Both the position numbers and the translations under genes were made by a program. The notes below the pieces were generated by a model that saw nothing but the letters and a program-made list of their open reading frames with translations, was not told where the DNA came from and searched no databases. A stretch of 55,031 nt of DNA from an uncultured Bacteroidales bacterium (GTDB lineage Bacteria > Bacteroidota > Bacteroidia > Bacteroidales > Paludibacteraceae), in contig CACWZZ010000012.1 in assembly GCA_902765485.1 (NCBI GenBank), positions 1 through 55,031 on the forward strand, written 5' to 3'. Within the stretch, counting starts at the first letter, position 1. Each line of letters begins with the position of its first letter. Of the stretch, positions 1 to 55,031 are shown in pieces.

Positions 1-1
1 T

Positions 2-292
2 AAGAAACACCGCGAGGTGACCCGGCGTTTTTGGGACAGCCTGAGTGGCGAACAGCAGCATCAGGCAGCGGTAATCATTCCAAAGAAAGTAGCAGAAGGT
101 CGGTTCGTGCATTACGATCCGATCCGTGCGCTCAAGGAGAACACGAAGAGGGCAGGGTTGTACGGTCCGACCAATTACAACGGAAGAGCCCTGCCATCGG
201 AGCCGGTAGTGATCGCCAAATGGCAGGGCAGATGGGGGACCTACACAAAAGCGGATGTGGAGCTGTACGGGTTGGAGACAAAAGAACCATGA
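2..292 (+). CDS. hypothetical protein, 5' end outside window
   Basis: The frame is open from the first full codon of the window, so the gene probably begins upstream; the GTG at 17 is only the first possible start inside the window. About 96 residues are visible. They are rich in basic and aromatic residues, with a central AAVIIPKKVAEGRFVHYDP segment and a C-terminal WQGRWGTYTKADVELYG segment. There is no signal peptide or membrane span, so a cytoplasmic protein is likely. I do not recognise a family. It stands at the edge of an accessory strip of small ORFs and repeats, and is followed at once by the 11-bp-period arrays. A phage or mobile-element origin is possible but not shown. Confidence 0.5.
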   Translation, partial: KKHREVTRRFWDSLSGEQQHQAAVIIPKKVAEGRFVHYDPIRALKENTKRAGLYGPTNYNGRALPSEPVVIAKWQGRWGTYTKADVELYGLETKEP

Positions 293-346
293 AACAGGAG
301 GGTAAAGCCGCCGTTGTGCCGCTGTGGGGCCGGGGTCGTCCTAAGG

Positions 347-442
347 TGGTCGCGTGATGGTCGCGAGATGATCGCGAGATGGTCGCGAGATGGTCGCGTC
401 GGCAACACGTTGACTAAACCTTGACTAAACCTTGACTAAACC
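347..442. repeat. two adjacent 11-bp-period tandem arrays
   Basis: Positions 347-398 hold about 4.6 copies of TGGTCGCGAGA (variants TGGTCGCGTGA and TGATCGCGAGA). Positions 410-442 hold three exact copies of TTGACTAAACC. Both arrays have the same 11-bp period but unrelated sequences. Further imperfect copies of a CCTGAAAA(A)GGTTGAC string follow near 441-455 and 505-520. No convincing gene covers 293-663; apart from these arrays and the hairpin repeat at 541-571 nothing was seen there. Confidence 0.85.
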
Positions 443-540
443 TGAAAAAGGTTGACTCGAAAACTGAGTTAGGATCTTAAAAATCGTAAACTTTTGACTC
501 GATACCTGAAAAGGTTGACCGGAGACAGAAGACAGAAAGG

Positions 541-571
541 AAGGCTCGCGCAATGATGCGCGAGAAATGCA
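541..571. repeat. 31-bp hairpin repeat, copy 1
   Basis: It contains the perfect inverted repeat CTCGCGCA-ATGA-TGCGCGAG. The whole 31-bp string recurs exactly at 1436-1466. Each copy lies a short distance upstream of a small ORF beginning M(G/A)K(V/I), so it looks like part of a duplicated cassette or its leader. Confidence 0.85.
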
Positions 572-663
572 CATCGAAAAACGCGGGGCTAAAGACCCGC
601 GAACGGAACGAAGAATATTAACCAATCCGCCAAACTTGGCGGATACAAAAAACAACATTAAGT

Positions 664-882
664 ATGGGAAAAGTAAATTTTGAGGCAGGGATAGAGCTCC
701 TGCGCGGAAGCGTGACAAAAACGGATAAGTACTACATCCGCTGCTATCGGAGTAAGAATGGTAAGGTTAGGTATATAGTCCAAGCCAAGCCGGACCGATC
801 GAGGCACAAAGCGACCCCGGCGGAGGCTGCGAACAGGATAGCGTTCGGGAAACGGTATGGAACGGGGAGGAAGGGAAAATGA
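664..882 (+). CDS. small basic protein of unknown function (72 aa)
   Basis: The protein starts MGKVNFEAGIELLRG, with a tyrosine- and arginine-rich middle (KYYIRCYRSKNGKVRY) and a basic C-terminus. It has no signal peptide or membrane span. The layout (M-G/A-K start, a short strand-rich core, then a conserved-looking PAEAANRIAFGKR helix) resembles a loose group of small Bacteroidales proteins of unknown function; that comparison is from memory. It lies about 90 bp downstream of the hairpin repeat at 541-571, and its stop is 1 bp from the next start at 884, so the two are probably co-translated. No function is assigned. Confidence 0.6.
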   Translation: MGKVNFEAGIELLRGSVTKTDKYYIRCYRSKNGKVRYIVQAKPDRSRHKATPAEAANRIAFGKRYGTGRKGK

Positions 883-883
883 G

Positions 884-1134
884 ATGGCAAGAGAGATTGT
901 TTTTACAAAGAAGGAGCTGGCACGGTCCATATCCCGTCAGTTGGGTGTGGAGATCAGTGCGAATGAGTTCGGCCGGTGGCTTCAGATCATGGACGAGACG
1001 AAGGGTATTCCTCATTATGACAAATTGAGCAAGACCTTGGACGTCATTATGACAAATTGAGCAAGACCTTGGACGCAGAACAGGTGCGCGCCGTGAGCGA
1101 ATGGCTCGGATACGAGCTGGAAGAGGGGTTGTAA
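884..1134 (+). pseudogene. small ORF broken by a 32-bp tandem duplication
   Basis: From ATG 884 the frame reads MAREIVFTKKELARSISRQL and continues to HYDKLSKTLD. There an exact 32-bp tandem duplication (1012-1043 and 1044-1075) shifts the frame, which ends at 1058-1060 after the added residues VIMTN. If one copy is removed the frame continues through AEQVRAVSEWLGYELEEGL to a stop at 1132-1134, giving about 72 residues. The intact form is acidic-tailed and would follow the 664-882 ORF by 1 bp. Either the gene is freshly broken or the duplication is a reversible on/off switch. The family is not recognised. Confidence 0.7.
1012..1075. repeat. exact 32-bp tandem duplication
   Basis: Unit 1012-1043 is repeated without change at 1044-1075. 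As 32 is not a multiple of 3, it frameshifts the ORF that starts at 884. Having no mismatch between copies, it is probably recent. Confidence 0.95.
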
Positions 1135-1435
1135 GGTCTATCGTGCAGAAGAAAGGGCGCTATCGTGCAAGAGGAGGGTCGAAAATTTGGTGGGTTCGCG
1201 AAAAAGCAGTACTTTTGTCGTCGGAATTGGAGATCAATGACTGCGTTACTACGTAACTTGTATAATTGTCTCAATTCCTCCTCTCCCCATCGGACGCACT
1301 AGCGCTAGCGCCCGCCGGGGACCCCGGGGAATCTTTTCGGAAAGATAGGATAACGGTCAGTCGGGGCGTCTATCGCCTATCCTCAGTCTCGACGAACCGG
1401 AAAGGGATATTCCGAAAGACAGCCGGCTATAAGAA

Positions 1436-1466
1436 AAGGCTCGCGCAATGATGCGCGAGAAATGCA
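1436..1466. repeat. 31-bp hairpin repeat, copy 2
   Basis: Exact second copy of 541-571, again upstream of an M(A)K(I) small ORF (1495-1563). The stretch 1135-1435 in front of it contains no gene I can support. It has a possible -7 box TACTTTTG at 1210-1217, a CTAGCGCTAG palindrome near 1298, and a 61-codon open frame (1266-1451) that looks fortuitous. Confidence 0.85.
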
Positions 1467-1494
1467 AAATGTCAAACCTAAAACTTAACGAAAA

Positions 1495-1563
1495 TGGCAA
1501 AAATCACCTTACATGGAATGTTTGCCCGCGGGCAGGAGTATGATGCGGAGCATCAAGGGTAGC
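1495..1563 (+). pseudogene. 22-codon fragment of an M-A-K-type small ORF
   Basis: ATG 1495 reads MAKITLHGMFARGQEYDAEH and stops two codons later. The N-terminus and the position behind the hairpin repeat parallel the 664-882 ORF, so this looks like a truncated relative. The stop lies directly against the G/C palindromic element at 1563-1588, which may have cut the gene. Confidence 0.4.
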
Positions 1564-1588
1564 CCCCCAGCCCCCTGAAGGGGGAGAG
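1563..1588. repeat. G/C palindromic element, intergenic copy
   Basis: C6-AG-C5-TGAA-G5-AGAG hairpin. The same core of about 24 bp recurs inside mnmE at 1841-1866 and 2606-2630, and related elements occur at 5153-5187, 39709-39742, 39791-39820 and 44131-44162. Confidence 0.85.
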
Positions 1589-1594
1589 GATTGG

Positions 1595-1622
1595 AAAAAT
1601 CGTCCTTCGGGGCGATTTTTTG
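1595..1622 (+). terminator. Rho-independent terminator
   Basis: AAAAATCG (1595-1602), a 10-nt loop region, then CGATTTTT (1613-1620) with a further T. It closes the accessory strip just ahead of the mnmE promoter. A hairpin of nearly the same sequence follows the giant gene at 22230-22260. Confidence 0.75.
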
Positions 1623-1631
1623 CTTTAGAAT

Positions 1632-1662
1632 TTTGAATTTTGAATTTTTTGTTGTATCTTTG
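1632..1662 (+). promoter_or_regulatory. Bacteroidetes-type promoter of the mnmE run
   Basis: TTTG at 1632-1635, 19 bp, TATCTTTG at 1655-1662, then ATG 1675. The spacer is built from ATTTTGA-type repeats. The leader would be only a few bases long. Confidence 0.75.
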
Positions 1663-1674
1663 CAGCAAATTTGA

Positions 1675-3021
1675 ATGATGGAGCCTATTTGTGCTATATC
1701 AACGGCGTTCGGGACAGGCGGTATTGCTGTCATCCGGGTGTCGGGAGAAGGGAGTATCGCGATCGTCGATACGCTCTTCCACGGGTGTACTCGCTTGACC
1801 GAAGCCAAAGGTGGAAGTGTCCACTTCGGACGGATCGTTGCCCCCCAGCCCCCTGAAGGGGGAGAGGTTTTGGACGAAGTGCTATGCTCCGTTTTCCGCG
1901 CGCCGCATTCGTTCACGGGTGAGGACACGGTGGAGATAGCTTGTCACGGCAGTCTCTACATCCAGCAGGAGTTGTTGCGGTGGCTGATTGACGCAGGATG
2001 CCGTGCTGCCGAACCGGGCGAGTTCACCCGACGCGCTTTCCTCAACGGCAAGATGGATCTGACCCAGGCGGAAGCGGTCGCAGACCTGATTGCGGCGCAA
2101 AGCAAGGCGGAGAAAGATCTGGCATTGAGCCAGTTACGCGGTTCGGTCTCGACCGAGTTAGCCGCTCTGCGAGAACGGCTGCTGCATTTCACTTCGCTCA
2201 TCGAACTGGAACTGGATTTCGCGGACCATGAGGAGCTGGAGTTTGCCGACAGGGCGGAGTTAAGTGCCTTGGCGGACGAGATAGAATCGAAACTGGCGAA
2301 CTTATTGTCCTCTTTCCGCACGGGAAACGCCATCCGCAACGGTATTCCGGTAGCGATCATTGGGGCGCCGAACGTCGGCAAATCGACGCTGCTGAATGCC
2401 TTAGTGGGCGAGCAGCGCGCGATCGTCAGCGATATACAAGGCACGACGCGCGACACAATCGAAGATACGGTGATCCTCGACGGAATCCTCTTCCGTATCA
2501 TCGACACAGCAGGTCTGCGCGAGACCAACGACACGATCGAACAGATGGGCGTCGAGCGCTCCCTGCAAGCCGCACAGAAAGCCCAGATCATCCTGTATGT
2601 GAAAGCCCCCCAGCCCCCTGAAGGGGGAGGAGAAGAGAGCCTCGCCAAATCCATTGCAGCAATCAAAGGAACGGTCATCCGCGTCCTGAACAAATGCGAT
2701 ACAGGCATCCAAGGAGACGGAATCCGTATCTCCGCCAAGAACGGCGAGATAGAGCCGCTGAAACGCGAAATGGTACGTATTGCCAAAGAGGGCATGCAGA
2801 GCTCTGCCGTGATGCTGAGCAATGCCCGTCACTACGAAGCGATCACTCGTGCGCACGACGCTATCGTGCGCGTCAAAGAAGGAATGAGCGCTGGGCTGTC
2901 CGGCGAACTATTGTCTATGGACCTGCAGGACTGCCTTGCGGCAATCGGCGAAGTGACAGGACAGATCACCAACGCCGAAGTATTAAGTAATATATTTAGC
3001 AAATTCTGTATAGGAAAATGA
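1675..3021 (+). CDS. mnmE: tRNA modification GTPase MnmE (TrmE)
   Basis: With MnmG this GTPase makes the 5-carboxymethylaminomethyl group on U34 of tRNAs reading split-box codons, in the cytoplasm. Visible are the N-terminal folate-binding domain (PICAISTAFGTGGIAVIRVSG), G1 GAPNVGKST near residue 230, GTTRDTIED, DTAG near 277, NKCD near 339 and the diagnostic C-terminal CIGK. The 448-residue length fits the family. Two copies of a G/C palindromic element are translated in frame as PQPPEGG: one near residue 57 in the folate domain and one near 312 between G3 and G4. ATG 1678 is an alternative start. The stop overlaps the yicC start (ATGA). Confidence 0.97.
   Translation: MMEPICAISTAFGTGGIAVIRVSGEGSIAIVDTLFHGCTRLTEAKGGSVHFGRIVAPQPPEGGEVLDEVLCSVFRAPHSFTGEDTVEIACHGSLYIQQELLRWLIDAGCRAAEPGEFTRRAFLNGKMDLTQAEAVADLIAAQSKAEKDLALSQLRGSVSTELAALRERLLHFTSLIELELDFADHEELEFADRAELSALADEIESKLANLLSSFRTGNAIRNGIPVAIIGAPNVGKSTLLNALVGEQRAIVSDIQGTTRDTIEDTVILDGILFRIIDTAGLRETNDTIEQMGVERSLQAAQKAQIILYVKAPQPPEGGGEESLAKSIAAIKGTVIRVLNKCDTGIQGDGIRISAKNGEIEPLKREMVRIAKEGMQSSAVMLSNARHYEAITRAHDAIVRVKEGMSAGLSGELLSMDLQDCLAAIGEVTGQITNAEVLSNIFSKFCIGK
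1841..1866. repeat. G/C palindromic element inside mnmE (first)
   Basis: Same hairpin core as 1563-1588, read in frame as PQPPEGGE near residue 57. It sits in a surface-loop-like stretch of the N-terminal domain. Confidence 0.85.
2606..2630. repeat. G/C palindromic element inside mnmE (second)
   Basis: Identical core to the copies at 1563 and 1841, translated as PQPPEGGG near residue 312, between the DTAG and NKCD motifs of the GTPase domain. Confidence 0.85.
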
Positions 3022-3905
3022 TTTTATCGATGACGGGTTATGGCAGAACCGAAAGCCAATTCCGCGGACGCAAGCTGGTATGCGAGATCCGCTCGTTGAA
3101 CTCCAAAGCAATGGACATGTCCGTTCGTCTGCAGCCTGAACTGCGGGCACATGAGTTGGAAATCCGCACACAGATCACCCAACGCGTGGAGCGGGGAAAA
3201 GTGGAAATAGCTATCTGTTATCAGCTGTCAGATGCCAGCTCTCAGCCTTCGGCGATCAACTGGAGCGCGGCGAAGGAGTACGCGCGGCAGTACGGAGAGC
3301 AGTTTGGCGAACCGGTTCCGGCAGAGGTGATGGGGGCTATCCTGCGTTTCCCGGATGTGACCAAGAGCGGCGAGGAAGGCTCGGACCTGACGGACGAAGA
3401 ATGGCAGGCGGTCCAAACTCAGATAGAGCAGACTCTGGACGAGTTTGTCGCTTTCCGGACGCAAGAAGGAGCCGCGCTGCAAGCAATGTTCACCGAGAAA
3501 CTGGACGGCATCGCTGCGCTGCTGGCACAAGTGGAACCCTTTGAGAAAGGACGTGTGGCGAAGATCAAAGAGCGGCTGGAGCAGAACCTCGCGCAACTGT
3601 CTGCGCAGACCCAGGCGGAGATAGACCGAAACCGACTGGAACAAGAGATGATCTATTACCTCGAGAAACTGGATATTACCGAGGAGAAAGTGCGGCTGGC
3701 GAACCATATTAAGTACTTCCGCGAGACGATGGAGAATGCAGATGCAGTCGGTGTCGGCAAGAAACTCGGGTTCATCGCGCAGGAAATGGGGCGCGAGATC
3801 AACACGCTCGGCTCCAAATCCAACCAGTCCGAGATGCAGATCATAGTCGTCAAGATGAAAGACATCCTCGAGCAAATCAAAGAACAAGTTTTAAATGTGT
3901 TATGA
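3018..3905 (+). CDS. yicC: YicC/YloC-family endoribonuclease
   Basis: YicC-family proteins are cytoplasmic endoribonucleases implicated in RNA turnover. The N-terminus MILSMTGYGR is the family hallmark. The C-terminal part carries the conserved RLEQEMIYYLEKLDITEE and KKLGFIAQEMGREINTLGSK segments, and the 295-residue length is typical. The ATG overlaps the mnmE stop and the TGA overlaps the gmk start, so translation is probably coupled through the run. Around residues 67-81 the sequence YQLSDASSQPSAIN is low-complexity and matches translated heptamer repeats found in neighbouring genes, suggesting a decayed repeat insertion. Confidence 0.93.
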   Translation: MILSMTGYGRTESQFRGRKLVCEIRSLNSKAMDMSVRLQPELRAHELEIRTQITQRVERGKVEIAICYQLSDASSQPSAINWSAAKEYARQYGEQFGEPVPAEVMGAILRFPDVTKSGEEGSDLTDEEWQAVQTQIEQTLDEFVAFRTQEGAALQAMFTEKLDGIAALLAQVEPFEKGRVAKIKERLEQNLAQLSAQTQAEIDRNRLEQEMIYYLEKLDITEEKVRLANHIKYFRETMENADAVGVGKKLGFIAQEMGREINTLGSKSNQSEMQIIVVKMKDILEQIKEQVLNVL

Positions 3906-4453
3906 TATACATTTTCTGTGCGCCTTCGGGCAGCGGCAAATCGACCATGGTCAAGCATCTGTTGACCGAATATCCGGGTCAGTTCGAACTCTCCGTCTCC
4001 TGCACGACGCGTGCGCCGCGAGGCGAAGAAGTGAACGGACGGGAGTACTATTTTATCTCCGTGGAAGAGTTCCAACAGCGCATCGCGGGAGACGAGTTCA
4101 TCGAGTACGAACAGGTCTATGAAGGGCTCTATTACGGCACGCTGAAAGCGGAGATCGAACGTATTGAGCAAGCGGGACACCAAGTGCTCTTCGACGTGGA
4201 TGTGAAAGGAGGACTGAACCTGAAACGTATCTTAGGCGACCGCGCTCTGTCGGTCTTCATCTGTCCGCCGTCCATTGAGGAGTTGCGACGTCGTTTAGTG
4301 GGGCGCGGAGACACCAGCGCAGAGATGATAGAGAAACGCTTGGCGAAAGCGGAGTATGAGATGAGTTTCAAACCGCAGTTCGACCGCGTCATCGTCAACG
4401 ACGACCTGCCAAACGCCTTCGCACAACTGGATAAACTGATAGCTGAAAGCTGA
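3902..4453 (+). CDS. gmk: guanylate kinase
   Basis: Phosphorylates GMP to GDP with ATP, for GTP and dGTP supply. The P-loop APSGSGKST is at residues 7-15, followed by the GMP-binding SVSCTTRAPRGEEVNGREYYF and, near 100, DVDVKGGLNLK. At 183 residues it is slightly short for the family. The last residues (LIAES) and the stop codon lie inside a heptamer-type repeat (4436-4465), so the normal C-terminus may have been replaced by the repeat. It overlaps yicC by 4 bp, and nadD starts 7 bp downstream. Confidence 0.96.
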   Translation: MIYIFCAPSGSGKSTMVKHLLTEYPGQFELSVSCTTRAPRGEEVNGREYYFISVEEFQQRIAGDEFIEYEQVYEGLYYGTLKAEIERIEQAGHQVLFDVDVKGGLNLKRILGDRALSVFICPPSIEELRRRLVGRGDTSAEMIEKRLAKAEYEMSFKPQFDRVIVNDDLPNAFAQLDKLIAES

Positions 4454-4465
4454 AATCTGATGGCT
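4436..4465. repeat. heptamer-type simple repeat at the gmk/nadD junction
   Basis: Imperfect CTGANNN units (CTGATAG, CTGAAAG, CTGAAAT, CTGATGG). The gmk stop TGA and the nadD start ATG are both inside it. Confidence 0.8.
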
Positions 4466-4987
4466 AAAATTGGCATATACGGCGGTAGCTTCAACCCGGT
4501 CCATTTCGGGCATGTGGGTTTGGCGCGATGGGTCATCGAGCATACTGACCTCGATGAACTATGGCTGATGGTGAGTCCCAATAACCCGCTGAAACCGGCA
4601 GGAATACTCGCGCCCGAAGAGGAACGGCTTGCCGGAGTGCAACAAGCCATCAAAGACATACCGGGCTTGAAAGCCTGCGACTTTGAGTTTCACCTGCCGC
4701 GACCGTCTTATACCGCGAACACGCTGCGGGAACTGCAAAAAGCTTATCCGGAGCACGAGTTTACACTCATCATGGGAGAAGACAATATCGCGATCTTCGA
4801 TCGCTGGTGCGAATACGAATATATCTTGGAGAACTTCCGGATCTTTGTCTATCCGCGGAAGGGAGAGAAATCAATTCTCAATTCTCAATTCTCAATTCTC
4901 AATTCTCCGAACGTTACGTTCTTGGAGGGCGCTCCTCTTTTCGACATTTCATCATCCGCCATTCGCCATTCGCAAGGACGTCCGTAA
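4460..4987 (+). CDS. nadD: nicotinate-nucleotide adenylyltransferase, shortened C-terminus
   Basis: Transfers AMP to nicotinate mononucleotide in NAD synthesis. GIYGGSFNPVHFGHV carries the nucleotidyltransferase HxGH-type motif, MGEDNIAIFDRW fits the substrate loop, and FDISSSAIR is the ISSTxIR-type motif near the C-terminus. A heptamer array (4871-4908) is translated as ILNSQFSILNS in the middle. The protein ends only five residues after the ISSSAIR motif, about 20-30 residues earlier than usual, where ATTCGCC heptamers occur. Its last 74 bp overlap the 3' end of prmA on the other strand. The short tail may be tolerated or may impair the enzyme. Confidence 0.9.
   Translation: MAKIGIYGGSFNPVHFGHVGLARWVIEHTDLDELWLMVSPNNPLKPAGILAPEEERLAGVQQAIKDIPGLKACDFEFHLPRPSYTANTLRELQKAYPEHEFTLIMGEDNIAIFDRWCEYEYILENFRIFVYPRKGEKSILNSQFSILNSPNVTFLEGAPLFDISSSAIRHSQGRP
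4871..4908. repeat. heptamer array in nadD
   Basis: Five-plus copies of CAATTCT. The + strand is stop-free in every frame and is the one translated; the other strand contains TGA. Confidence 0.9.
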
Positions 4988-5774
4988 GGGTCAGTCCTTC
5001 GGCTTCGGCTGCGGCTTGCAGAGCAAGGCAGTCCGCCTCGTAGAAACCGCTCATCCATAACTCTCCTCCTGCGCACAGCAGACGGGCGTACAGGCTCATT
5101 TGGGAAAGAAGGATATTCCGATGGATATTGGAGAGGATGAGGTTGAAAGAGCCTACCCCCAGCCCCTCCCTGAAAGGAGGGGAGCTCAGGTCTCCGAGAC
5201 GCACATCCATCTCTACACCGTTCAGCGCAGCGTTCTCCCGCGCATTCTCCACACTCTTGTCGTCTATATCGATAGCAACCACCGTCTCGGCTCCCAAGCG
5301 TTTGGCAAATATCCCCAAGACACCTGTTCCACACCCATTATCAAGGACACGACCTAAAGTACCAAGTGACGAAGTACCAAGTGACGAAGTACCAAGGACG
5401 AAGGACGATGCATCTTGCATTTTGGCATTTTCCAGGAGGGCATTGATCATCATGGAGGTCGTCTCGTGGTAACCTGCGCCGAAGGCGCAATGCGGCACGA
5501 TCCGAACACCCAGAGGCAGTTCCTGAACAGGGTGCTCCGCTTCCCATGCCGCATTCCAGTTCTCGTCCGGACAGGGGGAAATTGAAGATTGAAAATTGAA
5601 AGGTGAAAGGTATTCCTCAATCGCCTCTCGGTTTTGCTCCCAGAGGTCGGAAGGGATATAATAGTCCTCGCCGTCAATGGTGTCCACGCCCAAGTCACAA
5701 ATCGCTTGGTCGAACAGGTCTTTCTGCCATTCTTCGGCGAAAGAGGTCTCAATGTGCAAAATATGATAGCGCAT
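4914..5774 (-). CDS. prmA: ribosomal protein L11 methyltransferase
   Basis: Trimethylates ribosomal protein L11 using S-adenosylmethionine. AFGAGYHETTSM is the family's substrate/SAM motif, VLDNGCGTGVLGIFA is SAM motif I, AIDIDD is motif II and LILSNIHRNIL is motif IV. Three foreign-looking stretches are translated: PFNFQSSISP (repeat 5580-5610), LGTSSLGTSSLGT (5357-5407) and SSPPFREGLGVGS (palindromic element 5153-5187). The C-terminus NGEWRMMK comes from ATTCGCC-type heptamers and overlaps the end of nadD. ATG 5774 lies 26 bp inside the folC 3' end, as the last gene of dnaE-folC-prmA. Confidence 0.93.
   Translation of the reverse strand: MRYHILHIETSFAEEWQKDLFDQAICDLGVDTIDGEDYYIPSDLWEQNREAIEEYLSPFNFQSSISPCPDENWNAAWEAEHPVQELPLGVRIVPHCAFGAGYHETTSMMINALLENAKMQDASSFVLGTSSLGTSSLGTLGRVLDNGCGTGVLGIFAKRLGAETVVAIDIDDKSVENARENAALNGVEMDVRLGDLSSPPFREGLGVGSFNLILSNIHRNILLSQMSLYARLLCAGGELWMSGFYEADCLALQAAAEAEGLTLTDVLANGEWRMMKCRKEERPPRT
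4953..4973. repeat. ATTCGCC heptamers at the nadD/prmA convergent ends
   Basis: Two and a half copies of a CCATTCG unit lie inside both the nadD C-terminus (+) and the prmA C-terminus (-, read as NGEWRM). Confidence 0.75.
5153..5187. repeat. G/C palindromic element inside prmA
   Basis: CCCCAGCCCCTCCC-TGAAA-GGAGGGGAG hairpin; on the minus strand it reads as SPPFREGLGVG within prmA. Related to the mnmE copies but longer. Confidence 0.8.
5357..5407. repeat. simple repeat inside prmA (AAGTACC/AAGTGACG)
   Basis: Alternating 7- and 8-bp units, translated on the minus strand as LGTSSLGTSSLGT just before SAM motif I. The + strand contains TGA, the coding strand none. Confidence 0.85.
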
Positions 5775-7110
5775 CTCCTACTAAATAATTGCTGCCGCCG
5801 ATGAAGATCGCGTCTTCCGGCGCGGCATGGTCTAAGGCATAAGCAAACGCGTCTTGCGGCTTATCAAGAGCGATCTCCCCTTCGGGGGAGAAAACCGGAC
5901 TCTCCGGATGGATTTGGTGCCACAAAGTGAGCATCTCTTCCGCTGTCCGCGCACGAGAGGTGTTCGGCGTGGTGAAGATATAGCTGTATTTGAGATTTGA
6001 GATTTGACAATTGACATTTGACATTTGACATTTGTCATTTGTGGGCATCAGACGCATTACTACGTCCGTATCTTTGTCGTTCACCATGCCGAAGACAATC
6101 CAAATATGCGGGTGGGGCAGTTCCTTGAGTTGGCGGGCGACATACTGCAGTCCGTGGCTGTTATGCCCCGTGTCGCAGAGGACGAGCGGTTGTTTCTGCA
6201 GCGTCTCCCAACGCCCGCGCAGACCCGTCAGACGGCATACATGTGCGAAGCCCTCACGGATAGCTGAAGGCTGAATGCTGAATGCTGAATGCTGATAGCT
6301 GATAGCTTTCAGCGCGACGTAAGCGGTCTGGAGGTTATGCTCCTGGTAGATCCCTTTGAGTTCGCTTTCCGGCGCTTCGCGCAGCCTGCGGGTGCGCATA
6401 TATCCGCATTGGTCGGCAAACCAGATCCGGCAGTCGGTCGTTTCCGGTCCGTCTCCTAATATATTGCACTCGCGCGCACGGTCGAGGAAAACATTCATGG
6501 TTTGCGGGTGGGTCTCGCCGATGACACAGGGCACATGAGGTTTCATGATCCCTGCTTTCTCGCGGGCGATCTTCGTCAGGGTGTTTCCGAGAAACTCGGT
6601 GTGGTCCATTCCGATATTGGTGATGACGGAGAGAATGGGTGTCAGCACATTGGTGCTGTCGAGTCGTCCGCCGAGTCCCACTTCGACGACCGCTATGTCC
6701 ACTTGTTGCGAAACGAAATATGCAAACGCCATCGCGGTCATGGTCTCGAAGAAAGAGGGTTGAGTCTCGTCCAGAAACGCCTTGTTCTCCGTGATAAACC
6801 GCGCTACTTCTTCTTCGGAGATCGGCGTGCCGTTGACGCGGACGCGTTCGGTCAGCGAGACCAGATGCGGGCTGGTGTAGAGCCCCACTTTGTATCCGGC
6901 GGCTTGCAGGACTGCAGCAATGAGATGGGAGGTCGAACCTTTGCCGTTCGTGCCTGCCACATGTACCGCGCGCAGCTTCTCGTGCGGGTTACCCAGATGC
7001 GCCATGAGACGGAGTGTGTTCTCCAGCCCCGGCTTGTACGCCGCGCCTCCCACCATGTGAAACGGCGGGCGCGACGAATACAGATATGTGATCGCTTCGC
7101 TATAATTCAT
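5749..7110 (-). CDS. folC: folylpolyglutamate synthase / dihydrofolate synthase
   Basis: Adds glutamate to dihydropteroate and to folates. VAGTNGKGSTSH is the ATP-binding loop, LYTSPHLVSLTERVRVNG the folate-site motif, VEVGLGGRLDSTN and ITNIGMDHTEFLG the Mur-ligase-fold motifs, and LCDTGHNSHGL the C-terminal ligase motif. ATG 7110 gives 453 residues. Two repeat arrays are read through: AISYQHSAFSIQPSAIR (6261-6307) and DKCQMSNVNCQISNL (5989-6043), both in linker-like positions between conserved motifs. The start shares one base with the dnaE stop, and the stop overlaps prmA. Confidence 0.95.
   Translation of the reverse strand: MNYSEAITYLYSSRPPFHMVGGAAYKPGLENTLRLMAHLGNPHEKLRAVHVAGTNGKGSTSHLIAAVLQAAGYKVGLYTSPHLVSLTERVRVNGTPISEEEVARFITENKAFLDETQPSFFETMTAMAFAYFVSQQVDIAVVEVGLGGRLDSTNVLTPILSVITNIGMDHTEFLGNTLTKIAREKAGIMKPHVPCVIGETHPQTMNVFLDRARECNILGDGPETTDCRIWFADQCGYMRTRRLREAPESELKGIYQEHNLQTAYVALKAISYQHSAFSIQPSAIREGFAHVCRLTGLRGRWETLQKQPLVLCDTGHNSHGLQYVARQLKELPHPHIWIVFGMVNDKDTDVVMRLMPTNDKCQMSNVNCQISNLKYSYIFTTPNTSRARTAEEMLTLWHQIHPESPVFSPEGEIALDKPQDAFAYALDHAAPEDAIFIGGSNYLVGDALSYFAH
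5989..6043. repeat. heptamer array in folC (TTTGACA units)
   Basis: About seven TTTGANA-type heptamers. The minus strand is stop-free and is translated within folC; the + strand has TGA in the repeat. Confidence 0.88.
6261..6307. repeat. heptamer array in folC (CTGAATG units)
   Basis: Six CTGANNG heptamers. The minus strand reads as QHSAFSIQPSA; the + strand carries TGA. Confidence 0.9.
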
Positions 7111-10100
7111 CAATTCTTCTCTACTACTTTGAAATCGAGTATTCCTTCTCCTCTGCGTCGTGCGAGCCAGCGGTAGAGCGGCGGCGTGACATGGATGGAA
7201 TGGGAACGGCTGGTGAGCGCGACAGACTGACGCGTGGAGGGATTGTAGATCGCTACATGGAGTCGTCCCTGACCTTTGTTGCTCGATATTTGTTCCGCTA
7301 ACTCATCTGCCAACTCCGGCGTAAGCCGGTTCAGCGCAAGGGTTATATTCAGTCCGTCGGTGCGTTTGTCCTGCGCCTCGTTCAGCATCTCCACTTTCTG
7401 CACGATAAACTCGTATTCGGCTTTCTCGTCCGGCTGCTCTTTGAACCACCGCTGTCCGTTGCCTTTCTGCTGGATGACGCCGGTGATGAGGACGTACAGG
7501 TCTTTGAGCATCATGTGCGCGAACTGGGAATAAGCATTTCCGAAGAGCGCAAGGGTGTAACTGCCGGTGTAGTCCTCGATAGTGTATCGTCCGTAGGGGT
7601 TGCCTTTCTGGCTGATGCGTTGTTCCGCTTCGGTGATAATTCCACCGATGAGACAAGTCTGGTTCTTATGCGCGGCGATGAACTCCGAGGGCAGGATCGG
7701 ACGCTCTTCTTCCTCTTGCGGCGGCGTCTCTGTTTTCTTGGTCTCTACGGCTACCGGCGCATCTTCTTCGGCTGCGTCCGGCGCTCCGAAATCGAGTGCG
7801 TCCTCTTCCTGCGCAGGCGCAGCAGGCGTCATCTCCGCTATCTCGGCGCGGATACGTTTCTCTGCGGCGTCGCGCTCCTCGGGCTTGCGCCAGCCTTCGA
7901 AGAGCGACAGCTCGTTCGCCGTGAGGTTGCATAACTCGCGCACTTCGTACTCGTACTCGTCCAGCGGGTGTGCGGAGAGGTAGATGCCGATCAGCTCTTT
8001 CTCTTTGTTGAGCCGCTCAATGGTGTTCCATCGCGGCACTTGCGGCAGAGCAGGGTGGTGTACTTCCACCTCTATGTCGAAATCGTCGAAGAGCGAGTTG
8101 GCATTGGAGGCTTGGTCGGCTTGGTATTTATTGCCGTAGTTCATCAGCAGGTCGAGTCCTGTGCTGCCGTACTCATCGGTTCCGAAGAACTGTTCGCGGT
8201 AGATGTCTTCGAAGCACTCGAAGGCACCTGCTTGCGCGAGGTTCTCTATCGTCTTGCGGTTGCAGGACTGGAGGTTAACGCGCTCCAGGAAATCAAAGAT
8301 GTCCTTGTATTTGCCGTTCTTCTCCCGTTCGCGGATGATGGCTTCTGCGGCTCCTTCTCCGACGCCTTTGATCCCACCCAGACCGAAACGGATAGCGCCG
8401 TCTTGGTTCACGATAAAACTGAGTTCGGACTCGTTCACATCCGGCTCCAGCACACTCAGCCCGAGCGCACGACATTCGTCCATCAGCTTGGTGACCTCTT
8501 TGATGTCGTCCTTATGGACGGTGAGGTTCGCCGCCATGAACTCGGCAGGGTAGTGCGCTTTGAGGTAGCCGGTTTGGTAAGCCACCCACGAGTAGCACGC
8601 CGCGTGCGATTTATTGAAGGCGTACGAGGCGAATTTCTCCCAGTCTTTCCAAATCTTATCCAGTATCTTCGGGTCGTGGCCGTTGGACTTGCCGCCCTCC
8701 ATGAACTTGTCTTTGAGCGATGCCAAGACAGACATCTGTTTCTTACCCATCGCCTTACGCAGTTTATCACTTTCGCCGCGGGTGAAGTTCGCCAGCAGAC
8801 GACTCAGCAACATGACCTGCTCCTGATAGACCGTGACACCATAGGTGTCCTTCAGGTATTTCTCCATCACAGGAATGTCGTACGTAACGGGTTCGATCCC
8901 TTGCTTACGGCGGATGAACTGCGGAATGTAATCCATCGGTCCCGGACGGTAAAGGGCGTTCATGGCGATGAGGTCACCAATGACGGTCGGTTTGAGTTCA
9001 CGCAGGTATTTCTGCATACCTCCGGACTCGAACTGGAAGACCGCTACCGTGCGTCCCTCTTGGAAGAGTTTGTAGGTCTCGGCGTCGTCAATAGGAATAT
9101 GATCGATGTCCACATCTTCGCCGCGCGCTTTCTTGATATTGCGCAGACATTCCTTGATGATCGTCAGGGTAATGAGTCCGAGGAAGTCCATCTTGATCAG
9201 TCCGACGGACTCGACCACATGCCCGTCGTATTCGGTCACGAGCACACGTTTCTTGGTGGTTTTGTCCTCCACGGAACTCAGCGGGGCGAAGTTCGTCAGG
9301 TCGTCTGCGCCAATGATCACGCCGCAGGCGTGTACACCCACTTGGCGGATCGTGCCTTCCAACCGCGCCGCGTAGTCCAGCATCGAGCGGATGTTCGGAT
9401 CGCCGAACTTATACTCGTGCTCCAGCTCGTCCACGTATTGGTAACAGTTGCGGAGGTTCACTTTGGGTTTCTTGGTCGTGCCCGCCGGCAGTTTCTTGAG
9501 TACCGAATCCGGGAACTCGCGGTCGGGGATCAGACCCTTCAGTTCGTTCACTTTGGGCAGCGGCACTTGCTGAACGCGTCCCACGTCCGCGAGAGCCGAT
9601 TTGGTAGCCATCTTACCGTAGGTAACGATATGCGCCACATGCGTCTCGCCGTACTTGCGGCTCACGTAATCCAGCACTTTGCCGCGTCCGCAATCCTCAA
9701 AGTCCGTATCAATATCCGGCAGCGAGATTCGGTCGGGGTTCAGGAAACGCTCGAACAGCAAGTCGTATTGCATCGGGTCCAAGTCGGTGATTTTCAGGCA
9801 GTAAGCTACTACCGATCCGGCAGCTGAACCACGTCCCGGTCCCACAGAGACATCCAGTTCTTCGCGCGCCGCACGGATGAAGTCCATGACGATCAGGAAG
9901 TAACCCGGGAATCCCATGTTGATGATGGTGTTGAGCTCGAACTCGATCCGTTCTTTCAGTTCCTCGTCCTCCGCAAGCCGTTTCTCGCCGTAGCGCACTT
10001 TCGCGCCCTCCATCGTCAGATGGCGGAGGTACGCACTCTCGAACGCCAGACGGTCGGGGTAGTCGCTCTCGTTGCCGAACGAAGCCGGAATGTCAAATTT

Positions 10101-11192
10101 AGGCATGTACGGCTTGTGGTCGATGTCGTAGATCTCCACTTTGCCGACGATCTCCTGGGTGTTCTCCAGCGCTTCCGGGATGTCTTGGAAGATCTCGTAC
10201 ATCTCTTCCGGCGTTTTGAGCCACTCCTGCTTGGTGTAGTGCATTCGGTTGACGTCGTTCACATAGTGGTTTGTGCTCAAACAGATCAGGCGGTCGTGCG
10301 CCTCCGCGTCTTCCTCATTGATGAAATGCGAGTCGTTGCTGCAAATGACCTTCACGCCGTATTTGCGCGCCAGTTCGATGAGGACAGGGTTGACCTGTTT
10401 TTGTCTCTCGTAAACCTCTTGGTCTCCACCGGGTTTCTGGGTCTCATGGCGTTGTAATTCAATATAGTAGTCCTCGCCGAAGAGGTTTTTGAACCACTGA
10501 ACGGTCTCTTCCGCCTCTTTGAACACACCCTGTTCGATCGCTTCCTGCAGGCTGATTTCTGACGGCTGAGTGCTGATGGCTGATGGCTGACTGCTGACGG
10601 CTGATGGCTGACTGCTGACGGCTGACTTCTGACGGCTGATTTCTGACGGCTGACGGCTGAAGCCGTCCAATATCTTCTGCGGCAACTCGCCGCCAAGGCA
10701 AGCCGAACAGCAAATGATGCCTTCGTGCCATTTCTCCAGCAGCTCTTTGTCGATTCGCGGCGTGTGGTAGAACGCGTCGGACATGTATCCGGCGGAGACG
10801 ATGCGGCAGAGGTTGTGATAGCCCTCCAGGTTCTTTGCCAGCAGGATCAGGTGCCATCCGGAGCGGTCTATGACGTATGTCCGCCCTTCGCCGTTGACAG
10901 CTTTGTCGTCCTTCATCGAGTGTCTTCCGCGGCGGGCACAATAGACCTCGCAGCCCGCGATCGGAGTGAAGGGCACAAAGGGTTCACCTTTCTCCTCCGC
11001 CTCCGCTTTGCGTTTCTTGTTCACGTCCTTGCAGTAATCCAGCAAGTCCTTGATTCCGTACATGTTACCATGGTCAGTCAGCGCCACGGCGTTCATGCCG
11101 GTCGCAATACATTTATCCACTATCTCATCCACTTTGGACAGTCCGTCCAGCAGCGAGTAGTGGGAGTGCACATGCAAATGTGTAAAATTCAT
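7110..11192 (-). CDS. dnaE: DNA polymerase III subunit alpha
   Basis: Replicative polymerase. The PHP domain starts at once (HLHVHSHYSLLDG, ALTDHGNMYG, CSNDSHF), with metal-binding residues apparently intact. The catalytic core has GPGRGSAAGSVVAYCL and PDIDTDFEDCGRG near residue 490. Helix-hairpin-helix (GLGGIKGVGEGAAEAI) and OB-fold regions follow, with an acidic linker near 1120-1165. At 1360 residues it is long; part of the excess is about 40 residues of heptamer repeat (QPSAVSSQPSA type) near 174-213 in the PHP domain. ATG 11192 was chosen because a further upstream ATG at 11213 lies inside the promoter -7 box. First gene of dnaE-folC-prmA. Confidence 0.96.
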   Translation of the reverse strand: MNFTHLHVHSHYSLLDGLSKVDEIVDKCIATGMNAVALTDHGNMYGIKDLLDYCKDVNKKRKAEAEEKGEPFVPFTPIAGCEVYCARRGRHSMKDDKAVNGEGRTYVIDRSGWHLILLAKNLEGYHNLCRIVSAGYMSDAFYHTPRIDKELLEKWHEGIICCSACLGGELPQKILDGFSRQPSEISRQKSAVSSQPSAVSSQPSAISTQPSEISLQEAIEQGVFKEAEETVQWFKNLFGEDYYIELQRHETQKPGGDQEVYERQKQVNPVLIELARKYGVKVICSNDSHFINEEDAEAHDRLICLSTNHYVNDVNRMHYTKQEWLKTPEEMYEIFQDIPEALENTQEIVGKVEIYDIDHKPYMPKFDIPASFGNESDYPDRLAFESAYLRHLTMEGAKVRYGEKRLAEDEELKERIEFELNTIINMGFPGYFLIVMDFIRAAREELDVSVGPGRGSAAGSVVAYCLKITDLDPMQYDLLFERFLNPDRISLPDIDTDFEDCGRGKVLDYVSRKYGETHVAHIVTYGKMATKSALADVGRVQQVPLPKVNELKGLIPDREFPDSVLKKLPAGTTKKPKVNLRNCYQYVDELEHEYKFGDPNIRSMLDYAARLEGTIRQVGVHACGVIIGADDLTNFAPLSSVEDKTTKKRVLVTEYDGHVVESVGLIKMDFLGLITLTIIKECLRNIKKARGEDVDIDHIPIDDAETYKLFQEGRTVAVFQFESGGMQKYLRELKPTVIGDLIAMNALYRPGPMDYIPQFIRRKQGIEPVTYDIPVMEKYLKDTYGVTVYQEQVMLLSRLLANFTRGESDKLRKAMGKKQMSVLASLKDKFMEGGKSNGHDPKILDKIWKDWEKFASYAFNKSHAACYSWVAYQTGYLKAHYPAEFMAANLTVHKDDIKEVTKLMDECRALGLSVLEPDVNESELSFIVNQDGAIRFGLGGIKGVGEGAAEAIIREREKNGKYKDIFDFLERVNLQSCNRKTIENLAQAGAFECFEDIYREQFFGTDEYGSTGLDLLMNYGNKYQADQASNANSLFDDFDIEVEVHHPALPQVPRWNTIERLNKEKELIGIYLSAHPLDEYEYEVRELCNLTANELSLFEGWRKPEERDAAEKRIRAEIAEMTPAAPAQEEDALDFGAPDAAEEDAPVAVETKKTETPPQEEEERPILPSEFIAAHKNQTCLIGGIITEAEQRISQKGNPYGRYTIEDYTGSYTLALFGNAYSQFAHMMLKDLYVLITGVIQQKGNGQRWFKEQPDEKAEYEFIVQKVEMLNEAQDKRTDGLNITLALNRLTPELADELAEQISSNKGQGRLHVAIYNPSTRQSVALTSRSHSIHVTPPLYRWLARRRGEGILDFKVVEKN
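10551..10671. repeat. long heptamer array inside dnaE (CTGANNN units)
   Basis: About 17 consecutive CTGANNN heptamers (CTGATGG, CTGACGG, CTGACTG, CTGACTT). The minus strand is stop-free and encodes a heptapeptide pattern SAVSSQP within the PHP region; the + strand has a TGA in every unit. It is the longest array of this kind in the window. Confidence 0.95.
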
Positions 11193-11210
11193 AGTACTCC
11201 AAATTTGCTG

Positions 11211-11241
11211 CAAAGTTACTGCTTTTTTTCGATATTTGCAA
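11211..11241 (-). promoter_or_regulatory. promoter of dnaE
   Basis: On the minus strand TTGC, 19 bp, TAACTTTG (reverse complement of 11211-11218). Transcription would start near 11205, which excludes the ATG at 11213 and supports the start at 11192. A second minus-strand -7 box (TACCTTTG, 11483-11490) lies further upstream. Confidence 0.65.
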
Positions 11242-11500
11242 GTGCACAGGGAGAAAAATCTTTTTTCTGCAAGTTTTTTGAGAGATTTTTGTATTTCGGA
11301 AAGTGGAGATTTTGGTCAATGAAAGCGGATTTTTGGCTAATTTTCAGGTGTTTCGGAATGGAGCGTAACATGCTGATAATCAGTCTTCTGTGTCGTAGTA
11401 TAAATTAACAAAGTCTAGAACTACCACGAAAGTACCCCGATGCGGGTCTTATTTAGGGGTTATTTGGGCTTTATTTCGGGTGCAAAGGTACAACTTTTTT

Positions 11501-11538
11501 TGAATTGTGCAAGTTTTTTTTGAATTGTGCAAGTTTTT
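11501..11538. repeat. 20-bp tandem duplication in the dnaE/giant-gene intergenic region
   Basis: TGAATTGTGCAAGTTTTTTT occurs at 11501-11520 and again, nearly complete, at 11521-11538. On the minus strand it repeats the -33-like CTTGCACAATTC part of the promoter that uses the box at 11483-11490. In 11214-11500 I see only these promoter elements and no gene. Confidence 0.85.
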
Positions 11539-11547
11539 CGCTTTTTA

Positions 11548-11579
11548 TTTGCATATATGCAAAAAAAGTATTAATTTTG
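11548..11579 (+). promoter_or_regulatory. promoter of the giant surface protein gene
   Basis: TTTG 11548-11551, 20 bp, TAATTTTG 11572-11579. The spacer starts with the palindrome-forming TTTGCATATATGCAAA and an A tract. The same stretch is found at 22264-22295. Confidence 0.8.
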
Positions 11580-11604
11580 CACCGGATTTTTAGTACATTT
11601 TTTT

Positions 11605-11718
11605 GCTCGCCTAATGCTTACGCCATCATAGGCGGTGCCGGCAAATTGCGGGTATCGCTTGCGAGCATATATTATTTACTATACCGGCACGGCGAAAGCC
11701 GTCCTTAAGGAAGGCGAG
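11605..11718 (+). promoter_or_regulatory. structured 5' leader with alternative pairings
   Basis: Within the leader of about 215 nt one can draw CGCC/GGCG (11621-24/11631-34), GTGCCGG/CCGGCAC (11635-41/11684-90) and ACGGC-GAAA-GCCGT with a GNRA loop (11689-11702). The string around 11605-11612 can pair either with GCGAGC(A) at 11661-11667 or with AGGCGAG at 11712-11718, but not both. No known riboswitch class is recognised. A short open frame also runs to the stop at 11754-11756. Confidence 0.4.
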
Positions 11719-11800
11719 TTTGTGCCTCCAATCATTAAACTCACGAAGAAGAACTAAAAACGGCAATATAATAGAGAATTAAACAAAAGCGATAATACGT

Positions 11801-14800
11801 ATGAAGACTAAATCGACAGTCGGAAGACTGATTACTCACACCATGCGGGTGGCTGCTATGCTACTATTGCTCGTGGCGGGAACGAACGCCGTAATGGCAA
11901 GTGACTGGGTGCTGAACGAGGACAAGTACTCGGCGACTCATTACACCGACCACCTCTATCTGGAGGTTTTCCTTGCCGACCTTGACTACAGGAACACTTA
12001 CTGTCAGGAGGGAACCCTCATTGCAACCAACGGCAGTAAGAGCATAGACCTGCTGACGCTCAAGTACATCAACGAAGGCGACGATGACAAAGACGACGCC
12101 GAAGTGAAAGCCAAGTTAGTGATGCCGAACGCCAAGGCATGGTTTACCAATGAGGTGTACGGCTGGGGTGAACTAACTGCGAACGAGCAGACATTCACGC
12201 TCCGGAAATGGGGAAGCGACAAGCACTATATGACCGCGAAGATCGACCTCTACTACTCCGCGGAGATGGCGGGAGGTAACTGGAAAATCTATTTCCATTT
12301 CAAGCACTCCAACGACTCCTGGTACAATATGACCCTTGCTTCGAGCGTGGGGACGAGCACGCAACTCGGTCTGAGCGACTTCGACTGGAAATCATACAAG
12401 GTGGAGCGGACGGGCATCGACCAAATGACGTTCACCGTACCTCAACTGCCGAATGACATTGACAGCAAACTCGAAGGCGTACGTATGCGCCAGTGTACAT
12501 ACGACGTGCGTTATACGTTTTATAAACAGGACGGAACTACCGCTATCGTCAGCAAGAGTTACGAAGCGGGTTCTTCCGAGAAGACAGAGAACTGCGCTAT
12601 CCCGGACAGCGTAGGCAATACGGCGCGTATCGATGTGAGGGTGACCGCCACCCATGGAGTGAAGGACCCCGACAACTGGTTCAATGTACAGACGAGGACA
12701 GATACGAAGGAGAACGCTTTCCCCGTCATCCCTGCTCCGGGCGCTATCACGACCGACTACCGCCAGTTTGACCACCAGACGGCAATGACATGGACAACAC
12801 CCTCCGGCTCCAATTATTTAGCCGTAACGCCCTATATCTATCGAATGGAAACGGACAGCACCGGCAATAAGAAATCCGGCTCGTCGTGGAGTCAGCGCGG
12901 CAGTCTGAGAAGCACCCGCGGCGGCGCACTCGGTTTTACCGACGACGGGGCGGATATCGGCACCTATTACAAGTATATGGTGGTCAATGTCCCCACCGAC
13001 TATATCGGCAATGGTGTCGCTGAGAGCAGTCTCAACTCCCCCTCGGACGCGCTACTCGCCAAACTCGGCTCTGCCACCTCGGCGGTAGTGACCACGGCTC
13101 CTTCCGTCACGATCCACGACTTACAGCAGGACACGACCATTAAGAACAAGGTTGTTTTCACATGGCAGTACAGCCGAGTGCCGGTGACCGACGCTACCGT
13201 CAATTTCAAGATCATGCGCAGGAAGAACGCTAACGACGCATGGACCGAATACCGAAGCGACATCAGCGCGGATGCTAATCCGGCTGCGGGGTACCGGGCT
13301 ACGTTTGAAGACAGCGACCTGCCTAATTCCTCGGTCAAATACGAATACAAAGTGCGGTTGGATCTGGCGGGCGGCTACCGCTTCGAGAGTGCAACCGTGC
13401 GAGCCGGCTTGTTAGCAGGCACAACGCTACAGTCCTTCACCGCCTCCAAGGGTACGCATCCCGGCACGGTATCTCTGGACTGGACAGCCAAGCAAGTAGG
13501 AACCGACAACAGCACTTATATCATCTCACGCCGGTATGTCAACTCCACAGAGGATTTCAAACCGGTAGAGAGTATTAGTGGCACGAATGCCACCTACACC
13601 TACCAAGACAACACCGTCCAGCCGGGCTATTACTATGAGTACCGTGTAGAGGTGTACCAGATGGACACGGCAAGCACCCTTGCGCTTCAGAGCACGCTTT
13701 ATGACGTGGGTTTCTGCCAGTCGCGGGGAACGCTCTCCGGTCTCGTCAAATACGGAACGGGAACCGCCGTGCCGGATGCACGTATGTGGCTCCGTCCCTC
13801 CGATACAGGGGACGACAATACCATCACGGGCAGTTCGCAATACGTGAACGGCGTGTCGGAAGGTATAGCCTGGAAAGCGGATTCGGCTGAGTTGGCAAAG
13901 GTCTTCGGCAGCGACAAGGATTATACCGTGCAGTTCTTCGTCCGTCCCGACGCAGGACTGAGCGCAGACGCAGTACTGGCGAATATACCGGGAATGGAAG
14001 AAATGATTACAATGGGTTCCTCCACAACCAACGGTTATCAACTCGAACTGCGGAGATACAATCCTACGATAGATCTCTCAGAGCTCACCGGTGACTACAC
14101 GGCGCAAAACTTTTACATTCTTACCGGGGCTTTGGAAGAGAACTACAAGATTTCTATTGCCGACGGCGCTACGGTTGTACTCCAGAATGTCACTATCGAA
14201 GGAACTGAAGACGAGCAGTACAATTGGCCGGGCATCAACTGTCTGGGAGATGCTACCTTGATTTTGGAGGGTGAGAATACCGTCACCTGTTTCGGTAAAC
14301 TCAATCCCGCAATCCATGTGCCGGAAGGCAAGACGCTTACCATCAAAGGTATGGGTTCGCTGGAAGCCAAAAGTAACGGTATGGGCAGTGGTATCGGCGG
14401 CGGAGCCAAGAATGGCAAGGAAGCCCTCAGTTATGGTAATATTGTCATAGAGGGCGGAACCATCCGTACTATCGGAGGTTTCACCGGTATAGGAGGAGGA
14501 TTCGCCTGCAACGGAGGAGATATCACCATTGCAGGAGGCGACATATATGCAGAAGGTAATGGAGTATTTGGAAATGCCATCGGACCGGGCAGCAGTGTGC
14601 GAGGCGGTACAGTCACTATAGAGAACACCGTCAGCCGTGTGGAGGTCACGCATGATGGGGGATGTCTCTTTGGCGAATCACATGCTGCCTCCTGTGGAGC
14701 AATTACTATCGGAGGAACTGTTTATTGGGATGGCGCAAACTACCAGAACGGCGGGAAAGATATTCTGCAACAAGAATCATACACCTATACCGGTAACGGC

Positions 14801-17800
14801 AGTTGGACAAGTACATACACTCCTGTCAATCATGAGTGTATCATCACGTCCACCGGCGTGACCATCCCTTCCGGCAAGTATTCCTTGCTGACGCTGAGCA
14901 AGAGAGGCAACCAACTGAGCATACAGGTGGACAGCAGTGAAGTAAAGACCATCACTGTCTCAAGTCAAGACTTGTCCGCTCCTTTCTCTCTGGGCGGTAT
15001 GCAGGGCATTGCTGAAGCCCAAGCCTTCAAGGGGTACTTCGCCGAGGTGCGTGTGTGGGACCATGTGCTGACGGACGCGGAGAAAGCCGGTTATTTCGAC
15101 CGCGTGCTGAACGGTCGTGAGAAGGGGCTTGCGCTCTATTGGCCGCTCGACGAGGGCTTGGAGCGGTACGCTTTCGATGCCTCCTACGCCAGCGACCAGC
15201 CCAACGGACGGCACGCTACGGTAGGCAATAACGTGACCTCTTCCACGATCGTGCCTGCGGAGGCTCAGCTCTCCCGCTACGCTGTGACCAACGAAAAGGG
15301 AGAGTACCTCATCCGCGGTATTCCGTTCAAGGGCAGCGGTTCGGGCTACATGATTGTGCCGGAAAAGGGTATTCACCGGTTCAACCCCAACACCCGCTCG
15401 CTTTTCATCAGCCCGACGAGCCTGACGGCGAACAATATCGATTTTGAGGATGTCAGCTCGTTCCCCATGACGGGACATATCTATTATGCAGGTACGAATA
15501 TACCGGTTGAAGGTATTCAACTGTTTATTGACGGAATCGTAGTTACCGCTAACGGCGAAGTGCAAACGACCGATGCGGAGGGACGCTATTCCATCAGCGT
15601 TCCTGTCGGAGAGCACTATGTGGAAGCGCGACTGATGGGACATGAGTTTGTTGACGGCGGGCGGTTTCCGACAGAGGGCACGTATAACTTTGTGGACCGC
15701 GTGCAGCACGATTTCACCGACTCGACATTGGTGAACTTCGTCGGCCGCGTAGCCGGAGCGAAGTACAACGACTCCATTCCTGTGGGCTTCGCCAAGTCGA
15801 AGAACAACATCGGTGTGGCGAAGATCACCCTCCGTCTCAACAACCCTTCGTTCTCCTTCAACTGCTTGGAAGAAGACCATATGACACCGGCAACTACCGA
15901 CCGTTATTTCGAGAGCGACACGGCAGCTATCAAGAGCCACGCATGGACCGGTTCGGGAGAGACGGAGAAAACCAAATATATCTATATCACTACGGACAGC
16001 GCAACGGGCGAGTTCTCCGCCAAGCTGCCGCCGCTCAAGTATGTGATAAAGAGCGTTGATATATGCAAAAACAATGACAATATAGAGTTCACCTCGCTGC
16101 CGGAGGTTGATCTGACGAATGCCAAGCAGGAATCGACCGACTCCCTCCTGCATGTCACAGAGCACGGCGACACGCTGACGAGCAGTTACAAATACCACAC
16201 CAAGAAGGTCTTTACCCATTACTCGAAGCCGATAGTGGACATCCGGGAGAAAGGGCATCCTGTAGGTGCTTTCGGTTTAGATTCACTCATCGTGCCCATC
16301 GACGAGGAGCACACCGATACCCTCCGAGGTGTCTATACAACGGATGGTAGCGGAGCGGTACAATATATGTTCGAGTACCCGGTTTACCAGATGTTAGGCG
16401 GAGTGGAATACGAACTCCACGGCTATGAGGCATATACCAATTACGACGGCGAAAAGCCTGTTACGGACACGGTGAACCTGAATGGCCAGGACCTGACCAT
16501 AGGTAACGAGATGAGTGCAGAACAGGGCGTTATCTACAAAGTGCCGGAGGACTCTACGCGCTACCAGCCGGGCGAGATTTATCAGTTGCAACATGACCTC
16601 GTCACGCTGGACAAAAATGGCCGTGCTACGCTGCGGTGGACAGTAGGTGCGCCGAATATAACCAGTCCCTTCACCCGCCAGTTCAATATCACCCTCAAAC
16701 GCGACGACCGTACCTATGAGCCGTTCCGCATGACTGCCATCGTGCTGGGCAACCTCACCACAGGCAACAACTTCGTCACCAAAGGACCGGATCATATACA
16801 GTTCATCCTGCGTGACCCGTATGGCGCACAATCCAAGACGACGCTGAAGAAAGGTACGGTAAATACCGTCAGCAAATACTACACCTACCAGCGCTCCGGT
16901 GACCATTCAGCGATTTCGGATTGGTTCGCCGGAACGGAAGTAGCCACGGCAGTCGGAATAGGAGTCGCACTGATCAATTCATCCAATATAATTACCACGC
17001 TCACCGGCGGGATAAAAGCCAATTGGAAATATACGCACAAGCAGGACTCTATCTTCCAAACCACTACGGTCGAATCTATCTCTACCAGTGACAAAGCCCC
17101 CTATGTAGGCGCCCGAGGGGACGTGTATGTCGGCACATCGAACAATATCCTCATCGGCAAATGCCGCAAGGTTTGTGTGAAGAAGGACGTACAGACCGGT
17201 CGTTACCGCATCGTGCTGGAAGACGCGCTGGCAACCGGCGCTACCATCAACACGGTATTCGCCTATACGCAGTATGACCTGGAGACCGTCATGATACCCA
17301 AATGGAAGGACCAGCGCAGGCAATACTTGACGCAAGTGGCAACGGAGCAGGAGGCACGCAACTATGTGAACACCGGTCAGCATGTCAAGTGCATCACATG
17401 GTTTGATCCAAGCAATGAACATTATGGAGACTCAGGCACCTATGTGTTCGTCCGTCCTCAGGATACACTACTATATCCGGAGAAAACAGAGATAGACAGC
17501 GTACGATGGTGCAACAACCAGATTAAGGCGTGGGAAAACTGCATCCGGAAGAACGAGGAGGCGAAAATCAAAGTCATGGACGGCACCAAATCCCCGCAGA
17601 ACTATTCTATAGACGGCGGTTCTTCCCGCACTTTCACTTTCCGCCACGACACCACTTCTATAGACCAACAACTGACCGACTATTCGGTTCTTGCGGTAAT
17701 TGGTTGGAAAAACAATTGGCGGATCAAAAATTACATCGATGTAGGTTTTCAAACCAATACCCAGCACTTAGTAGGCGGTGGTAGCATCAGTGGATCGGGC

Positions 17801-20800
17801 AATGACTCGACGAGCTATACCGAATGGGAGTATGTACTCAAAGACGGCAACCGCGACACAGAGATCTCTGTGAACATGTACGATGCGGAGTGCGGCAACA
17901 ACAGCAAGATCTTCTCCCTCTTCGGCGGACAGACCTACAACCCCTACGAGCCTGCCGACTCGACCCATTTCTACATGGGCTCAGACGGCAAGCCGCTGCC
18001 ATTAGGCAACGGTTCAGTAAGGATGGAACAGCCGGATATCCGTATCAGCAAGGGCAACGAGGCCCCCGCCAAGTCCGTCACGCTGACGGACATCCCTGCC
18101 GGACAGAGCGCAACCGCCACCCTCTATTGTTCCAACATGTCTGACGTCCATCAGGCTTTCCCGTTCGGGTATGATGTAGCTATCGCAGAGAACACCGACA
18201 CGACGGGATTGCAGATACTGATGGACGGCGTGCCCATCAACGGACGCACGATATGGACCGATCAAGGAACGACGGTCAAGAAGACCATCACCATCAGCCA
18301 GTCCGACCAGTCGATCCTCCACCATGAGGGTATCAAGCTTCGCTTTCAGTCCCAATACCAGTCTGCTACCATCTACGATGAGGTGACACTTAACGCTCAT
18401 TTCGTGCCGTCCTCCTCGCCGGTAGAACTGAGTGTGACCAACCCCGTCATCAACACCGACCCCACGAACGGAAACGGTACGCTGCAACTGAAAGTCTCCG
18501 GGTTCAACCGGCTCTTCAAGAACCTCAGGAACGTGGGAATCCAATACCGCTTCGCCGGAAGCACGCAATGGACGACGCTCCATACATGGGTGACGAACCA
18601 AGCCGACTCGACGGACAAGAGTTTCAACCTTCTTCCGCCGACAGGAGACCTGCACTTTACCTTGGATATGTCCGATAATATCAATTATCGCGAGGGCGAA
18701 TACGAGTTCCGTGCCTTCACCACGACGCCCTATGGGCATGAGCAAGTACAAGTCTATAGTGACCCGACGACGGTCATCAAGGATATGACCAAACCCCGCC
18801 CCTTATATACGCCTGCGCCCGCGAGCGGTATATTAGGAATAGGCGAACAGCTCTCCGTCGAGTTCAACGAGGATATAGTCCCCGGCTATGTAGGCGACAA
18901 GAACATCATGGTCACCGCCAAACTCAACGGACGGCCTATCGACCATGAGGTGTCCTATCAAATCCTGCCTTACGGAACAGAGCCCAAAACAATCAATCCC
19001 GTGTTCCTCAACGGGGATTTTTCCATGGAGTTCTGGCTCAACTGGCACGAAGAAGGAACGGTGCTCCGTCACGGAGCCGGAGGAAGCAGTTTTGCGCTCT
19101 CCGTTGACGGCGAAGGACACGCCATCGTCAAAATAGCAGGTGCTCAGTTCACTAGCAAAAACTCCGTACCGAAGGATAAATGGACCTTCTTCGCCATGAA
19201 CTACAAAGCGAGCACCATGACCTTCAACATGATCGCGCAGTATGACGAAACAACCGTTTACCTCTTCAGCGGCGAACTTGTGCAGGAGGCAGATATACAA
19301 GTGGCGGACTATGCGATGGACAACTACCTCTATTTAGGACCTATTAACGCGAATATACACAACCTTGCGCTCTATAACACCTATCGGGATGTAATGGATG
19401 CCGCCTCTAAGAAGTACGAGTCGAAAGACACCTATACCTATGGTCTGACGAACTACTGGCCTATGAACGAGGGACATGGAACCATTGCAGGCGATGCGCG
19501 GCACACCCATGATTTCAAGGTACAAGCCTCATGGAATATCCTCAACACCAACTACGCCTTGCGTATTGATAGCACCGCGGGTGCGCAATTCGATATCTCG
19601 CGTATCAACACTGGCATGAATGACAGTTATGCGGTTGAGATGTGGTACATGCCGTCCAACGTCAGACGCGACACCGTCTTTGAGACGCAAGGTCTCTGCC
19701 TGCATTTCGACTCGCTGCGTAACCTCGTTCTCCAATACGGAAAGAAATCGCAGACCGTAGCTGCTTATGCCGATTTCCCGCAGATCAATACCGGCTGGCA
19801 TCATCTGGCACTCAATGTAGTCCGGGGGCAGGCGGCATCCTTCTATCTCGACGGCAAACGTACCGCCGTCATTGCCGAAGCGGATGTACCGGTATTCAAG
19901 GGGGCGATGTTTGCTGTTGCCAAAGGGAACGACCTTTCTTCCGTGGACGAAATCAGGGTATGGAATGCGACGCTCTCCGAGGAGCGGCTGCTGAGCAATA
20001 TGTACCACACGCTCGACACCTCGGATGTCTATTCGCGCGGTCTCGCGGCGTACTATCCGTTTGAGAAAGACAGCACCATCAACGGCGTGAAGACCAAGGG
20101 CTTCACCATGCAGAATATGGCACCTCGCTCCGAGGCGGGCGCGATGGCGGCTGCACAGTTCATGGCTGTCAATGGTACGGCAACGCCTCCGCTCAAGAAT
20201 GCGCCATCCGAGGTACGAATCACAGCCCTCCCCGTAGCATCCGAGCGGAAGGTGGTCATCAACCTCTCCGAAGCGGAGGTCTCGCTCAGAGACATAGAGG
20301 GCACGACGCTCAATATCACCATGTCTGAGGTACACGACCTGCACGGCAACATGTCCAACCCCATCAAGTGGACCGCTTACGTACAGCAAAATACGCTCAA
20401 ATGGGGCAAGGACTCCGTCAATATCTTCAAGAAATACGGCGAGGACTATACCTTCGATGTGACTATTGAGAACAAGAGCGGCCAGATAGAATATTACACG
20501 GTGGAGAACATGCCCGCATGGCTGACGCTGGTGGAAAATGACCAGACAGTAAATAGCCAAACGGTAAATGTCTTTGAGGTTTCACCCTTAAAGACCAAGA
20601 CCCTCCGCTTTGCGGTCAATCCCTTCGTGCCGGTAAGCAACTACGATGTGACGATAGGGCTGAAAGGCAACAACGGGATTATAGAACCGCTTCGTATTGT
20701 GATGAAGGTATCAGGCAATACGCCGGAATGGACCGTTGATCCCGCCCTTTATGACCATTCCATGACCATCATCGGGCAGGTCTATCTCGGCGGTATCCTG

Positions 20801-22165
20801 ATGGAGAACCCGGAGAGCATGGTGGCGGCTTTCATCGGCGGTGAGTGCCGGGGTATAGCACACCCCGCGCAGACACGCGGTACGGCTTATATTACTTTGC
20901 TAGTCTATGGAGAAGATACGTCGAAAAAGGATAGTGCAGCTCTTCTCTCCTTCCGTATCTGGGATGCATCCAAAGGCATTGCCTACACGGATGCCAATAT
21001 CCAACTGCCAAATGACCCAATGGTAAATGAGGTGGTCTTCCGTCAGGACGCAATGATTGGTAATTTTGACACGCCGGCTATTTGGACCAAGTCCGACAGG
21101 GTGGAGCAACTCATCCCGGTACACGAGAACTGGAACTGGATTACCTTCGGCGTAGAGCCGCCCTCCGAATACTGCGACCACGTCTTCACGCCGCAATACA
21201 AGGGTTGGAACGTGCTCGTCAAGGATGAGAACACCTTTAGCCAGAGCTCCGGCTCTATCTTCAACGGACCGCTCAAGCTCGCGGTGAACCGGATGTACAA
21301 AGTGCGCATCCAAAGTACTCCCAAAACAACGGACGCAGTGCTTGATCCGCTGCTTTCCGTCTCGGGCCGTCAGCCTGCCGCCAAGGAGATGCCGGTCACC
21401 CTCCAACTCGGCTGGAACTGGATGCCGTACACCCCGCTCACTACCAAACGCGCAAGTGTTGCACTCGCAGGGGCGCAGCCGAAGAAAGGAGACATGATCA
21501 AGTCGCAGACAGCGGTGTCTATCTACGGCGCTTACGGATGGGAAGGCACGCTCCTCTCTCTGGAGCCGGGTCACGGATACCTCTATTTCAGCGCGGACAG
21601 CACGACCAAGTCCTTCCTCTATCCGGAGGACCTCTACCAGCCCCATGCCCTCCTTGCGGCTCCGGCTTGGTCTGAGCTCAGCCAAACACGCAGTGCTCAA
21701 ACCACTTCAAACAAGCGGCTTGCCGCTCAAGCGTACACCGCATATCCCTCCAACATGACCATGACAATCCGTCTCATGGACGGCGAGGCGGTAGTGGATA
21801 CCTGCGAGATAGCGGCGTATGTCGACGGTGAGTGCCGCGGTGCCGTCCGTGCGCATACCGACAGCCTCTATTACCTCGTCATTGCCGGCGACGGTGCAGG
21901 GCAGCCGATGGAGCTCCGTACTGTCATCCACGGTGAAGAGAGAGTCATAGACAAGACCCTTACCTTCGTCTCCGACAACCATATCGGCACGCCGTGGGAA
22001 CCATATGTGATACAACTCAATCCCGCACAAGATATTGAGGAAGTCGAAAGTCAAAACGGGACAGAGCCTGTCGAAAGCGTGCAGAAGCTCCTCATTAACG
22101 AGCACCTGTACATCATCCGTCCCGACGGCAAAATCTACAACGCTACCGGCGCACGAGTAAAATAA
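11801..22165 (+). CDS. giant exported LamG/beta-helix adhesin-like protein (3454 aa)
   Basis: A signal peptide (MRVAAMLLLLVAGTNAVMA) is followed by beta-rich N-terminal domains and fibronectin-III-like repeats (about residues 430-640). A LamG-type domain (about 685-1120) appears split by a right-handed beta-helix module (about 755-996, GIGGG and ITIAGGDIYAEG repeats). A carboxypeptidase-regulatory-like domain lies near 1223-1290, and two more LamG domains near 2397-2560 and 2581-2750 (RVWNATLSEERL). A hydrophobic glycine-rich stretch occurs near 1712-1740. The C-terminal tail LYIIRPDGKIYNATGARVK matches tails of three other exported proteins here. A cell-surface or secreted carbohydrate-binding/adhesion role is likely but inferred. 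It is monocistronic, between its own promoter and a terminator. Confidence 0.85.
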   Translation: MKTKSTVGRLITHTMRVAAMLLLLVAGTNAVMASDWVLNEDKYSATHYTDHLYLEVFLADLDYRNTYCQEGTLIATNGSKSIDLLTLKYINEGDDDKDDAEVKAKLVMPNAKAWFTNEVYGWGELTANEQTFTLRKWGSDKHYMTAKIDLYYSAEMAGGNWKIYFHFKHSNDSWYNMTLASSVGTSTQLGLSDFDWKSYKVERTGIDQMTFTVPQLPNDIDSKLEGVRMRQCTYDVRYTFYKQDGTTAIVSKSYEAGSSEKTENCAIPDSVGNTARIDVRVTATHGVKDPDNWFNVQTRTDTKENAFPVIPAPGAITTDYRQFDHQTAMTWTTPSGSNYLAVTPYIYRMETDSTGNKKSGSSWSQRGSLRSTRGGALGFTDDGADIGTYYKYMVVNVPTDYIGNGVAESSLNSPSDALLAKLGSATSAVVTTAPSVTIHDLQQDTTIKNKVVFTWQYSRVPVTDATVNFKIMRRKNANDAWTEYRSDISADANPAAGYRATFEDSDLPNSSVKYEYKVRLDLAGGYRFESATVRAGLLAGTTLQSFTASKGTHPGTVSLDWTAKQVGTDNSTYIISRRYVNSTEDFKPVESISGTNATYTYQDNTVQPGYYYEYRVEVYQMDTASTLALQSTLYDVGFCQSRGTLSGLVKYGTGTAVPDARMWLRPSDTGDDNTITGSSQYVNGVSEGIAWKADSAELAKVFGSDKDYTVQFFVRPDAGLSADAVLANIPGMEEMITMGSSTTNGYQLELRRYNPTIDLSELTGDYTAQNFYILTGALEENYKISIADGATVVLQNVTIEGTEDEQYNWPGINCLGDATLILEGENTVTCFGKLNPAIHVPEGKTLTIKGMGSLEAKSNGMGSGIGGGAKNGKEALSYGNIVIEGGTIRTIGGFTGIGGGFACNGGDITIAGGDIYAEGNGVFGNAIGPGSSVRGGTVTIENTVSRVEVTHDGGCLFGESHAASCGAITIGGTVYWDGANYQNGGKDILQQESYTYTGNGSWTSTYTPVNHECIITSTGVTIPSGKYSLLTLSKRGNQLSIQVDSSEVKTITVSSQDLSAPFSLGGMQGIAEAQAFKGYFAEVRVWDHVLTDAEKAGYFDRVLNGREKGLALYWPLDEGLERYAFDASYASDQPNGRHATVGNNVTSSTIVPAEAQLSRYAVTNEKGEYLIRGIPFKGSGSGYMIVPEKGIHRFNPNTRSLFISPTSLTANNIDFEDVSSFPMTGHIYYAGTNIPVEGIQLFIDGIVVTANGEVQTTDAEGRYSISVPVGEHYVEARLMGHEFVDGGRFPTEGTYNFVDRVQHDFTDSTLVNFVGRVAGAKYNDSIPVGFAKSKNNIGVAKITLRLNNPSFSFNCLEEDHMTPATTDRYFESDTAAIKSHAWTGSGETEKTKYIYITTDSATGEFSAKLPPLKYVIKSVDICKNNDNIEFTSLPEVDLTNAKQESTDSLLHVTEHGDTLTSSYKYHTKKVFTHYSKPIVDIREKGHPVGAFGLDSLIVPIDEEHTDTLRGVYTTDGSGAVQYMFEYPVYQMLGGVEYELHGYEAYTNYDGEKPVTDTVNLNGQDLTIGNEMSAEQGVIYKVPEDSTRYQPGEIYQLQHDLVTLDKNGRATLRWTVGAPNITSPFTRQFNITLKRDDRTYEPFRMTAIVLGNLTTGNNFVTKGPDHIQFILRDPYGAQSKTTLKKGTVNTVSKYYTYQRSGDHSAISDWFAGTEVATAVGIGVALINSSNIITTLTGGIKANWKYTHKQDSIFQTTTVESISTSDKAPYVGARGDVYVGTSNNILIGKCRKVCVKKDVQTGRYRIVLEDALATGATINTVFAYTQYDLETVMIPKWKDQRRQYLTQVATEQEARNYVNTGQHVKCITWFDPSNEHYGDSGTYVFVRPQDTLLYPEKTEIDSVRWCNNQIKAWENCIRKNEEAKIKVMDGTKSPQNYSIDGGSSRTFTFRHDTTSIDQQLTDYSVLAVIGWKNNWRIKNYIDVGFQTNTQHLVGGGSISGSGNDSTSYTEWEYVLKDGNRDTEISVNMYDAECGNNSKIFSLFGGQTYNPYEPADSTHFYMGSDGKPLPLGNGSVRMEQPDIRISKGNEAPAKSVTLTDIPAGQSATATLYCSNMSDVHQAFPFGYDVAIAENTDTTGLQILMDGVPINGRTIWTDQGTTVKKTITISQSDQSILHHEGIKLRFQSQYQSATIYDEVTLNAHFVPSSSPVELSVTNPVINTDPTNGNGTLQLKVSGFNRLFKNLRNVGIQYRFAGSTQWTTLHTWVTNQADSTDKSFNLLPPTGDLHFTLDMSDNINYREGEYEFRAFTTTPYGHEQVQVYSDPTTVIKDMTKPRPLYTPAPASGILGIGEQLSVEFNEDIVPGYVGDKNIMVTAKLNGRPIDHEVSYQILPYGTEPKTINPVFLNGDFSMEFWLNWHEEGTVLRHGAGGSSFALSVDGEGHAIVKIAGAQFTSKNSVPKDKWTFFAMNYKASTMTFNMIAQYDETTVYLFSGELVQEADIQVADYAMDNYLYLGPINANIHNLALYNTYRDVMDAASKKYESKDTYTYGLTNYWPMNEGHGTIAGDARHTHDFKVQASWNILNTNYALRIDSTAGAQFDISRINTGMNDSYAVEMWYMPSNVRRDTVFETQGLCLHFDSLRNLVLQYGKKSQTVAAYADFPQINTGWHHLALNVVRGQAASFYLDGKRTAVIAEADVPVFKGAMFAVAKGNDLSSVDEIRVWNATLSEERLLSNMYHTLDTSDVYSRGLAAYYPFEKDSTINGVKTKGFTMQNMAPRSEAGAMAAAQFMAVNGTATPPLKNAPSEVRITALPVASERKVVINLSEAEVSLRDIEGTTLNITMSEVHDLHGNMSNPIKWTAYVQQNTLKWGKDSVNIFKKYGEDYTFDVTIENKSGQIEYYTVENMPAWLTLVENDQTVNSQTVNVFEVSPLKTKTLRFAVNPFVPVSNYDVTIGLKGNNGIIEPLRIVMKVSGNTPEWTVDPALYDHSMTIIGQVYLGGILMENPESMVAAFIGGECRGIAHPAQTRGTAYITLLVYGEDTSKKDSAALLSFRIWDASKGIAYTDANIQLPNDPMVNEVVFRQDAMIGNFDTPAIWTKSDRVEQLIPVHENWNWITFGVEPPSEYCDHVFTPQYKGWNVLVKDENTFSQSSGSIFNGPLKLAVNRMYKVRIQSTPKTTDAVLDPLLSVSGRQPAAKEMPVTLQLGWNWMPYTPLTTKRASVALAGAQPKKGDMIKSQTAVSIYGAYGWEGTLLSLEPGHGYLYFSADSTTKSFLYPEDLYQPHALLAAPAWSELSQTRSAQTTSNKRLAAQAYTAYPSNMTMTIRLMDGEAVVDTCEIAAYVDGECRGAVRAHTDSLYYLVIAGDGAGQPMELRTVIHGEERVIDKTLTFVSDNHIGTPWEPYVIQLNPAQDIEEVESQNGTEPVESVQKLLINEHLYIIRPDGKIYNATGARVK

Positions 22166-22229
22166 TTGTGTGATCGCGTTGGTAATCCGATAAAAGGAAT
22201 ACTAATGATAATTGGTTACCGCTAAGAAG

Positions 22230-22260
22230 AAAAATCGCTTTTCGGGCGATTTTTCTTTTT
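22230..22260 (+). terminator. Rho-independent terminator after the giant gene
   Basis: AAAAATCGC, short loop, GGGCGATTTTT followed by CTTTTTTT. The same AAAAATCG/CGATTTTT stem is used at 1595-1622. Confidence 0.85.
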
Positions 22261-22263
22261 TTA

Positions 22264-22295
22264 TTTGCATATATGCAAAAAAAATAGTAATTTTG
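22264..22295 (+). promoter_or_regulatory. promoter of the GH3-HAD-acyltransferase-EamA run
   Basis: TTTG 22264-22267, 20 bp, TAATTTTG 22288-22295. The spacer begins CATATATGCAAAAAAA as in the giant-gene promoter, making the palindrome TTTGCATATATGCAAA. Confidence 0.8.
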
Positions 22296-22365
22296 CAGGC
22301 TCAAATTGTAAAAATTAGTCGAAAGTCGAAAGATACAAGAGAAAATATAAAGGGAAAAATAAGAT

Positions 22366-24201
22366 ATGAAGCCCTATATAGACAATAACGGCAGAGCGTT
22401 GCCTTATCCTTGGATTATCAATACAATGCTGTGTATCGTGGGTGGAATGCAGACCATTCGTTTGCGGTTCTGGAGCCGACGTCCGCGGCATGCGGCGGAG
22501 AAGACGCTGCGCGATATTTTGATGATTTCCAAAGATACGGTTTATGGTCAGGAACACCATTTCGACCGGATTCTGAGTGCGACCAACGCGGACGATTTAT
22601 TCAAACTCTATCGGCTCTATGTGCCGGTGAACGACAGTTTTGAGAGCTTGCGCCCTTACGTGGAGCGGCATAAGAACGGCGAGGAGAATGTGTTATTTCC
22701 CGGTAAACCGGATATGTATGCTACCACTTCGGGTACTACTTCTGCGCCTAAATGGATCCCGATGACCCATAAATACCTGAAGGACGTTTACGGCAGGATG
22801 AGCCATATATGGACATGGAATTTCGTCAAACACCGCAACCGTATTTTCGGCGGACATATTTTTACGACCGTTGGCAAAGAGTGCGAAGGCTACGCGCCGG
22901 ATGGCACTTTGTACGGGGCTGTGAGCGGTGTGTTGGTTCGCGATATACCGCCGATCATCAAGCAACATTACACGGCTCCTGCGTCGGTCATGGCGATCCC
23001 GGATTACGGCACGCGCAACTACGTGCTGATGCGTCTGGCTTTGCAATACCGCGACGTGACGCTGTGGGCAACGGCGAACCCTTCGACGATCCTGGAGCTG
23101 CTGCGTGCACTGAACGAGAACACGGAGCAAATGATCAACGACATTGAGAAAGGCACGATCAGCGAAGATGTGGATATTCCTTACGAGATCCGTTCGGAGC
23201 TGGACGCGTACGTCTCTCCGAAACCCGAACGGGCTGCGGAGTTGCGGCAGATCTTGGCGGAGAAGGGACATCTGTATCCGAAAGATTTCTGGCCGTGGCT
23301 GCAATACCTGAGCACTTGGAAATGCGGCAACACCAAGATTTACATGGACAAATACATGGACCAGTTCGATTGGGACAAGACGTTCTATCAGGAGCTGGGA
23401 TATATCGCCACGGAATGCCGTTTCGGTTTCTCGCTGGACGACACGAACGAGAGTGTGCTGTTCCCGCAGTTCCATTATTATGAGTTTGTGGAGGAGAGCG
23501 AACTGGACAGCCCTCGCAAACATTTCCTGCAGATCGACGAGTTGGAGGTCGGCAAGCGTTACTGCGCGTACGTGACGACCTACGCGGGCTTGTACCGGTA
23601 TAACATGAACGACCTGGTGGAAGTTGGCGGCAAGTATTATAACACGCCGACGGTTCACATGGTGTCCAAAGTGAACGGAATCGTGTCGCTGACGGGCGAG
23701 AAATTGTACGAGCCGCAATTCATGGACGCGGTTCACCAAGCGGAAGACGAGACAAAGATCAAGACCAAGTTCTTTGTCGGATTTGCAGACGTGGAGGAGT
23801 CCAAATACCATTTCTATTACGAGTTTGAGGACGAGAAGATCTCGCAGGAGCAAGCGGAGGAATTTACCAAAGTGGTGGACGAGAAACTGCAGCAGATCAA
23901 TATCGAGTACGAGTCCAAGCGTCAGTCGTTCCGTCTGCATGCCCCGGAGACGCACATACTCCTTTCTAACGCGTACGCGCGATTCAAGGCGGCGTGCCTG
24001 AAAGACGGATTCCGGGACGGACAGTTCAAATTCAACCTGCTGATGCAGGACGAGAAACGCCGTAGCCGATTTAACCTGCTGTTGCGGATAGAAAGCGGTT
24101 TCGAGCGTTTCAGCGAAGGTGTAATCAACAGAGCAGAGAAGATTGATGAAAGAAGAAAACAACGTGCTAAACGGCGTCAAAGCCGTCGTAGTGGATCTTG
24201 A
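22366..24201 (+). CDS. GH3-family acyl-adenylating ligase
   Basis: GH3 proteins belong to the ANL adenylating superfamily; plant members conjugate carboxylic acids to amino acids. The 611-residue protein has the ATP-binding loop TTSGTTSAPKWIPMT near residue 122, family blocks DYGTRNYVLMRLAL and LWATANPSTILELL, and a hinge-region YNMNDLVEVGG followed by TGEKLYE. The C-terminal part is basic. No signal peptide; cytoplasmic. Bacterial GH3 substrates are poorly known. It heads a run with overlapping HAD phosphatase, acyltransferase and EamA genes, suggesting lipid or carboxylic-acid metabolism (inference). ATG 22366 is about 70 bp below the promoter; a later ATG (MLCIVGG) is possible. Confidence 0.85.
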   Translation: MKPYIDNNGRALPYPWIINTMLCIVGGMQTIRLRFWSRRPRHAAEKTLRDILMISKDTVYGQEHHFDRILSATNADDLFKLYRLYVPVNDSFESLRPYVERHKNGEENVLFPGKPDMYATTSGTTSAPKWIPMTHKYLKDVYGRMSHIWTWNFVKHRNRIFGGHIFTTVGKECEGYAPDGTLYGAVSGVLVRDIPPIIKQHYTAPASVMAIPDYGTRNYVLMRLALQYRDVTLWATANPSTILELLRALNENTEQMINDIEKGTISEDVDIPYEIRSELDAYVSPKPERAAELRQILAEKGHLYPKDFWPWLQYLSTWKCGNTKIYMDKYMDQFDWDKTFYQELGYIATECRFGFSLDDTNESVLFPQFHYYEFVEESELDSPRKHFLQIDELEVGKRYCAYVTTYAGLYRYNMNDLVEVGGKYYNTPTVHMVSKVNGIVSLTGEKLYEPQFMDAVHQAEDETKIKTKFFVGFADVEESKYHFYYEFEDEKISQEQAEEFTKVVDEKLQQINIEYESKRQSFRLHAPETHILLSNAYARFKAACLKDGFRDGQFKFNLLMQDEKRRSRFNLLLRIESGFERFSEGVINRAEKIDERRKQRAKRRQSRRSGS

Positions 24202-24757
24202 CGGGACGATTTATGACAAGACCGGTCTGGCGCAGCGTATAGTGGCGCGTCTGTGGTGGTGTCTGCCGCTGCTGGCAGCGGAGCGTTTGGCGCGAAGGAA
24301 TGCGCATTATGTCCAATTCGCTTCAAAGGAGGAGTTTTTCGGCTTTTTCTTTGAGACGATGGCACGCGGTCATTGGTGGGGAGCCGGAATTGCCCGCGCA
24401 TGGTATTTCGAGGTCTATCTGCCGACGATGGTAGGTCTCATCCGGCGCTACCATCATCCGCGCAAGGAAGTGCTTGAACTGATTCGCGAGGCGAAGGCGA
24501 AAGGGCTGAAGGTCGCGATCTACTCCGATTACGGCGCCGTGGTGGAGAAACTGGAGGCATTGGGGATTGATCCCGACCTGTTTGACCTGCTGATCTCTGC
24601 GCCGGAGTTAGGTGCACTCAAACCCTCCGAGCCTTGTGCACGGAGGGTGTTGGAGATGATAGAGGCAACGCCGGAGACCACACTGTTTATCGGCGACCGC
24701 GATGACAAAGACGGCGCAAGCGCACGAGCCGTCGGAGCAAGGTTTTTAAAGATTTAA
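24146..24757 (+). CDS. HAD-superfamily hydrolase
   Basis: Probable phosphatase: VVVDLDGTIYD is HAD motif I, KVAIYSDYG motif II, LKPSEP carries the motif III lysine and FIGDRDDKDG is motif IV. The roughly 100-residue cap between motifs I and II is helical and aromatic-rich (FFGFFFETMARGHWWG). About 203 residues. The ATG lies 56 bp inside the end of the GH3 gene; a GTG at 24164 is an alternative. The stop codon lies in an AGATTTRA repeat (24746-24784). Substrate unknown; the neighbourhood hints at a phosphorylated lipid or small acid. Confidence 0.85.
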   Translation: MKEENNVLNGVKAVVVDLDGTIYDKTGLAQRIVARLWWCLPLLAAERLARRNAHYVQFASKEEFFGFFFETMARGHWWGAGIARAWYFEVYLPTMVGLIRRYHHPRKEVLELIREAKAKGLKVAIYSDYGAVVEKLEALGIDPDLFDLLISAPELGALKPSEPCARRVLEMIEATPETTLFIGDRDDKDGASARAVGARFLKI

Positions 24758-24784
24758 AGATTTAAAGATTTGAAGATTTGAAAA
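24746..24784. repeat. 8-bp simple repeat at the HAD/acyltransferase junction
   Basis: Four AGATTTRA units. The HAD gene's TAA and the region just before the acyltransferase ATG 24784 are made of this repeat. Confidence 0.8.
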
Positions 24785-25677
24785 TGAACAAGCGATATAA
24801 AGATTTGGAAGTGACGGAGGGGACGTATGTGCCGCCGGTGAAGACGGATTTTCCTGAAGACGATCCGTATGTGGGCTTGTATAAGCCGGTCTATGACCGC
24901 GATTTTCCTGCGGTGGACGCGAACTATCCGTATTTCGATGAGTCCCCGGCGAACAAACGTCTGGTTGCATTCGGGTACACCTTTGTGCTTCGTCTGCTGG
25001 GATGGGTTCTGCGCCTCAAATACGGTCTGCGTTGGCAGATAGAGGGGGAGCAGAAATGGCATCGGAGTTCGTGTCCTGTGCGGAAATGGCTGCGGCAGTT
25101 TGACCTCTCGCGTGGCGCGATAACTGTGGCAAACCATTGCTACAGACATGATTGTGCTTCGGTACTGACCACATTCCATGCTTCACCCCACACGCGCATT
25201 CCGATGTTCGCACCTAATTTCCGGACGAAGGACCAGTTCTATCTGCGGATTGTAGGCGGAGTACCTATTCCTGACGCGGAAGCAGGGTTGAGCGCGATGA
25301 AAGCATTCAATGCCGCTTTTGACCAATACAACGAGAAGGGATATTGGTTTCATATCTTCCCCGAAGCCAAACGCTGGGATTGGTACAAGCCGCTGCGTCC
25401 TTTCCAGAAAGGCGCGTTCACCATGGCATACAAATACAACAAACCCATCCTTCCTTTTGCGGTCACGTATCGTCCGCGGACAGGTATTTACCGCCTTTTC
25501 GGACCGAAAGACGAGCCGCTGACCCAAGTCATTATCGGCAAGCCGATTTACCCCGACACGACGAAACCTCGCGCAGCCGAAACAGAACGCTTATTAAACG
25601 AAACACACCAAACAATATGCCGTTTAGCAGGAATAAAACACAATACATGGCCGTCCTCGCCCTTATTGTTGCAATGA
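24784..25677 (+). CDS. PlsC-like lysophospholipid acyltransferase
   Basis: Acyltransferase of the glycerophosphate acyltransferase type. VANHCYRHD is the acceptor/catalytic His-Asp motif, APNFRTKDQFYLRIVGGVPI the second block and YWFHIFPEAKRWD the FPEG-like third block. About 297 residues, with one hydrophobic segment near 60-80 (FGYTFVLRLLGWVLRL) that could anchor it to the inner membrane. ATG 24784 gives MNKRYKDLEV. The 3' 61 bp overlap the EamA gene in another frame. It probably acylates a glycerolipid or related acceptor; the exact substrate is unknown. Confidence 0.8.
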   Translation: MNKRYKDLEVTEGTYVPPVKTDFPEDDPYVGLYKPVYDRDFPAVDANYPYFDESPANKRLVAFGYTFVLRLLGWVLRLKYGLRWQIEGEQKWHRSSCPVRKWLRQFDLSRGAITVANHCYRHDCASVLTTFHASPHTRIPMFAPNFRTKDQFYLRIVGGVPIPDAEAGLSAMKAFNAAFDQYNEKGYWFHIFPEAKRWDWYKPLRPFQKGAFTMAYKYNKPILPFAVTYRPRTGIYRLFGPKDEPLTQVIIGKPIYPDTTKPRAAETERLLNETHQTICRLAGIKHNTWPSSPLLLQ

Positions 25678-26573
25678 TCATTTGGTCCGCCAGCGGGATT
25701 GCGATCAAACAAGCTATGACCGTTTTTCCTCCGCTGACAATGATCATTCTGCGGTTCACTCCGGCAGTCTTTCTGATGCTTGTCATCGGACTGATTTGCC
25801 GTAAGAGCGAGCTTTTCCGTTTGCAGAAAGTGGAACGGCACGACCTGCCGCTTTTCGCGTTAGCCGGCTTCTGCCAGCCGTTCCTTTATTACCTCTTGGA
25901 GACCTTCAGTTACGACGCGCTCAACAGCCCGACGATCGCCGAAGCGCTGCTCTCCACGAGCCCGTTGTTAGCACCTGTTTTCGCCGCTATTTTCCTGCGC
26001 GAGAGGGTGACGAGGAATAATATTATCGGAATCTTGGTTTCCACTATCGGTATGTTTATGCTGGTGCTGGTCGGGAGCCGTAATTTCTCGATCGGCAGTT
26101 ATTGGGGTGTGCTGCTGGCTTTTGCCGCCGTTTCGGCTGCCGTGGCGGACTCCGTTGTGATGCGGAAAATACCGGCTCAATACAGCCCGCTTACCATCAT
26201 TTTCTATGCGCAAATGGTGAGTCTCTGTTTCTTTATCCCGCTGTGGCTCTGGCGCGAAGGACCGAGCGCGTTGACGGCGATCGAATGGAGCGCGCTGGGA
26301 GATATATCCACGCCGCTTTCCGTCGCGGTAATAAGCGTGCACTATCTGACCATTTTCTCCAGCGTCATTGCGTTCATCCTTTTCTGCTACGCCCTGCGGA
26401 TTGTAGGGGTCTCGCAGGCGAATGCGTTCAATAATATCCGTCCGGGATTTACGGCTCTATGGATGCTGCTTTTCTTCGGAGAACAGTTGCCGCTCGGCAA
26501 ATGGATCGGCATGGGACTAATCATTTTAGGGCTGTTTATATGCCAAAAGCAAGAAAAAGTTTCCTGTCATTAA
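25617..26573 (+). CDS. EamA/DMT-family transporter
   Basis: A 318-residue inner-membrane protein with about ten hydrophobic segments in two EamA repeats (IIWSASGIAIKQA start of repeat 1; PLLAPVFAAIFLRERVT end of repeat 1; IRPGFTALWMLLFFGEQLP in repeat 2). Such drug/metabolite-superfamily carriers export or import amino acids and other small metabolites. ATG 25617 (MPFSRNKTQYMAV) is chosen because the hydrophobic repeat begins right after it; it overlaps the acyltransferase end by 61 bp. Last gene of the run; a new promoter starts 7 bp downstream. Confidence 0.88.
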   Translation: MPFSRNKTQYMAVLALIVAMIIWSASGIAIKQAMTVFPPLTMIILRFTPAVFLMLVIGLICRKSELFRLQKVERHDLPLFALAGFCQPFLYYLLETFSYDALNSPTIAEALLSTSPLLAPVFAAIFLRERVTRNNIIGILVSTIGMFMLVLVGSRNFSIGSYWGVLLAFAAVSAAVADSVVMRKIPAQYSPLTIIFYAQMVSLCFFIPLWLWREGPSALTAIEWSALGDISTPLSVAVISVHYLTIFSSVIAFILFCYALRIVGVSQANAFNNIRPGFTALWMLLFFGEQLPLGKWIGMGLIILGLFICQKQEKVSCH

Positions 26574-26579
26574 GATTTT

Positions 26580-26611
26580 TTTGTACAGACGAAATATATT
26601 TCGTACCTTTG
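26580..26611 (+). promoter_or_regulatory. promoter of the putative steroid-reductase cassette
   Basis: TTTG 26580-26583, 20 bp, TACCTTTG 26604-26611, about 38 bp ahead of ATG 26649. It separates the three-gene cassette from the EamA run transcriptionally. GAAATATATTTCG in the spacer is a 13-bp near-palindrome. Confidence 0.8.
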
Positions 26612-26648
26612 TGCGCTATTACGAAACTGAAATATAACAAACAATAAT

Positions 26649-27452
26649 ATGGAAAACATCTACACTATCGAATTTTTCTACGACCTGCTGTACATCATGT
26701 TTATCGTGGGACTGGTCGTGTTTGTATCGCTTTATTTTGTGGACGCTGGCTACGGCAAGATGCGTTCGGAGAAATGGGGCCCGTCGATGAGCAACAAAGC
26801 CGGCTGGTTTTTGATGGAAGTGCCGGTTTTTCTGGTGGTGCTCTATATGTATTTCAAGTCTTTCCCGCTCTATGGCGGAGTGACAAAGAACGTGCCTTAT
26901 TGGCTGTTTTTCCTGTTCTTTGAGTTCCATTATTTCCAGCGGTCGTTTATCTTCCCCTTCCTGCTGAAAGGCAACGGACGGATGCCGTTTGCGATCATGA
27001 TCTTGTCGGTCGTGTGGAACCTGATTAACGGCTACATCCAGGGCTATTGGCTGTTCCATCTGGCGCCGCAGTACTATCCGGATATGTACACGGCGGAGTG
27101 GGTGTTGACACCGCAGTTTATCATCGGTACAATCATTTTCTTCACCGGATGGTGCATTAACATTCACTCGGACTACGTGATCCGCCACCTGCGCAAGCCC
27201 GGCGACACGAACCATTACCTGCCGAAGAAAGGACTCTATAAATACGTCACCAGCGCCAATTACCTGGGAGAAATCACCGAATGGCTCGGTTTCGCGATCC
27301 TCACTTGGTCGCTCGCCGGACTGCTGTTCTTCTGGTTCAGCTGCTGCAACCTCGTGCCGCGCAGCAACGCGATCTACAAGAAATACGAGGAAGAGTTCCC
27401 CGATGAATTCGACCGCAAGAAACTGAAACGAATCATACCGTTTATATATTAA
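26649..27452 (+). CDS. 3-oxo-5-alpha-steroid 4-dehydrogenase (5-alpha-reductase) family membrane protein
   Basis: 267 residues with about six hydrophobic spans. The C-terminal half is the steroid 5-alpha-reductase domain: GWCINIHSDYVIRHLRKPGD, then YLPKKGLYKYVTSANYLGE, ITEWLGFAILTWSLAG and the closing EFPDEFDRKKLKRIIPFIY. Family members use NADPH to reduce the delta-4 double bond of 3-oxo steroids or the double bond of enoyl lipids, at the inner membrane. It is followed after 1 bp by a flavin reductase and then an SDR. This trio resembles the 5AR/5BR/3beta-HSDH genes reported for bile-acid isomerisation by gut Odoribacteraceae and Parabacteroides. Substrate here is inferred. Confidence 0.88.
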   Translation: MENIYTIEFFYDLLYIMFIVGLVVFVSLYFVDAGYGKMRSEKWGPSMSNKAGWFLMEVPVFLVVLYMYFKSFPLYGGVTKNVPYWLFFLFFEFHYFQRSFIFPFLLKGNGRMPFAIMILSVVWNLINGYIQGYWLFHLAPQYYPDMYTAEWVLTPQFIIGTIIFFTGWCINIHSDYVIRHLRKPGDTNHYLPKKGLYKYVTSANYLGEITEWLGFAILTWSLAGLLFFWFSCCNLVPRSNAIYKKYEEEFPDEFDRKKLKRIIPFIY

Positions 27453-27453
27453 A

Positions 27454-28737
27454 ATGAGCAAATTATTTACTCCTTTTCAATTAGGACCTATTACGCTACG
27501 CAACCGTATTATCCGTAGCGCAGCATTCGAAAATATGGCGCGTAATAATGCGCCGACGCAAGCGTTGCAGGACTATCATGTGTCAGTGGCACGCGGCGGA
27601 GTAGGAATGACGACCGTAGCGTACGCTGCAGTGGATTTGAGTGGCGTGTCGTTCGACGGGCAGCTCTATGTCCGTCCGGAGATCATTCCCGGGATGAAGA
27701 AGATGACCGATGCCATCCATGCGGAGGGTGCGAAAGCTTCCATTCAGCTGGGTCACTGCGGTAACATGACCCATTTTTACACCTGTCATTGCATGCCGGT
27801 GAGCGCCGACACATGGTTTAACCTCTACAGCCCGACGATCCACCGGAGACTGAAAGTGGAGGAGATCCACCGGCTGGTGAAGAAATTTGGAGAGGCGGTG
27901 GACTGGGCACGCACTTGCGGCTTCGACTGCGTAGAGATTCACGCCGGACATGCGTACCTGATCTCGCAGTTTATCTCGCCGCGCACGAACCACCGGCATG
28001 ACGCGTACGGAGGTTCGTTTGAGAACCGCGTGCGGTTTATGAACGAGGTGCTGGACGAGGTCATGGCACACGCCGGCGACGACATGGCGGTAGTGGTCAA
28101 GACCAATATGTGGGACGACTGCTGGCACGGATCGGACATCGAGGAGGGAATCAAGATCGCCAAAGAGATCGCCAAGCACAAAGTGCACGGCATCGTCCTC
28201 TCCGGCGGAACCGTGAGCCGTTCACCGATGACAATTCTTGGCGGCGCTATGCCGTATAAGACGCTGGCGCATTACATGAACATGAAATCGTTCTGGTGGC
28301 TCAAAGCGGCGCTGAACATACCCGGAGTGGCACCTATTATGATGCCGACTCAACCCTTCAAGGAGCTGTATTTCATGGACAAAGCGAAGATCTTCCAGAA
28401 AGAGATCAAGGACGTGCCGCTGATCTACGTCGGCGGTGTGCAGAGCGGCGATAACTGCCAGCAGATCATGGACGAAGGATTCGAACTGTTCCAGATCGCG
28501 CACGTGTTGATCAAAGATCCGGAGTTCGTGCACCATGTGCAGGAAAACCCGCATTACCATGCCGGCTGCGGACGATCCAACTACTGCGTGGGACGTATGT
28601 ACACGCTGGATATGAAATGTCACGAGTGCGTGGAGCGCGACGGCGAGAAGATCCCTGCGCGTCTGCAGAAAGAGATAGCGAAACTGGAGGGCAAAGCCCG
28701 TGAGTCTGTTGCCGCACAAAAGGAGGGGAAATGTTAG
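27454..28737 (+). CDS. old-yellow-enzyme-family NADH:flavin oxidoreductase (5-beta-reductase-like)
   Basis: FMN TIM-barrel ene-reductase of 427 residues: LFTPFQLGPITLRNRIIRSA at the start, SIQLGHCGNM, EIHAGHAYLISQFISPRTN with the substrate-binding His pair, DAYGGSFENRVRF, and a phosphate-binding VGGVQSG near residue 330. It ends soon after the barrel, so the FAD/NAD domain of 2,4-dienoyl-CoA reductase or BaiCD-type enzymes is missing. The C-terminal cysteine group CGRSNYC...CHEC (about 371-391) may bind Fe-S but does not have the usual spacing. ATG lies 1 bp after the 5-alpha-reductase-like gene; the stop overlaps the SDR start by 7 bp. Expected role: reduction of an enone, perhaps delta-4 steroid to the 5-beta product. 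Confidence 0.85.
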   Translation: MSKLFTPFQLGPITLRNRIIRSAAFENMARNNAPTQALQDYHVSVARGGVGMTTVAYAAVDLSGVSFDGQLYVRPEIIPGMKKMTDAIHAEGAKASIQLGHCGNMTHFYTCHCMPVSADTWFNLYSPTIHRRLKVEEIHRLVKKFGEAVDWARTCGFDCVEIHAGHAYLISQFISPRTNHRHDAYGGSFENRVRFMNEVLDEVMAHAGDDMAVVVKTNMWDDCWHGSDIEEGIKIAKEIAKHKVHGIVLSGGTVSRSPMTILGGAMPYKTLAHYMNMKSFWWLKAALNIPGVAPIMMPTQPFKELYFMDKAKIFQKEIKDVPLIYVGGVQSGDNCQQIMDEGFELFQIAHVLIKDPEFVHHVQENPHYHAGCGRSNYCVGRMYTLDMKCHECVERDGEKIPARLQKEIAKLEGKARESVAAQKEGKC

Positions 28738-29558
28738 CATTAGTAACCGGCGCGTCGTCCGGAATCGGACTGCAATACGCTACCGCCTTAGCGCGGGATT
28801 ACCATTGTGATCTGTTGCTGGTCAGCAACCAGGAGAAAGAGCTGGAGCAAGTGGCAGCAGAATTAGCAGAGACGTACGGCGTGAAGACGATCGCACATTT
28901 TGCGGATCTCTCGCTCGCAGACGCAGCGGAGAACTTACATGCATGGTGCAAGGAGAACGAGTATGTGATTGATATACTGATCAATAACGCCGGTGTGTTC
29001 TTCTTCAATCCTTATTGCGAGACCTCGATGAAGCGGATCGACCTGATGTTGCAACTCCATGTGGTGACCGTAGCCAAGTTGACGCGTCTTTTTGCCGCCG
29101 ACATGTGTGCGCGGCAACTGACGGATGAGGAGGCAGCGCAACGCATCTGCGGACACAAGCGAATGAAAGGCTATATCCTCAACATGAGCAGTATGTCTGC
29201 GTGGATGGCGATGCCCGGTATTCAGACCTATAATGCCACCAAGGCGTTTATCTATAATTTCTCGAAGTCCATCTGGTACGAACTGAAGCCGCAAAACGTC
29301 GGTATTACCGTCATGGCGCCCGGAGCCGTGGACACCGCTTTGTTCGGCTTGGCGCCCAACCTGCGCAAACTGGCGGTGAACCTGACTGTTTCCATTCCGC
29401 CGGAGAAACTCGTGAAACGCGCCCTGCGCAAAATGTTCCGCAATAAGAAAGCGGACACACCGGGGTTCATCAACTGGCTCTCGACGCCGATCTTGAAACA
29501 CACCCCGGACTGGCTCGTTTTTCTTGCAATAAAATTTGTCGGAAAATATCAAAAGTAA
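28731..29558 (+). CDS. short-chain dehydrogenase/reductase (hydroxysteroid dehydrogenase-like)
   Basis: Classical SDR of 275 residues: TGASSGIG at 6-13, NNAG near 84-87, the catalytic serine in LNMSSMSAW, and YNATK with Tyr about 167 and Lys about 171, then MAPGAVDT. A C-terminal extension (FINWLSTPILKHTPDWLVFLAIKFVG) is hydrophobic and may associate with the membrane, as in the 17-beta-HSD type 12/3-ketoacyl-CoA reductase branch. It overlaps the flavin reductase, so the three genes are one unit. Role inferred: interconverting a 3-oxo and 3-hydroxy group on the same substrate. Confidence 0.85.
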   Translation: MLALVTGASSGIGLQYATALARDYHCDLLLVSNQEKELEQVAAELAETYGVKTIAHFADLSLADAAENLHAWCKENEYVIDILINNAGVFFFNPYCETSMKRIDLMLQLHVVTVAKLTRLFAADMCARQLTDEEAAQRICGHKRMKGYILNMSSMSAWMAMPGIQTYNATKAFIYNFSKSIWYELKPQNVGITVMAPGAVDTALFGLAPNLRKLAVNLTVSIPPEKLVKRALRKMFRNKKADTPGFINWLSTPILKHTPDWLVFLAIKFVGKYQK

Positions 29559-29632
29559 ATAATTTTCGTTAATATTCAGTATACTTTTATTACGAGGCTT
29601 AAAAATAGTAAACTTTTTCTTATAGTAAATTA

Positions 29633-29663
29633 TTGGCTATATGAAGAAAAAGTAGTAATTTTG
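29633..29663 (+). promoter_or_regulatory. promoter of the TonB-receptor operon
   Basis: TTGG 29633-29636, 19 bp, TAATTTTG 29656-29663. Transcription would start near 29670, so ATG 29692 is a better start than the in-frame TTG at 29674. Confidence 0.7.
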
Positions 29664-29691
29664 CGCCGTTTTTTTGAGTATTACTGAATAT

Positions 29692-32436
29692 ATGAAACAT
29701 TTTTACAGTTTATTGGTGTTAGTTTGTGTTTCTCAAGCTATGCTTGCAGAGACCCTAACCGGTGTTGTTACGGACGCTTTTACGCGTGAGCCGCTGATCG
29801 GCGTGACGATCTTGAATACGGCGAACAACAGCGGAACCGTGACCGATTTCGACGGAGCATTCTCGCTGGAGGTGACTTCTCTGCCGGCAACAATCAAGTT
29901 TTCGTATGTGGGTTACCAGACGGAGGAAAAGGTTTTCAAAACCATTCCTGCCGTCTATAATTTAGGAATGCAGGCGGACAACGAGGTGTTGGACGAGGTG
30001 GTAGTGACCGCCGGTCGTTTCGAGCAGCGAATGACGGATGTGACTGTTTCGATCGAGGTGGTCAAGCCGCAAGCGCTGCGCAGCCAGGCTCCGACGGACC
30101 TCTCTGCTACGCTGCAGACCCTGCCGGGTGTCGAGGTGATCGACAAGCAGCCGTCTATTCGTGGCGGCGGCGGATGGACCTATAGCGTCGGTTCGCGTTG
30201 CCAAGTCCTGATGGACGGAATGACGATCCTGAACCCCAAGACCGGCGAGATCAACTGGAATAACATTCCGCTGGAGAACGTAGCGCAAGTGGAGGTGGTC
30301 AAAGGTGCTTCTTCGGTGCTCTATGGTTCGTCCGCGCTCAACGGTGTGATCAACGTACGTACCCAGCGTCCGGGAACGGACCCGGAGACGAAGATTTCCG
30401 GATATGTGGGTGTTTACGACAACTACAAGAACTATTATTACACCGGTGCCCGTCTGCCGCTCTATTACGGCGCTGAGGCTTCGCATGCACGCCGTGTGGG
30501 AAATTTCGATGTGTCCGGTGCTATCAGCGGATTCAAGGATGAGGGCTTCCGTCAACAGGGTTTCAACGACCGTGTGCGCTTCGGCGGAAACATGACTTAT
30601 CACATGCCCACCGAGGCAAATAAATACGTCAATATGGGTCTTAACATGAACTACGTAGCGAACCGTTACGGCGATTTCTTCATCTGGCGCAGCCCCAAAG
30701 ACCCGCTTCGTCCGTCGCCGCTGACCAATATGGGACGCAACGAGCATAACTTCAATATCGATCCTTTCTTCAACTATGACGATGTAGAAAAAGGAATCTC
30801 GCACAAGCTGCGCACGCGTTTCTATATGACTTCGGATAATGTCACCCGTCCTTCGAGTGTGATCAGCACCAAGGATTTGCTGAAATGGGGTCTGACCAGC
30901 TTCGACATGGACAAAGTAATGGGGTATGTGAACGACGTGACCGGTAACATCGGGAACGGTATGGATGTAGCGGACGCGCTCTTGCTGACCTTCAAAGACG
31001 TGACCGTGCCTATTGCCAACGAAGACTGGCTTACCGCCGTGGTGAACGGTATTGACCTCGTGAAGAACGGTCTGGGATATACTGGAACGGTTGCAGAGAT
31101 GCAAGACGCAGTCGCTTACGCGATGGACCTGATGGCGGATAATTCTCCCACTCGTCCGGAGTTGACTTACAACGGATATATTGACTACCAGTTCGCCAAA
31201 CAGTGGGAATCCGGCGTGCGTCTGACGACCGGTGTCAACTGGAACCATATTACCAACACGGCTAATATTACCGGAACGCACCATACGGACAACGTGGCAG
31301 CATACCTGCAATACGACCACCGTATTGCGAACCGTCTCTCGCTCTCCGCCGGTGTGCGTTTTGAGTACTACCGAATGGACGACCAATACAAGGAAGCCAA
31401 TATCCAGATCGGTAACTGGCTCTGTCCGGTCCGTCCTGTCTTCCGTGCCGGTCTGAACTGGGAGATTTACAAAGCCGGATTCCTCCGTGCTTCCTTCGGT
31501 CAGGGCTATCGTAACCCGTCTATCACGGAGAAATTTGCCCGCAAGGACATCGGTGGCGTCGGCGTTTATCCGAATAAGAACATCAAGCCGGAGTCCGGAT
31601 TTAATGCCGAGCTGGGTTACAAACAGCTCTATAAATTCGGTCCTGTATCCGGTTCGTTGGACGTAGCCGCGTTCTACACCGAGTACCAGAACATGATTGA
31701 GTACCAGTTCGGTCTCTTCCGCAACTCGGACTACTCAATGATCAATTCAATGTACGACGTGATCGATGAGTTGAAGGGTATTATCAATGGTTTCGCGCAG
31801 ACCAAATCGCTCGCGAATGCCGGTATTGGTATTGGTGCGCAGTTCGTCAATGTCAGCCATGCGCGTATTTACGGTGCAGAGGTCAGCACCGCCGGTATGG
31901 TGGATATTAAGAAAGATATGAATCTCCGCTACTCCATCGGATATACCTTCACCGAGCCGGAGGATCTGGACAATGATCGACGCATCGAGGAGGAGAAGAC
32001 CTATACCGACCCGCTGCAAATGAAAAACAAGTCCAATGACTCGAAATACCTCAAATACCGCAACAAACACTCCTTCAAGACCACGATTGACTATACCTAT
32101 AAATGGTTCTCTGTCGGCGTTAACATGTCTTACCGCAGCAAGATTCTGGCGGTGGACTACCTGATGGTAGATGAGCGTGTGAAAGACCAAAAAGACCTGA
32201 TGGACTACGCGCGTATGTTCATCTTCGGCTACGAAGACGGAGTGTCGTTGCATGACTATTGGATGAGCCATAATAATGGTATTTTCACAATGGACCTGCG
32301 TGCATCGGTTCGCTTCAAGGAGCATGTGGAGGTGCAATTCCTCGTCAATAACTTGCTCAATACCGAGTACAGCTATCGCCCGATGGCTTTGGCTCCACCT
32401 CGTACGTTTGTATGCCGAATGAATATTAATTTCTAA
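29692..32436 (+). CDS. TonB-dependent outer-membrane receptor
   Basis: 914 residues. After a signal peptide (LLVLVCVSQAMLA) comes a carboxypeptidase-regulatory-like domain (TLTGVVTDAFTREPLIGVTI, GTVTDFDGAFSLEV, FSYVGYQTEE). A plug follows with EVVVTAGRFEQRMTDV, LQTLPGVEVID, PSIRGGG and VEVVKGASSVLYGSSALNGVINV, then a long beta-barrel ending in the terminal aromatic MNINF. It takes up a large or scarce ligand using TonB energy. No SusD-type partner is next to it; instead two secreted proteins follow. The ligand is unknown; nearby steroid-reductase-like genes have a different promoter. Confidence 0.93.
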   Translation: MKHFYSLLVLVCVSQAMLAETLTGVVTDAFTREPLIGVTILNTANNSGTVTDFDGAFSLEVTSLPATIKFSYVGYQTEEKVFKTIPAVYNLGMQADNEVLDEVVVTAGRFEQRMTDVTVSIEVVKPQALRSQAPTDLSATLQTLPGVEVIDKQPSIRGGGGWTYSVGSRCQVLMDGMTILNPKTGEINWNNIPLENVAQVEVVKGASSVLYGSSALNGVINVRTQRPGTDPETKISGYVGVYDNYKNYYYTGARLPLYYGAEASHARRVGNFDVSGAISGFKDEGFRQQGFNDRVRFGGNMTYHMPTEANKYVNMGLNMNYVANRYGDFFIWRSPKDPLRPSPLTNMGRNEHNFNIDPFFNYDDVEKGISHKLRTRFYMTSDNVTRPSSVISTKDLLKWGLTSFDMDKVMGYVNDVTGNIGNGMDVADALLLTFKDVTVPIANEDWLTAVVNGIDLVKNGLGYTGTVAEMQDAVAYAMDLMADNSPTRPELTYNGYIDYQFAKQWESGVRLTTGVNWNHITNTANITGTHHTDNVAAYLQYDHRIANRLSLSAGVRFEYYRMDDQYKEANIQIGNWLCPVRPVFRAGLNWEIYKAGFLRASFGQGYRNPSITEKFARKDIGGVGVYPNKNIKPESGFNAELGYKQLYKFGPVSGSLDVAAFYTEYQNMIEYQFGLFRNSDYSMINSMYDVIDELKGIINGFAQTKSLANAGIGIGAQFVNVSHARIYGAEVSTAGMVDIKKDMNLRYSIGYTFTEPEDLDNDRRIEEEKTYTDPLQMKNKSNDSKYLKYRNKHSFKTTIDYTYKWFSVGVNMSYRSKILAVDYLMVDERVKDQKDLMDYARMFIFGYEDGVSLHDYWMSHNNGIFTMDLRASVRFKEHVEVQFLVNNLLNTEYSYRPMALAPPRTFVCRMNINF

Positions 32437-32469
32437 AATAAGAAAATGAATAAATGAGAAAATAAGAAA

Positions 32470-35400
32470 ATGAGAAAATTTGTATCAATCATAGTATGTC
32501 TGTTCGTTCTCTGTGCCACGGTGCCGGCGGTAACGGTGAACGATGTAGCCGGAACGTTCAAAGGTACATTGCGAATCGGCGGCACTCCTTATGCAAATAA
32601 AGAGATTTATATCCTGCCGGGTGTAGAGAGCAACACAGTGACGTTCGTCCTGCCGGATTTCTCCTTCAACGGAGGCGCTTTGGGCGATATTGTGTTGGTC
32701 AATATCCCGATGGAAACAAACGGGCAGTTGACCTTGGAGGATCGCCCGTTATATATGCGTGCGCTGGATACCTATGTCGCTGTGTCTATGACGAGCGGAT
32801 CGGTGCTTTCAGCTACGAACGCCAAAGTCAATCTGAATATTGATGTGGAAGGAATAGACCCTATTGCGGTCGCTTTCTCCGGCACACCCAATACCAACAA
32901 CTATGACTTTGAGAACGGTGGTTTCGAGGGCGCTTGGTCTGGTAATGAGCCTGCCGGATGGCATTCGTTCGGTTCGGCTACCGGAGGTATGGCTTCTTTC
33001 GTCACCGGTAACACGGACCAGTTCACCCGCTCGACGGACAAACGTCCGGGGTCGACCGGCTCGCAGAGTGCGGTGATCAAATCCAAATCCATCTTTGGCG
33101 TAAAGGCGAACGGTAACTGCACCAACGGACGTATTTTCGCCGGCTCTATGACCGCTTCGGACGGATCGAAGAACTATAATTTCTCCGAGCCTTCCGCGAA
33201 TGATACGTATAACACGCCTTTTGTGGGGCAACCGGACTCGATGGTATTCTGGGCAAAATATGTTCCGGCGGACGGCAATCCTTCTAATTCTAATAATAAG
33301 GCTCGCGCGCACGCAGTGATCACTACGAATGCCAAATACCAAGACCCGGAGGCGGGTAATAACTACTCTTCGGTGAAGATCGCCGAGGCGGAGGTCAACT
33401 ATTCGGCTACCTTCTCAAAGGGATGGCAACGAATCTCGGTACCGTTCAAATATTCTTCCGTTGATCCGACGAAAGCAGCCTATATGCTGATGACCTTTAC
33501 CACCAATGCAACCCCCGGTGGCGGTACTACTTCCGGCAGCTCGGTGGATAACATCTATCTGGACGACGCAGAAATGATCTATAACCATAGCCTCTCGTCC
33601 CTGACGATGAACGGTGCAGCGGTTTCCTTCTCCAACGGAAACGCTTCGTTGGAGGCGCAATTCAGTGAAAGTGAGTACGTCTTCACCGCCAAAACGAACG
33701 GCAAGGCGTCGAAATCGTTTATCGGATATGATCCATTTAACTACCGCGTGCATGTCTATGTTGTAGCCGGAAACTATTCCCAGGCAAAGAACTACAGCCT
33801 CTATTCGCTACAGATGGCAGAGCCGGACATCAAACCCGGCGATACACAATACACCTATTCCGCTACGACTTGCGCCAATGAGCCTTATTCGGATGCCAAC
33901 TTCGAGAACTTGACGGAAGAAGGAGCTTATACCAAGACCCTTCCAAATGCAGCCGGAGCGGACTCTGTTATTACCTTGACGCTGTCCGTTCTGCCGACTT
34001 ATCTCTTTAATGAAGAGATCTCGACGGCAAATTCGACCATTGAATGGCGAGGAAAACAGATCAGCGGGTTGGAGTATTCCGACAAACCCTATTTCTTCTA
34101 TGATAGTCTGAAGACCGCACAAGGCTGCGACTCAATCTATCGTCTCTCGCTCTACTATACCTCTATCCCGCGCACTTATGGCGAATATAAAGCTCGCATG
34201 TGCGAGGGTGACTCGGTAGAGTTCAACGGCGTATATTACCATTCTGCTTTCACGGGCGATATCGTTCTTTCGAAACCGAACCATTTTGGTGGAGACTCGG
34301 TGGTACATCTGACCGTGGAGATAGCGCCTAATTACCAGACCGAGGAATACATGACCATCCATCAGGGCGAAGCTGCCTCGTGGGCAGGATTTGACCTGAG
34401 CAAGATGGATCCCGGCATGATGACGCTTAAGACCCAATATTGGTCGGTAGATGAGTGCGACTCTGTTTGTATCCTGCATCTCACTGTCCTCTCTACCTCC
34501 AAGCCTTGGAACAAAGGTACCGAGACCTATACGGTGCGCAAGCTGTGCGGCAAATACGAAGGAGAGTTGATCATTGACGGAGCTATCTATGCGGATAAAG
34601 AGGTATATGTCCTGCCGGGCACTGTGGACAGCACGGTGACCTTCGTGCTGCCGGACTTCACCTATAATGCCGGCAAACTGGGACATATTGTACTCCCGAA
34701 TATAGACGTCACTTCGTATGGTCAGCTGCTGCTGGAGCATCGGTCGCTCTATATGGACACGATCAGCGAACGCGCTACCGTGACGATGATTAACGGTCTG
34801 AAGGAAGGCAGGGAGGATTATTATTCCTTGCTCTCGCCGGAGCAAGCACAAGTGGTGCTCTATATCGAGGCACCGTCTCTGCCGCAAGGTATTCTCGTCT
34901 TCTTCCGCGGTATAGCAGATCGTGAGAAGAACTATGATGTCGTGAATGGCGGTTTCGAGGGCGCTTGGTCCAATAATGAGCCGGTCGGATGGCATTCCTT
35001 CGGCTCGGCTACAGGCGCTATGAACGATTTTGTAAAAGATAACGTGCATCAGTTTATTCCCTCCACGGAGGTGCGTCCTTGGTCTGATGGCAAACAAAGC
35101 GCACTGATTTCTTCCACGAAAATATTGGAAGTACCTGCGAATGGCAACTGCACTAATGGTCAGATCAATGCCGGTTCGTATAGTGCTGCAGACGTTACCA
35201 AGAATTACAACTTCTCCGATCCGGCGAACGAAGGATTTAATACGCCGTTCTATGGCCGTCCGGACTCGATCGTCTTCTGGGCAAAATATATCCCTGCGGA
35301 CCGCGATGTGAAAAATGAAGTAAACAAGGCACGTATGAGTACGATCATTACGACCGATGCACGCTATCAAGATCCGGAGGACGGAGACCTCTATGCCGAT

Positions 35401-36021
35401 GTCAAGATTGCTAAAGCGGAAGTCAACTATGCCGCTACAGCAGACCTCGGATGGCAACGCATCTCGACGCCGTTCCTCTATAATGAGGCTACGGCGGAGA
35501 GCAAACCGGCGTACGTACTGACCACCTTTACCACCAATATGTTGCAGGGCGGAGGATCGTCCTATACCGATACGGAGGCTAATCGCAATGTCTATGACTC
35601 TGTTTATTTGGACGATGTGGAAATGATCTATAATAAAGCTCTGACCATGCTCGTCCGCAACGAAGAGCCGGTAGGTTATAAAGACGGTGCATTCAGTGTA
35701 GAGGAGACCTATTGCGATTCGTGCGATCTCTATAGCGCAATGACCAATGGTATTTCCACCCAGACTTTCTTTGCCTTTGACGAGGCGCACCGCTGCGTCT
35801 TCGTCTATGTGATCGCTGACGATTACAGCCGCTCGATCGACTATTCGCTCTATCGCGTGGAGTTCACCGATAGCGACACAAAGGGGCTGGTCGATCCTAC
35901 CGAGGCAATTGAGAATGTCGCTCTCCGCGATGCTCAGTTTGAGAAAGTGCTCTACAATGGCGAACTCTATATCCGTAGCGGCGAGGTGTGGTTTAACGCC
36001 TCTGGAAAACGCGTCAAATAA
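32470..36021 (+). CDS. secreted protein with duplicated calycin-like/PCMD modules
   Basis: 1183 residues with a signal peptide. The N-terminal calycin-like part (VAGTFKGTLRIGGTPYANKE, TVTFVLPDFSFNGG) is followed by a PCMD-type domain (GGFEGAWSGNEPAGWHSFG, then QPDSMVFWAKYVPADGN). The same pair is repeated in the C-terminal half (LCGKYEGELIIDGAIYADKE, GGFEGAWSNNEPVGWHSFG), so an internal tandem duplication is clear. Cysteine-containing linkers (GCDSIYRLSL, ECDSVCILHL) join the halves. The tail LYIRSGEVWFNASGKRVK is the shared C-terminal signal. Thirty-four bp behind the receptor gene, so probably co-transcribed; a surface partner of the receptor is inferred. Confidence 0.8.
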   Translation: MRKFVSIIVCLFVLCATVPAVTVNDVAGTFKGTLRIGGTPYANKEIYILPGVESNTVTFVLPDFSFNGGALGDIVLVNIPMETNGQLTLEDRPLYMRALDTYVAVSMTSGSVLSATNAKVNLNIDVEGIDPIAVAFSGTPNTNNYDFENGGFEGAWSGNEPAGWHSFGSATGGMASFVTGNTDQFTRSTDKRPGSTGSQSAVIKSKSIFGVKANGNCTNGRIFAGSMTASDGSKNYNFSEPSANDTYNTPFVGQPDSMVFWAKYVPADGNPSNSNNKARAHAVITTNAKYQDPEAGNNYSSVKIAEAEVNYSATFSKGWQRISVPFKYSSVDPTKAAYMLMTFTTNATPGGGTTSGSSVDNIYLDDAEMIYNHSLSSLTMNGAAVSFSNGNASLEAQFSESEYVFTAKTNGKASKSFIGYDPFNYRVHVYVVAGNYSQAKNYSLYSLQMAEPDIKPGDTQYTYSATTCANEPYSDANFENLTEEGAYTKTLPNAAGADSVITLTLSVLPTYLFNEEISTANSTIEWRGKQISGLEYSDKPYFFYDSLKTAQGCDSIYRLSLYYTSIPRTYGEYKARMCEGDSVEFNGVYYHSAFTGDIVLSKPNHFGGDSVVHLTVEIAPNYQTEEYMTIHQGEAASWAGFDLSKMDPGMMTLKTQYWSVDECDSVCILHLTVLSTSKPWNKGTETYTVRKLCGKYEGELIIDGAIYADKEVYVLPGTVDSTVTFVLPDFTYNAGKLGHIVLPNIDVTSYGQLLLEHRSLYMDTISERATVTMINGLKEGREDYYSLLSPEQAQVVLYIEAPSLPQGILVFFRGIADREKNYDVVNGGFEGAWSNNEPVGWHSFGSATGAMNDFVKDNVHQFIPSTEVRPWSDGKQSALISSTKILEVPANGNCTNGQINAGSYSAADVTKNYNFSDPANEGFNTPFYGRPDSIVFWAKYIPADRDVKNEVNKARMSTIITTDARYQDPEDGDLYADVKIAKAEVNYAATADLGWQRISTPFLYNEATAESKPAYVLTTFTTNMLQGGGSSYTDTEANRNVYDSVYLDDVEMIYNKALTMLVRNEEPVGYKDGAFSVEETYCDSCDLYSAMTNGISTQTFFAFDEAHRCVFVYVIADDYSRSIDYSLYRVEFTDSDTKGLVDPTEAIENVALRDAQFEKVLYNGELYIRSGEVWFNASGKRVK

Positions 36022-36121
36022 TGGACAGTAAAATGGAACATTTCACGATGCAGGTTTTTTCGTGGTTTCATCGTGGTTGTTTCGTGGTTTATTTGTAGTA
36101 AAAATTAAACATTTTAGATAT

Positions 36122-38020
36122 ATGAAAAATAAAATTTATGTATTATTATTTTGCGCGGCAATGAGTCTTTCGCTCTCCGCACAGACCTACAAAAACGGCG
36201 TCTGGTATTCGCTCTATGACGACACTGAGCATTCTATGAATACCCAAGGTGACTATTCTACCGGAGGCATCTTTGCGCCTACAGCGGGCAAACTAAACAC
36301 AACCTGGAAATATGAATGGGTAGATTGGTTAGGATTTTCGCGAAAGGTCAACACGGAGGTTTTGGAATCCGCTGATAATGGCTCTACTACCATTATCGTC
36401 GGTATGTTGGCAGAGCATACAGACAAGAATCAAATTACCTCGGAGTCGTTCAATGTAAGTGCCAATATCAACTGGATTAAATTCAACCGTCCTAACGGTT
36501 TTGATTTGGGAGGTCCTACGCATAAAGTTATTATGCAGCATATTGACATCCCTCTAGCTAAACATATTTTGCTGGCAGAAGGAGAGTATGGCAAGACGAC
36601 GGACTCACATAACTTCGACACAATTGAAGTGGATGCCGTTTCGGAGGCTTATACGGTGAACCTTCGTTCTTTCTATACCGATGGCGACATCTACATCACT
36701 TCGTCGGATCCTCAGAACTTCCGCATTGGAGACGTGGAAAATACCAAAGGTCTTACTTATGAGGTGGGCGCTAATGCGTGCGCTTCGGCGAACGGTAAGG
36801 CGGCAGCTGCACAAGGCGGTACGCTCGGAAATATTGCTAACTATGCGTTCCCGATCTATTTCACTCCGCAGAAGGGCGGCGAATACGAGGCTACGATCAC
36901 CATCACGGATGGTACTTCTACGGCTACTGTTACCGTGACCGGCGTTGCGCCGAAACAGGAGCAGACAATTACCTGGAACGAAGAGCAAACAACGCTCTTT
37001 ACCAATGGTACTATCGCTACAGCTACTGCTTCGTCCGGTCTGGATGTAGCATACACCTTTGCCCCGGAAGGCGTGGTTTCCTATGCCGATGGTGCATTCC
37101 AAATCCTCTCCGCCGGCGTGGTTAAGATCACGGCTTCGCAACCCGGAGATGACATCTATTATGCAGCTACTCCGATCTCCAAGACTTTCACGATCTATCC
37201 TACGGAGACGGGGTCTGTCTATGGCGCAGCTATATGTGAAGGGGAATTCTACTCGGATGAGAACTTCGAACATCTGACCGAAGCCGGTGTTTACAAAGAT
37301 ACTCTGAAAACGACATACGGCGCAGATTCTATTATCACCTTCACGTTGGTAGTGAACCCGCTCTTCCATTCCGAAGAGGAACTTTCCTTCAATATCGGAG
37401 AAGAACAGCATAGCTGGCAAGGAATTGACCTGAGCGAATTCCCAATTGGCGACACCACGCTCGTTGCGGCATACCAGTCTGTCTATGGCTGTGACTCGGT
37501 CTATACGCTCCATCTGACAGTCAAGCCGCATATTATCACTTATGGCGCAGACACGATTCATGCTTGCTCCGGCGAGACTGTGATCTACGAAGGAAAAGCT
37601 TACAGACAGTCCGCTACGGATTCAGTAGTTCTCTCGGGACAGAACTACGCCGGCGGTGACTCGATCGTAGTGCTCGTCGTTTCCTTCTCGCAGTCCTTCT
37701 CCGTAGAGGCCTTCCTTACGATCACAGAAGGCGACGCAGAGACATGGCAGAGTGTTGATCTCAGCACGATCGGAGTTGGCGACACCACGCTGGTAGCGGA
37801 ATACCAGACGATCCATGGTTGCGACTCAACCTACATGCTCTATCTGACCGTAGAAGAGAAACAGGAAGAGCCCGGTGATGAGCCCAAGGATGAGGCGATT
37901 CCGTTCACCGACGCAGACCAAGTTGGAGTACAGAAGATCCTCTATCAGGGCAATATCTACATCCGCAAGGGAGACGAACTCTTCGACATCCGCGGTATTA
38001 AGGTAGAAACGAAGAAATAA
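36122..38020 (+). CDS. secreted modular protein with the shared C-terminal tail
   Basis: ATG 36122 gives MKNKIYVLLFCAAMSLSLSAQ, a clear signal peptide; a longer frame from 36062 lacks one. The N-terminal about 210 residues are unrecognised, then an Ig-like part (ITITDGTSTATVTVTGVAPKQ and a following ITW...ASQPGDDIYY block). Cys-containing repeats (CEGEFYSDENFEHLTEAGVY, YGCDSVYTLHLTV, HGCDSTYMLYLTV) closely match linkers of the preceding protein. The tail NIYIRKGDELFDIRGIKVE resembles the other exported-protein tails. Upstream, 36056-36100 has three TCGTGGTTT-like copies. Third gene of the receptor operon, ended by the terminator at 38039-38070. Function unknown. Confidence 0.8.
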   Translation: MKNKIYVLLFCAAMSLSLSAQTYKNGVWYSLYDDTEHSMNTQGDYSTGGIFAPTAGKLNTTWKYEWVDWLGFSRKVNTEVLESADNGSTTIIVGMLAEHTDKNQITSESFNVSANINWIKFNRPNGFDLGGPTHKVIMQHIDIPLAKHILLAEGEYGKTTDSHNFDTIEVDAVSEAYTVNLRSFYTDGDIYITSSDPQNFRIGDVENTKGLTYEVGANACASANGKAAAAQGGTLGNIANYAFPIYFTPQKGGEYEATITITDGTSTATVTVTGVAPKQEQTITWNEEQTTLFTNGTIATATASSGLDVAYTFAPEGVVSYADGAFQILSAGVVKITASQPGDDIYYAATPISKTFTIYPTETGSVYGAAICEGEFYSDENFEHLTEAGVYKDTLKTTYGADSIITFTLVVNPLFHSEEELSFNIGEEQHSWQGIDLSEFPIGDTTLVAAYQSVYGCDSVYTLHLTVKPHIITYGADTIHACSGETVIYEGKAYRQSATDSVVLSGQNYAGGDSIVVLVVSFSQSFSVEAFLTITEGDAETWQSVDLSTIGVGDTTLVAEYQTIHGCDSTYMLYLTVEEKQEEPGDEPKDEAIPFTDADQVGVQKILYQGNIYIRKGDELFDIRGIKVETKK

Positions 38021-38038
38021 GGAGTACCTCCTTTAACG

Positions 38039-38070
38039 AAAAAGAGCATCCGTCAGGGTGCTCTTTTTTA
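38039..38070 (+). terminator. Rho-independent terminator of the TonB-receptor operon
   Basis: GAAAAAGAGCA, loop, TGCTCTTTTTT. It closes the + strand unit just before the convergent S41 protease gene. Confidence 0.9.
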
Positions 38071-38132
38071 TTGGCGTTTATTTCAGTAGTTGTTTATTAC
38101 TGTATTACTGTAGTTGTTTATTTCACTATGAA

Positions 38133-39776
38133 TTATTTCAATTCCTGCAGGGCGCGTTTGAGTTCCTTGTCGAACCGCAGCGTGTAAGCGATTTGCCCTT
38201 TCTGGTAGTAATAGCGCAGAACGATCTCGGAGCCTAACAACTCTTTGACTCCCTCTTTGTTCCGCGCGATGGCTTCTTTATAACTCGGACGCAGGATTTC
38301 TTCGTATGCCTCCAGCTGCGCGATCGTAGCCGAGTCAATGTCCTCGTGCTTCGCCATCTTCAGCATGTCGTCGTAGAATTTGCTGGTCTCCGTCTCGTAT
38401 TTATATCCCCGCTCTTCTAGGAAAGCGCAGAAGGACTCAATCTCTTCGTCGGTGATCTCAAACTCCTCCGGCTTGGCTATACTGTCGTGCGAATGGCGGT
38501 AGCGCGTAGCGTAGTCGAAGAAGTAATGGTCCATATAGAGCGAATAGGTGATATCTACTTTTGCGCTGTCGTTCATCACGATGTCTGGCAGAATACCTCC
38601 AGCCGTGTCGCGTTTCAGTTCATGTCCTTTCTGCCGCTCGCTGTAGTCGATCGCTTGAATGCAGCGTCCGGAGGGCAGGTAGTACTTGCTGGTCGTCACT
38701 TTGATGTGTCCGCCGTAGGCGATAGGACGTACGTTCTGAACCAAACCTTTGCCGTACGTGCGTTGACCGATTAACTTAGCGCGTCCGAGATCCTGCAGCG
38801 CACCGGAGACGATCTCGCTTGCCGAAGCGGAGTTCTTATCCACCAGCACTACCAGCGGCAGATCTTTGTACCGCGGGGTATTGCGGGTCTTATAAGTGCG
38901 GTTGCTGTTGCTCGTCTTGCCTTTGGTCTCCACTACCTTCGTGTCCCGATCGACGAACAGGTTCACGATCTGGAGCGCTTCGTCCACTATACCTCCTCCG
39001 TTGCCGCGCAAGTCTATGATCAGCGCGCGTGCCCCTTGGGTGTAATAGAGCTCGTCCAAGGCGTTGCTGAAGGCTTGCGCCGAGCCCTCCGTGAACTCGT
39101 TGAAGCGGATGTAACCCACTGGCTCTCTGAGACTGTCGGCGCGGAAGGCGGTGTAATAACTCACCGGCTCCAAGTGAATGTCCTCGCGCACGATAGAGAC
39201 CTTGAACGGTTTCTCTACTCCTTCCCGTTCGAGCTCCAGCACAACGGTACTGCCCGGCACGCCGCGCAGCAGGTTGCTCACTTCGCTTACCGTCAGACCT
39301 TTGGTGCTCTTGCCGTCCACGGATAGAATCCGGTCTCCGGCTTCCACTCCTGCGCGCTGTGCCGGCTTGCCTTCGTAGGGATTGACGGCATAAGTCGCCA
39401 GCGAGTCTTTGTTCACTTTGCCCTTGCGTCCTTCGCCTTTCGCTTTGGGCAGGGGGCGTTGCTGGATAATACTACCTATACCGCCGTACTTGCCGGTGGT
39501 CAGCATGCGCAGGTCCTTGTCGTTCTTCTTGGGATAATACACCGTATAGGGGTCGATCTTACGGAGCATGGCGTTGATCGCGGTCTCCGTCAGATCTTCG
39601 TAATTGAGTGTGTCCACATAATTGACATCGACTTGGCGCAGCACGTCGTTGAAGATCGCGATGCACTCGTCTGCGCGCGTCGTGGCGCTCCGCTCCTGCG
39701 CGTAGAGGACGCCCCTTCCTAACCCTCCCCATAATGGGAGGGAAAATATAGCTATTAACAGAATTCTTTTTATCAT
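38133..39776 (-). CDS. S41-family C-terminal processing peptidase
   Basis: Exported serine protease of the CtpA/Prc type. Signal peptide, then a helical region (KIDPYTVYYPKKN), a PDZ domain (PAQRAGVEAGDRILSVDGKS, LLRGVPGSTVVLELER) and the peptidase core: YIRFNEFTEGS, LIIDLRGNGGG, catalytic Ser in NSASASEIVSGAL, Lys in TYGKGLVQ. 547 residues from ATG 39776 (an upstream TTG is less likely). A G/C palindromic element (39709-39742) encodes part of the signal peptide, LPLWGGLGRGV. It acts in the periplasm, probably on protein C-termini. Last gene of the minus run that includes coaD. Confidence 0.92.
   Translation of the reverse strand: MIKRILLIAIFSLPLWGGLGRGVLYAQERSATTRADECIAIFNDVLRQVDVNYVDTLNYEDLTETAINAMLRKIDPYTVYYPKKNDKDLRMLTTGKYGGIGSIIQQRPLPKAKGEGRKGKVNKDSLATYAVNPYEGKPAQRAGVEAGDRILSVDGKSTKGLTVSEVSNLLRGVPGSTVVLELEREGVEKPFKVSIVREDIHLEPVSYYTAFRADSLREPVGYIRFNEFTEGSAQAFSNALDELYYTQGARALIIDLRGNGGGIVDEALQIVNLFVDRDTKVVETKGKTSNSNRTYKTRNTPRYKDLPLVVLVDKNSASASEIVSGALQDLGRAKLIGQRTYGKGLVQNVRPIAYGGHIKVTTSKYYLPSGRCIQAIDYSERQKGHELKRDTAGGILPDIVMNDSAKVDITYSLYMDHYFFDYATRYRHSHDSIAKPEEFEITDEEIESFCAFLEERGYKYETETSKFYDDMLKMAKHEDIDSATIAQLEAYEEILRPSYKEAIARNKEGVKELLGSEIVLRYYYQKGQIAYTLRFDKELKRALQELK
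39709..39742. repeat. G/C palindromic element in a signal-peptide coding region
   Basis: CCCTCCCC-ATAAT-GGGAGGG hairpin preceded by GCCCCTTCCTAA. Read on the minus strand it supplies LPLWGGLGRGV of the S41 protease leader. Confidence 0.8.
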
Positions 39777-39790
39777 ATACAATTTCTCTT

Positions 39791-39820
39791 CTCCTCCCCT
39801 GAGGGGAGGTCGGGTGGGGT
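39791..39820. repeat. G/C palindromic element, intergenic
   Basis: CTCCTCCCCTGAGGGGAGG followed by TCGGGTGGGGT, in the short gap between coaD and the S41 protease gene. Same family as 44131-44162. Confidence 0.8.
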
Positions 39821-39822
39821 TC

Positions 39823-40272
39823 TCACCTCAACTCATTCGGCACAAAATCGCTTACGTCCTTGCCATACGCATAGAGGTCGCGCACAAGGGTGGAGGATAT
39901 ATGTGCGTATTCCGGACGGGTGTAAAGAATGATCGTCTCTACGCCGCCGAGTTGTTTGTTCGCCTCTGCCATGTTACGCTCGTACTCGAAGTCTTCTACG
40001 CAACGGATGCCGCGCAGAATAAACGGCGCCTCTTGTTCTTTCGCGAAATCAACCGTCAGGCAGTCGTATATCGCTACTTTGACGCGCGGTTCGTCCGCAA
40101 AGATCTTACGGATCGCTTCCTCGCGCTCACGAATGGGGAAAGTCTCTTTCTTCGTGCTGTTACGTCCTATACCGATGATGATTTCATCAAAAATCTTCAG
40201 ACCACGTTTCACGATGTCGTAGTGGCCTACTGTGAAGGGATCAAACGATCCCGGGAATATTGCTCTTTTCAT
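39823..40272 (-). CDS. coaD: phosphopantetheine adenylyltransferase
   Basis: Penultimate step of coenzyme A synthesis: 4'-phosphopantetheine plus ATP to dephospho-CoA. AIFPGSFDPFTVGHYDI has the nucleotidyltransferase TxGH motif, ILRGIRCVEDFEYERNMA is the substrate motif and HISSTLVRDL the second nucleotide motif. 149 residues, normal for the family. ATG 40272. Upstream lies the heptamer array 40287-40319, downstream a palindromic element. Confidence 0.95.
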   Translation of the reverse strand: MKRAIFPGSFDPFTVGHYDIVKRGLKIFDEIIIGIGRNSTKKETFPIREREEAIRKIFADEPRVKVAIYDCLTVDFAKEQEAPFILRGIRCVEDFEYERNMAEANKQLGGVETIILYTRPEYAHISSTLVRDLYAYGKDVSDFVPNELR

Positions 40273-40286
40273 ATCTCTAACCTTTT

Positions 40287-40319
40287 AACTTTCAACTTTC
40301 AACTTTCAACTTTCAACTG
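40287..40319. repeat. heptamer array AACTTTC
   Basis: About 4.5 AACTTTC units between coaD and the acyltransferase. In this orientation the minus strand contains TGA and gives the acyltransferase its stop codon (LAVES, stop). Confidence 0.9.
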
Positions 40320-41301
40320 CAAGCCGGTAATTCTTTACCGGATTGCTGTACATCTCATATAGTTTCTCCCGCAGGAACGCTTCGTCCTTGTTGGGAATGT
40401 TGATCTTGGCGAGGCGGCTCTCGATATACTTATCAAAATCCGTGCCATGCTCATAGATCTCATATCCCTGATGGATATGTCGGTCGATAATATCGCAGAT
40501 GTGCTGCAACTGGTCGTGGCTTGGCTGCTCGCGGTATTCGGGGTGCGCAGCCAACATCGCGTCTATCTCCGGATTGATACTGGGGGTCAGGCGATAGACC
40601 ACTCTGCCTTTGTAGCCCTCAATGCCGGTTTGCATGGAGACGACGTCGTCGCGTTTGGTCTTGCGCCATTTGGGGTTATCGCGCTTGAGTTGCATCTCTG
40701 CTGCCTTCAGGTAGTCGCAGGGGTCAAATTCGTACGTGATGCTCACGGGGCAAATATTAAGCGCCTTCACGTTCTCGTACAAATCTCCTTCGCCTATGGT
40801 CAGCATGTGCAGCACCGAAGTCTGGGTGAGGTCGTTGCTGTCCTTGGCGCGTCCTTCGCGCTGCGCCAGCCAGATCGACTTACCGCGGCTGCGCAGATTG
40901 CGGATGTATGCCGACAACTGCTTGGCGTTCTCCAGCTGCGCATGAGGTGCAGCGCCGCGTTTGACGGCAAAGCAGCGATGGTATTTCATCAGATGTTCGA
41001 TCCACGGCTTGGCGAACAAATTATCGCCCACGCCCATATAAGGGCGGATGAAATAGTGTATCCGCAGCAGGTACGACAGCCACGCCGCGTCCATAATGAT
41101 GTCGCGGTGGTTGGTCATGAAGAAAGCCCCATGCTTGATGTCTTTCTCTATCTGTTTGCGGTCGCCGAGGTAGTCCAGTTTCAGACTCTTCGTCCGTTTC
41201 CACGCCCAAATCTGCAGGAGCGGGAAGACGATCAGAAAGTCCGTCAGCCATAGGATCCCTCCGACCCGATAAGCTCTAATATCTTTAAATTCGTCTTTCA
41301 C
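40306..41301 (-). CDS. membrane acyltransferase (1-acylglycerol-3-phosphate acyltransferase-like)
   Basis: 331 residues with a GTG start at 41301 (MKDEFKDIRAYR). One hydrophobic segment near 12-32 (VGGILWLTDFLIVFPLLQIW). FFMTNHRDIIMDAAWL carries the acyltransferase His-Asp motif, KYHRCFAVKRG the second block, and SIWLAQREGRAKD the glycerophosphate-binding third block; ICPVSITYEFDPCD fits the fourth. Probably works in phospholipid synthesis at the inner membrane. The C-terminal residues and stop are made of heptamer repeat. Distinct from the acyltransferase at 24784. Confidence 0.85.
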   Translation of the reverse strand: MKDEFKDIRAYRVGGILWLTDFLIVFPLLQIWAWKRTKSLKLDYLGDRKQIEKDIKHGAFFMTNHRDIIMDAAWLSYLLRIHYFIRPYMGVGDNLFAKPWIEHLMKYHRCFAVKRGAAPHAQLENAKQLSAYIRNLRSRGKSIWLAQREGRAKDSNDLTQTSVLHMLTIGEGDLYENVKALNICPVSITYEFDPCDYLKAAEMQLKRDNPKWRKTKRDDVVSMQTGIEGYKGRVVYRLTPSINPEIDAMLAAHPEYREQPSHDQLQHICDIIDRHIHQGYEIYEHGTDFDKYIESRLAKINIPNKDEAFLREKLYEMYSNPVKNYRLAVES

Positions 41302-41315
41302 TAATCTTCAAATTT

Positions 41316-41672
41316 TCAAATCCCCCAATTCTCCAGCGCTGCTTTAGCGGCTTCTCTGTAAGCGACCATGAGTCCTCCTGTGCCGAGCAGCGTGCCGCCG
41401 AAATAGCGCACAACGACCACCAGTATATTGTCCAGTCCCCGTGCGTCGATGGATCGCAGGATCGGCGCTCCGGCGGTACCGTGCGGCTCTCCGTCGTCTT
41501 TCGTCCGCCATAAGTTCGGTCCGAGACGGTATGCATAGCATACATGCCGCGCGTCGTGGTATTTTTTCTTATACCACGCTATCCGGGCTTTTGCTGCGTC
41601 CTCATCCGCGATCGGTTCTGCGAATGCGAGGAACTTGCTCCCGCGGTCCTTATAGATGCCTTCGGCTGCCAT
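41316..41672 (-). CDS. YigZ/IMPACT-family protein
   Basis: 118 residues with the UPF0029 core: EGIYKDRGSKFLAFAEPI, AYRLGPNLWRTKDDGEPHGT, AGAPILRSIDARGLDNILV, VVRYFGGTLLGTGGL. Only this N-terminal domain is present; the C-terminal domain of longer YigZ proteins is absent and the first about 10 residues usual before EGIY are shortened. The start shares a base with the stop of the C1 peptidase. The TGA lies in an ATTTGAA-type repeat (about 41302-41322). Role unclear; relatives affect translation control. Confidence 0.88.
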   Translation of the reverse strand: MAAEGIYKDRGSKFLAFAEPIADEDAAKARIAWYKKKYHDARHVCYAYRLGPNLWRTKDDGEPHGTAGAPILRSIDARGLDNILVVVVRYFGGTLLGTGGLMVAYREAAKAALENWGI

Positions 41673-42880
41673 TAAATGCCTAATTTCTTGCGGATGTCTT
41701 TCGGGATAGCGTTCTTATGCACCAGCACGTCGTTGGTCTTGTATTGCATGAACGCTTCGCTCACGTACCAGATCCCGTTGTAGTCGGAGCGCATCGTGCC
41801 CCAGCTGTTTTTCACCATGTAGTACCGCTTGCCGTTCTGGTCTTTGGCGGTACCGAAGATCTGCATTCCGTGGTCGTCCGTCGTCTCCCAGTTGTCGAAC
41901 GCGTTCTGGCGCATCTCCTGCGTGATCGTTTTCTCCGGCAGCGGTTTCTTGGTCAACTCCTCTTTCTTCTTGTCGTTACTCATGCCTACCCATTTCGCCA
42001 TGTCGGAGCCGGTGATGTCCGCTCCATTGTCGTCGTCCGGCATGACACCGATCCCTTTGCGGGTGAAGCCGATCTCGCTAACGTCGGCTCCCCAAGCGAG
42101 GGTGTAGCCGTTGGCGATAGCGTGGTCAATGATCCGCATCATGTCCTCCATCGGCACGTTGTACATCTGGTCCATGCGCCAGTTATCGGGCACCTCCAGC
42201 GCGAAGCGCTCGTAGAACGGATGGTGGGTGTAACTGGTGATGGAGACATAGTCGTCGGCGTTCAGACCGAGGCTCTCAACGAAACTCTGCGGCGTGTATT
42301 TCTTGCCTTCGTATTCAAACTCCTCCGGGCATTTTCCCAGATACGTATCGTAGATGGCTTGCAGTCCTTCGCGCCAGACGGGACTTAACTTCTTCAAACC
42401 CGTCAGACCTTTGATAAATCCTCCCGCTACGCGGTCCAACTCGCCGTGAACGGGCAGGGTGTCGTTCTTCGTCCATCCGTAGCGGATGCCCGGCATCGCT
42501 TCCTGCGGCACGAGACCGTAATGTCCCATGCAGTAGATCACGTCGTATGCGCTACCGCCCGGTGCAAAACGCGGCTCGTTGTACAGCCGCACACAATACG
42601 TCGCGCGGTCCATCATGGTCTTGCTGACCACGAACATCTCGCTCAAGTCCAGCTCTTTGCCTTTCGTGCGAAGCACTTCCGATTCGATGAATCCGATCGT
42701 CGAGAACGCCCAGCAGGTCGAGCTCCGGTTCTGGTCCTTCACCGGCGTGATGCCAACGCTATCGACCGTCGTAAAGCGGAAACCTTCCGTCGTGTCCTTT
42801 TCTACTTTCGTTGTGTCTGTCTGCGCGAAAGCGAAGGTCGCGATCGCGGCAAGGGTAAGGGTGTATAAGATTCGTTTCAT
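41672..42880 (-). CDS. C1-family cysteine peptidase (aminopeptidase C/bleomycin hydrolase-like), exported
   Basis: Papain-fold peptidase with a signal peptide (ILYTLTLAAIATFAFAQ). The catalytic set is visible: Gln in VKDQNRSSTCWAFS, Cys in STCWAFST, His in DDHGMQIFG, Asn in VKNSWGTM. Internal blocks (LDLSEMFVVSK, GVMPDDDNGADITG) follow the PepC pattern. 402 residues from ATG 42880; an upstream in-frame TTG gives only two more residues. It probably trims peptides in the periplasm. It lies below a triple 11-bp CCTAGG repeat (42934-42966) that could be an operator. Confidence 0.9.
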   Translation of the reverse strand: MKRILYTLTLAAIATFAFAQTDTTKVEKDTTEGFRFTTVDSVGITPVKDQNRSSTCWAFSTIGFIESEVLRTKGKELDLSEMFVVSKTMMDRATYCVRLYNEPRFAPGGSAYDVIYCMGHYGLVPQEAMPGIRYGWTKNDTLPVHGELDRVAGGFIKGLTGLKKLSPVWREGLQAIYDTYLGKCPEEFEYEGKKYTPQSFVESLGLNADDYVSITSYTHHPFYERFALEVPDNWRMDQMYNVPMEDMMRIIDHAIANGYTLAWGADVSEIGFTRKGIGVMPDDDNGADITGSDMAKWVGMSNDKKKEELTKKPLPEKTITQEMRQNAFDNWETTDDHGMQIFGTAKDQNGKRYYMVKNSWGTMRSDYNGIWYVSEAFMQYKTNDVLVHKNAIPKDIRKKLGI

Positions 42881-42933
42881 ATCCAATTTTAAGTATATTA
42901 TTAGCCTATTATCGTCATACTCTGGTGCCGAGA

Positions 42934-42966
42934 ATAACCTAGGTATAACCTAGGTATCACCTAGGG
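42934..42966. repeat. three 11-bp CCTAGG-centred repeats
   Basis: ATAACCTAGGT, ATAACCTAGGT, ATCACCTAGGG in tandem, each with the palindrome CCTAGG, about one helical turn apart, 54 bp upstream of the C1 peptidase start and just downstream of prfB. Candidate operator. Confidence 0.85.
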
Positions 42967-42987
42967 TTGACCCGATAGTTATAGTAT

Positions 42988-44094
42988 TTACTCCGGGAAC
43001 TCCATCAGGTACGCCTTGATGAACGCATCAATGTCTCCGTCCATGACGGCATTGACGTTCGAAGTCTGGTAGTTGGTGCGGTGGTCTTTGACGCGTCGGT
43101 CATCAAAGACGTACGAACGGATCTGGCTGCCCCATTCAATCTTCTTCTTACCTGCTTCCACTTTCGCTTGCGCCTGACGGCGTTTCTCCAGCTCCAGTTC
43201 GTAGAGTTGGCTGCGCAAGTGGCGCAAGGCGTTCTCTCTGTTCTTGGGCTGGTCGCGCGTCTCGGTGTTCTCTATCACGATCTCGTCCGGCTGGCCGGTC
43301 AAGGGGTTGACGAATTTATAGTGCAAGCGCACGCCGGACTCCACTTTGTTGACGTTCTGTCCTCCGGCTCCGGAGCTGCGGAACGTGTCCCAACTCAGTC
43401 CTGCCGGGTTCACCTCCACCTCGATCGTGTCGTCAATGAGAGGCACTACGAAGACCGAAGCGAACGAAGTCATTCGCTTTCCCTGCGCGTTATAAGGACT
43501 CACACGCACGAGGCGGTGCACGCCGTTCTCGGACTTGAGATAGCCGTACGCCATGTCGCCTTCGATATTGAAGGTCACGGTCTTGATGCCGGCTTCGTCG
43601 CCTTCCTGGAGGTTCGCGATAGTCACTTTGTAATCGTGCTTCTCGCAATACCGCTGGTACATACGCATCAGCTGCTCCGCCCAGTCCTGCGCTTCCGTTC
43701 CTCCGGCTCCGGCTACGATCTTCAGCACAGCCGGCATCTGGTCCTCCTCATGCGAAAGCATGTTCTTCATCTCCAGATCCTCCACCTCTTGCAGCGCGTG
43801 CGCGTAAGCGGCGTCCACTTCTTCTTCGGAGACCAACTCCTCCTTGTAATACTCAAAACTCAGCGTCAGCTCTTCCACTGCCGCCCGCACACCTTCGTAG
43901 CCCTCGATCCATCGTTTGATGCCTTTGACCTTGCGCATCTGCGCTTCGGCTGCTTTGGCATCGTCCCAGAATCCGGGTGCCTGCGTGTGCAACTCTTCTT
44001 CTTCCAACTGAATGCGTTTCTCGTCGATCTGCAAGTACGCTTTCAGCTTGTCAGCCCGTTGCTGAACGTCTTTTAATTGTTCTATAGTTATCAT
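42988..44094 (-). CDS. prfB: peptide chain release factor 2
   Basis: Recognises UGA and UAA and triggers peptide release. 368 residues: SSGAGGQNVNKVES with the GGQ motif, VRVSPYNAQGKRMTSFASV at the codon-recognition position (SPY in place of SPF), and the C-terminal helix RSYVFDDRRVKDHRT. The frame is uninterrupted where many bacteria have the programmed +1 frameshift (here LKAYLQIDEK near residue 20), so autoregulation by frameshifting is absent. Stand-alone between the C1 peptidase gene and the AsmA-like gene. Confidence 0.96.
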   Translation of the reverse strand: MITIEQLKDVQQRADKLKAYLQIDEKRIQLEEEELHTQAPGFWDDAKAAEAQMRKVKGIKRWIEGYEGVRAAVEELTLSFEYYKEELVSEEEVDAAYAHALQEVEDLEMKNMLSHEEDQMPAVLKIVAGAGGTEAQDWAEQLMRMYQRYCEKHDYKVTIANLQEGDEAGIKTVTFNIEGDMAYGYLKSENGVHRLVRVSPYNAQGKRMTSFASVFVVPLIDDTIEVEVNPAGLSWDTFRSSGAGGQNVNKVESGVRLHYKFVNPLTGQPDEIVIENTETRDQPKNRENALRHLRSQLYELELEKRRQAQAKVEAGKKKIEWGSQIRSYVFDDRRVKDHRTNYQTSNVNAVMDGDIDAFIKAYLMEFPE

Positions 44095-44130
44095 AATTCA
44101 ATTCTCAAATATAAAATCTCAATTTCTTCT

Positions 44131-44162
44131 CCCTCCCCTTCATGGGGAGGGTCGGGGTGGGG
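44131..44162. repeat. G/C palindromic element, intergenic
   Basis: CCCTCCCC-TTCAT-GGGGAGGG followed by TCGGGGTGGGG, between prfB and the AsmA-like gene. Longest member of the family in the window. Confidence 0.85.
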
Positions 44163-44166
44163 CTTT

Positions 44167-45849
44167 TCAATTCACCTGCTTATGCACATAAAGCCCCGGC
44201 AGCATGGTCATTTTGATTCCGTCGATACATGGTCCGAAGAGGTATAACGGATACGGCTGCCATACATCGCGGGTCCATTCGACGCTGTAGCGCCGCGGAT
44301 GGATGTCCACCGCCGTCGGATTGCTTTTCGGTACAAGCGAGTTCGCCAAGCCGGTAAACAGATCTGCGTTCTGGGTCACGATCTTATAGGGGATGTCGTC
44401 CTCTTTATGCACCAGCACATCCAGCCCGTGGTATAGGAATCCGAAAGTGCCTTTGGCGATATTCTTGTCGCCTTTGTAGTTCGCCTCTACCTTGTCCACA
44501 TGGCATGTGCAGGTAATCCCCACGAGCGGTCGGATGAAGGGGTTCATGTCGCCCAACTCAATCTCTTCGCCTTGCAGCGACAGCTCAAACGAAGAAGCTT
44601 TGTCCAGCGTGAAGTCATACCGTGCGTCCACATGTCCTTTCTCGCCGAACGGCGCTTTGGCGCGGTTGTGCCATACAACTCCGGGTTTGTTGCTCACGTT
44701 CTTCATCCATGCGTGGCTGTTCTTCACGTGCAGCTTGCCGCAGTTTTTCGCCGTCGTGTATAGCTCTACATCCACTATCCGCGCGAGCGCGTTCACTTCT
44801 TTGATCTGAAACATGATCGGCAGACTCCGCAGAAACTCCTGAGGCGTGCCAAACGGTTTCTTCGGCTTGTACCGCTCGTCCCGACATACATGCATCCGCT
44901 TGACGTCCACGTCGATGCGGTCCAGACTCCAGTCCTCGGTCTCGATCTTCTTGATCGGGTCAAACGGACTTAACTTGACGCTGTTCAGCTCCATGTCGAT
45001 CCATGTGATCGGCTCTTTCGCCATCTCCGCCATTTTCGTATGGTTGATCAGGTTTTGCACCCGTGTGTAACCCCATTGGATGTTGAAGAGCTGATCGCTT
45101 TCGCCTGACGGCTGATCGCTGACTTCTGACGGCTGAATGCTGAAATCCCGCATCTCGATAGCTACCATTCCGTCCGGCGTTTCTACTCTCGCGGAAGCGA
45201 TCGACACCGAGTAATTCGACTCGTCGAAACGGAATGCTGAATCCTGATGGCTGACGTCTGACAGTTGATAGTTGATGGATGCCAAATCCACGCTCAGACT
45301 GTCTATGGCGATATGCAGCGGCGAAGAAGTGCTCCTCATGCGACCGCTGAAATCGTCCACCTCAATATGGCTGACCGCGATGTCACGCAACCAGTTGCCC
45401 GCTTTCTCAATCGTAGTATCCTCGGGAATCGTCGGCAGGATGCTCTCCGGGTGCTTCTCGTCCAGATAAACCAGCGCTTTCGGCTCGTCCAGACTGATCT
45501 TATACACCACCAGCCTGCGATGGCGGAACAGCTCCGCATAGTTGATGTTCCAAACCGCGAGGGTAGGGATGTACATAGCTATTCCCGGTGCGCGGTCGAG
45601 GCTCTCCTCGTCCTCCAAGCGCAAACTATGGGTGCTGAAGGATATGTCTTTGACGATCGCCGAGCCGCTCAACAGGTTCAGATACACACCGCCGATTGTG
45701 GCGTCCGCGTCCGGCATACGAGCAAACGTCTTGCTCACCTCGCGCTTCACGATCCGCGACGCAATGATGTCTGCGCCTAAAAACAAACCAACCACCAGCA
45801 CCGCCAGCGATCCGAGTACCCAAAGGGTTATTTTGGCTGACTTTTTCAT
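44167..45849 (-). CDS. AsmA/DUF748-like membrane-anchored protein
   Basis: 560 residues with an N-terminal membrane anchor (ITLWVLGSLAVLVVGLFLGA) and a long beta-rich periplasmic part (GGVYLNLLSGSAIVKDISFS, AMYIPTLAVWNINYAELF, GMVAIEMRDFSI). The layout resembles AsmA-type lipid-transfer or outer-membrane assembly proteins, but family assignment is tentative. Two repeat arrays are read through as NYQLSDVSHQDSAF (45233-45279) and IQPSEVSDQPSGESDQ (45091-45147). Conserved-looking cysteines occur late (GITCTCHVD). Its promoter was not clear. Confidence 0.6.
   Translation of the reverse strand: MKKSAKITLWVLGSLAVLVVGLFLGADIIASRIVKREVSKTFARMPDADATIGGVYLNLLSGSAIVKDISFSTHSLRLEDEESLDRAPGIAMYIPTLAVWNINYAELFRHRRLVVYKISLDEPKALVYLDEKHPESILPTIPEDTTIEKAGNWLRDIAVSHIEVDDFSGRMRSTSSPLHIAIDSLSVDLASINYQLSDVSHQDSAFRFDESNYSVSIASARVETPDGMVAIEMRDFSIQPSEVSDQPSGESDQLFNIQWGYTRVQNLINHTKMAEMAKEPITWIDMELNSVKLSPFDPIKKIETEDWSLDRIDVDVKRMHVCRDERYKPKKPFGTPQEFLRSLPIMFQIKEVNALARIVDVELYTTAKNCGKLHVKNSHAWMKNVSNKPGVVWHNRAKAPFGEKGHVDARYDFTLDKASSFELSLQGEEIELGDMNPFIRPLVGITCTCHVDKVEANYKGDKNIAKGTFGFLYHGLDVLVHKEDDIPYKIVTQNADLFTGLANSLVPKSNPTAVDIHPRRYSVEWTRDVWQPYPLYLFGPCIDGIKMTMLPGLYVHKQVN
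45091..45147. repeat. heptamer array in the AsmA-like gene (1)
   Basis: CTGATCG, CTGACGG, CTGAATG-type units, partly decayed; the minus strand is stop-free and encodes QPSEVSDQPSGESDQ. Confidence 0.8.
45233..45279. repeat. heptamer array in the AsmA-like gene (2)
   Basis: CTGAATC, CTGATGG, CTGACGT and TTGATAG units; translated on the minus strand as NYQLSDVSHQDSAF. Confidence 0.75.
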
Positions 45850-45866
45850 TTTCTCAATGCGCTAAA

Positions 45867-46121
45867 TCACCGTTGATCGCCCGCAATCAGCAGAATGATC
45901 CATGTAAGTAGCGGTGATACAAAAAACGACAGCAACGCCCATCCTAACGGATCGCGGTGCCTATTAACAGCCATACGATAAGCGATATGGATGCGAATAA
46001 AATACACTACCAGCAATGCCAATATTCCTGCCAGCACACCAATTATTCCAATGGCTAATCCCGACATTCCGGCGAACAAACCTATCAGCAAATCTTGCAT
46101 CGTTTCCACTAAATTTTCCAT
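45867..46121 (-). CDS. small two-span membrane protein (84 aa)
   Basis: Two hydrophobic spans (GLAIGIIGVLAGILALLVVYF and LLSFFVSPLLTWIILLIA) joined by a basic loop (RMAVNRHRDPLGW). Good promoter directly upstream (46149-46180). Seventeen bp before the AsmA-like gene, so the two may be co-transcribed. The family is not recognised beyond a generic phospholipase-D-nuclease-N/DUF-like two-span shape; function unknown. Confidence 0.7.
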   Translation of the reverse strand: MENLVETMQDLLIGLFAGMSGLAIGIIGVLAGILALLVVYFIRIHIAYRMAVNRHRDPLGWALLSFFVSPLLTWIILLIAGDQR

Positions 46122-46148
46122 ATTTTATATATAAAATCGTTGTGCGTG

Positions 46149-46180
46149 CAAAATTACTGCTTTTTTGCGAATTGTGCAAA
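46149..46180 (-). promoter_or_regulatory. promoter of the small membrane protein/AsmA-like unit
   Basis: Minus strand TTTG (46177-46180), 20 bp, TAATTTTG (46149-46156), with the shared AAAAAAGCAG just before the -7 box. Confidence 0.8.
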
Positions 46181-46239
46181 TGTTTTGAATGAAAAATGAT
46201 TTATGAGTGCATATTTTGTGCAATTCTACGTCCTTATTG

Positions 46240-47934
46240 CTATATTATCGCCGTTGTGATGTCTTCGCCCTCGGCGAGATTGAGTTTCTGACGGACCTGT
46301 GTCTTGCGTTGGTAGATGGTTTGGAGACTTTGACGGGTGAGCATGTTAATCTCCTTGGTGGAGAAATCCGCTTTGAGCAAACAACAGAGTTGCAGCTCCT
46401 TTTCGTTCAGCACGTCTTTGTATTTGTCCCTGAGATGTGTATAGAAGCCGTCATAGACCAGATCAATGGTTTGGTAAATGCTTTGCCAGTCTATGAGGGC
46501 ATTGGCGGTTGTCTCGTTCAATGCCATGAGTCGTGCAAGCAGTTGCTGGTTGGCTTCGGTGGGTGTCCCGGCTATCGTTTTGATGACACCCAACTGCTGC
46601 AGCATCAGTTTGCGCACATCCGCGTTCCTGCCCACATGGTCACTTGGTACTTGGTCATTTTGTCCCTTATTTATGATTCCCCTCAGGGTCTCAATCTCTT
46701 CTTCTTTCTCCAACAGCAGCCGTTTGCGGCGGCGGCTGAGTCCCCAAATCAGCAGAATAGCACCCATTCCTGCAAACAGCAGAACGACGATAAACAGCAT
46801 TTGTCTTTGCCTGCTGATGGTCAGATACAAGTTGCGTTCCCTGAGGTCGCGAATAGAACGCTCTTTGGCTTCTGCCACGCGGTAACGGATATAGTCCGTC
46901 TCCGACCAATGGTTATGGTATTGTACCAACGGGAAACAATGGTACGAACCCTTCTGGGCATATTCCAGCACTTGTCTGTGCGCAAGAAAAGCCGCTTCGG
47001 CTGCCGGGTCAAACTCTGCACTCTCTTTGTATTTGGCGAACAACTCCTCCACCTCGCGCATATACCGCTCCGCACGCTGTTTGTCACCTTTGTTCAGCCA
47101 CAAGCGCGAGAGCGAATAGAGGCTCTCCACCTGCAACCAACTGTCCGCCTGGCGGTATTCTTCCGTCAACGCTTCCAGCATCTTTATAGCGCGGTCGGTT
47201 TGTCCGATTTCGCCCAACAGGTCGGCATAATTACGACGCACTACATTGACAACAAACGCGGAGTCCGAAGTATGTGCAATCGCTTTCTCGAAGCTCTCCT
47301 CCATTTTGTCGTATTCGCCAAAATAGAAATACGTAATTGCCATGCCGTTATAGACACGCACCACTTCGTCCAGATGGATGGCTTTCTCGTCACCGAGGCG
47401 GATGAGGGCTTCTGTGTAGTCACGTACGTGCTCATAATCATAATCACGCATGGCCAGTTCAGCAGATATACGCAGCAAAATCACTTCCCAGATATGTTCG
47501 CCTTTCTTCTCTGCTATCTCCGCGGCATATTGCTGCTGGCGCTGTAGCACTTGCTGCGCCTTTTCTTTATCATCATTCCACCACCAATAGAAAGCCTCCT
47601 CCATGCCCGCTTTCATCATATAATCCTCGTACTCGCCGTCTTGCAGCCACCTGTTGCGGAAATACTGCGCCGCCCAACAGATCATGGAGTCTTCGGACAG
47701 CGATTGCATGGTATTGGCGCGTATGTCTGCCACGCAGAACCAATACAGGGCTTTTGATTCTTCCGGCAACTGATCCGGACGTACCACTTCGCGCAGTATT
47801 GTCATTGCCGAATCCCTGTTCACAGTCAGTAACTCTTCCGCTTTCTGCACACGCTGTACATCCCCGTTAGCGCACGCACTCATGAGGCAAAGAGCCATTG
47901 CCCCTATCAATCCTGTTAAGAACTTGCTTTTCAT
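46240..47934 (-). CDS. TPR lipoprotein regulator with C-terminal HTH-like domain
   Basis: The lipoprotein signal LTGLIGAMALCLMSAC (Cys about 20) supports ATG 47934, which the upstream promoter also favours over a start at 48021. About 564 residues: helical TPR-like repeats (YNGMAITYFYFGEYDKMEESF, LLGEIGQTDRAIKMLEAL), a transmembrane span (LFIVVLLFAGMGAILLIWGL), a coiled segment, and a C-terminal LuxR-like helix-turn-helix (LNEKELQLCCLLKADFSTKE, then LQTIYQRKTQVRQKL). Such Bacteroidetes proteins are thought to be membrane-tethered regulators. A short CCAAGTA-type repeat (46634-46663) is translated as NDQVPSDHV between membrane and HTH. Confidence 0.8.
   Translation of the reverse strand: MKSKFLTGLIGAMALCLMSACANGDVQRVQKAEELLTVNRDSAMTILREVVRPDQLPEESKALYWFCVADIRANTMQSLSEDSMICWAAQYFRNRWLQDGEYEDYMMKAGMEEAFYWWWNDDKEKAQQVLQRQQQYAAEIAEKKGEHIWEVILLRISAELAMRDYDYEHVRDYTEALIRLGDEKAIHLDEVVRVYNGMAITYFYFGEYDKMEESFEKAIAHTSDSAFVVNVVRRNYADLLGEIGQTDRAIKMLEALTEEYRQADSWLQVESLYSLSRLWLNKGDKQRAERYMREVEELFAKYKESAEFDPAAEAAFLAHRQVLEYAQKGSYHCFPLVQYHNHWSETDYIRYRVAEAKERSIRDLRERNLYLTISRQRQMLFIVVLLFAGMGAILLIWGLSRRRKRLLLEKEEEIETLRGIINKGQNDQVPSDHVGRNADVRKLMLQQLGVIKTIAGTPTEANQQLLARLMALNETTANALIDWQSIYQTIDLVYDGFYTHLRDKYKDVLNEKELQLCCLLKADFSTKEINMLTRQSLQTIYQRKTQVRQKLNLAEGEDITTAII
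46634..46663. repeat. short ACCAAGT repeat in the TPR regulator gene
   Basis: Two to three 7-bp units related to those in prmA (5357-5407), read as DQVPSDHV. Confidence 0.6.
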
Positions 47935-47955
47935 CTGCTTGCTCGAAATTTTCTG

Positions 47956-47987
47956 CAAAGATACTACATTTTCACGAATTATGCAAA
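47956..47987 (-). promoter_or_regulatory. promoter of the TPR regulator
   Basis: Minus strand TTTG (47984-47987), 20 bp, TATCTTTG (47956-47963), 22 bp ahead of ATG 47934. Confidence 0.75.
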
Positions 47988-48087
47988 GCAAAACGTCCGC
48001 ATATAAACTTTTCCCGAACAAATATGCTATATTTCAATGCTTTAGATGTGGCAAATATAAAGTTACAAAATTCCCAAATCTCGACTG

Positions 48088-48118
48088 CAAAGTTACTGCC
48101 TTTTTTGAATTTCGCAAA
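48088..48118 (-). promoter_or_regulatory. second, upstream promoter of the TPR regulator
   Basis: Minus strand TTTG (48115-48118), 19 bp, TAACTTTG (48088-48095). Same AAAAAAGGCAG spacer end as other promoters here. Confidence 0.6.
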
Positions 48119-48663
48119 TTATTTTGCAAAAATATAAAGTATATTTAATATTTTTAATGCTTTTGCTAAAAATATAAAGTATAGTTTCCATTTGAAAATA
48201 GATGTTCTAATTGCCGATTATTAAGATTTAGCAGAATGCGGTAGGCTTACCTGCCACGTACGAGACACCTACGGCACACATACGGGACGATAGAAGCCCG
48301 AAAATCGCCTCTTTTCGTCCCTCAAAAGTTTCCGATTATTAAGATTCAAACATAATGTTAAGAATCACAGATTCACTGATTCACACATAATTTTGTGTTC
48401 GTGTCTATTGGATAATATATAATTAATATTATATTATTATAGGTATTTTTGAAGCTACGCGGATGTGTGAATCTGTGAACCAGTGAATTGTAGCTGTCAA
48501 TCAGCCATTCTCAAGCCACTCTCGCGCCACTCTTACTTTTTTATTAATGAGTCCCTCTATATATAGTCACAAAAGAGGCAAAATCTATCACCTCGTTTGC
48601 AAGATTTTTCATTTTTTTGCATTTTGTGGTCAAAGGACTGATTTTAAAGATTTCAATATAACG
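48119..48663. other. AT-rich intergenic stretch with repeats, no gene seen
   Basis: No supported gene. It holds a 15-bp direct repeat CCGATTATTAAGATT (48214-48228, 48332-48346), an 11-bp inverted repeat GATTCACACAT/ATGTGTGAATC (48378-48388, 48463-48473) around a very AT-rich core, and ATATATAT-type runs. It may be the relic of a small element or a regulatory spacer. Confidence 0.5.
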
Positions 48664-48664
48664 A

Positions 48665-48692
48665 GAGCAAGTGACATTTCTGCCACTTGCTC
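48665..48692 (-). terminator. hairpin after the C10 peptidase gene
   Basis: GAGCAAGTG, 10-nt loop, CACTTGCTC: a perfect 9-bp stem 34 bp past the stop. The downstream minus strand is T-rich but lacks a clean T run, so termination is probable, not certain. Confidence 0.5.
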
Positions 48693-48725
48693 ATCGTATA
48701 GGGATAGTATACCATTACTATACCT

Positions 48726-51539
48726 TTACTTAACTTCTTGACCTTGCAACGTATAGGTTTTATCTCCACGGAGGATGAGGATTTGACCGTCTCGGAGAAT
48801 TTTGGTTGCAGATGTTCCTACTTCAATATTATCAAAGCCTTCAGATAATTTACGTTCTAATAGGAGAACATCACCATGTTTGATTTCATAAGTGGAGTTA
48901 TAGCGCAGAATCTGTCCCTTCACAGAAACATAATCACCTACTTTTATTTGTTCGGGAACATTGCACCAATAACTTTGGAAAATCCTCCCTCCGTTTTCTG
49001 TATCTGCCATCCAAAAGATTTGTTGGCCTCTCGAAACAACCCCATCTGTTTCAGTCACATATCCTGTGATATTATATGTTTCTGTCGTAGGAGTATTATT
49101 ATTTAGACCTGCTGCAATTTGACGCGCTTGTTCGCATGTGACATCTTGGATATTAGGGTTAACAACTTCCTCTATGTCTCCTGACAATTCGTAATAACCT
49201 AAACCATTCATGCCAAATGGTGTTACCTTAAAATACAGAATAGTTGGTCCTTCAAAAGTTATAGTTTCATCTATTACATAAGTTCCAGAATATGTTCCAT
49301 TTCCTATGCAATAAGCAAATTGTGCACTTCCATTAACATAATGCCATCCGCCTTGGTTCAACTTATCATACAACGACACATGTAATTTATAAGAGTTTGA
49401 GCTTGGAAATATCAATTTATAATAGTCTACATCACTATCTTCATGAAGAGAAACCGTCCATGTTCCAAAATCTTCCATTTCCGAATCTATTTCCCATTGT
49501 AAAGTTGTTGCTTGGGGTTGTGTATTATTGGGCTCATATTCATCTGCAAGCAAAGCTGGAGCCTTTACAACAACGCTTACAGGGTTAGGATAGACTGATG
49601 TGCAATCCATATATGACCACTCGCTTTGATTATTTCCTTTTACTTGTAATGTCAAATTGTACGTTTTAGGTTCTGCACGAAGTTCAGTAAAAAATGTTAG
49701 AGTTCGTATGGCATTTGCGGGAAATGCTGTAGAAGAATAATCTACTTCTTCTATCTTTTCTGCAAGAGATCCATCCTCATTTAATAAACATAACCTAATC
49801 TTACCGTTAAAATTTGAAGAAGTTGATGTGTTCTTAACGTCAACATTAATTCTAACTTTTGCCCCAGTAATCCAACTTCCAAATATATTATCCATTCGAT
49901 ATGACGATACCGGTTTTAAACTACCAGAAGATTTAACAGTAAAAGCCACATTATTATATTCCGTAAGGAAAATACCCTCATCGGTTTTTACCAACTTGCT
50001 CTGTGTCTCATCATCGTCTTGATAATACATGTAGGCTCTGTACTTTCCAGGCAAGAAAGGCATACCTCCCGTAAATGTATACGTTTTTTGCACCGTATTT
50101 TGACCTGCATTTAACGAGAAATGATATGATTCATTCGACCAAGCAATAAAGTCACCACTATCAGTAAAAGCTGCCACCTTAAGATTTCCATTAAAAGCTC
50201 CAGTACCATTATTCTCAACTTTTGCAGTAAACGACATTGTTTTTCCAAATTTATAGGCATTAGGCTCAGATGAAGTAGAACTACTCGTATTTGTTGCCGT
50301 CAAATCAGTATTCATATATAAATCATAGTTTTTCGCTGGGGCAGAACCATCTTTTGGTTTAATACCAATAACAGCCTGTTGTCCTAAAGAATAATTATGA
50401 TTTCCCGGAGTAAGAGCCGTCAAAGAGAAATATCCATTAGCTTGACCTCCCCACCCCCAATTAAAATGGAATTTATTATTACTGTCATATCCATCGCATA
50501 TAAACGCATGTCCCCCACCATTTGGACTATATCCTGCATAAAGAACAGGCATTTTATTATTTAACTCTGTTTTAAGCATATTTGTCCATTGCGCGGTAGT
50601 GGTACTTTGATCAAATTTTTTGCCCGTTACTGTAGAAGCGTATCCGAAATATTCAGTCAAAGCTTTTTCTGCACTTGCCTGACCATATCCCACATCAACC
50701 ACAAAAGCACCGCTACTACCTTGACCATCTGAATTATAATTCATAGATACAGCTACTCCACAATGGAACATCAATATTGCTACAGCATAATTTTGTGTAG
50801 AAGAAGTTGACGAAGACAACTTTAGTGGCATGTTGTCCCAATCATATGCCGTGCTTCCAAAGTCCGCAGATAAAGTTCCGTAATATTCCGATCTATAACT
50901 CTTGCTGCCATAACCTTTTTTAGGATATTCCCAGTACTTCATAACTTGCGCCATGGCAGTAGCTACGCAGCCGGTAGTTGGATGCCCTCCTAAAGAAGAA
51001 AGTGAAGGGTCAGACGGACACTTATTGTTATACCTAGGATATTGATCCCAAGAAGTCTGTATTAGTGCGCTTACTGCGGTTGTCGTAGTCTGCGCTTGGG
51101 GAGTACGCCTATACGTAGCCCATGCTTCGGTTACATCTTCAGTTGCTTGCAAATTGTTATCAACTGCTTCTTGAATTTCCAAAGCGTATGCCTGGAGTAA
51201 TTCCTGCAACTGAATAGGCATATTATCAAGATCAATGCTGCCCTCATCCGAATAACCCAAAATAGGAGTAGCGCAATTATCACCAGCTACGATAACAAAA
51301 CCACCATCTTCATTATTGAATATATAATACGGAGCGTAAGAATCTCCGTTGCTCATGCGAACTTTTTTCATGCCCGGTTGTTGCGGTGATATAAAATTCG
51401 CTTTTTTCTTCTGAACACGATTCACTTGAATCGAGTTGTTGAAAAAGTTTTCACCTATCGAACGAGCCTGATTCTTTGAAACAGGAGCAGCAAATGTAAT
51501 TGCTGGAAGCAACAATAAGAAGAGTGATATTTTTTTCAT
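48726..51539 (-). CDS. C10-family (streptopain-like) secreted cysteine peptidase
   Basis: 937 residues. Signal peptide (ISLFLLLLPAITFAAP), inhibitor-I69-like propeptide (NGDSYAPYYIFNNEDGGFVI, ILGYSDEGSID), then the peptidase: catalytic Cys in HPTTGCVATAMAQVM near 190, His in GGGHAFICDGYD near 344, Trp in FHFNWGWGG. Beta-rich domains follow, including an OB-fold-like YNITGYVTE...DYVSVKGQILRY segment, and the C-terminal tail ILILRGDKTYTLQGQEVK shared with other exported proteins here. Nine bp after the TonB-CTD-like gene, so probably one operon. It is distinctly AT-richer than genes before 48 kb. Confidence 0.93.
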   Translation of the reverse strand: MKKISLFLLLLPAITFAAPVSKNQARSIGENFFNNSIQVNRVQKKKANFISPQQPGMKKVRMSNGDSYAPYYIFNNEDGGFVIVAGDNCATPILGYSDEGSIDLDNMPIQLQELLQAYALEIQEAVDNNLQATEDVTEAWATYRRTPQAQTTTTAVSALIQTSWDQYPRYNNKCPSDPSLSSLGGHPTTGCVATAMAQVMKYWEYPKKGYGSKSYRSEYYGTLSADFGSTAYDWDNMPLKLSSSTSSTQNYAVAILMFHCGVAVSMNYNSDGQGSSGAFVVDVGYGQASAEKALTEYFGYASTVTGKKFDQSTTTAQWTNMLKTELNNKMPVLYAGYSPNGGGHAFICDGYDSNNKFHFNWGWGGQANGYFSLTALTPGNHNYSLGQQAVIGIKPKDGSAPAKNYDLYMNTDLTATNTSSSTSSEPNAYKFGKTMSFTAKVENNGTGAFNGNLKVAAFTDSGDFIAWSNESYHFSLNAGQNTVQKTYTFTGGMPFLPGKYRAYMYYQDDDETQSKLVKTDEGIFLTEYNNVAFTVKSSGSLKPVSSYRMDNIFGSWITGAKVRINVDVKNTSTSSNFNGKIRLCLLNEDGSLAEKIEEVDYSSTAFPANAIRTLTFFTELRAEPKTYNLTLQVKGNNQSEWSYMDCTSVYPNPVSVVVKAPALLADEYEPNNTQPQATTLQWEIDSEMEDFGTWTVSLHEDSDVDYYKLIFPSSNSYKLHVSLYDKLNQGGWHYVNGSAQFAYCIGNGTYSGTYVIDETITFEGPTILYFKVTPFGMNGLGYYELSGDIEEVVNPNIQDVTCEQARQIAAGLNNNTPTTETYNITGYVTETDGVVSRGQQIFWMADTENGGRIFQSYWCNVPEQIKVGDYVSVKGQILRYNSTYEIKHGDVLLLERKLSEGFDNIEVGTSATKILRDGQILILRGDKTYTLQGQEVK

Positions 51540-51548
51540 GATACTATA

Positions 51549-52130
51549 TTAATTAAATTTGAAGTAATACGTAATAGTACCTATTTGGTCATGCTCTCCT
51601 TCCGTGAAATTGGCTTTACGCGCGGCATCGAGAGCAAGTTGTATAGTTTGCTTATCATTTACTGTACCTCCTTTGTGAGAGACTGCAACAACATCACCTT
51701 CTGCATTTACTCGAATTTCTACAACTACGCTACCTTCTTGATTAAAACTATTTGATGGACGAGGAAGTGTGCCATGTATTCCTCGTCCTGCTAAACTCCA
51801 AGAATTACCACCTTTTGAACCACGCCCAATAGGATTAGCTCTGGCAACTGCTTCTGCGGATCTTTGCTCGTCTGCAGTTTCGTGAACTTGTTGTTGATTA
51901 TACAATACGACTTTACCATTGGCATAGATAATTGAATTTATCTCATCAGCTCGCAGAATAAACACTGGACCATCGAGATTGTCCAACTCTTTGTAGCGGA
52001 TTTCTGATGATGTTACTTCCAAAATCTTTGCGTCAATCTTCTGTGCCTTATTCGTCACAATAATGTCTTGCGCAAAACTGCAAATAGTTGTTACCAAAGT
52101 GGCAAGAGTAAATAACTTTCTCATATTCAT
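51549..52130 (-). CDS. exported protein with TonB C-terminal-like domain
   Basis: About 193 residues from ATG 52130 (a second ATG at 52124 is equally possible; a further upstream ATG at 52163 lies in the promoter box). Signal peptide (FTLATLVTTICSFAQ), a small N-terminal domain (KIDAKILEVTSSEIRYKEL, FILRADEINSIIYANG), a glycine/serine linker and a TonB-CTD-type end (VVVEIRVNAEGDVVAVSH, DAARKANF, IGTITYYFKFN). There is no membrane anchor, so it is unlikely to be a normal TonB energy transducer. Precedes the C10 peptidase by 9 bp. Confidence 0.75.
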   Translation of the reverse strand: MNMRKLFTLATLVTTICSFAQDIIVTNKAQKIDAKILEVTSSEIRYKELDNLDGPVFILRADEINSIIYANGKVVLYNQQQVHETADEQRSAEAVARANPIGRGSKGGNSWSLAGRGIHGTLPRPSNSFNQEGSVVVEIRVNAEGDVVAVSHKGGTVNDKQTIQLALDAARKANFTEGEHDQIGTITYYFKFN

Positions 52131-52160
52131 ACAATTTATTTTACATTCTCTAATTCGGTG

Positions 52161-52192
52161 CAAAAGTACTGCTAATTAATTTAATGAGCAAA
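52161..52192 (-). promoter_or_regulatory. promoter of the TonB-CTD/C10 peptidase operon
   Basis: Minus strand TTTG (52189-52192), 20 bp, TACTTTTG (52161-52168). A 30-bp near-palindrome (52201-52230) lies directly upstream. Confidence 0.8.
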
Positions 52193-52200
52193 TATTTTGA

Positions 52201-52230
52201 TGCGATAAATGCGATATCGCAATAATCGCA
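52201..52230. promoter_or_regulatory. 30-bp near-palindrome, candidate operator
   Basis: TGCGAT-AAA-TGCGATATCGCA-ATA-ATCGCA: a perfect 12-bp palindrome at the centre (52210-52221) flanked by matching half sites. It sits just upstream of the -33 box at 52189-52192. Confidence 0.5.
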
Positions 52231-52233
52231 AAA

Positions 52234-52809
52234 TTAACTCAGTATTTGTCTTAAATCGGCAGTATAACGAGTGCAGCCTCTCTTATTCAGAGCTCGTTTG
52301 TACGCCTCGTTAAAATGCGCCATGTCTGCATCCCTCATGTCAGTTACGCTTTCCACCCATAGGCGAAGATGATTATAATCGCCTCCATCCTCTAAATGTC
52401 CCAATGCTTTTAGTGTAGCCAAAAATGTTGCGACCTCAGCTCTGTTCATTTTATTAGTTCCATCGCTTGGTGTGGCTACACGTTTTAAGAGTTGAAGGAT
52501 TTTTTGCTCTTGTTTCGGTGTGACATTTGATAAAATGGATGGTAATTGTTTTTGTTTATACAAAAACCGAACTAACCAAAGAACAAGTACAATAATCCAG
52601 CAAAACAAACCCCCAGTAAGACTGCCGGCTACTATTATGCGATATATCTGCATAAGAATGGATGGCCATTCAAATTCATGTAGACTAAACCCTAAAAGAT
52701 TCTCCATAAAGAGAGACAACAGTTTATCCAGCAGCAATACCGCAAAAATAATGGTTAACGCGATTGCTGACTTCTTGAAGAAACCATATAGTTTGTTTAG
52801 TGCGAACAT
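52234..52809 (-). CDS. unknown membrane protein (191 aa)
   Basis: Two hydrophobic spans near the N-terminus (AIALTIIFAVLLLDKLLSLF and GSLTGGLFCWIIVLVLWLVRFLY), then a soluble helical C-terminal domain of about 105 residues (KMNRAEVATFLATLKALGHL, DADMAHFNEAYKRAL). No family recognised. It starts 8 bp after the 52817-53254 gene, so the two are co-transcribed. Confidence 0.75.
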   Translation of the reverse strand: MFALNKLYGFFKKSAIALTIIFAVLLLDKLLSLFMENLLGFSLHEFEWPSILMQIYRIIVAGSLTGGLFCWIIVLVLWLVRFLYKQKQLPSILSNVTPKQEQKILQLLKRVATPSDGTNKMNRAEVATFLATLKALGHLEDGGDYNHLRLWVESVTDMRDADMAHFNEAYKRALNKRGCTRYTADLRQILS

Positions 52810-52816
52810 CTTCTGT

Positions 52817-53254
52817 CTATATTCTCATAAATTCATTAACACCATCATCTTCAACATGTTCCATTTGTGTTACTCCTTTCCCACTTTCATCATCCCAAGT
52901 CAATGTTACTTTAATAGCATGTTGGTAGTTACCTGTTAATGGTATTTCTGCTTTTTCAGTCACCTCAAGTTTGTTAATTCGATATTGTATTGAACCATCT
53001 TGAAATGTTAGAGGCTCTTTGCTTTCCATGTTAATCACAATATTCTTTGCTGTGCTTTTTCCTGTGTTTTTGAGACATAAAATATGGCGAACGAACAGCC
53101 ATTTATATTGCACGTCAAAATGAGCTCGTTTGCTTTCCGCGGCTTCACGCTCTAACTTTTCTTTTTCAAGGGCTTTAATCTCCTTATCATGTTTGAAATA
53201 CACCCAAAGAGAGAAACCAAAAGTTAAAATTGCTATCCAATCCGACCAGTTCAT
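52817..53254 (-). CDS. unknown single-span membrane protein (145 aa)
   Basis: N-terminal membrane span (WIAILTFGFSLWVYF), a charged coiled stretch (KEIKALEKEKLEREAAESKR), then a beta-rich domain (VRHILCLKNTGKSTAKNIVI, AIKVTLTWDDESGKG) resembling small Ig-like folds. Family not recognised. The gene begins about 30 bp downstream of the 6S-like RNA terminator. A clear own promoter was not seen. Confidence 0.75.
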   Translation of the reverse strand: MNWSDWIAILTFGFSLWVYFKHDKEIKALEKEKLEREAAESKRAHFDVQYKWLFVRHILCLKNTGKSTAKNIVINMESKEPLTFQDGSIQYRINKLEVTEKAEIPLTGNYQHAIKVTLTWDDESGKGVTQMEHVEDDGVNEFMRI

Positions 53255-53283
53255 CTTTTAGTTTTTTATAAATCTTTCAAAAT

Positions 53284-53315
53284 AAAAAAGCGGGCTTCAA
53301 TGTTACTTGTCCCGC
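53284..53315 (-). terminator. terminator of the 6S-like RNA
   Basis: Minus strand GCGGG, 16-nt loop, CCCGC followed by TTTTTTATTTT. The 5' arm shares bases with the RNA's closing stem. Confidence 0.75.
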
Positions 53316-53487
53316 ATATCCTTGGCTCTGGAATTGCCTTTAATGTAGTAGGTCAAGCAACTCAGAAGCCACGCCGTATATAGATACAACATACTCTATG
53401 GTATGTGTACGAATATACAAGCAGCCGTCTATTGTTGCATTGCCTTGACTACATTTGTTCGAATTTTCCAGATTCAGGATATGCCAA
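53285..53487 (-). ncRNA. 6S-like small RNA
   Basis: On the minus strand about 200 nt fold into one long interrupted hairpin. The closing stem GCATATCC/GGATATGC pairs 53477-53484 with 53314-53321. TCTGGAA/TTCCAGA pairs 53466-53472 with 53327-53333. ATGTAGT/ACTACAT pairs 53448-53454 with 53343-53349, and TCAAGGCAA pairs with TTGCTTGA (53440-53448 with 53353-53360, with one bulge). A CATAC/GTATG apical loop is at 53390-53405. It ends in a GCGGG/CCCGC terminator with a U run. A weak promoter, TTGA then TACGCTTTG (53491-53522), lies upstream. Size and shape fit 6S RNA (SsrS), which binds RNA polymerase; a different structured RNA is possible. Confidence 0.55.
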
Positions 53488-53597
53488 GTACAAAGCGTAA
53501 TAAAACGCTGTTAATATCTCAATATGTCACCGCTTTTTTTACGCTGTCGGTGTCAGCGTTGCAAATTTAACGTCGTGCAAGCGACGATATTTCTTCT

Positions 53598-53933
53598 TTA
53601 TTTTGCCATCAGTTGGCGTTGGACGCTGCCGATGGTGGCACAATGGATAATTGGCATGTCGCCTGCTGTATGTTGGCGCGGAAGGAAACGACCTTTGGTA
53701 ACAGCAGAGAGCATTTTCTCTACAAACGGTTCCAGATTGATTAAGTCCACATGTATTTCGCTGTGGGTGAGGTTGTATAACTCATCCGCAGCCGAACGGG
53801 AGATTTGCTCCACACCTGCCATGTCTAACAGATATTCGTTGGTCGGCACTAATGAAGCAGCCAAACGCTCCATCATCTGACGCGTATGTAATTCTGCGCC
53901 GTATTGCTCTTGTATATTAATAATCTGTTTCAT
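53598..53933 (-). CDS. STAS-like (DUF4325-type) protein
   Basis: 111 residues from ATG 53933 (an in-frame TTG at 53939 would overlap the upstream gene). The segment NEYLLDMAGVEQISRSAADELYN has the STAS/DUF4325 pattern, with an aspartate and serine at the phospho-switch-like position. Two bp after the HATPase-type gene, so the pair is translated together. In partner-switching systems a HATPase-type kinase binds or phosphorylates a STAS protein; that role here is inferred from the pairing. Confidence 0.75.
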   Translation of the reverse strand: MKQIINIQEQYGAELHTRQMMERLAASLVPTNEYLLDMAGVEQISRSAADELYNLTHSEIHVDLINLEPFVEKMLSAVTKGRFLPRQHTAGDMPIIHCATIGSVQRQLMAK

Positions 53934-53935
53934 AC

Positions 53936-54655
53936 TCAAATCATGTAATCATATAGGTTAAACTTATCGGGCATTTGTGCCGGAATACGTACCATAATCA
54001 TTGTGCCCTTAAAATCTATCTCTGGCGGTAAGGCAAGAATCTTACGGTCATTAGACGTTAGCAGTAACAAGGCATTTCCTGATAATACGGCAAACTCACC
54101 TTTTAGGCCATCCACTACCATCTTCATATTTGACGAAATGCCATAACCTCGGTTCTCCGTATCCGGCAGATTCTTTACCGAATAACCGTTTTGCGCAAGA
54201 TTAAGTGCATCTGCATCGCTGTCGCCCAATTTGTCAAGGTGTTTCTGAGCTGCCACATAACTTCCGTAGATAGTAATACCGAAATCAGCAATGATAATTT
54301 CTATGGTTCTTGCAGCCTTGTTATACATCAAATACGCGTAGCCTTTGTCCGTTTGCGCATGTTGCTGGATGTTGCAAATCAACTCGTCCAACAGATATGT
54401 AAGCGGCATATTGAGGGACTTCAGTAAGTCCGGCACGTATGGCTGCAGATGTTCTTTCAGTTGCGAAATAACACGCGCTGTTGAATCGTCATCCAAAGCA
54501 AAAGGCACTATCAGCGAATTTGTTTCGCCATGGAAGAGAGAGGTCAACGCGTCCAAATAAGGATATGCTGACCCTTTTTGATTGCTCTTGGTGACACTAT
54601 CAAAAAATGCAGACAATGTGCATTCTAAATTGAATATATCCGTATCGTTTCGCAT
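53936..54655 (-). CDS. HATPase_c-domain protein (anti-sigma/GHKL-kinase-like)
   Basis: About 239 residues from ATG 54655, just after its promoter. The C-terminal half has the GHKL ATP-binding boxes: N box LLDELICNIQQHAQ, G1 IIIADFGITIYG, G2 ENRGYGISSNMKMV, and a late GTMIMVRIP strand. No membrane span, sensor or dimerisation domain, so it is a stand-alone ATPase unit as in partner-switching or conflict-type systems. Co-transcribed with the STAS-like gene. Target unknown. Confidence 0.8.
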   Translation of the reverse strand: MRNDTDIFNLECTLSAFFDSVTKSNQKGSAYPYLDALTSLFHGETNSLIVPFALDDDSTARVISQLKEHLQPYVPDLLKSLNMPLTYLLDELICNIQQHAQTDKGYAYLMYNKAARTIEIIIADFGITIYGSYVAAQKHLDKLGDSDADALNLAQNGYSVKNLPDTENRGYGISSNMKMVVDGLKGEFAVLSGNALLLLTSNDRKILALPPEIDFKGTMIMVRIPAQMPDKFNLYDYMI

Positions 54656-54675
54656 GTCTTTGCAACTTTCGGCTG

Positions 54676-54707
54676 CAAAGTTACAACAAAAAATCCGAAT
54701 GTGCAAA
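54676..54707 (-). promoter_or_regulatory. promoter of the HATPase/STAS-like pair
   Basis: Minus strand TTTG (54704-54707), 20 bp, TAACTTTG (54676-54683). An ATG at 54706 would lie within the promoter, so the start at 54655 is preferred. Confidence 0.75.
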
Positions 54708-54917
54708 TAAAATTCATTTTATTTTGCCATTTGCAGGATTTTGCGAACGTAACTTCGGGGGAATTACATAGTAAGGCGGAGTCCGAAGTTACTGCTTTTT
54801 TTTGATATATGCAAGAGAGAAGGCGATTTTGTGCGTTTTTTGTCTCTCGGTCATCTCGGCTTTAAGGAGTAAGTGCGCCTTAATCGCTTCACGGTTGTGA
54901 GTTGCCGTTTTTTTCTT

Positions 54918-55031
54918 TTATTTTCCAAGCAGCCAATCTATCACATTGATTTTACGTATACCGTCAATGTTTGCGCTATCAAAGTCAGTAGTCAAAAGAT
55001 ATTTAGGATAAGTGTCCTTAATCTTTCTTAA
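54918..55031 (-). CDS. C-terminal end of a DUF4143-type ATPase, cut by window end
   Basis: 37 codons on the minus strand before TAA 54918-54920: YPKYLLTTDFDSANIDG followed by IRKINVIDWLLGK. This closely resembles the end of AAA-type ATPases with a C-terminal DUF4143 domain that are common in Bacteroidales. The rest lies outside the window. The 54708-54917 gap holds only a degenerate promoter-like box (54784-54791) and no gene. Confidence 0.6.
   Translation of the reverse strand, partial: LRKIKDTYPKYLLTTDFDSANIDGIRKINVIDWLLGK

Follow-up and report, generated by a model that had tools for sequence, protein, structure and literature searches.

We propose that three tightly packed genes at positions 26649-29558 of the window (the whole stretch of 55,031 nucleotides analysed here) probably form a Bacteroidota operon for remodelling the A and B rings of steroids. 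The genes were called as open reading frames, all on the plus strand, in the order 5AR, OYE, SDR. Gut-type Bacteroidales are believed to use such a set to invert the shape of bile acids and of further steroids. The enzyme set has already been described, and the window carries a somewhat divergent copy of it. The new part seems small and consists of a divergent OYE in the window's genus, the nesting of genes from another family within this genus, and a palindrome in the promoter spacer. The features of the locus are as follows.

26580 to 26611, plus strand: Bacteroidota-type promoter, TTTG-N20-TAccTTTG (pattern match)
26589 to 26604, no strand: perfect 16-bp palindrome ACGAAATATATTTCGT filling the promoter spacer, a possible operator (pattern count)
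26649 to 27452, plus strand: 5AR, homologue of the SRD5A-family membrane steroid 5-alpha-reductases, 267 aa
27454 to 28737, plus strand: OYE, putative 5BR, a flavoprotein with the Old Yellow Enzyme fold, 427 aa
28731 to 29558, plus strand: SDR-A (SDR in the text), classical short-chain dehydrogenase, putative 3-beta-hydroxysteroid dehydrogenase, 275 aa

The 5AR and OYE genes are separated by 1 bp, while OYE and SDR overlap by 7 bp. From this spacing, we infer one transcript common to all three. The reading frames agree with the original prediction of a three-gene set spaced in this way, as do the Pfam families: Steroid_dh for 5AR (PF02544, 2.1e-39), Oxidored_FMN for OYE (PF00724, 3.4e-58) and adh_short for SDR (PF00106, 6.2e-34).

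The available portions of PMC10382948 and PMC12697870 describe a cluster of 5AR, NADH:flavin oxidoreductase (5BR) and 3-beta-HSDH genes in Bacteroidota, covering P. merdae, O. laneus and B. dorei; the latter paper names the gene cluster. Its 5AR is active on bile acids (PMC10382948, PMC12697870, as available), and a P. merdae 5AR mutant made no alloLCA derivatives (available text of PMC10382948). The accessible part of PMC9645264 reports the same indirect pathway, leading from 5-beta via delta-4 to 5-alpha compounds. The window has the same three protein families, with genes for 5AR, an OYE of the NADH:flavin oxidoreductase type and SDR clustered. The family assignments and the link to this Bacteroidota set, both claimed beforehand, are backed by homology, fold and gene order.

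For the window's own proteins, both substrate and stereochemistry are predicted by analogy. OYE, acting as 5BR, would interconvert 3-oxo-5-beta and 3-oxo-delta-4 steroids (direction presumed). The membrane-bound 5AR would convert the 3-oxo-delta-4 compound into the flat 3-oxo-5-alpha (allo) form, probably at the expense of NADPH. SDR would then reduce the 3-oxo group, probably to a 3-beta-hydroxyl (iso-allo). Secondary bile acids would be the likeliest substrates, but 3-oxo-delta-4 hormones or sterols could take their place.

Among proteins of solved structure, 5AR is nearest in sequence to PbSRD5A (PDB 7c83, 1e-53) and human SRD5A2 (7bw1, 1.6e-40), compared with 2e-8 for a probable very-long-chain enoyl-CoA reductase. 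The predicted model (pLDDT 88.3) has the same two proteins as its nearest folds, with TM scores of 0.86 and 0.80, respectively, and no further match at E <= 0.001. Identity is 35% to PbSRD5A and 31% to human SRD5A2, and the steroid that 5AR reduces may differ from theirs. E57 and Y95 of 5AR align with E57 and Y91 of human SRD5A2, which we take to be the catalytic Glu and Tyr, and are invariant in 29 aligned sequences. 5AR thus has the Steroid_dh domain, the fold and the catalytic Glu/Tyr pair of the SRD5A family. The outcome named in advance as speaking against the proposed function, a grouping with enoyl reductases of fatty acids or isoprenoids, was looked for in 5AR and not seen; we rejected such a reading of 5AR on sequence E-values and fold matches. 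Three further sites in the genome show weak PF02544 matches of 20.6-24.1 bits, and two of these exceed the family cut-off.

The genes 5' of the operon encode a GH3-family protein, a HAD phosphatase and an acyltransferase, and are possibly lipid genes. As a whole or partial set they adjoin the operon in several close relatives, which would suit three enzymes whose substrate is one of the bacterium's own lipids or isoprenoids and not a host steroid. The window's genome (82.76% complete) was searched for a bile salt hydrolase (PF02275) as support for a bile-acid habitat; none was found, and this too would agree with such a bacterial substrate. We nevertheless consider such a role very unlikely. 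Matches to the GH3, HAD and acyltransferase genes are absent from the stretches fetched around three loci of the same genus (L058, L061 and L062), nor do these genes flank the operon in any of the best 80 of 588 named-genome loci. Moreover, 5AR lies far nearer to steroid reductases than to the enoyl-CoA reductase.

Among steroids, the choice of substrate is less clear-cut. The SRD5A homologues, the nearest relatives of 5AR, act on hormones. The available text of a review (PMC12789469) also places the Bacteroidota 5AR under testosterone metabolism. That 3-oxo-delta-4 steroid hormones or diet sterols, and not bile acids, are the natural substrates is still unlikely in our view, as the accessible portions of PMC9645264 and PMC10382948 report that enzymes of relatives act on bile acids; sequence does not separate these options.

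The steroid operon recurs well beyond the window. OYE is present in 66 of the 68 good genomes scored among the 178 of the window's genus. Among 393 genomes from the order, 66 bear OYE (E <= 1e-50), and 62 of these also have 5AR (E <= 1e-20), a count that ignores kinship. Proximity was scored in the 54 genomes with an OYE match of at least 43% identity along most of the protein, the 12 of 66 with lower or split matches being left out; in 39 of the 54, 5AR and OYE are no more than 1000 bases apart. The association of 5AR with OYE is more than chance. The pair recurs in records of Bacteroides, Phocaeicola, Parabacteroides, Barnesiella and Coprobacter. In the best 80 of 588 named loci, ranked around a first sequence from another family, 5AR is directly upstream of OYE in 72, a window-type SDR is downstream in 34, and both hold in 30. 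Reductases of opposite stereochemistry side by side had been singled out as notable. However, the pair is widespread and the cluster is in print, so this arrangement is expected for a route that isomerises 5-beta via delta-4 to 5-alpha compounds.

The aligned comparison set comprises other Parabacteroides species and gut genera, as P. merdae is not among the best 80 of 588. Compared with these gut relatives, the window's OYE is 49-55% and its 5AR 46-56% identical. The window further differs from the Bacteroidota cluster by derived residues in OYE and by a 16-residue insertion in SDR, which within a 21-sequence alignment is confined to the genus and g84, a group from another family. The TGxxxGxG and YxxxK motifs of SDR are conserved in all 21 sequences. 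SDR is less constant than the 5AR-OYE pair. A window-type SDR lies near OYE in 12 of 14 genus loci fetched with flanks, within 160 bases in ten of them, and is absent from the stretches fetched for L052 and L062, a point against the proposed function. Unlike the Bacteroidota cluster, the genus yielded nothing close to the second SDR of the Bacteroides type in 16 genomes, including the window's own; the best match (7.9e-13, 34% identity) is at the level of a generic SDR.

The model of OYE (pLDDT 84) finds YqjM as its best Foldseek match. H163, H166 and Y168 align with the catalytic residues of YqjM, are invariant in 32 sequences, and presumably serve the same catalytic roles. OYE thus shows the features of the Old Yellow Enzymes (PF00724), an FMN barrel carrying His/His(Asn) and Tyr. 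One further family feature is missing: position 350, which aligns with YqjM R308, a residue we take to contact the FMN phosphate, is His in 23 of 23 derived OYEs and Arg in 106 of 106 relatives. An Arg here is typical of the family but does not define it. The BaiCD model of NCBIfam (NF041087) covers only the N-terminal part of OYE and scores 176.7 bits, below the curated cut-off of 825, so OYE was rejected as a BaiCD equivalog. Its 427 aa leave no room for the FAD/NAD part found at the C-terminus of BaiCD-type enzymes. The Firmicutes 5-beta-reductases BaiCD (model of 642 positions) and ci2350 share the OYE domain, but both are longer. According to the available text of PMC12238238, C. innocuum ci2350 reduces delta-4-3-ketosteroids, as we propose for the window's OYE, and homologues of ci2350 shorter than 500 aa were excluded there.

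Of the 25 distinct genus sequences in the alignment, 20 have the divergent form of OYE, altered beside the catalytic Tyr. Together with three sequences of g84, the window and 19 other genus members make up the 23 derived OYEs. At positions conserved in at least 93% of 106 relatives, they carry G112H, G167A/S, G222D, F223C, G243K, F253T, R263G/S, R315Q, R350H, H374R and other changes, of which G167A/S adjoins the catalytic Tyr. The earlier claim that the organism forms 5-alpha as well as 5-beta products is therefore tentative, and it is least secure for OYE, since these positions are (nearly) invariant in the relatives.

It is conceivable, if somewhat doubtful, that the genus now uses OYE on a different ene substrate or in a different direction. 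The operon would then make 5-alpha products only, and OYE would reduce, for example, another steroid enone or dienone. Besides the altered residues, this would fit the branch of 0.57 changes per site that parts the derived set from L060; this basal genus member falls among the rest of the genus in the trees of 5AR and SDR. In the available text of PMC12238238, mutants of ci2350 at the residue before the catalytic Tyr lost nearly all activity. On the other hand, the His/His/Tyr residues are conserved, the gene is retained in 66 of the 68 good genomes of the genus, and a less changed OYE survives in five genus members and in g18; in L060 it occupies the same operon position. We retain steroid A/B-ring remodelling as the preferred reading of the operon.

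Upstream of 5AR, TTTG (26580-26583) and TAccTTTG (26604-26611), separated by 20 bases, match what we take to be the Bacteroidota promoter consensus. In the window, TTTG-N18..22-TAnnTTTG occurs 11 times, compared with an expectation of 0.61 from shuffles, and a pattern of this form precedes 5AR in 17 of 24 distinct upstream regions of the genus. The spacer palindrome ACGAAATATATTTCGT matches once in the window against 0.18 expected, with up to three mismatches allowed. Perfect palindromes stand at the same place in seven of the 24 regions, these being seven of the nine with a 5AR identity of at least 80%. In some of them, changes are matched on both arms. Genome-wide, the palindrome occurs at four places with up to two mismatches. 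Three of them sit in a promoter pattern and fit an extended motif, in front of the operon, a TamB-like gene and a gene for an HD-domain hydrolase; the fourth lies inside a SecA-like gene and has no promoter pattern (these three gene names are our own reading). The reversed control contained no extended motif. The palindrome is absent from L013 and also from L054, the closest relative; in view of its absence from L054, we regard an operator regulon as a lead only.

The three operon genes of g84, of which three genomes were seen, nest inside the window's genus, which suggests horizontal transfer, with g84 as the probable recipient. Among the literature matches listed (titles and the beginnings of abstracts, with few subscription papers covered), no paper deals with horizontal transfer of this operon or with the altered OYE. 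A bolder and quite unlikely scenario would be that a fast-evolved OYE, changed next to its catalytic Tyr and at its FMN-phosphate Arg, was re-tooled for a steroid ene-reduction at another position or in the opposite direction, and that the operon, controlled by a regulator binding the palindrome, was then passed horizontally to another family of the order, giving a second Bacteroidota steroid-ring chemistry in the gut.

According to the available portions of PMC10382948 and PMC12697870, the flat (allo, iso-allo) bile acids of Bacteroidota promote regulatory T cells and inhibit Gram-positive pathogens. As OYE is so widely retained across its good genomes, the window's genus, a large group represented mostly by assembled contigs, may be one of the producers. 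If the altered OYE indeed has a new specificity, the genus would become a test case for the evolution of steroid stereochemistry in bacteria.

The cassette lies in a 2.1 Mb genome of 41 contigs (82.76% complete), of which the window is the entire contig C12. Its three genes occupy 26649-29558 on the plus strand:

26580-26611, plus strand: promoter pattern TTTG-N20-TAnnTTTG (pattern match)
26589-26604, strand not applicable: palindrome ACGAAATATATTTCGT, occupying the spacer of the operon promoter
26649-27452, plus strand: Steroid_dh protein (PF02544, Pfam), 267 aa, here 5AR
27454-28737, plus strand: Oxidored_FMN protein (PF00724, Pfam), 427 aa, here OYE
28731-29558, plus strand: SDR (PF00106, Pfam), 275 aa

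The original prediction of three linked genes was borne out in its coordinates and in its 1-bp gap followed by a 7-bp overlap, and Pfam bears out the three protein families. Pfam places GH3-family, HAD, acyltransferase and EamA genes upstream and a TonB-dependent receptor gene downstream. The interpretation as a steroid cassette holds as to kind, since the same families form a published cluster; its novelty was overstated, as such clusters had already been described. PMC10382948, which covers strains of P. merdae, O. laneus and B. dorei, reports a P. merdae 5AR mutant without alloLCA derivatives. There, 5AR shares a cluster with a putative 3-beta-HSDH and with an NADH:flavin oxidoreductase, the latter hypothesised to be the 5-beta-reductase. 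The same indirect pathway appears in PMC9645264, and PMC12697870 names gene clusters holding all three enzymes. The window cassette therefore belongs to a described kind, and the side-by-side putative 5-alpha and 5-beta enzymes would fit isomerisation.

The proposed membership of the first protein in the 5-alpha-reductase family was confirmed by sequence and fold. Its nearest solved sequences are PbSRD5A (7c83, 1e-53) and human SRD5A2 (7bw1, 1.6e-40), followed at 2e-8 by a probable very-long-chain enoyl-CoA reductase, and its model (mean pLDDT 88.3) matched the folds of 7c83 and 7bw1 only at E ≤ 0.001. The residues aligned to E57 and Y91 of human SRD5A2, which we take to be catalytic, are kept and invariant in 29 aligned sequences.

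OYE aligns with YqjM. It matched the N-terminal part of the BaiCD model with 176.7 bits, where the cut-off is 825, and assignment as a BaiCD equivalog was rejected. Unlike BaiCD-type enzymes, the window OYE has no space for a C-terminal FAD/NAD part, because it is 427 aa long. All 32 aligned sequences keep H163, H166 and Y168, and likewise three cysteines of the tail, C372, C378 and C389. FadH-type enzymes presumably carry a four-Cys iron-sulphur site, of which these cysteines may be a remnant; judging from the alignment, they possibly form a reduced iron-sulphur or metal site.

OYE is present in 159 of 178 same-genus genomes (E ≤ 1e-50), and in 66 of the 68 with completeness of 90% or more and contamination of 5% or less. 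Among 41 near genomes, 27 have 5AR and 33 have OYE (E ≤ 0.001); 25 of the 41 belong to the genus, 24 with both genes and one with neither. Across 393 genomes of the order, OYE occurs in 66 (E ≤ 1e-50), 5AR in 90 (E ≤ 1e-20) and both in 62 (Fisher's test 5.6e-45, kinship ignored). In 39 of the 54 genomes where OYE matched at 43% identity or more, the two genes lie at most 1000 bases apart, a count that leaves out the other 12 of the 66 (lower or split matches). Of the 28 genomes with 5AR only, 27 have a more distant 5AR (34-43% identity).

Named genomes were scanned with an OYE alignment of 23 rows, the first from another family. The best 80 of 588 loci came from Barnesiella, Bacteroides, Phocaeicola, Parabacteroides, Coprobacter, Caecibacteroides and Sanguibacteroides, and from MAGs labelled Odoribacter, Alistipes, Tidjanibacter, Muribaculaceae and others. 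In these 80, 5AR is directly upstream of OYE in 72, elsewhere in the locus in two and not found in six, one of them at a contig edge. One locus titled Pseudoflavonifractor (L125, JAMPAQ010000001.1) carries a Bacteroidales cassette with an OYE 75% identical to the query, which points either to transfer or to a mislabelled bin.

The SDR varies more than the OYE/5AR pair. Of 14 genus loci retrieved together with their flanks, 12 have it near OYE, 10 of them no more than 160 bases away; at L052 and L062 no SDR was found within the stretch fetched around OYE. Two genus members have a second SDR directly after the first (L059, 7017-7772; L063, 4789-5547), 51-53% identical to the window SDR. In the best 80 of 588 named loci, the window-type SDR (SDR-A) follows OYE in 34, 30 of them with 5AR upstream, and the Bacteroides-type SDR (SDR-B, query from locus L134) matches in 62. 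SDR-B occurs without SDR-A in 43 of these 80 (identity at least 54%), both match in 19 (SDR-B at 32-47%), SDR-A is alone in 15 and neither is found in three; the 19 weaker matches may represent another subfamily. The slot behind OYE thus holds different SDRs across gut genera. In the window cassette it is SDR-A alone, and a search of 16 genomes of the genus gave no close match to SDR-B.

Three loci of g84, a genus filed under another family (f81), nest within the window genus in the 5AR, OYE and SDR trees, with SH-aLRT of 84-100 at the enclosing forks (quick trees without bootstraps). Another genus of the window's own family, g18, falls outside. In the SDR alignment, a 16-residue insertion is present in the genus members and in both sequences from g84, and is absent from g18. 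Because of the nested trees, the common insertion and the outside position of g18, the operon reads as having passed from the window genus to g84. Spacing in g84 is looser (5AR-OYE 193-583 bases, OYE-SDR 20-1659 bases). At L066, also of g84, the operon neighbours differ and an extra gene separates OYE from SDR (10897-11682, 261 aa, in our reading perhaps with HTH and nuclease parts).

The promoter pattern agrees with what we take to be the Bacteroidota consensus, and patterns of this type number 11 in the window against 0.61 expected. Of 24 distinct upstream regions from the genus, 7 carry a perfect palindrome at the same promoter position, some with arm-matched changes; these are seven of the nine whose 5AR is 80% identical or more. 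Among the upstream regions compared, L054, the closest relative, and L013 lack it. The palindrome points to a dimeric regulator; an essential one is disfavoured because L054 lacks the site. The extended motif occurs at three genome places and at none in a reversed control. It recurs inside the same promoter pattern on two other contigs of the genome (G000:C1:55555-55577 and G000:C20:30551-30573), before genes that we read as TamB-like and HD-domain hydrolase; together with the operon these could form a small palindrome regulon. Elsewhere in the window, promoter-like stretches with identical first 20 bases, TTTGCATATATGCAAAAAAA, precede one uninterrupted reading frame of 3454 aa at 11801-22165 (stretch at 11548-11579) and the GH3-family gene (22264-22295).

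Among 138 distinct OYE rows we distinguished 23 derived, 6 basal and 106 others, with three under 42% excluded. The derived set comprises the window, 19 other genus members and three g84 sequences, all sharing 73.5% identity or more with the window OYE; the basal rows are five of the genus and g18. Compared with the others, derived changes include G112H, G167A/S, G222D, F223C, G243K, F253T, R263G/S, R315Q, R350H and H374R. Position 350, already His in five of the six basal rows, aligns to YqjM R308, presumably an FMN-phosphate contact. In a quick OYE tree, 0.57 changes per site lie on the branch between the derived set and the basal genus member L060, which the 5AR and SDR trees place among other genus members. 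G167A/S affects the residue immediately preceding the catalytic Tyr; according to PMC12238238, the residue at this place influences activity in a Firmicutes enzyme. The derived OYE may have a shifted specificity. Most worth experiment is this altered OYE, inside an operon retained by nearly all of the genus.
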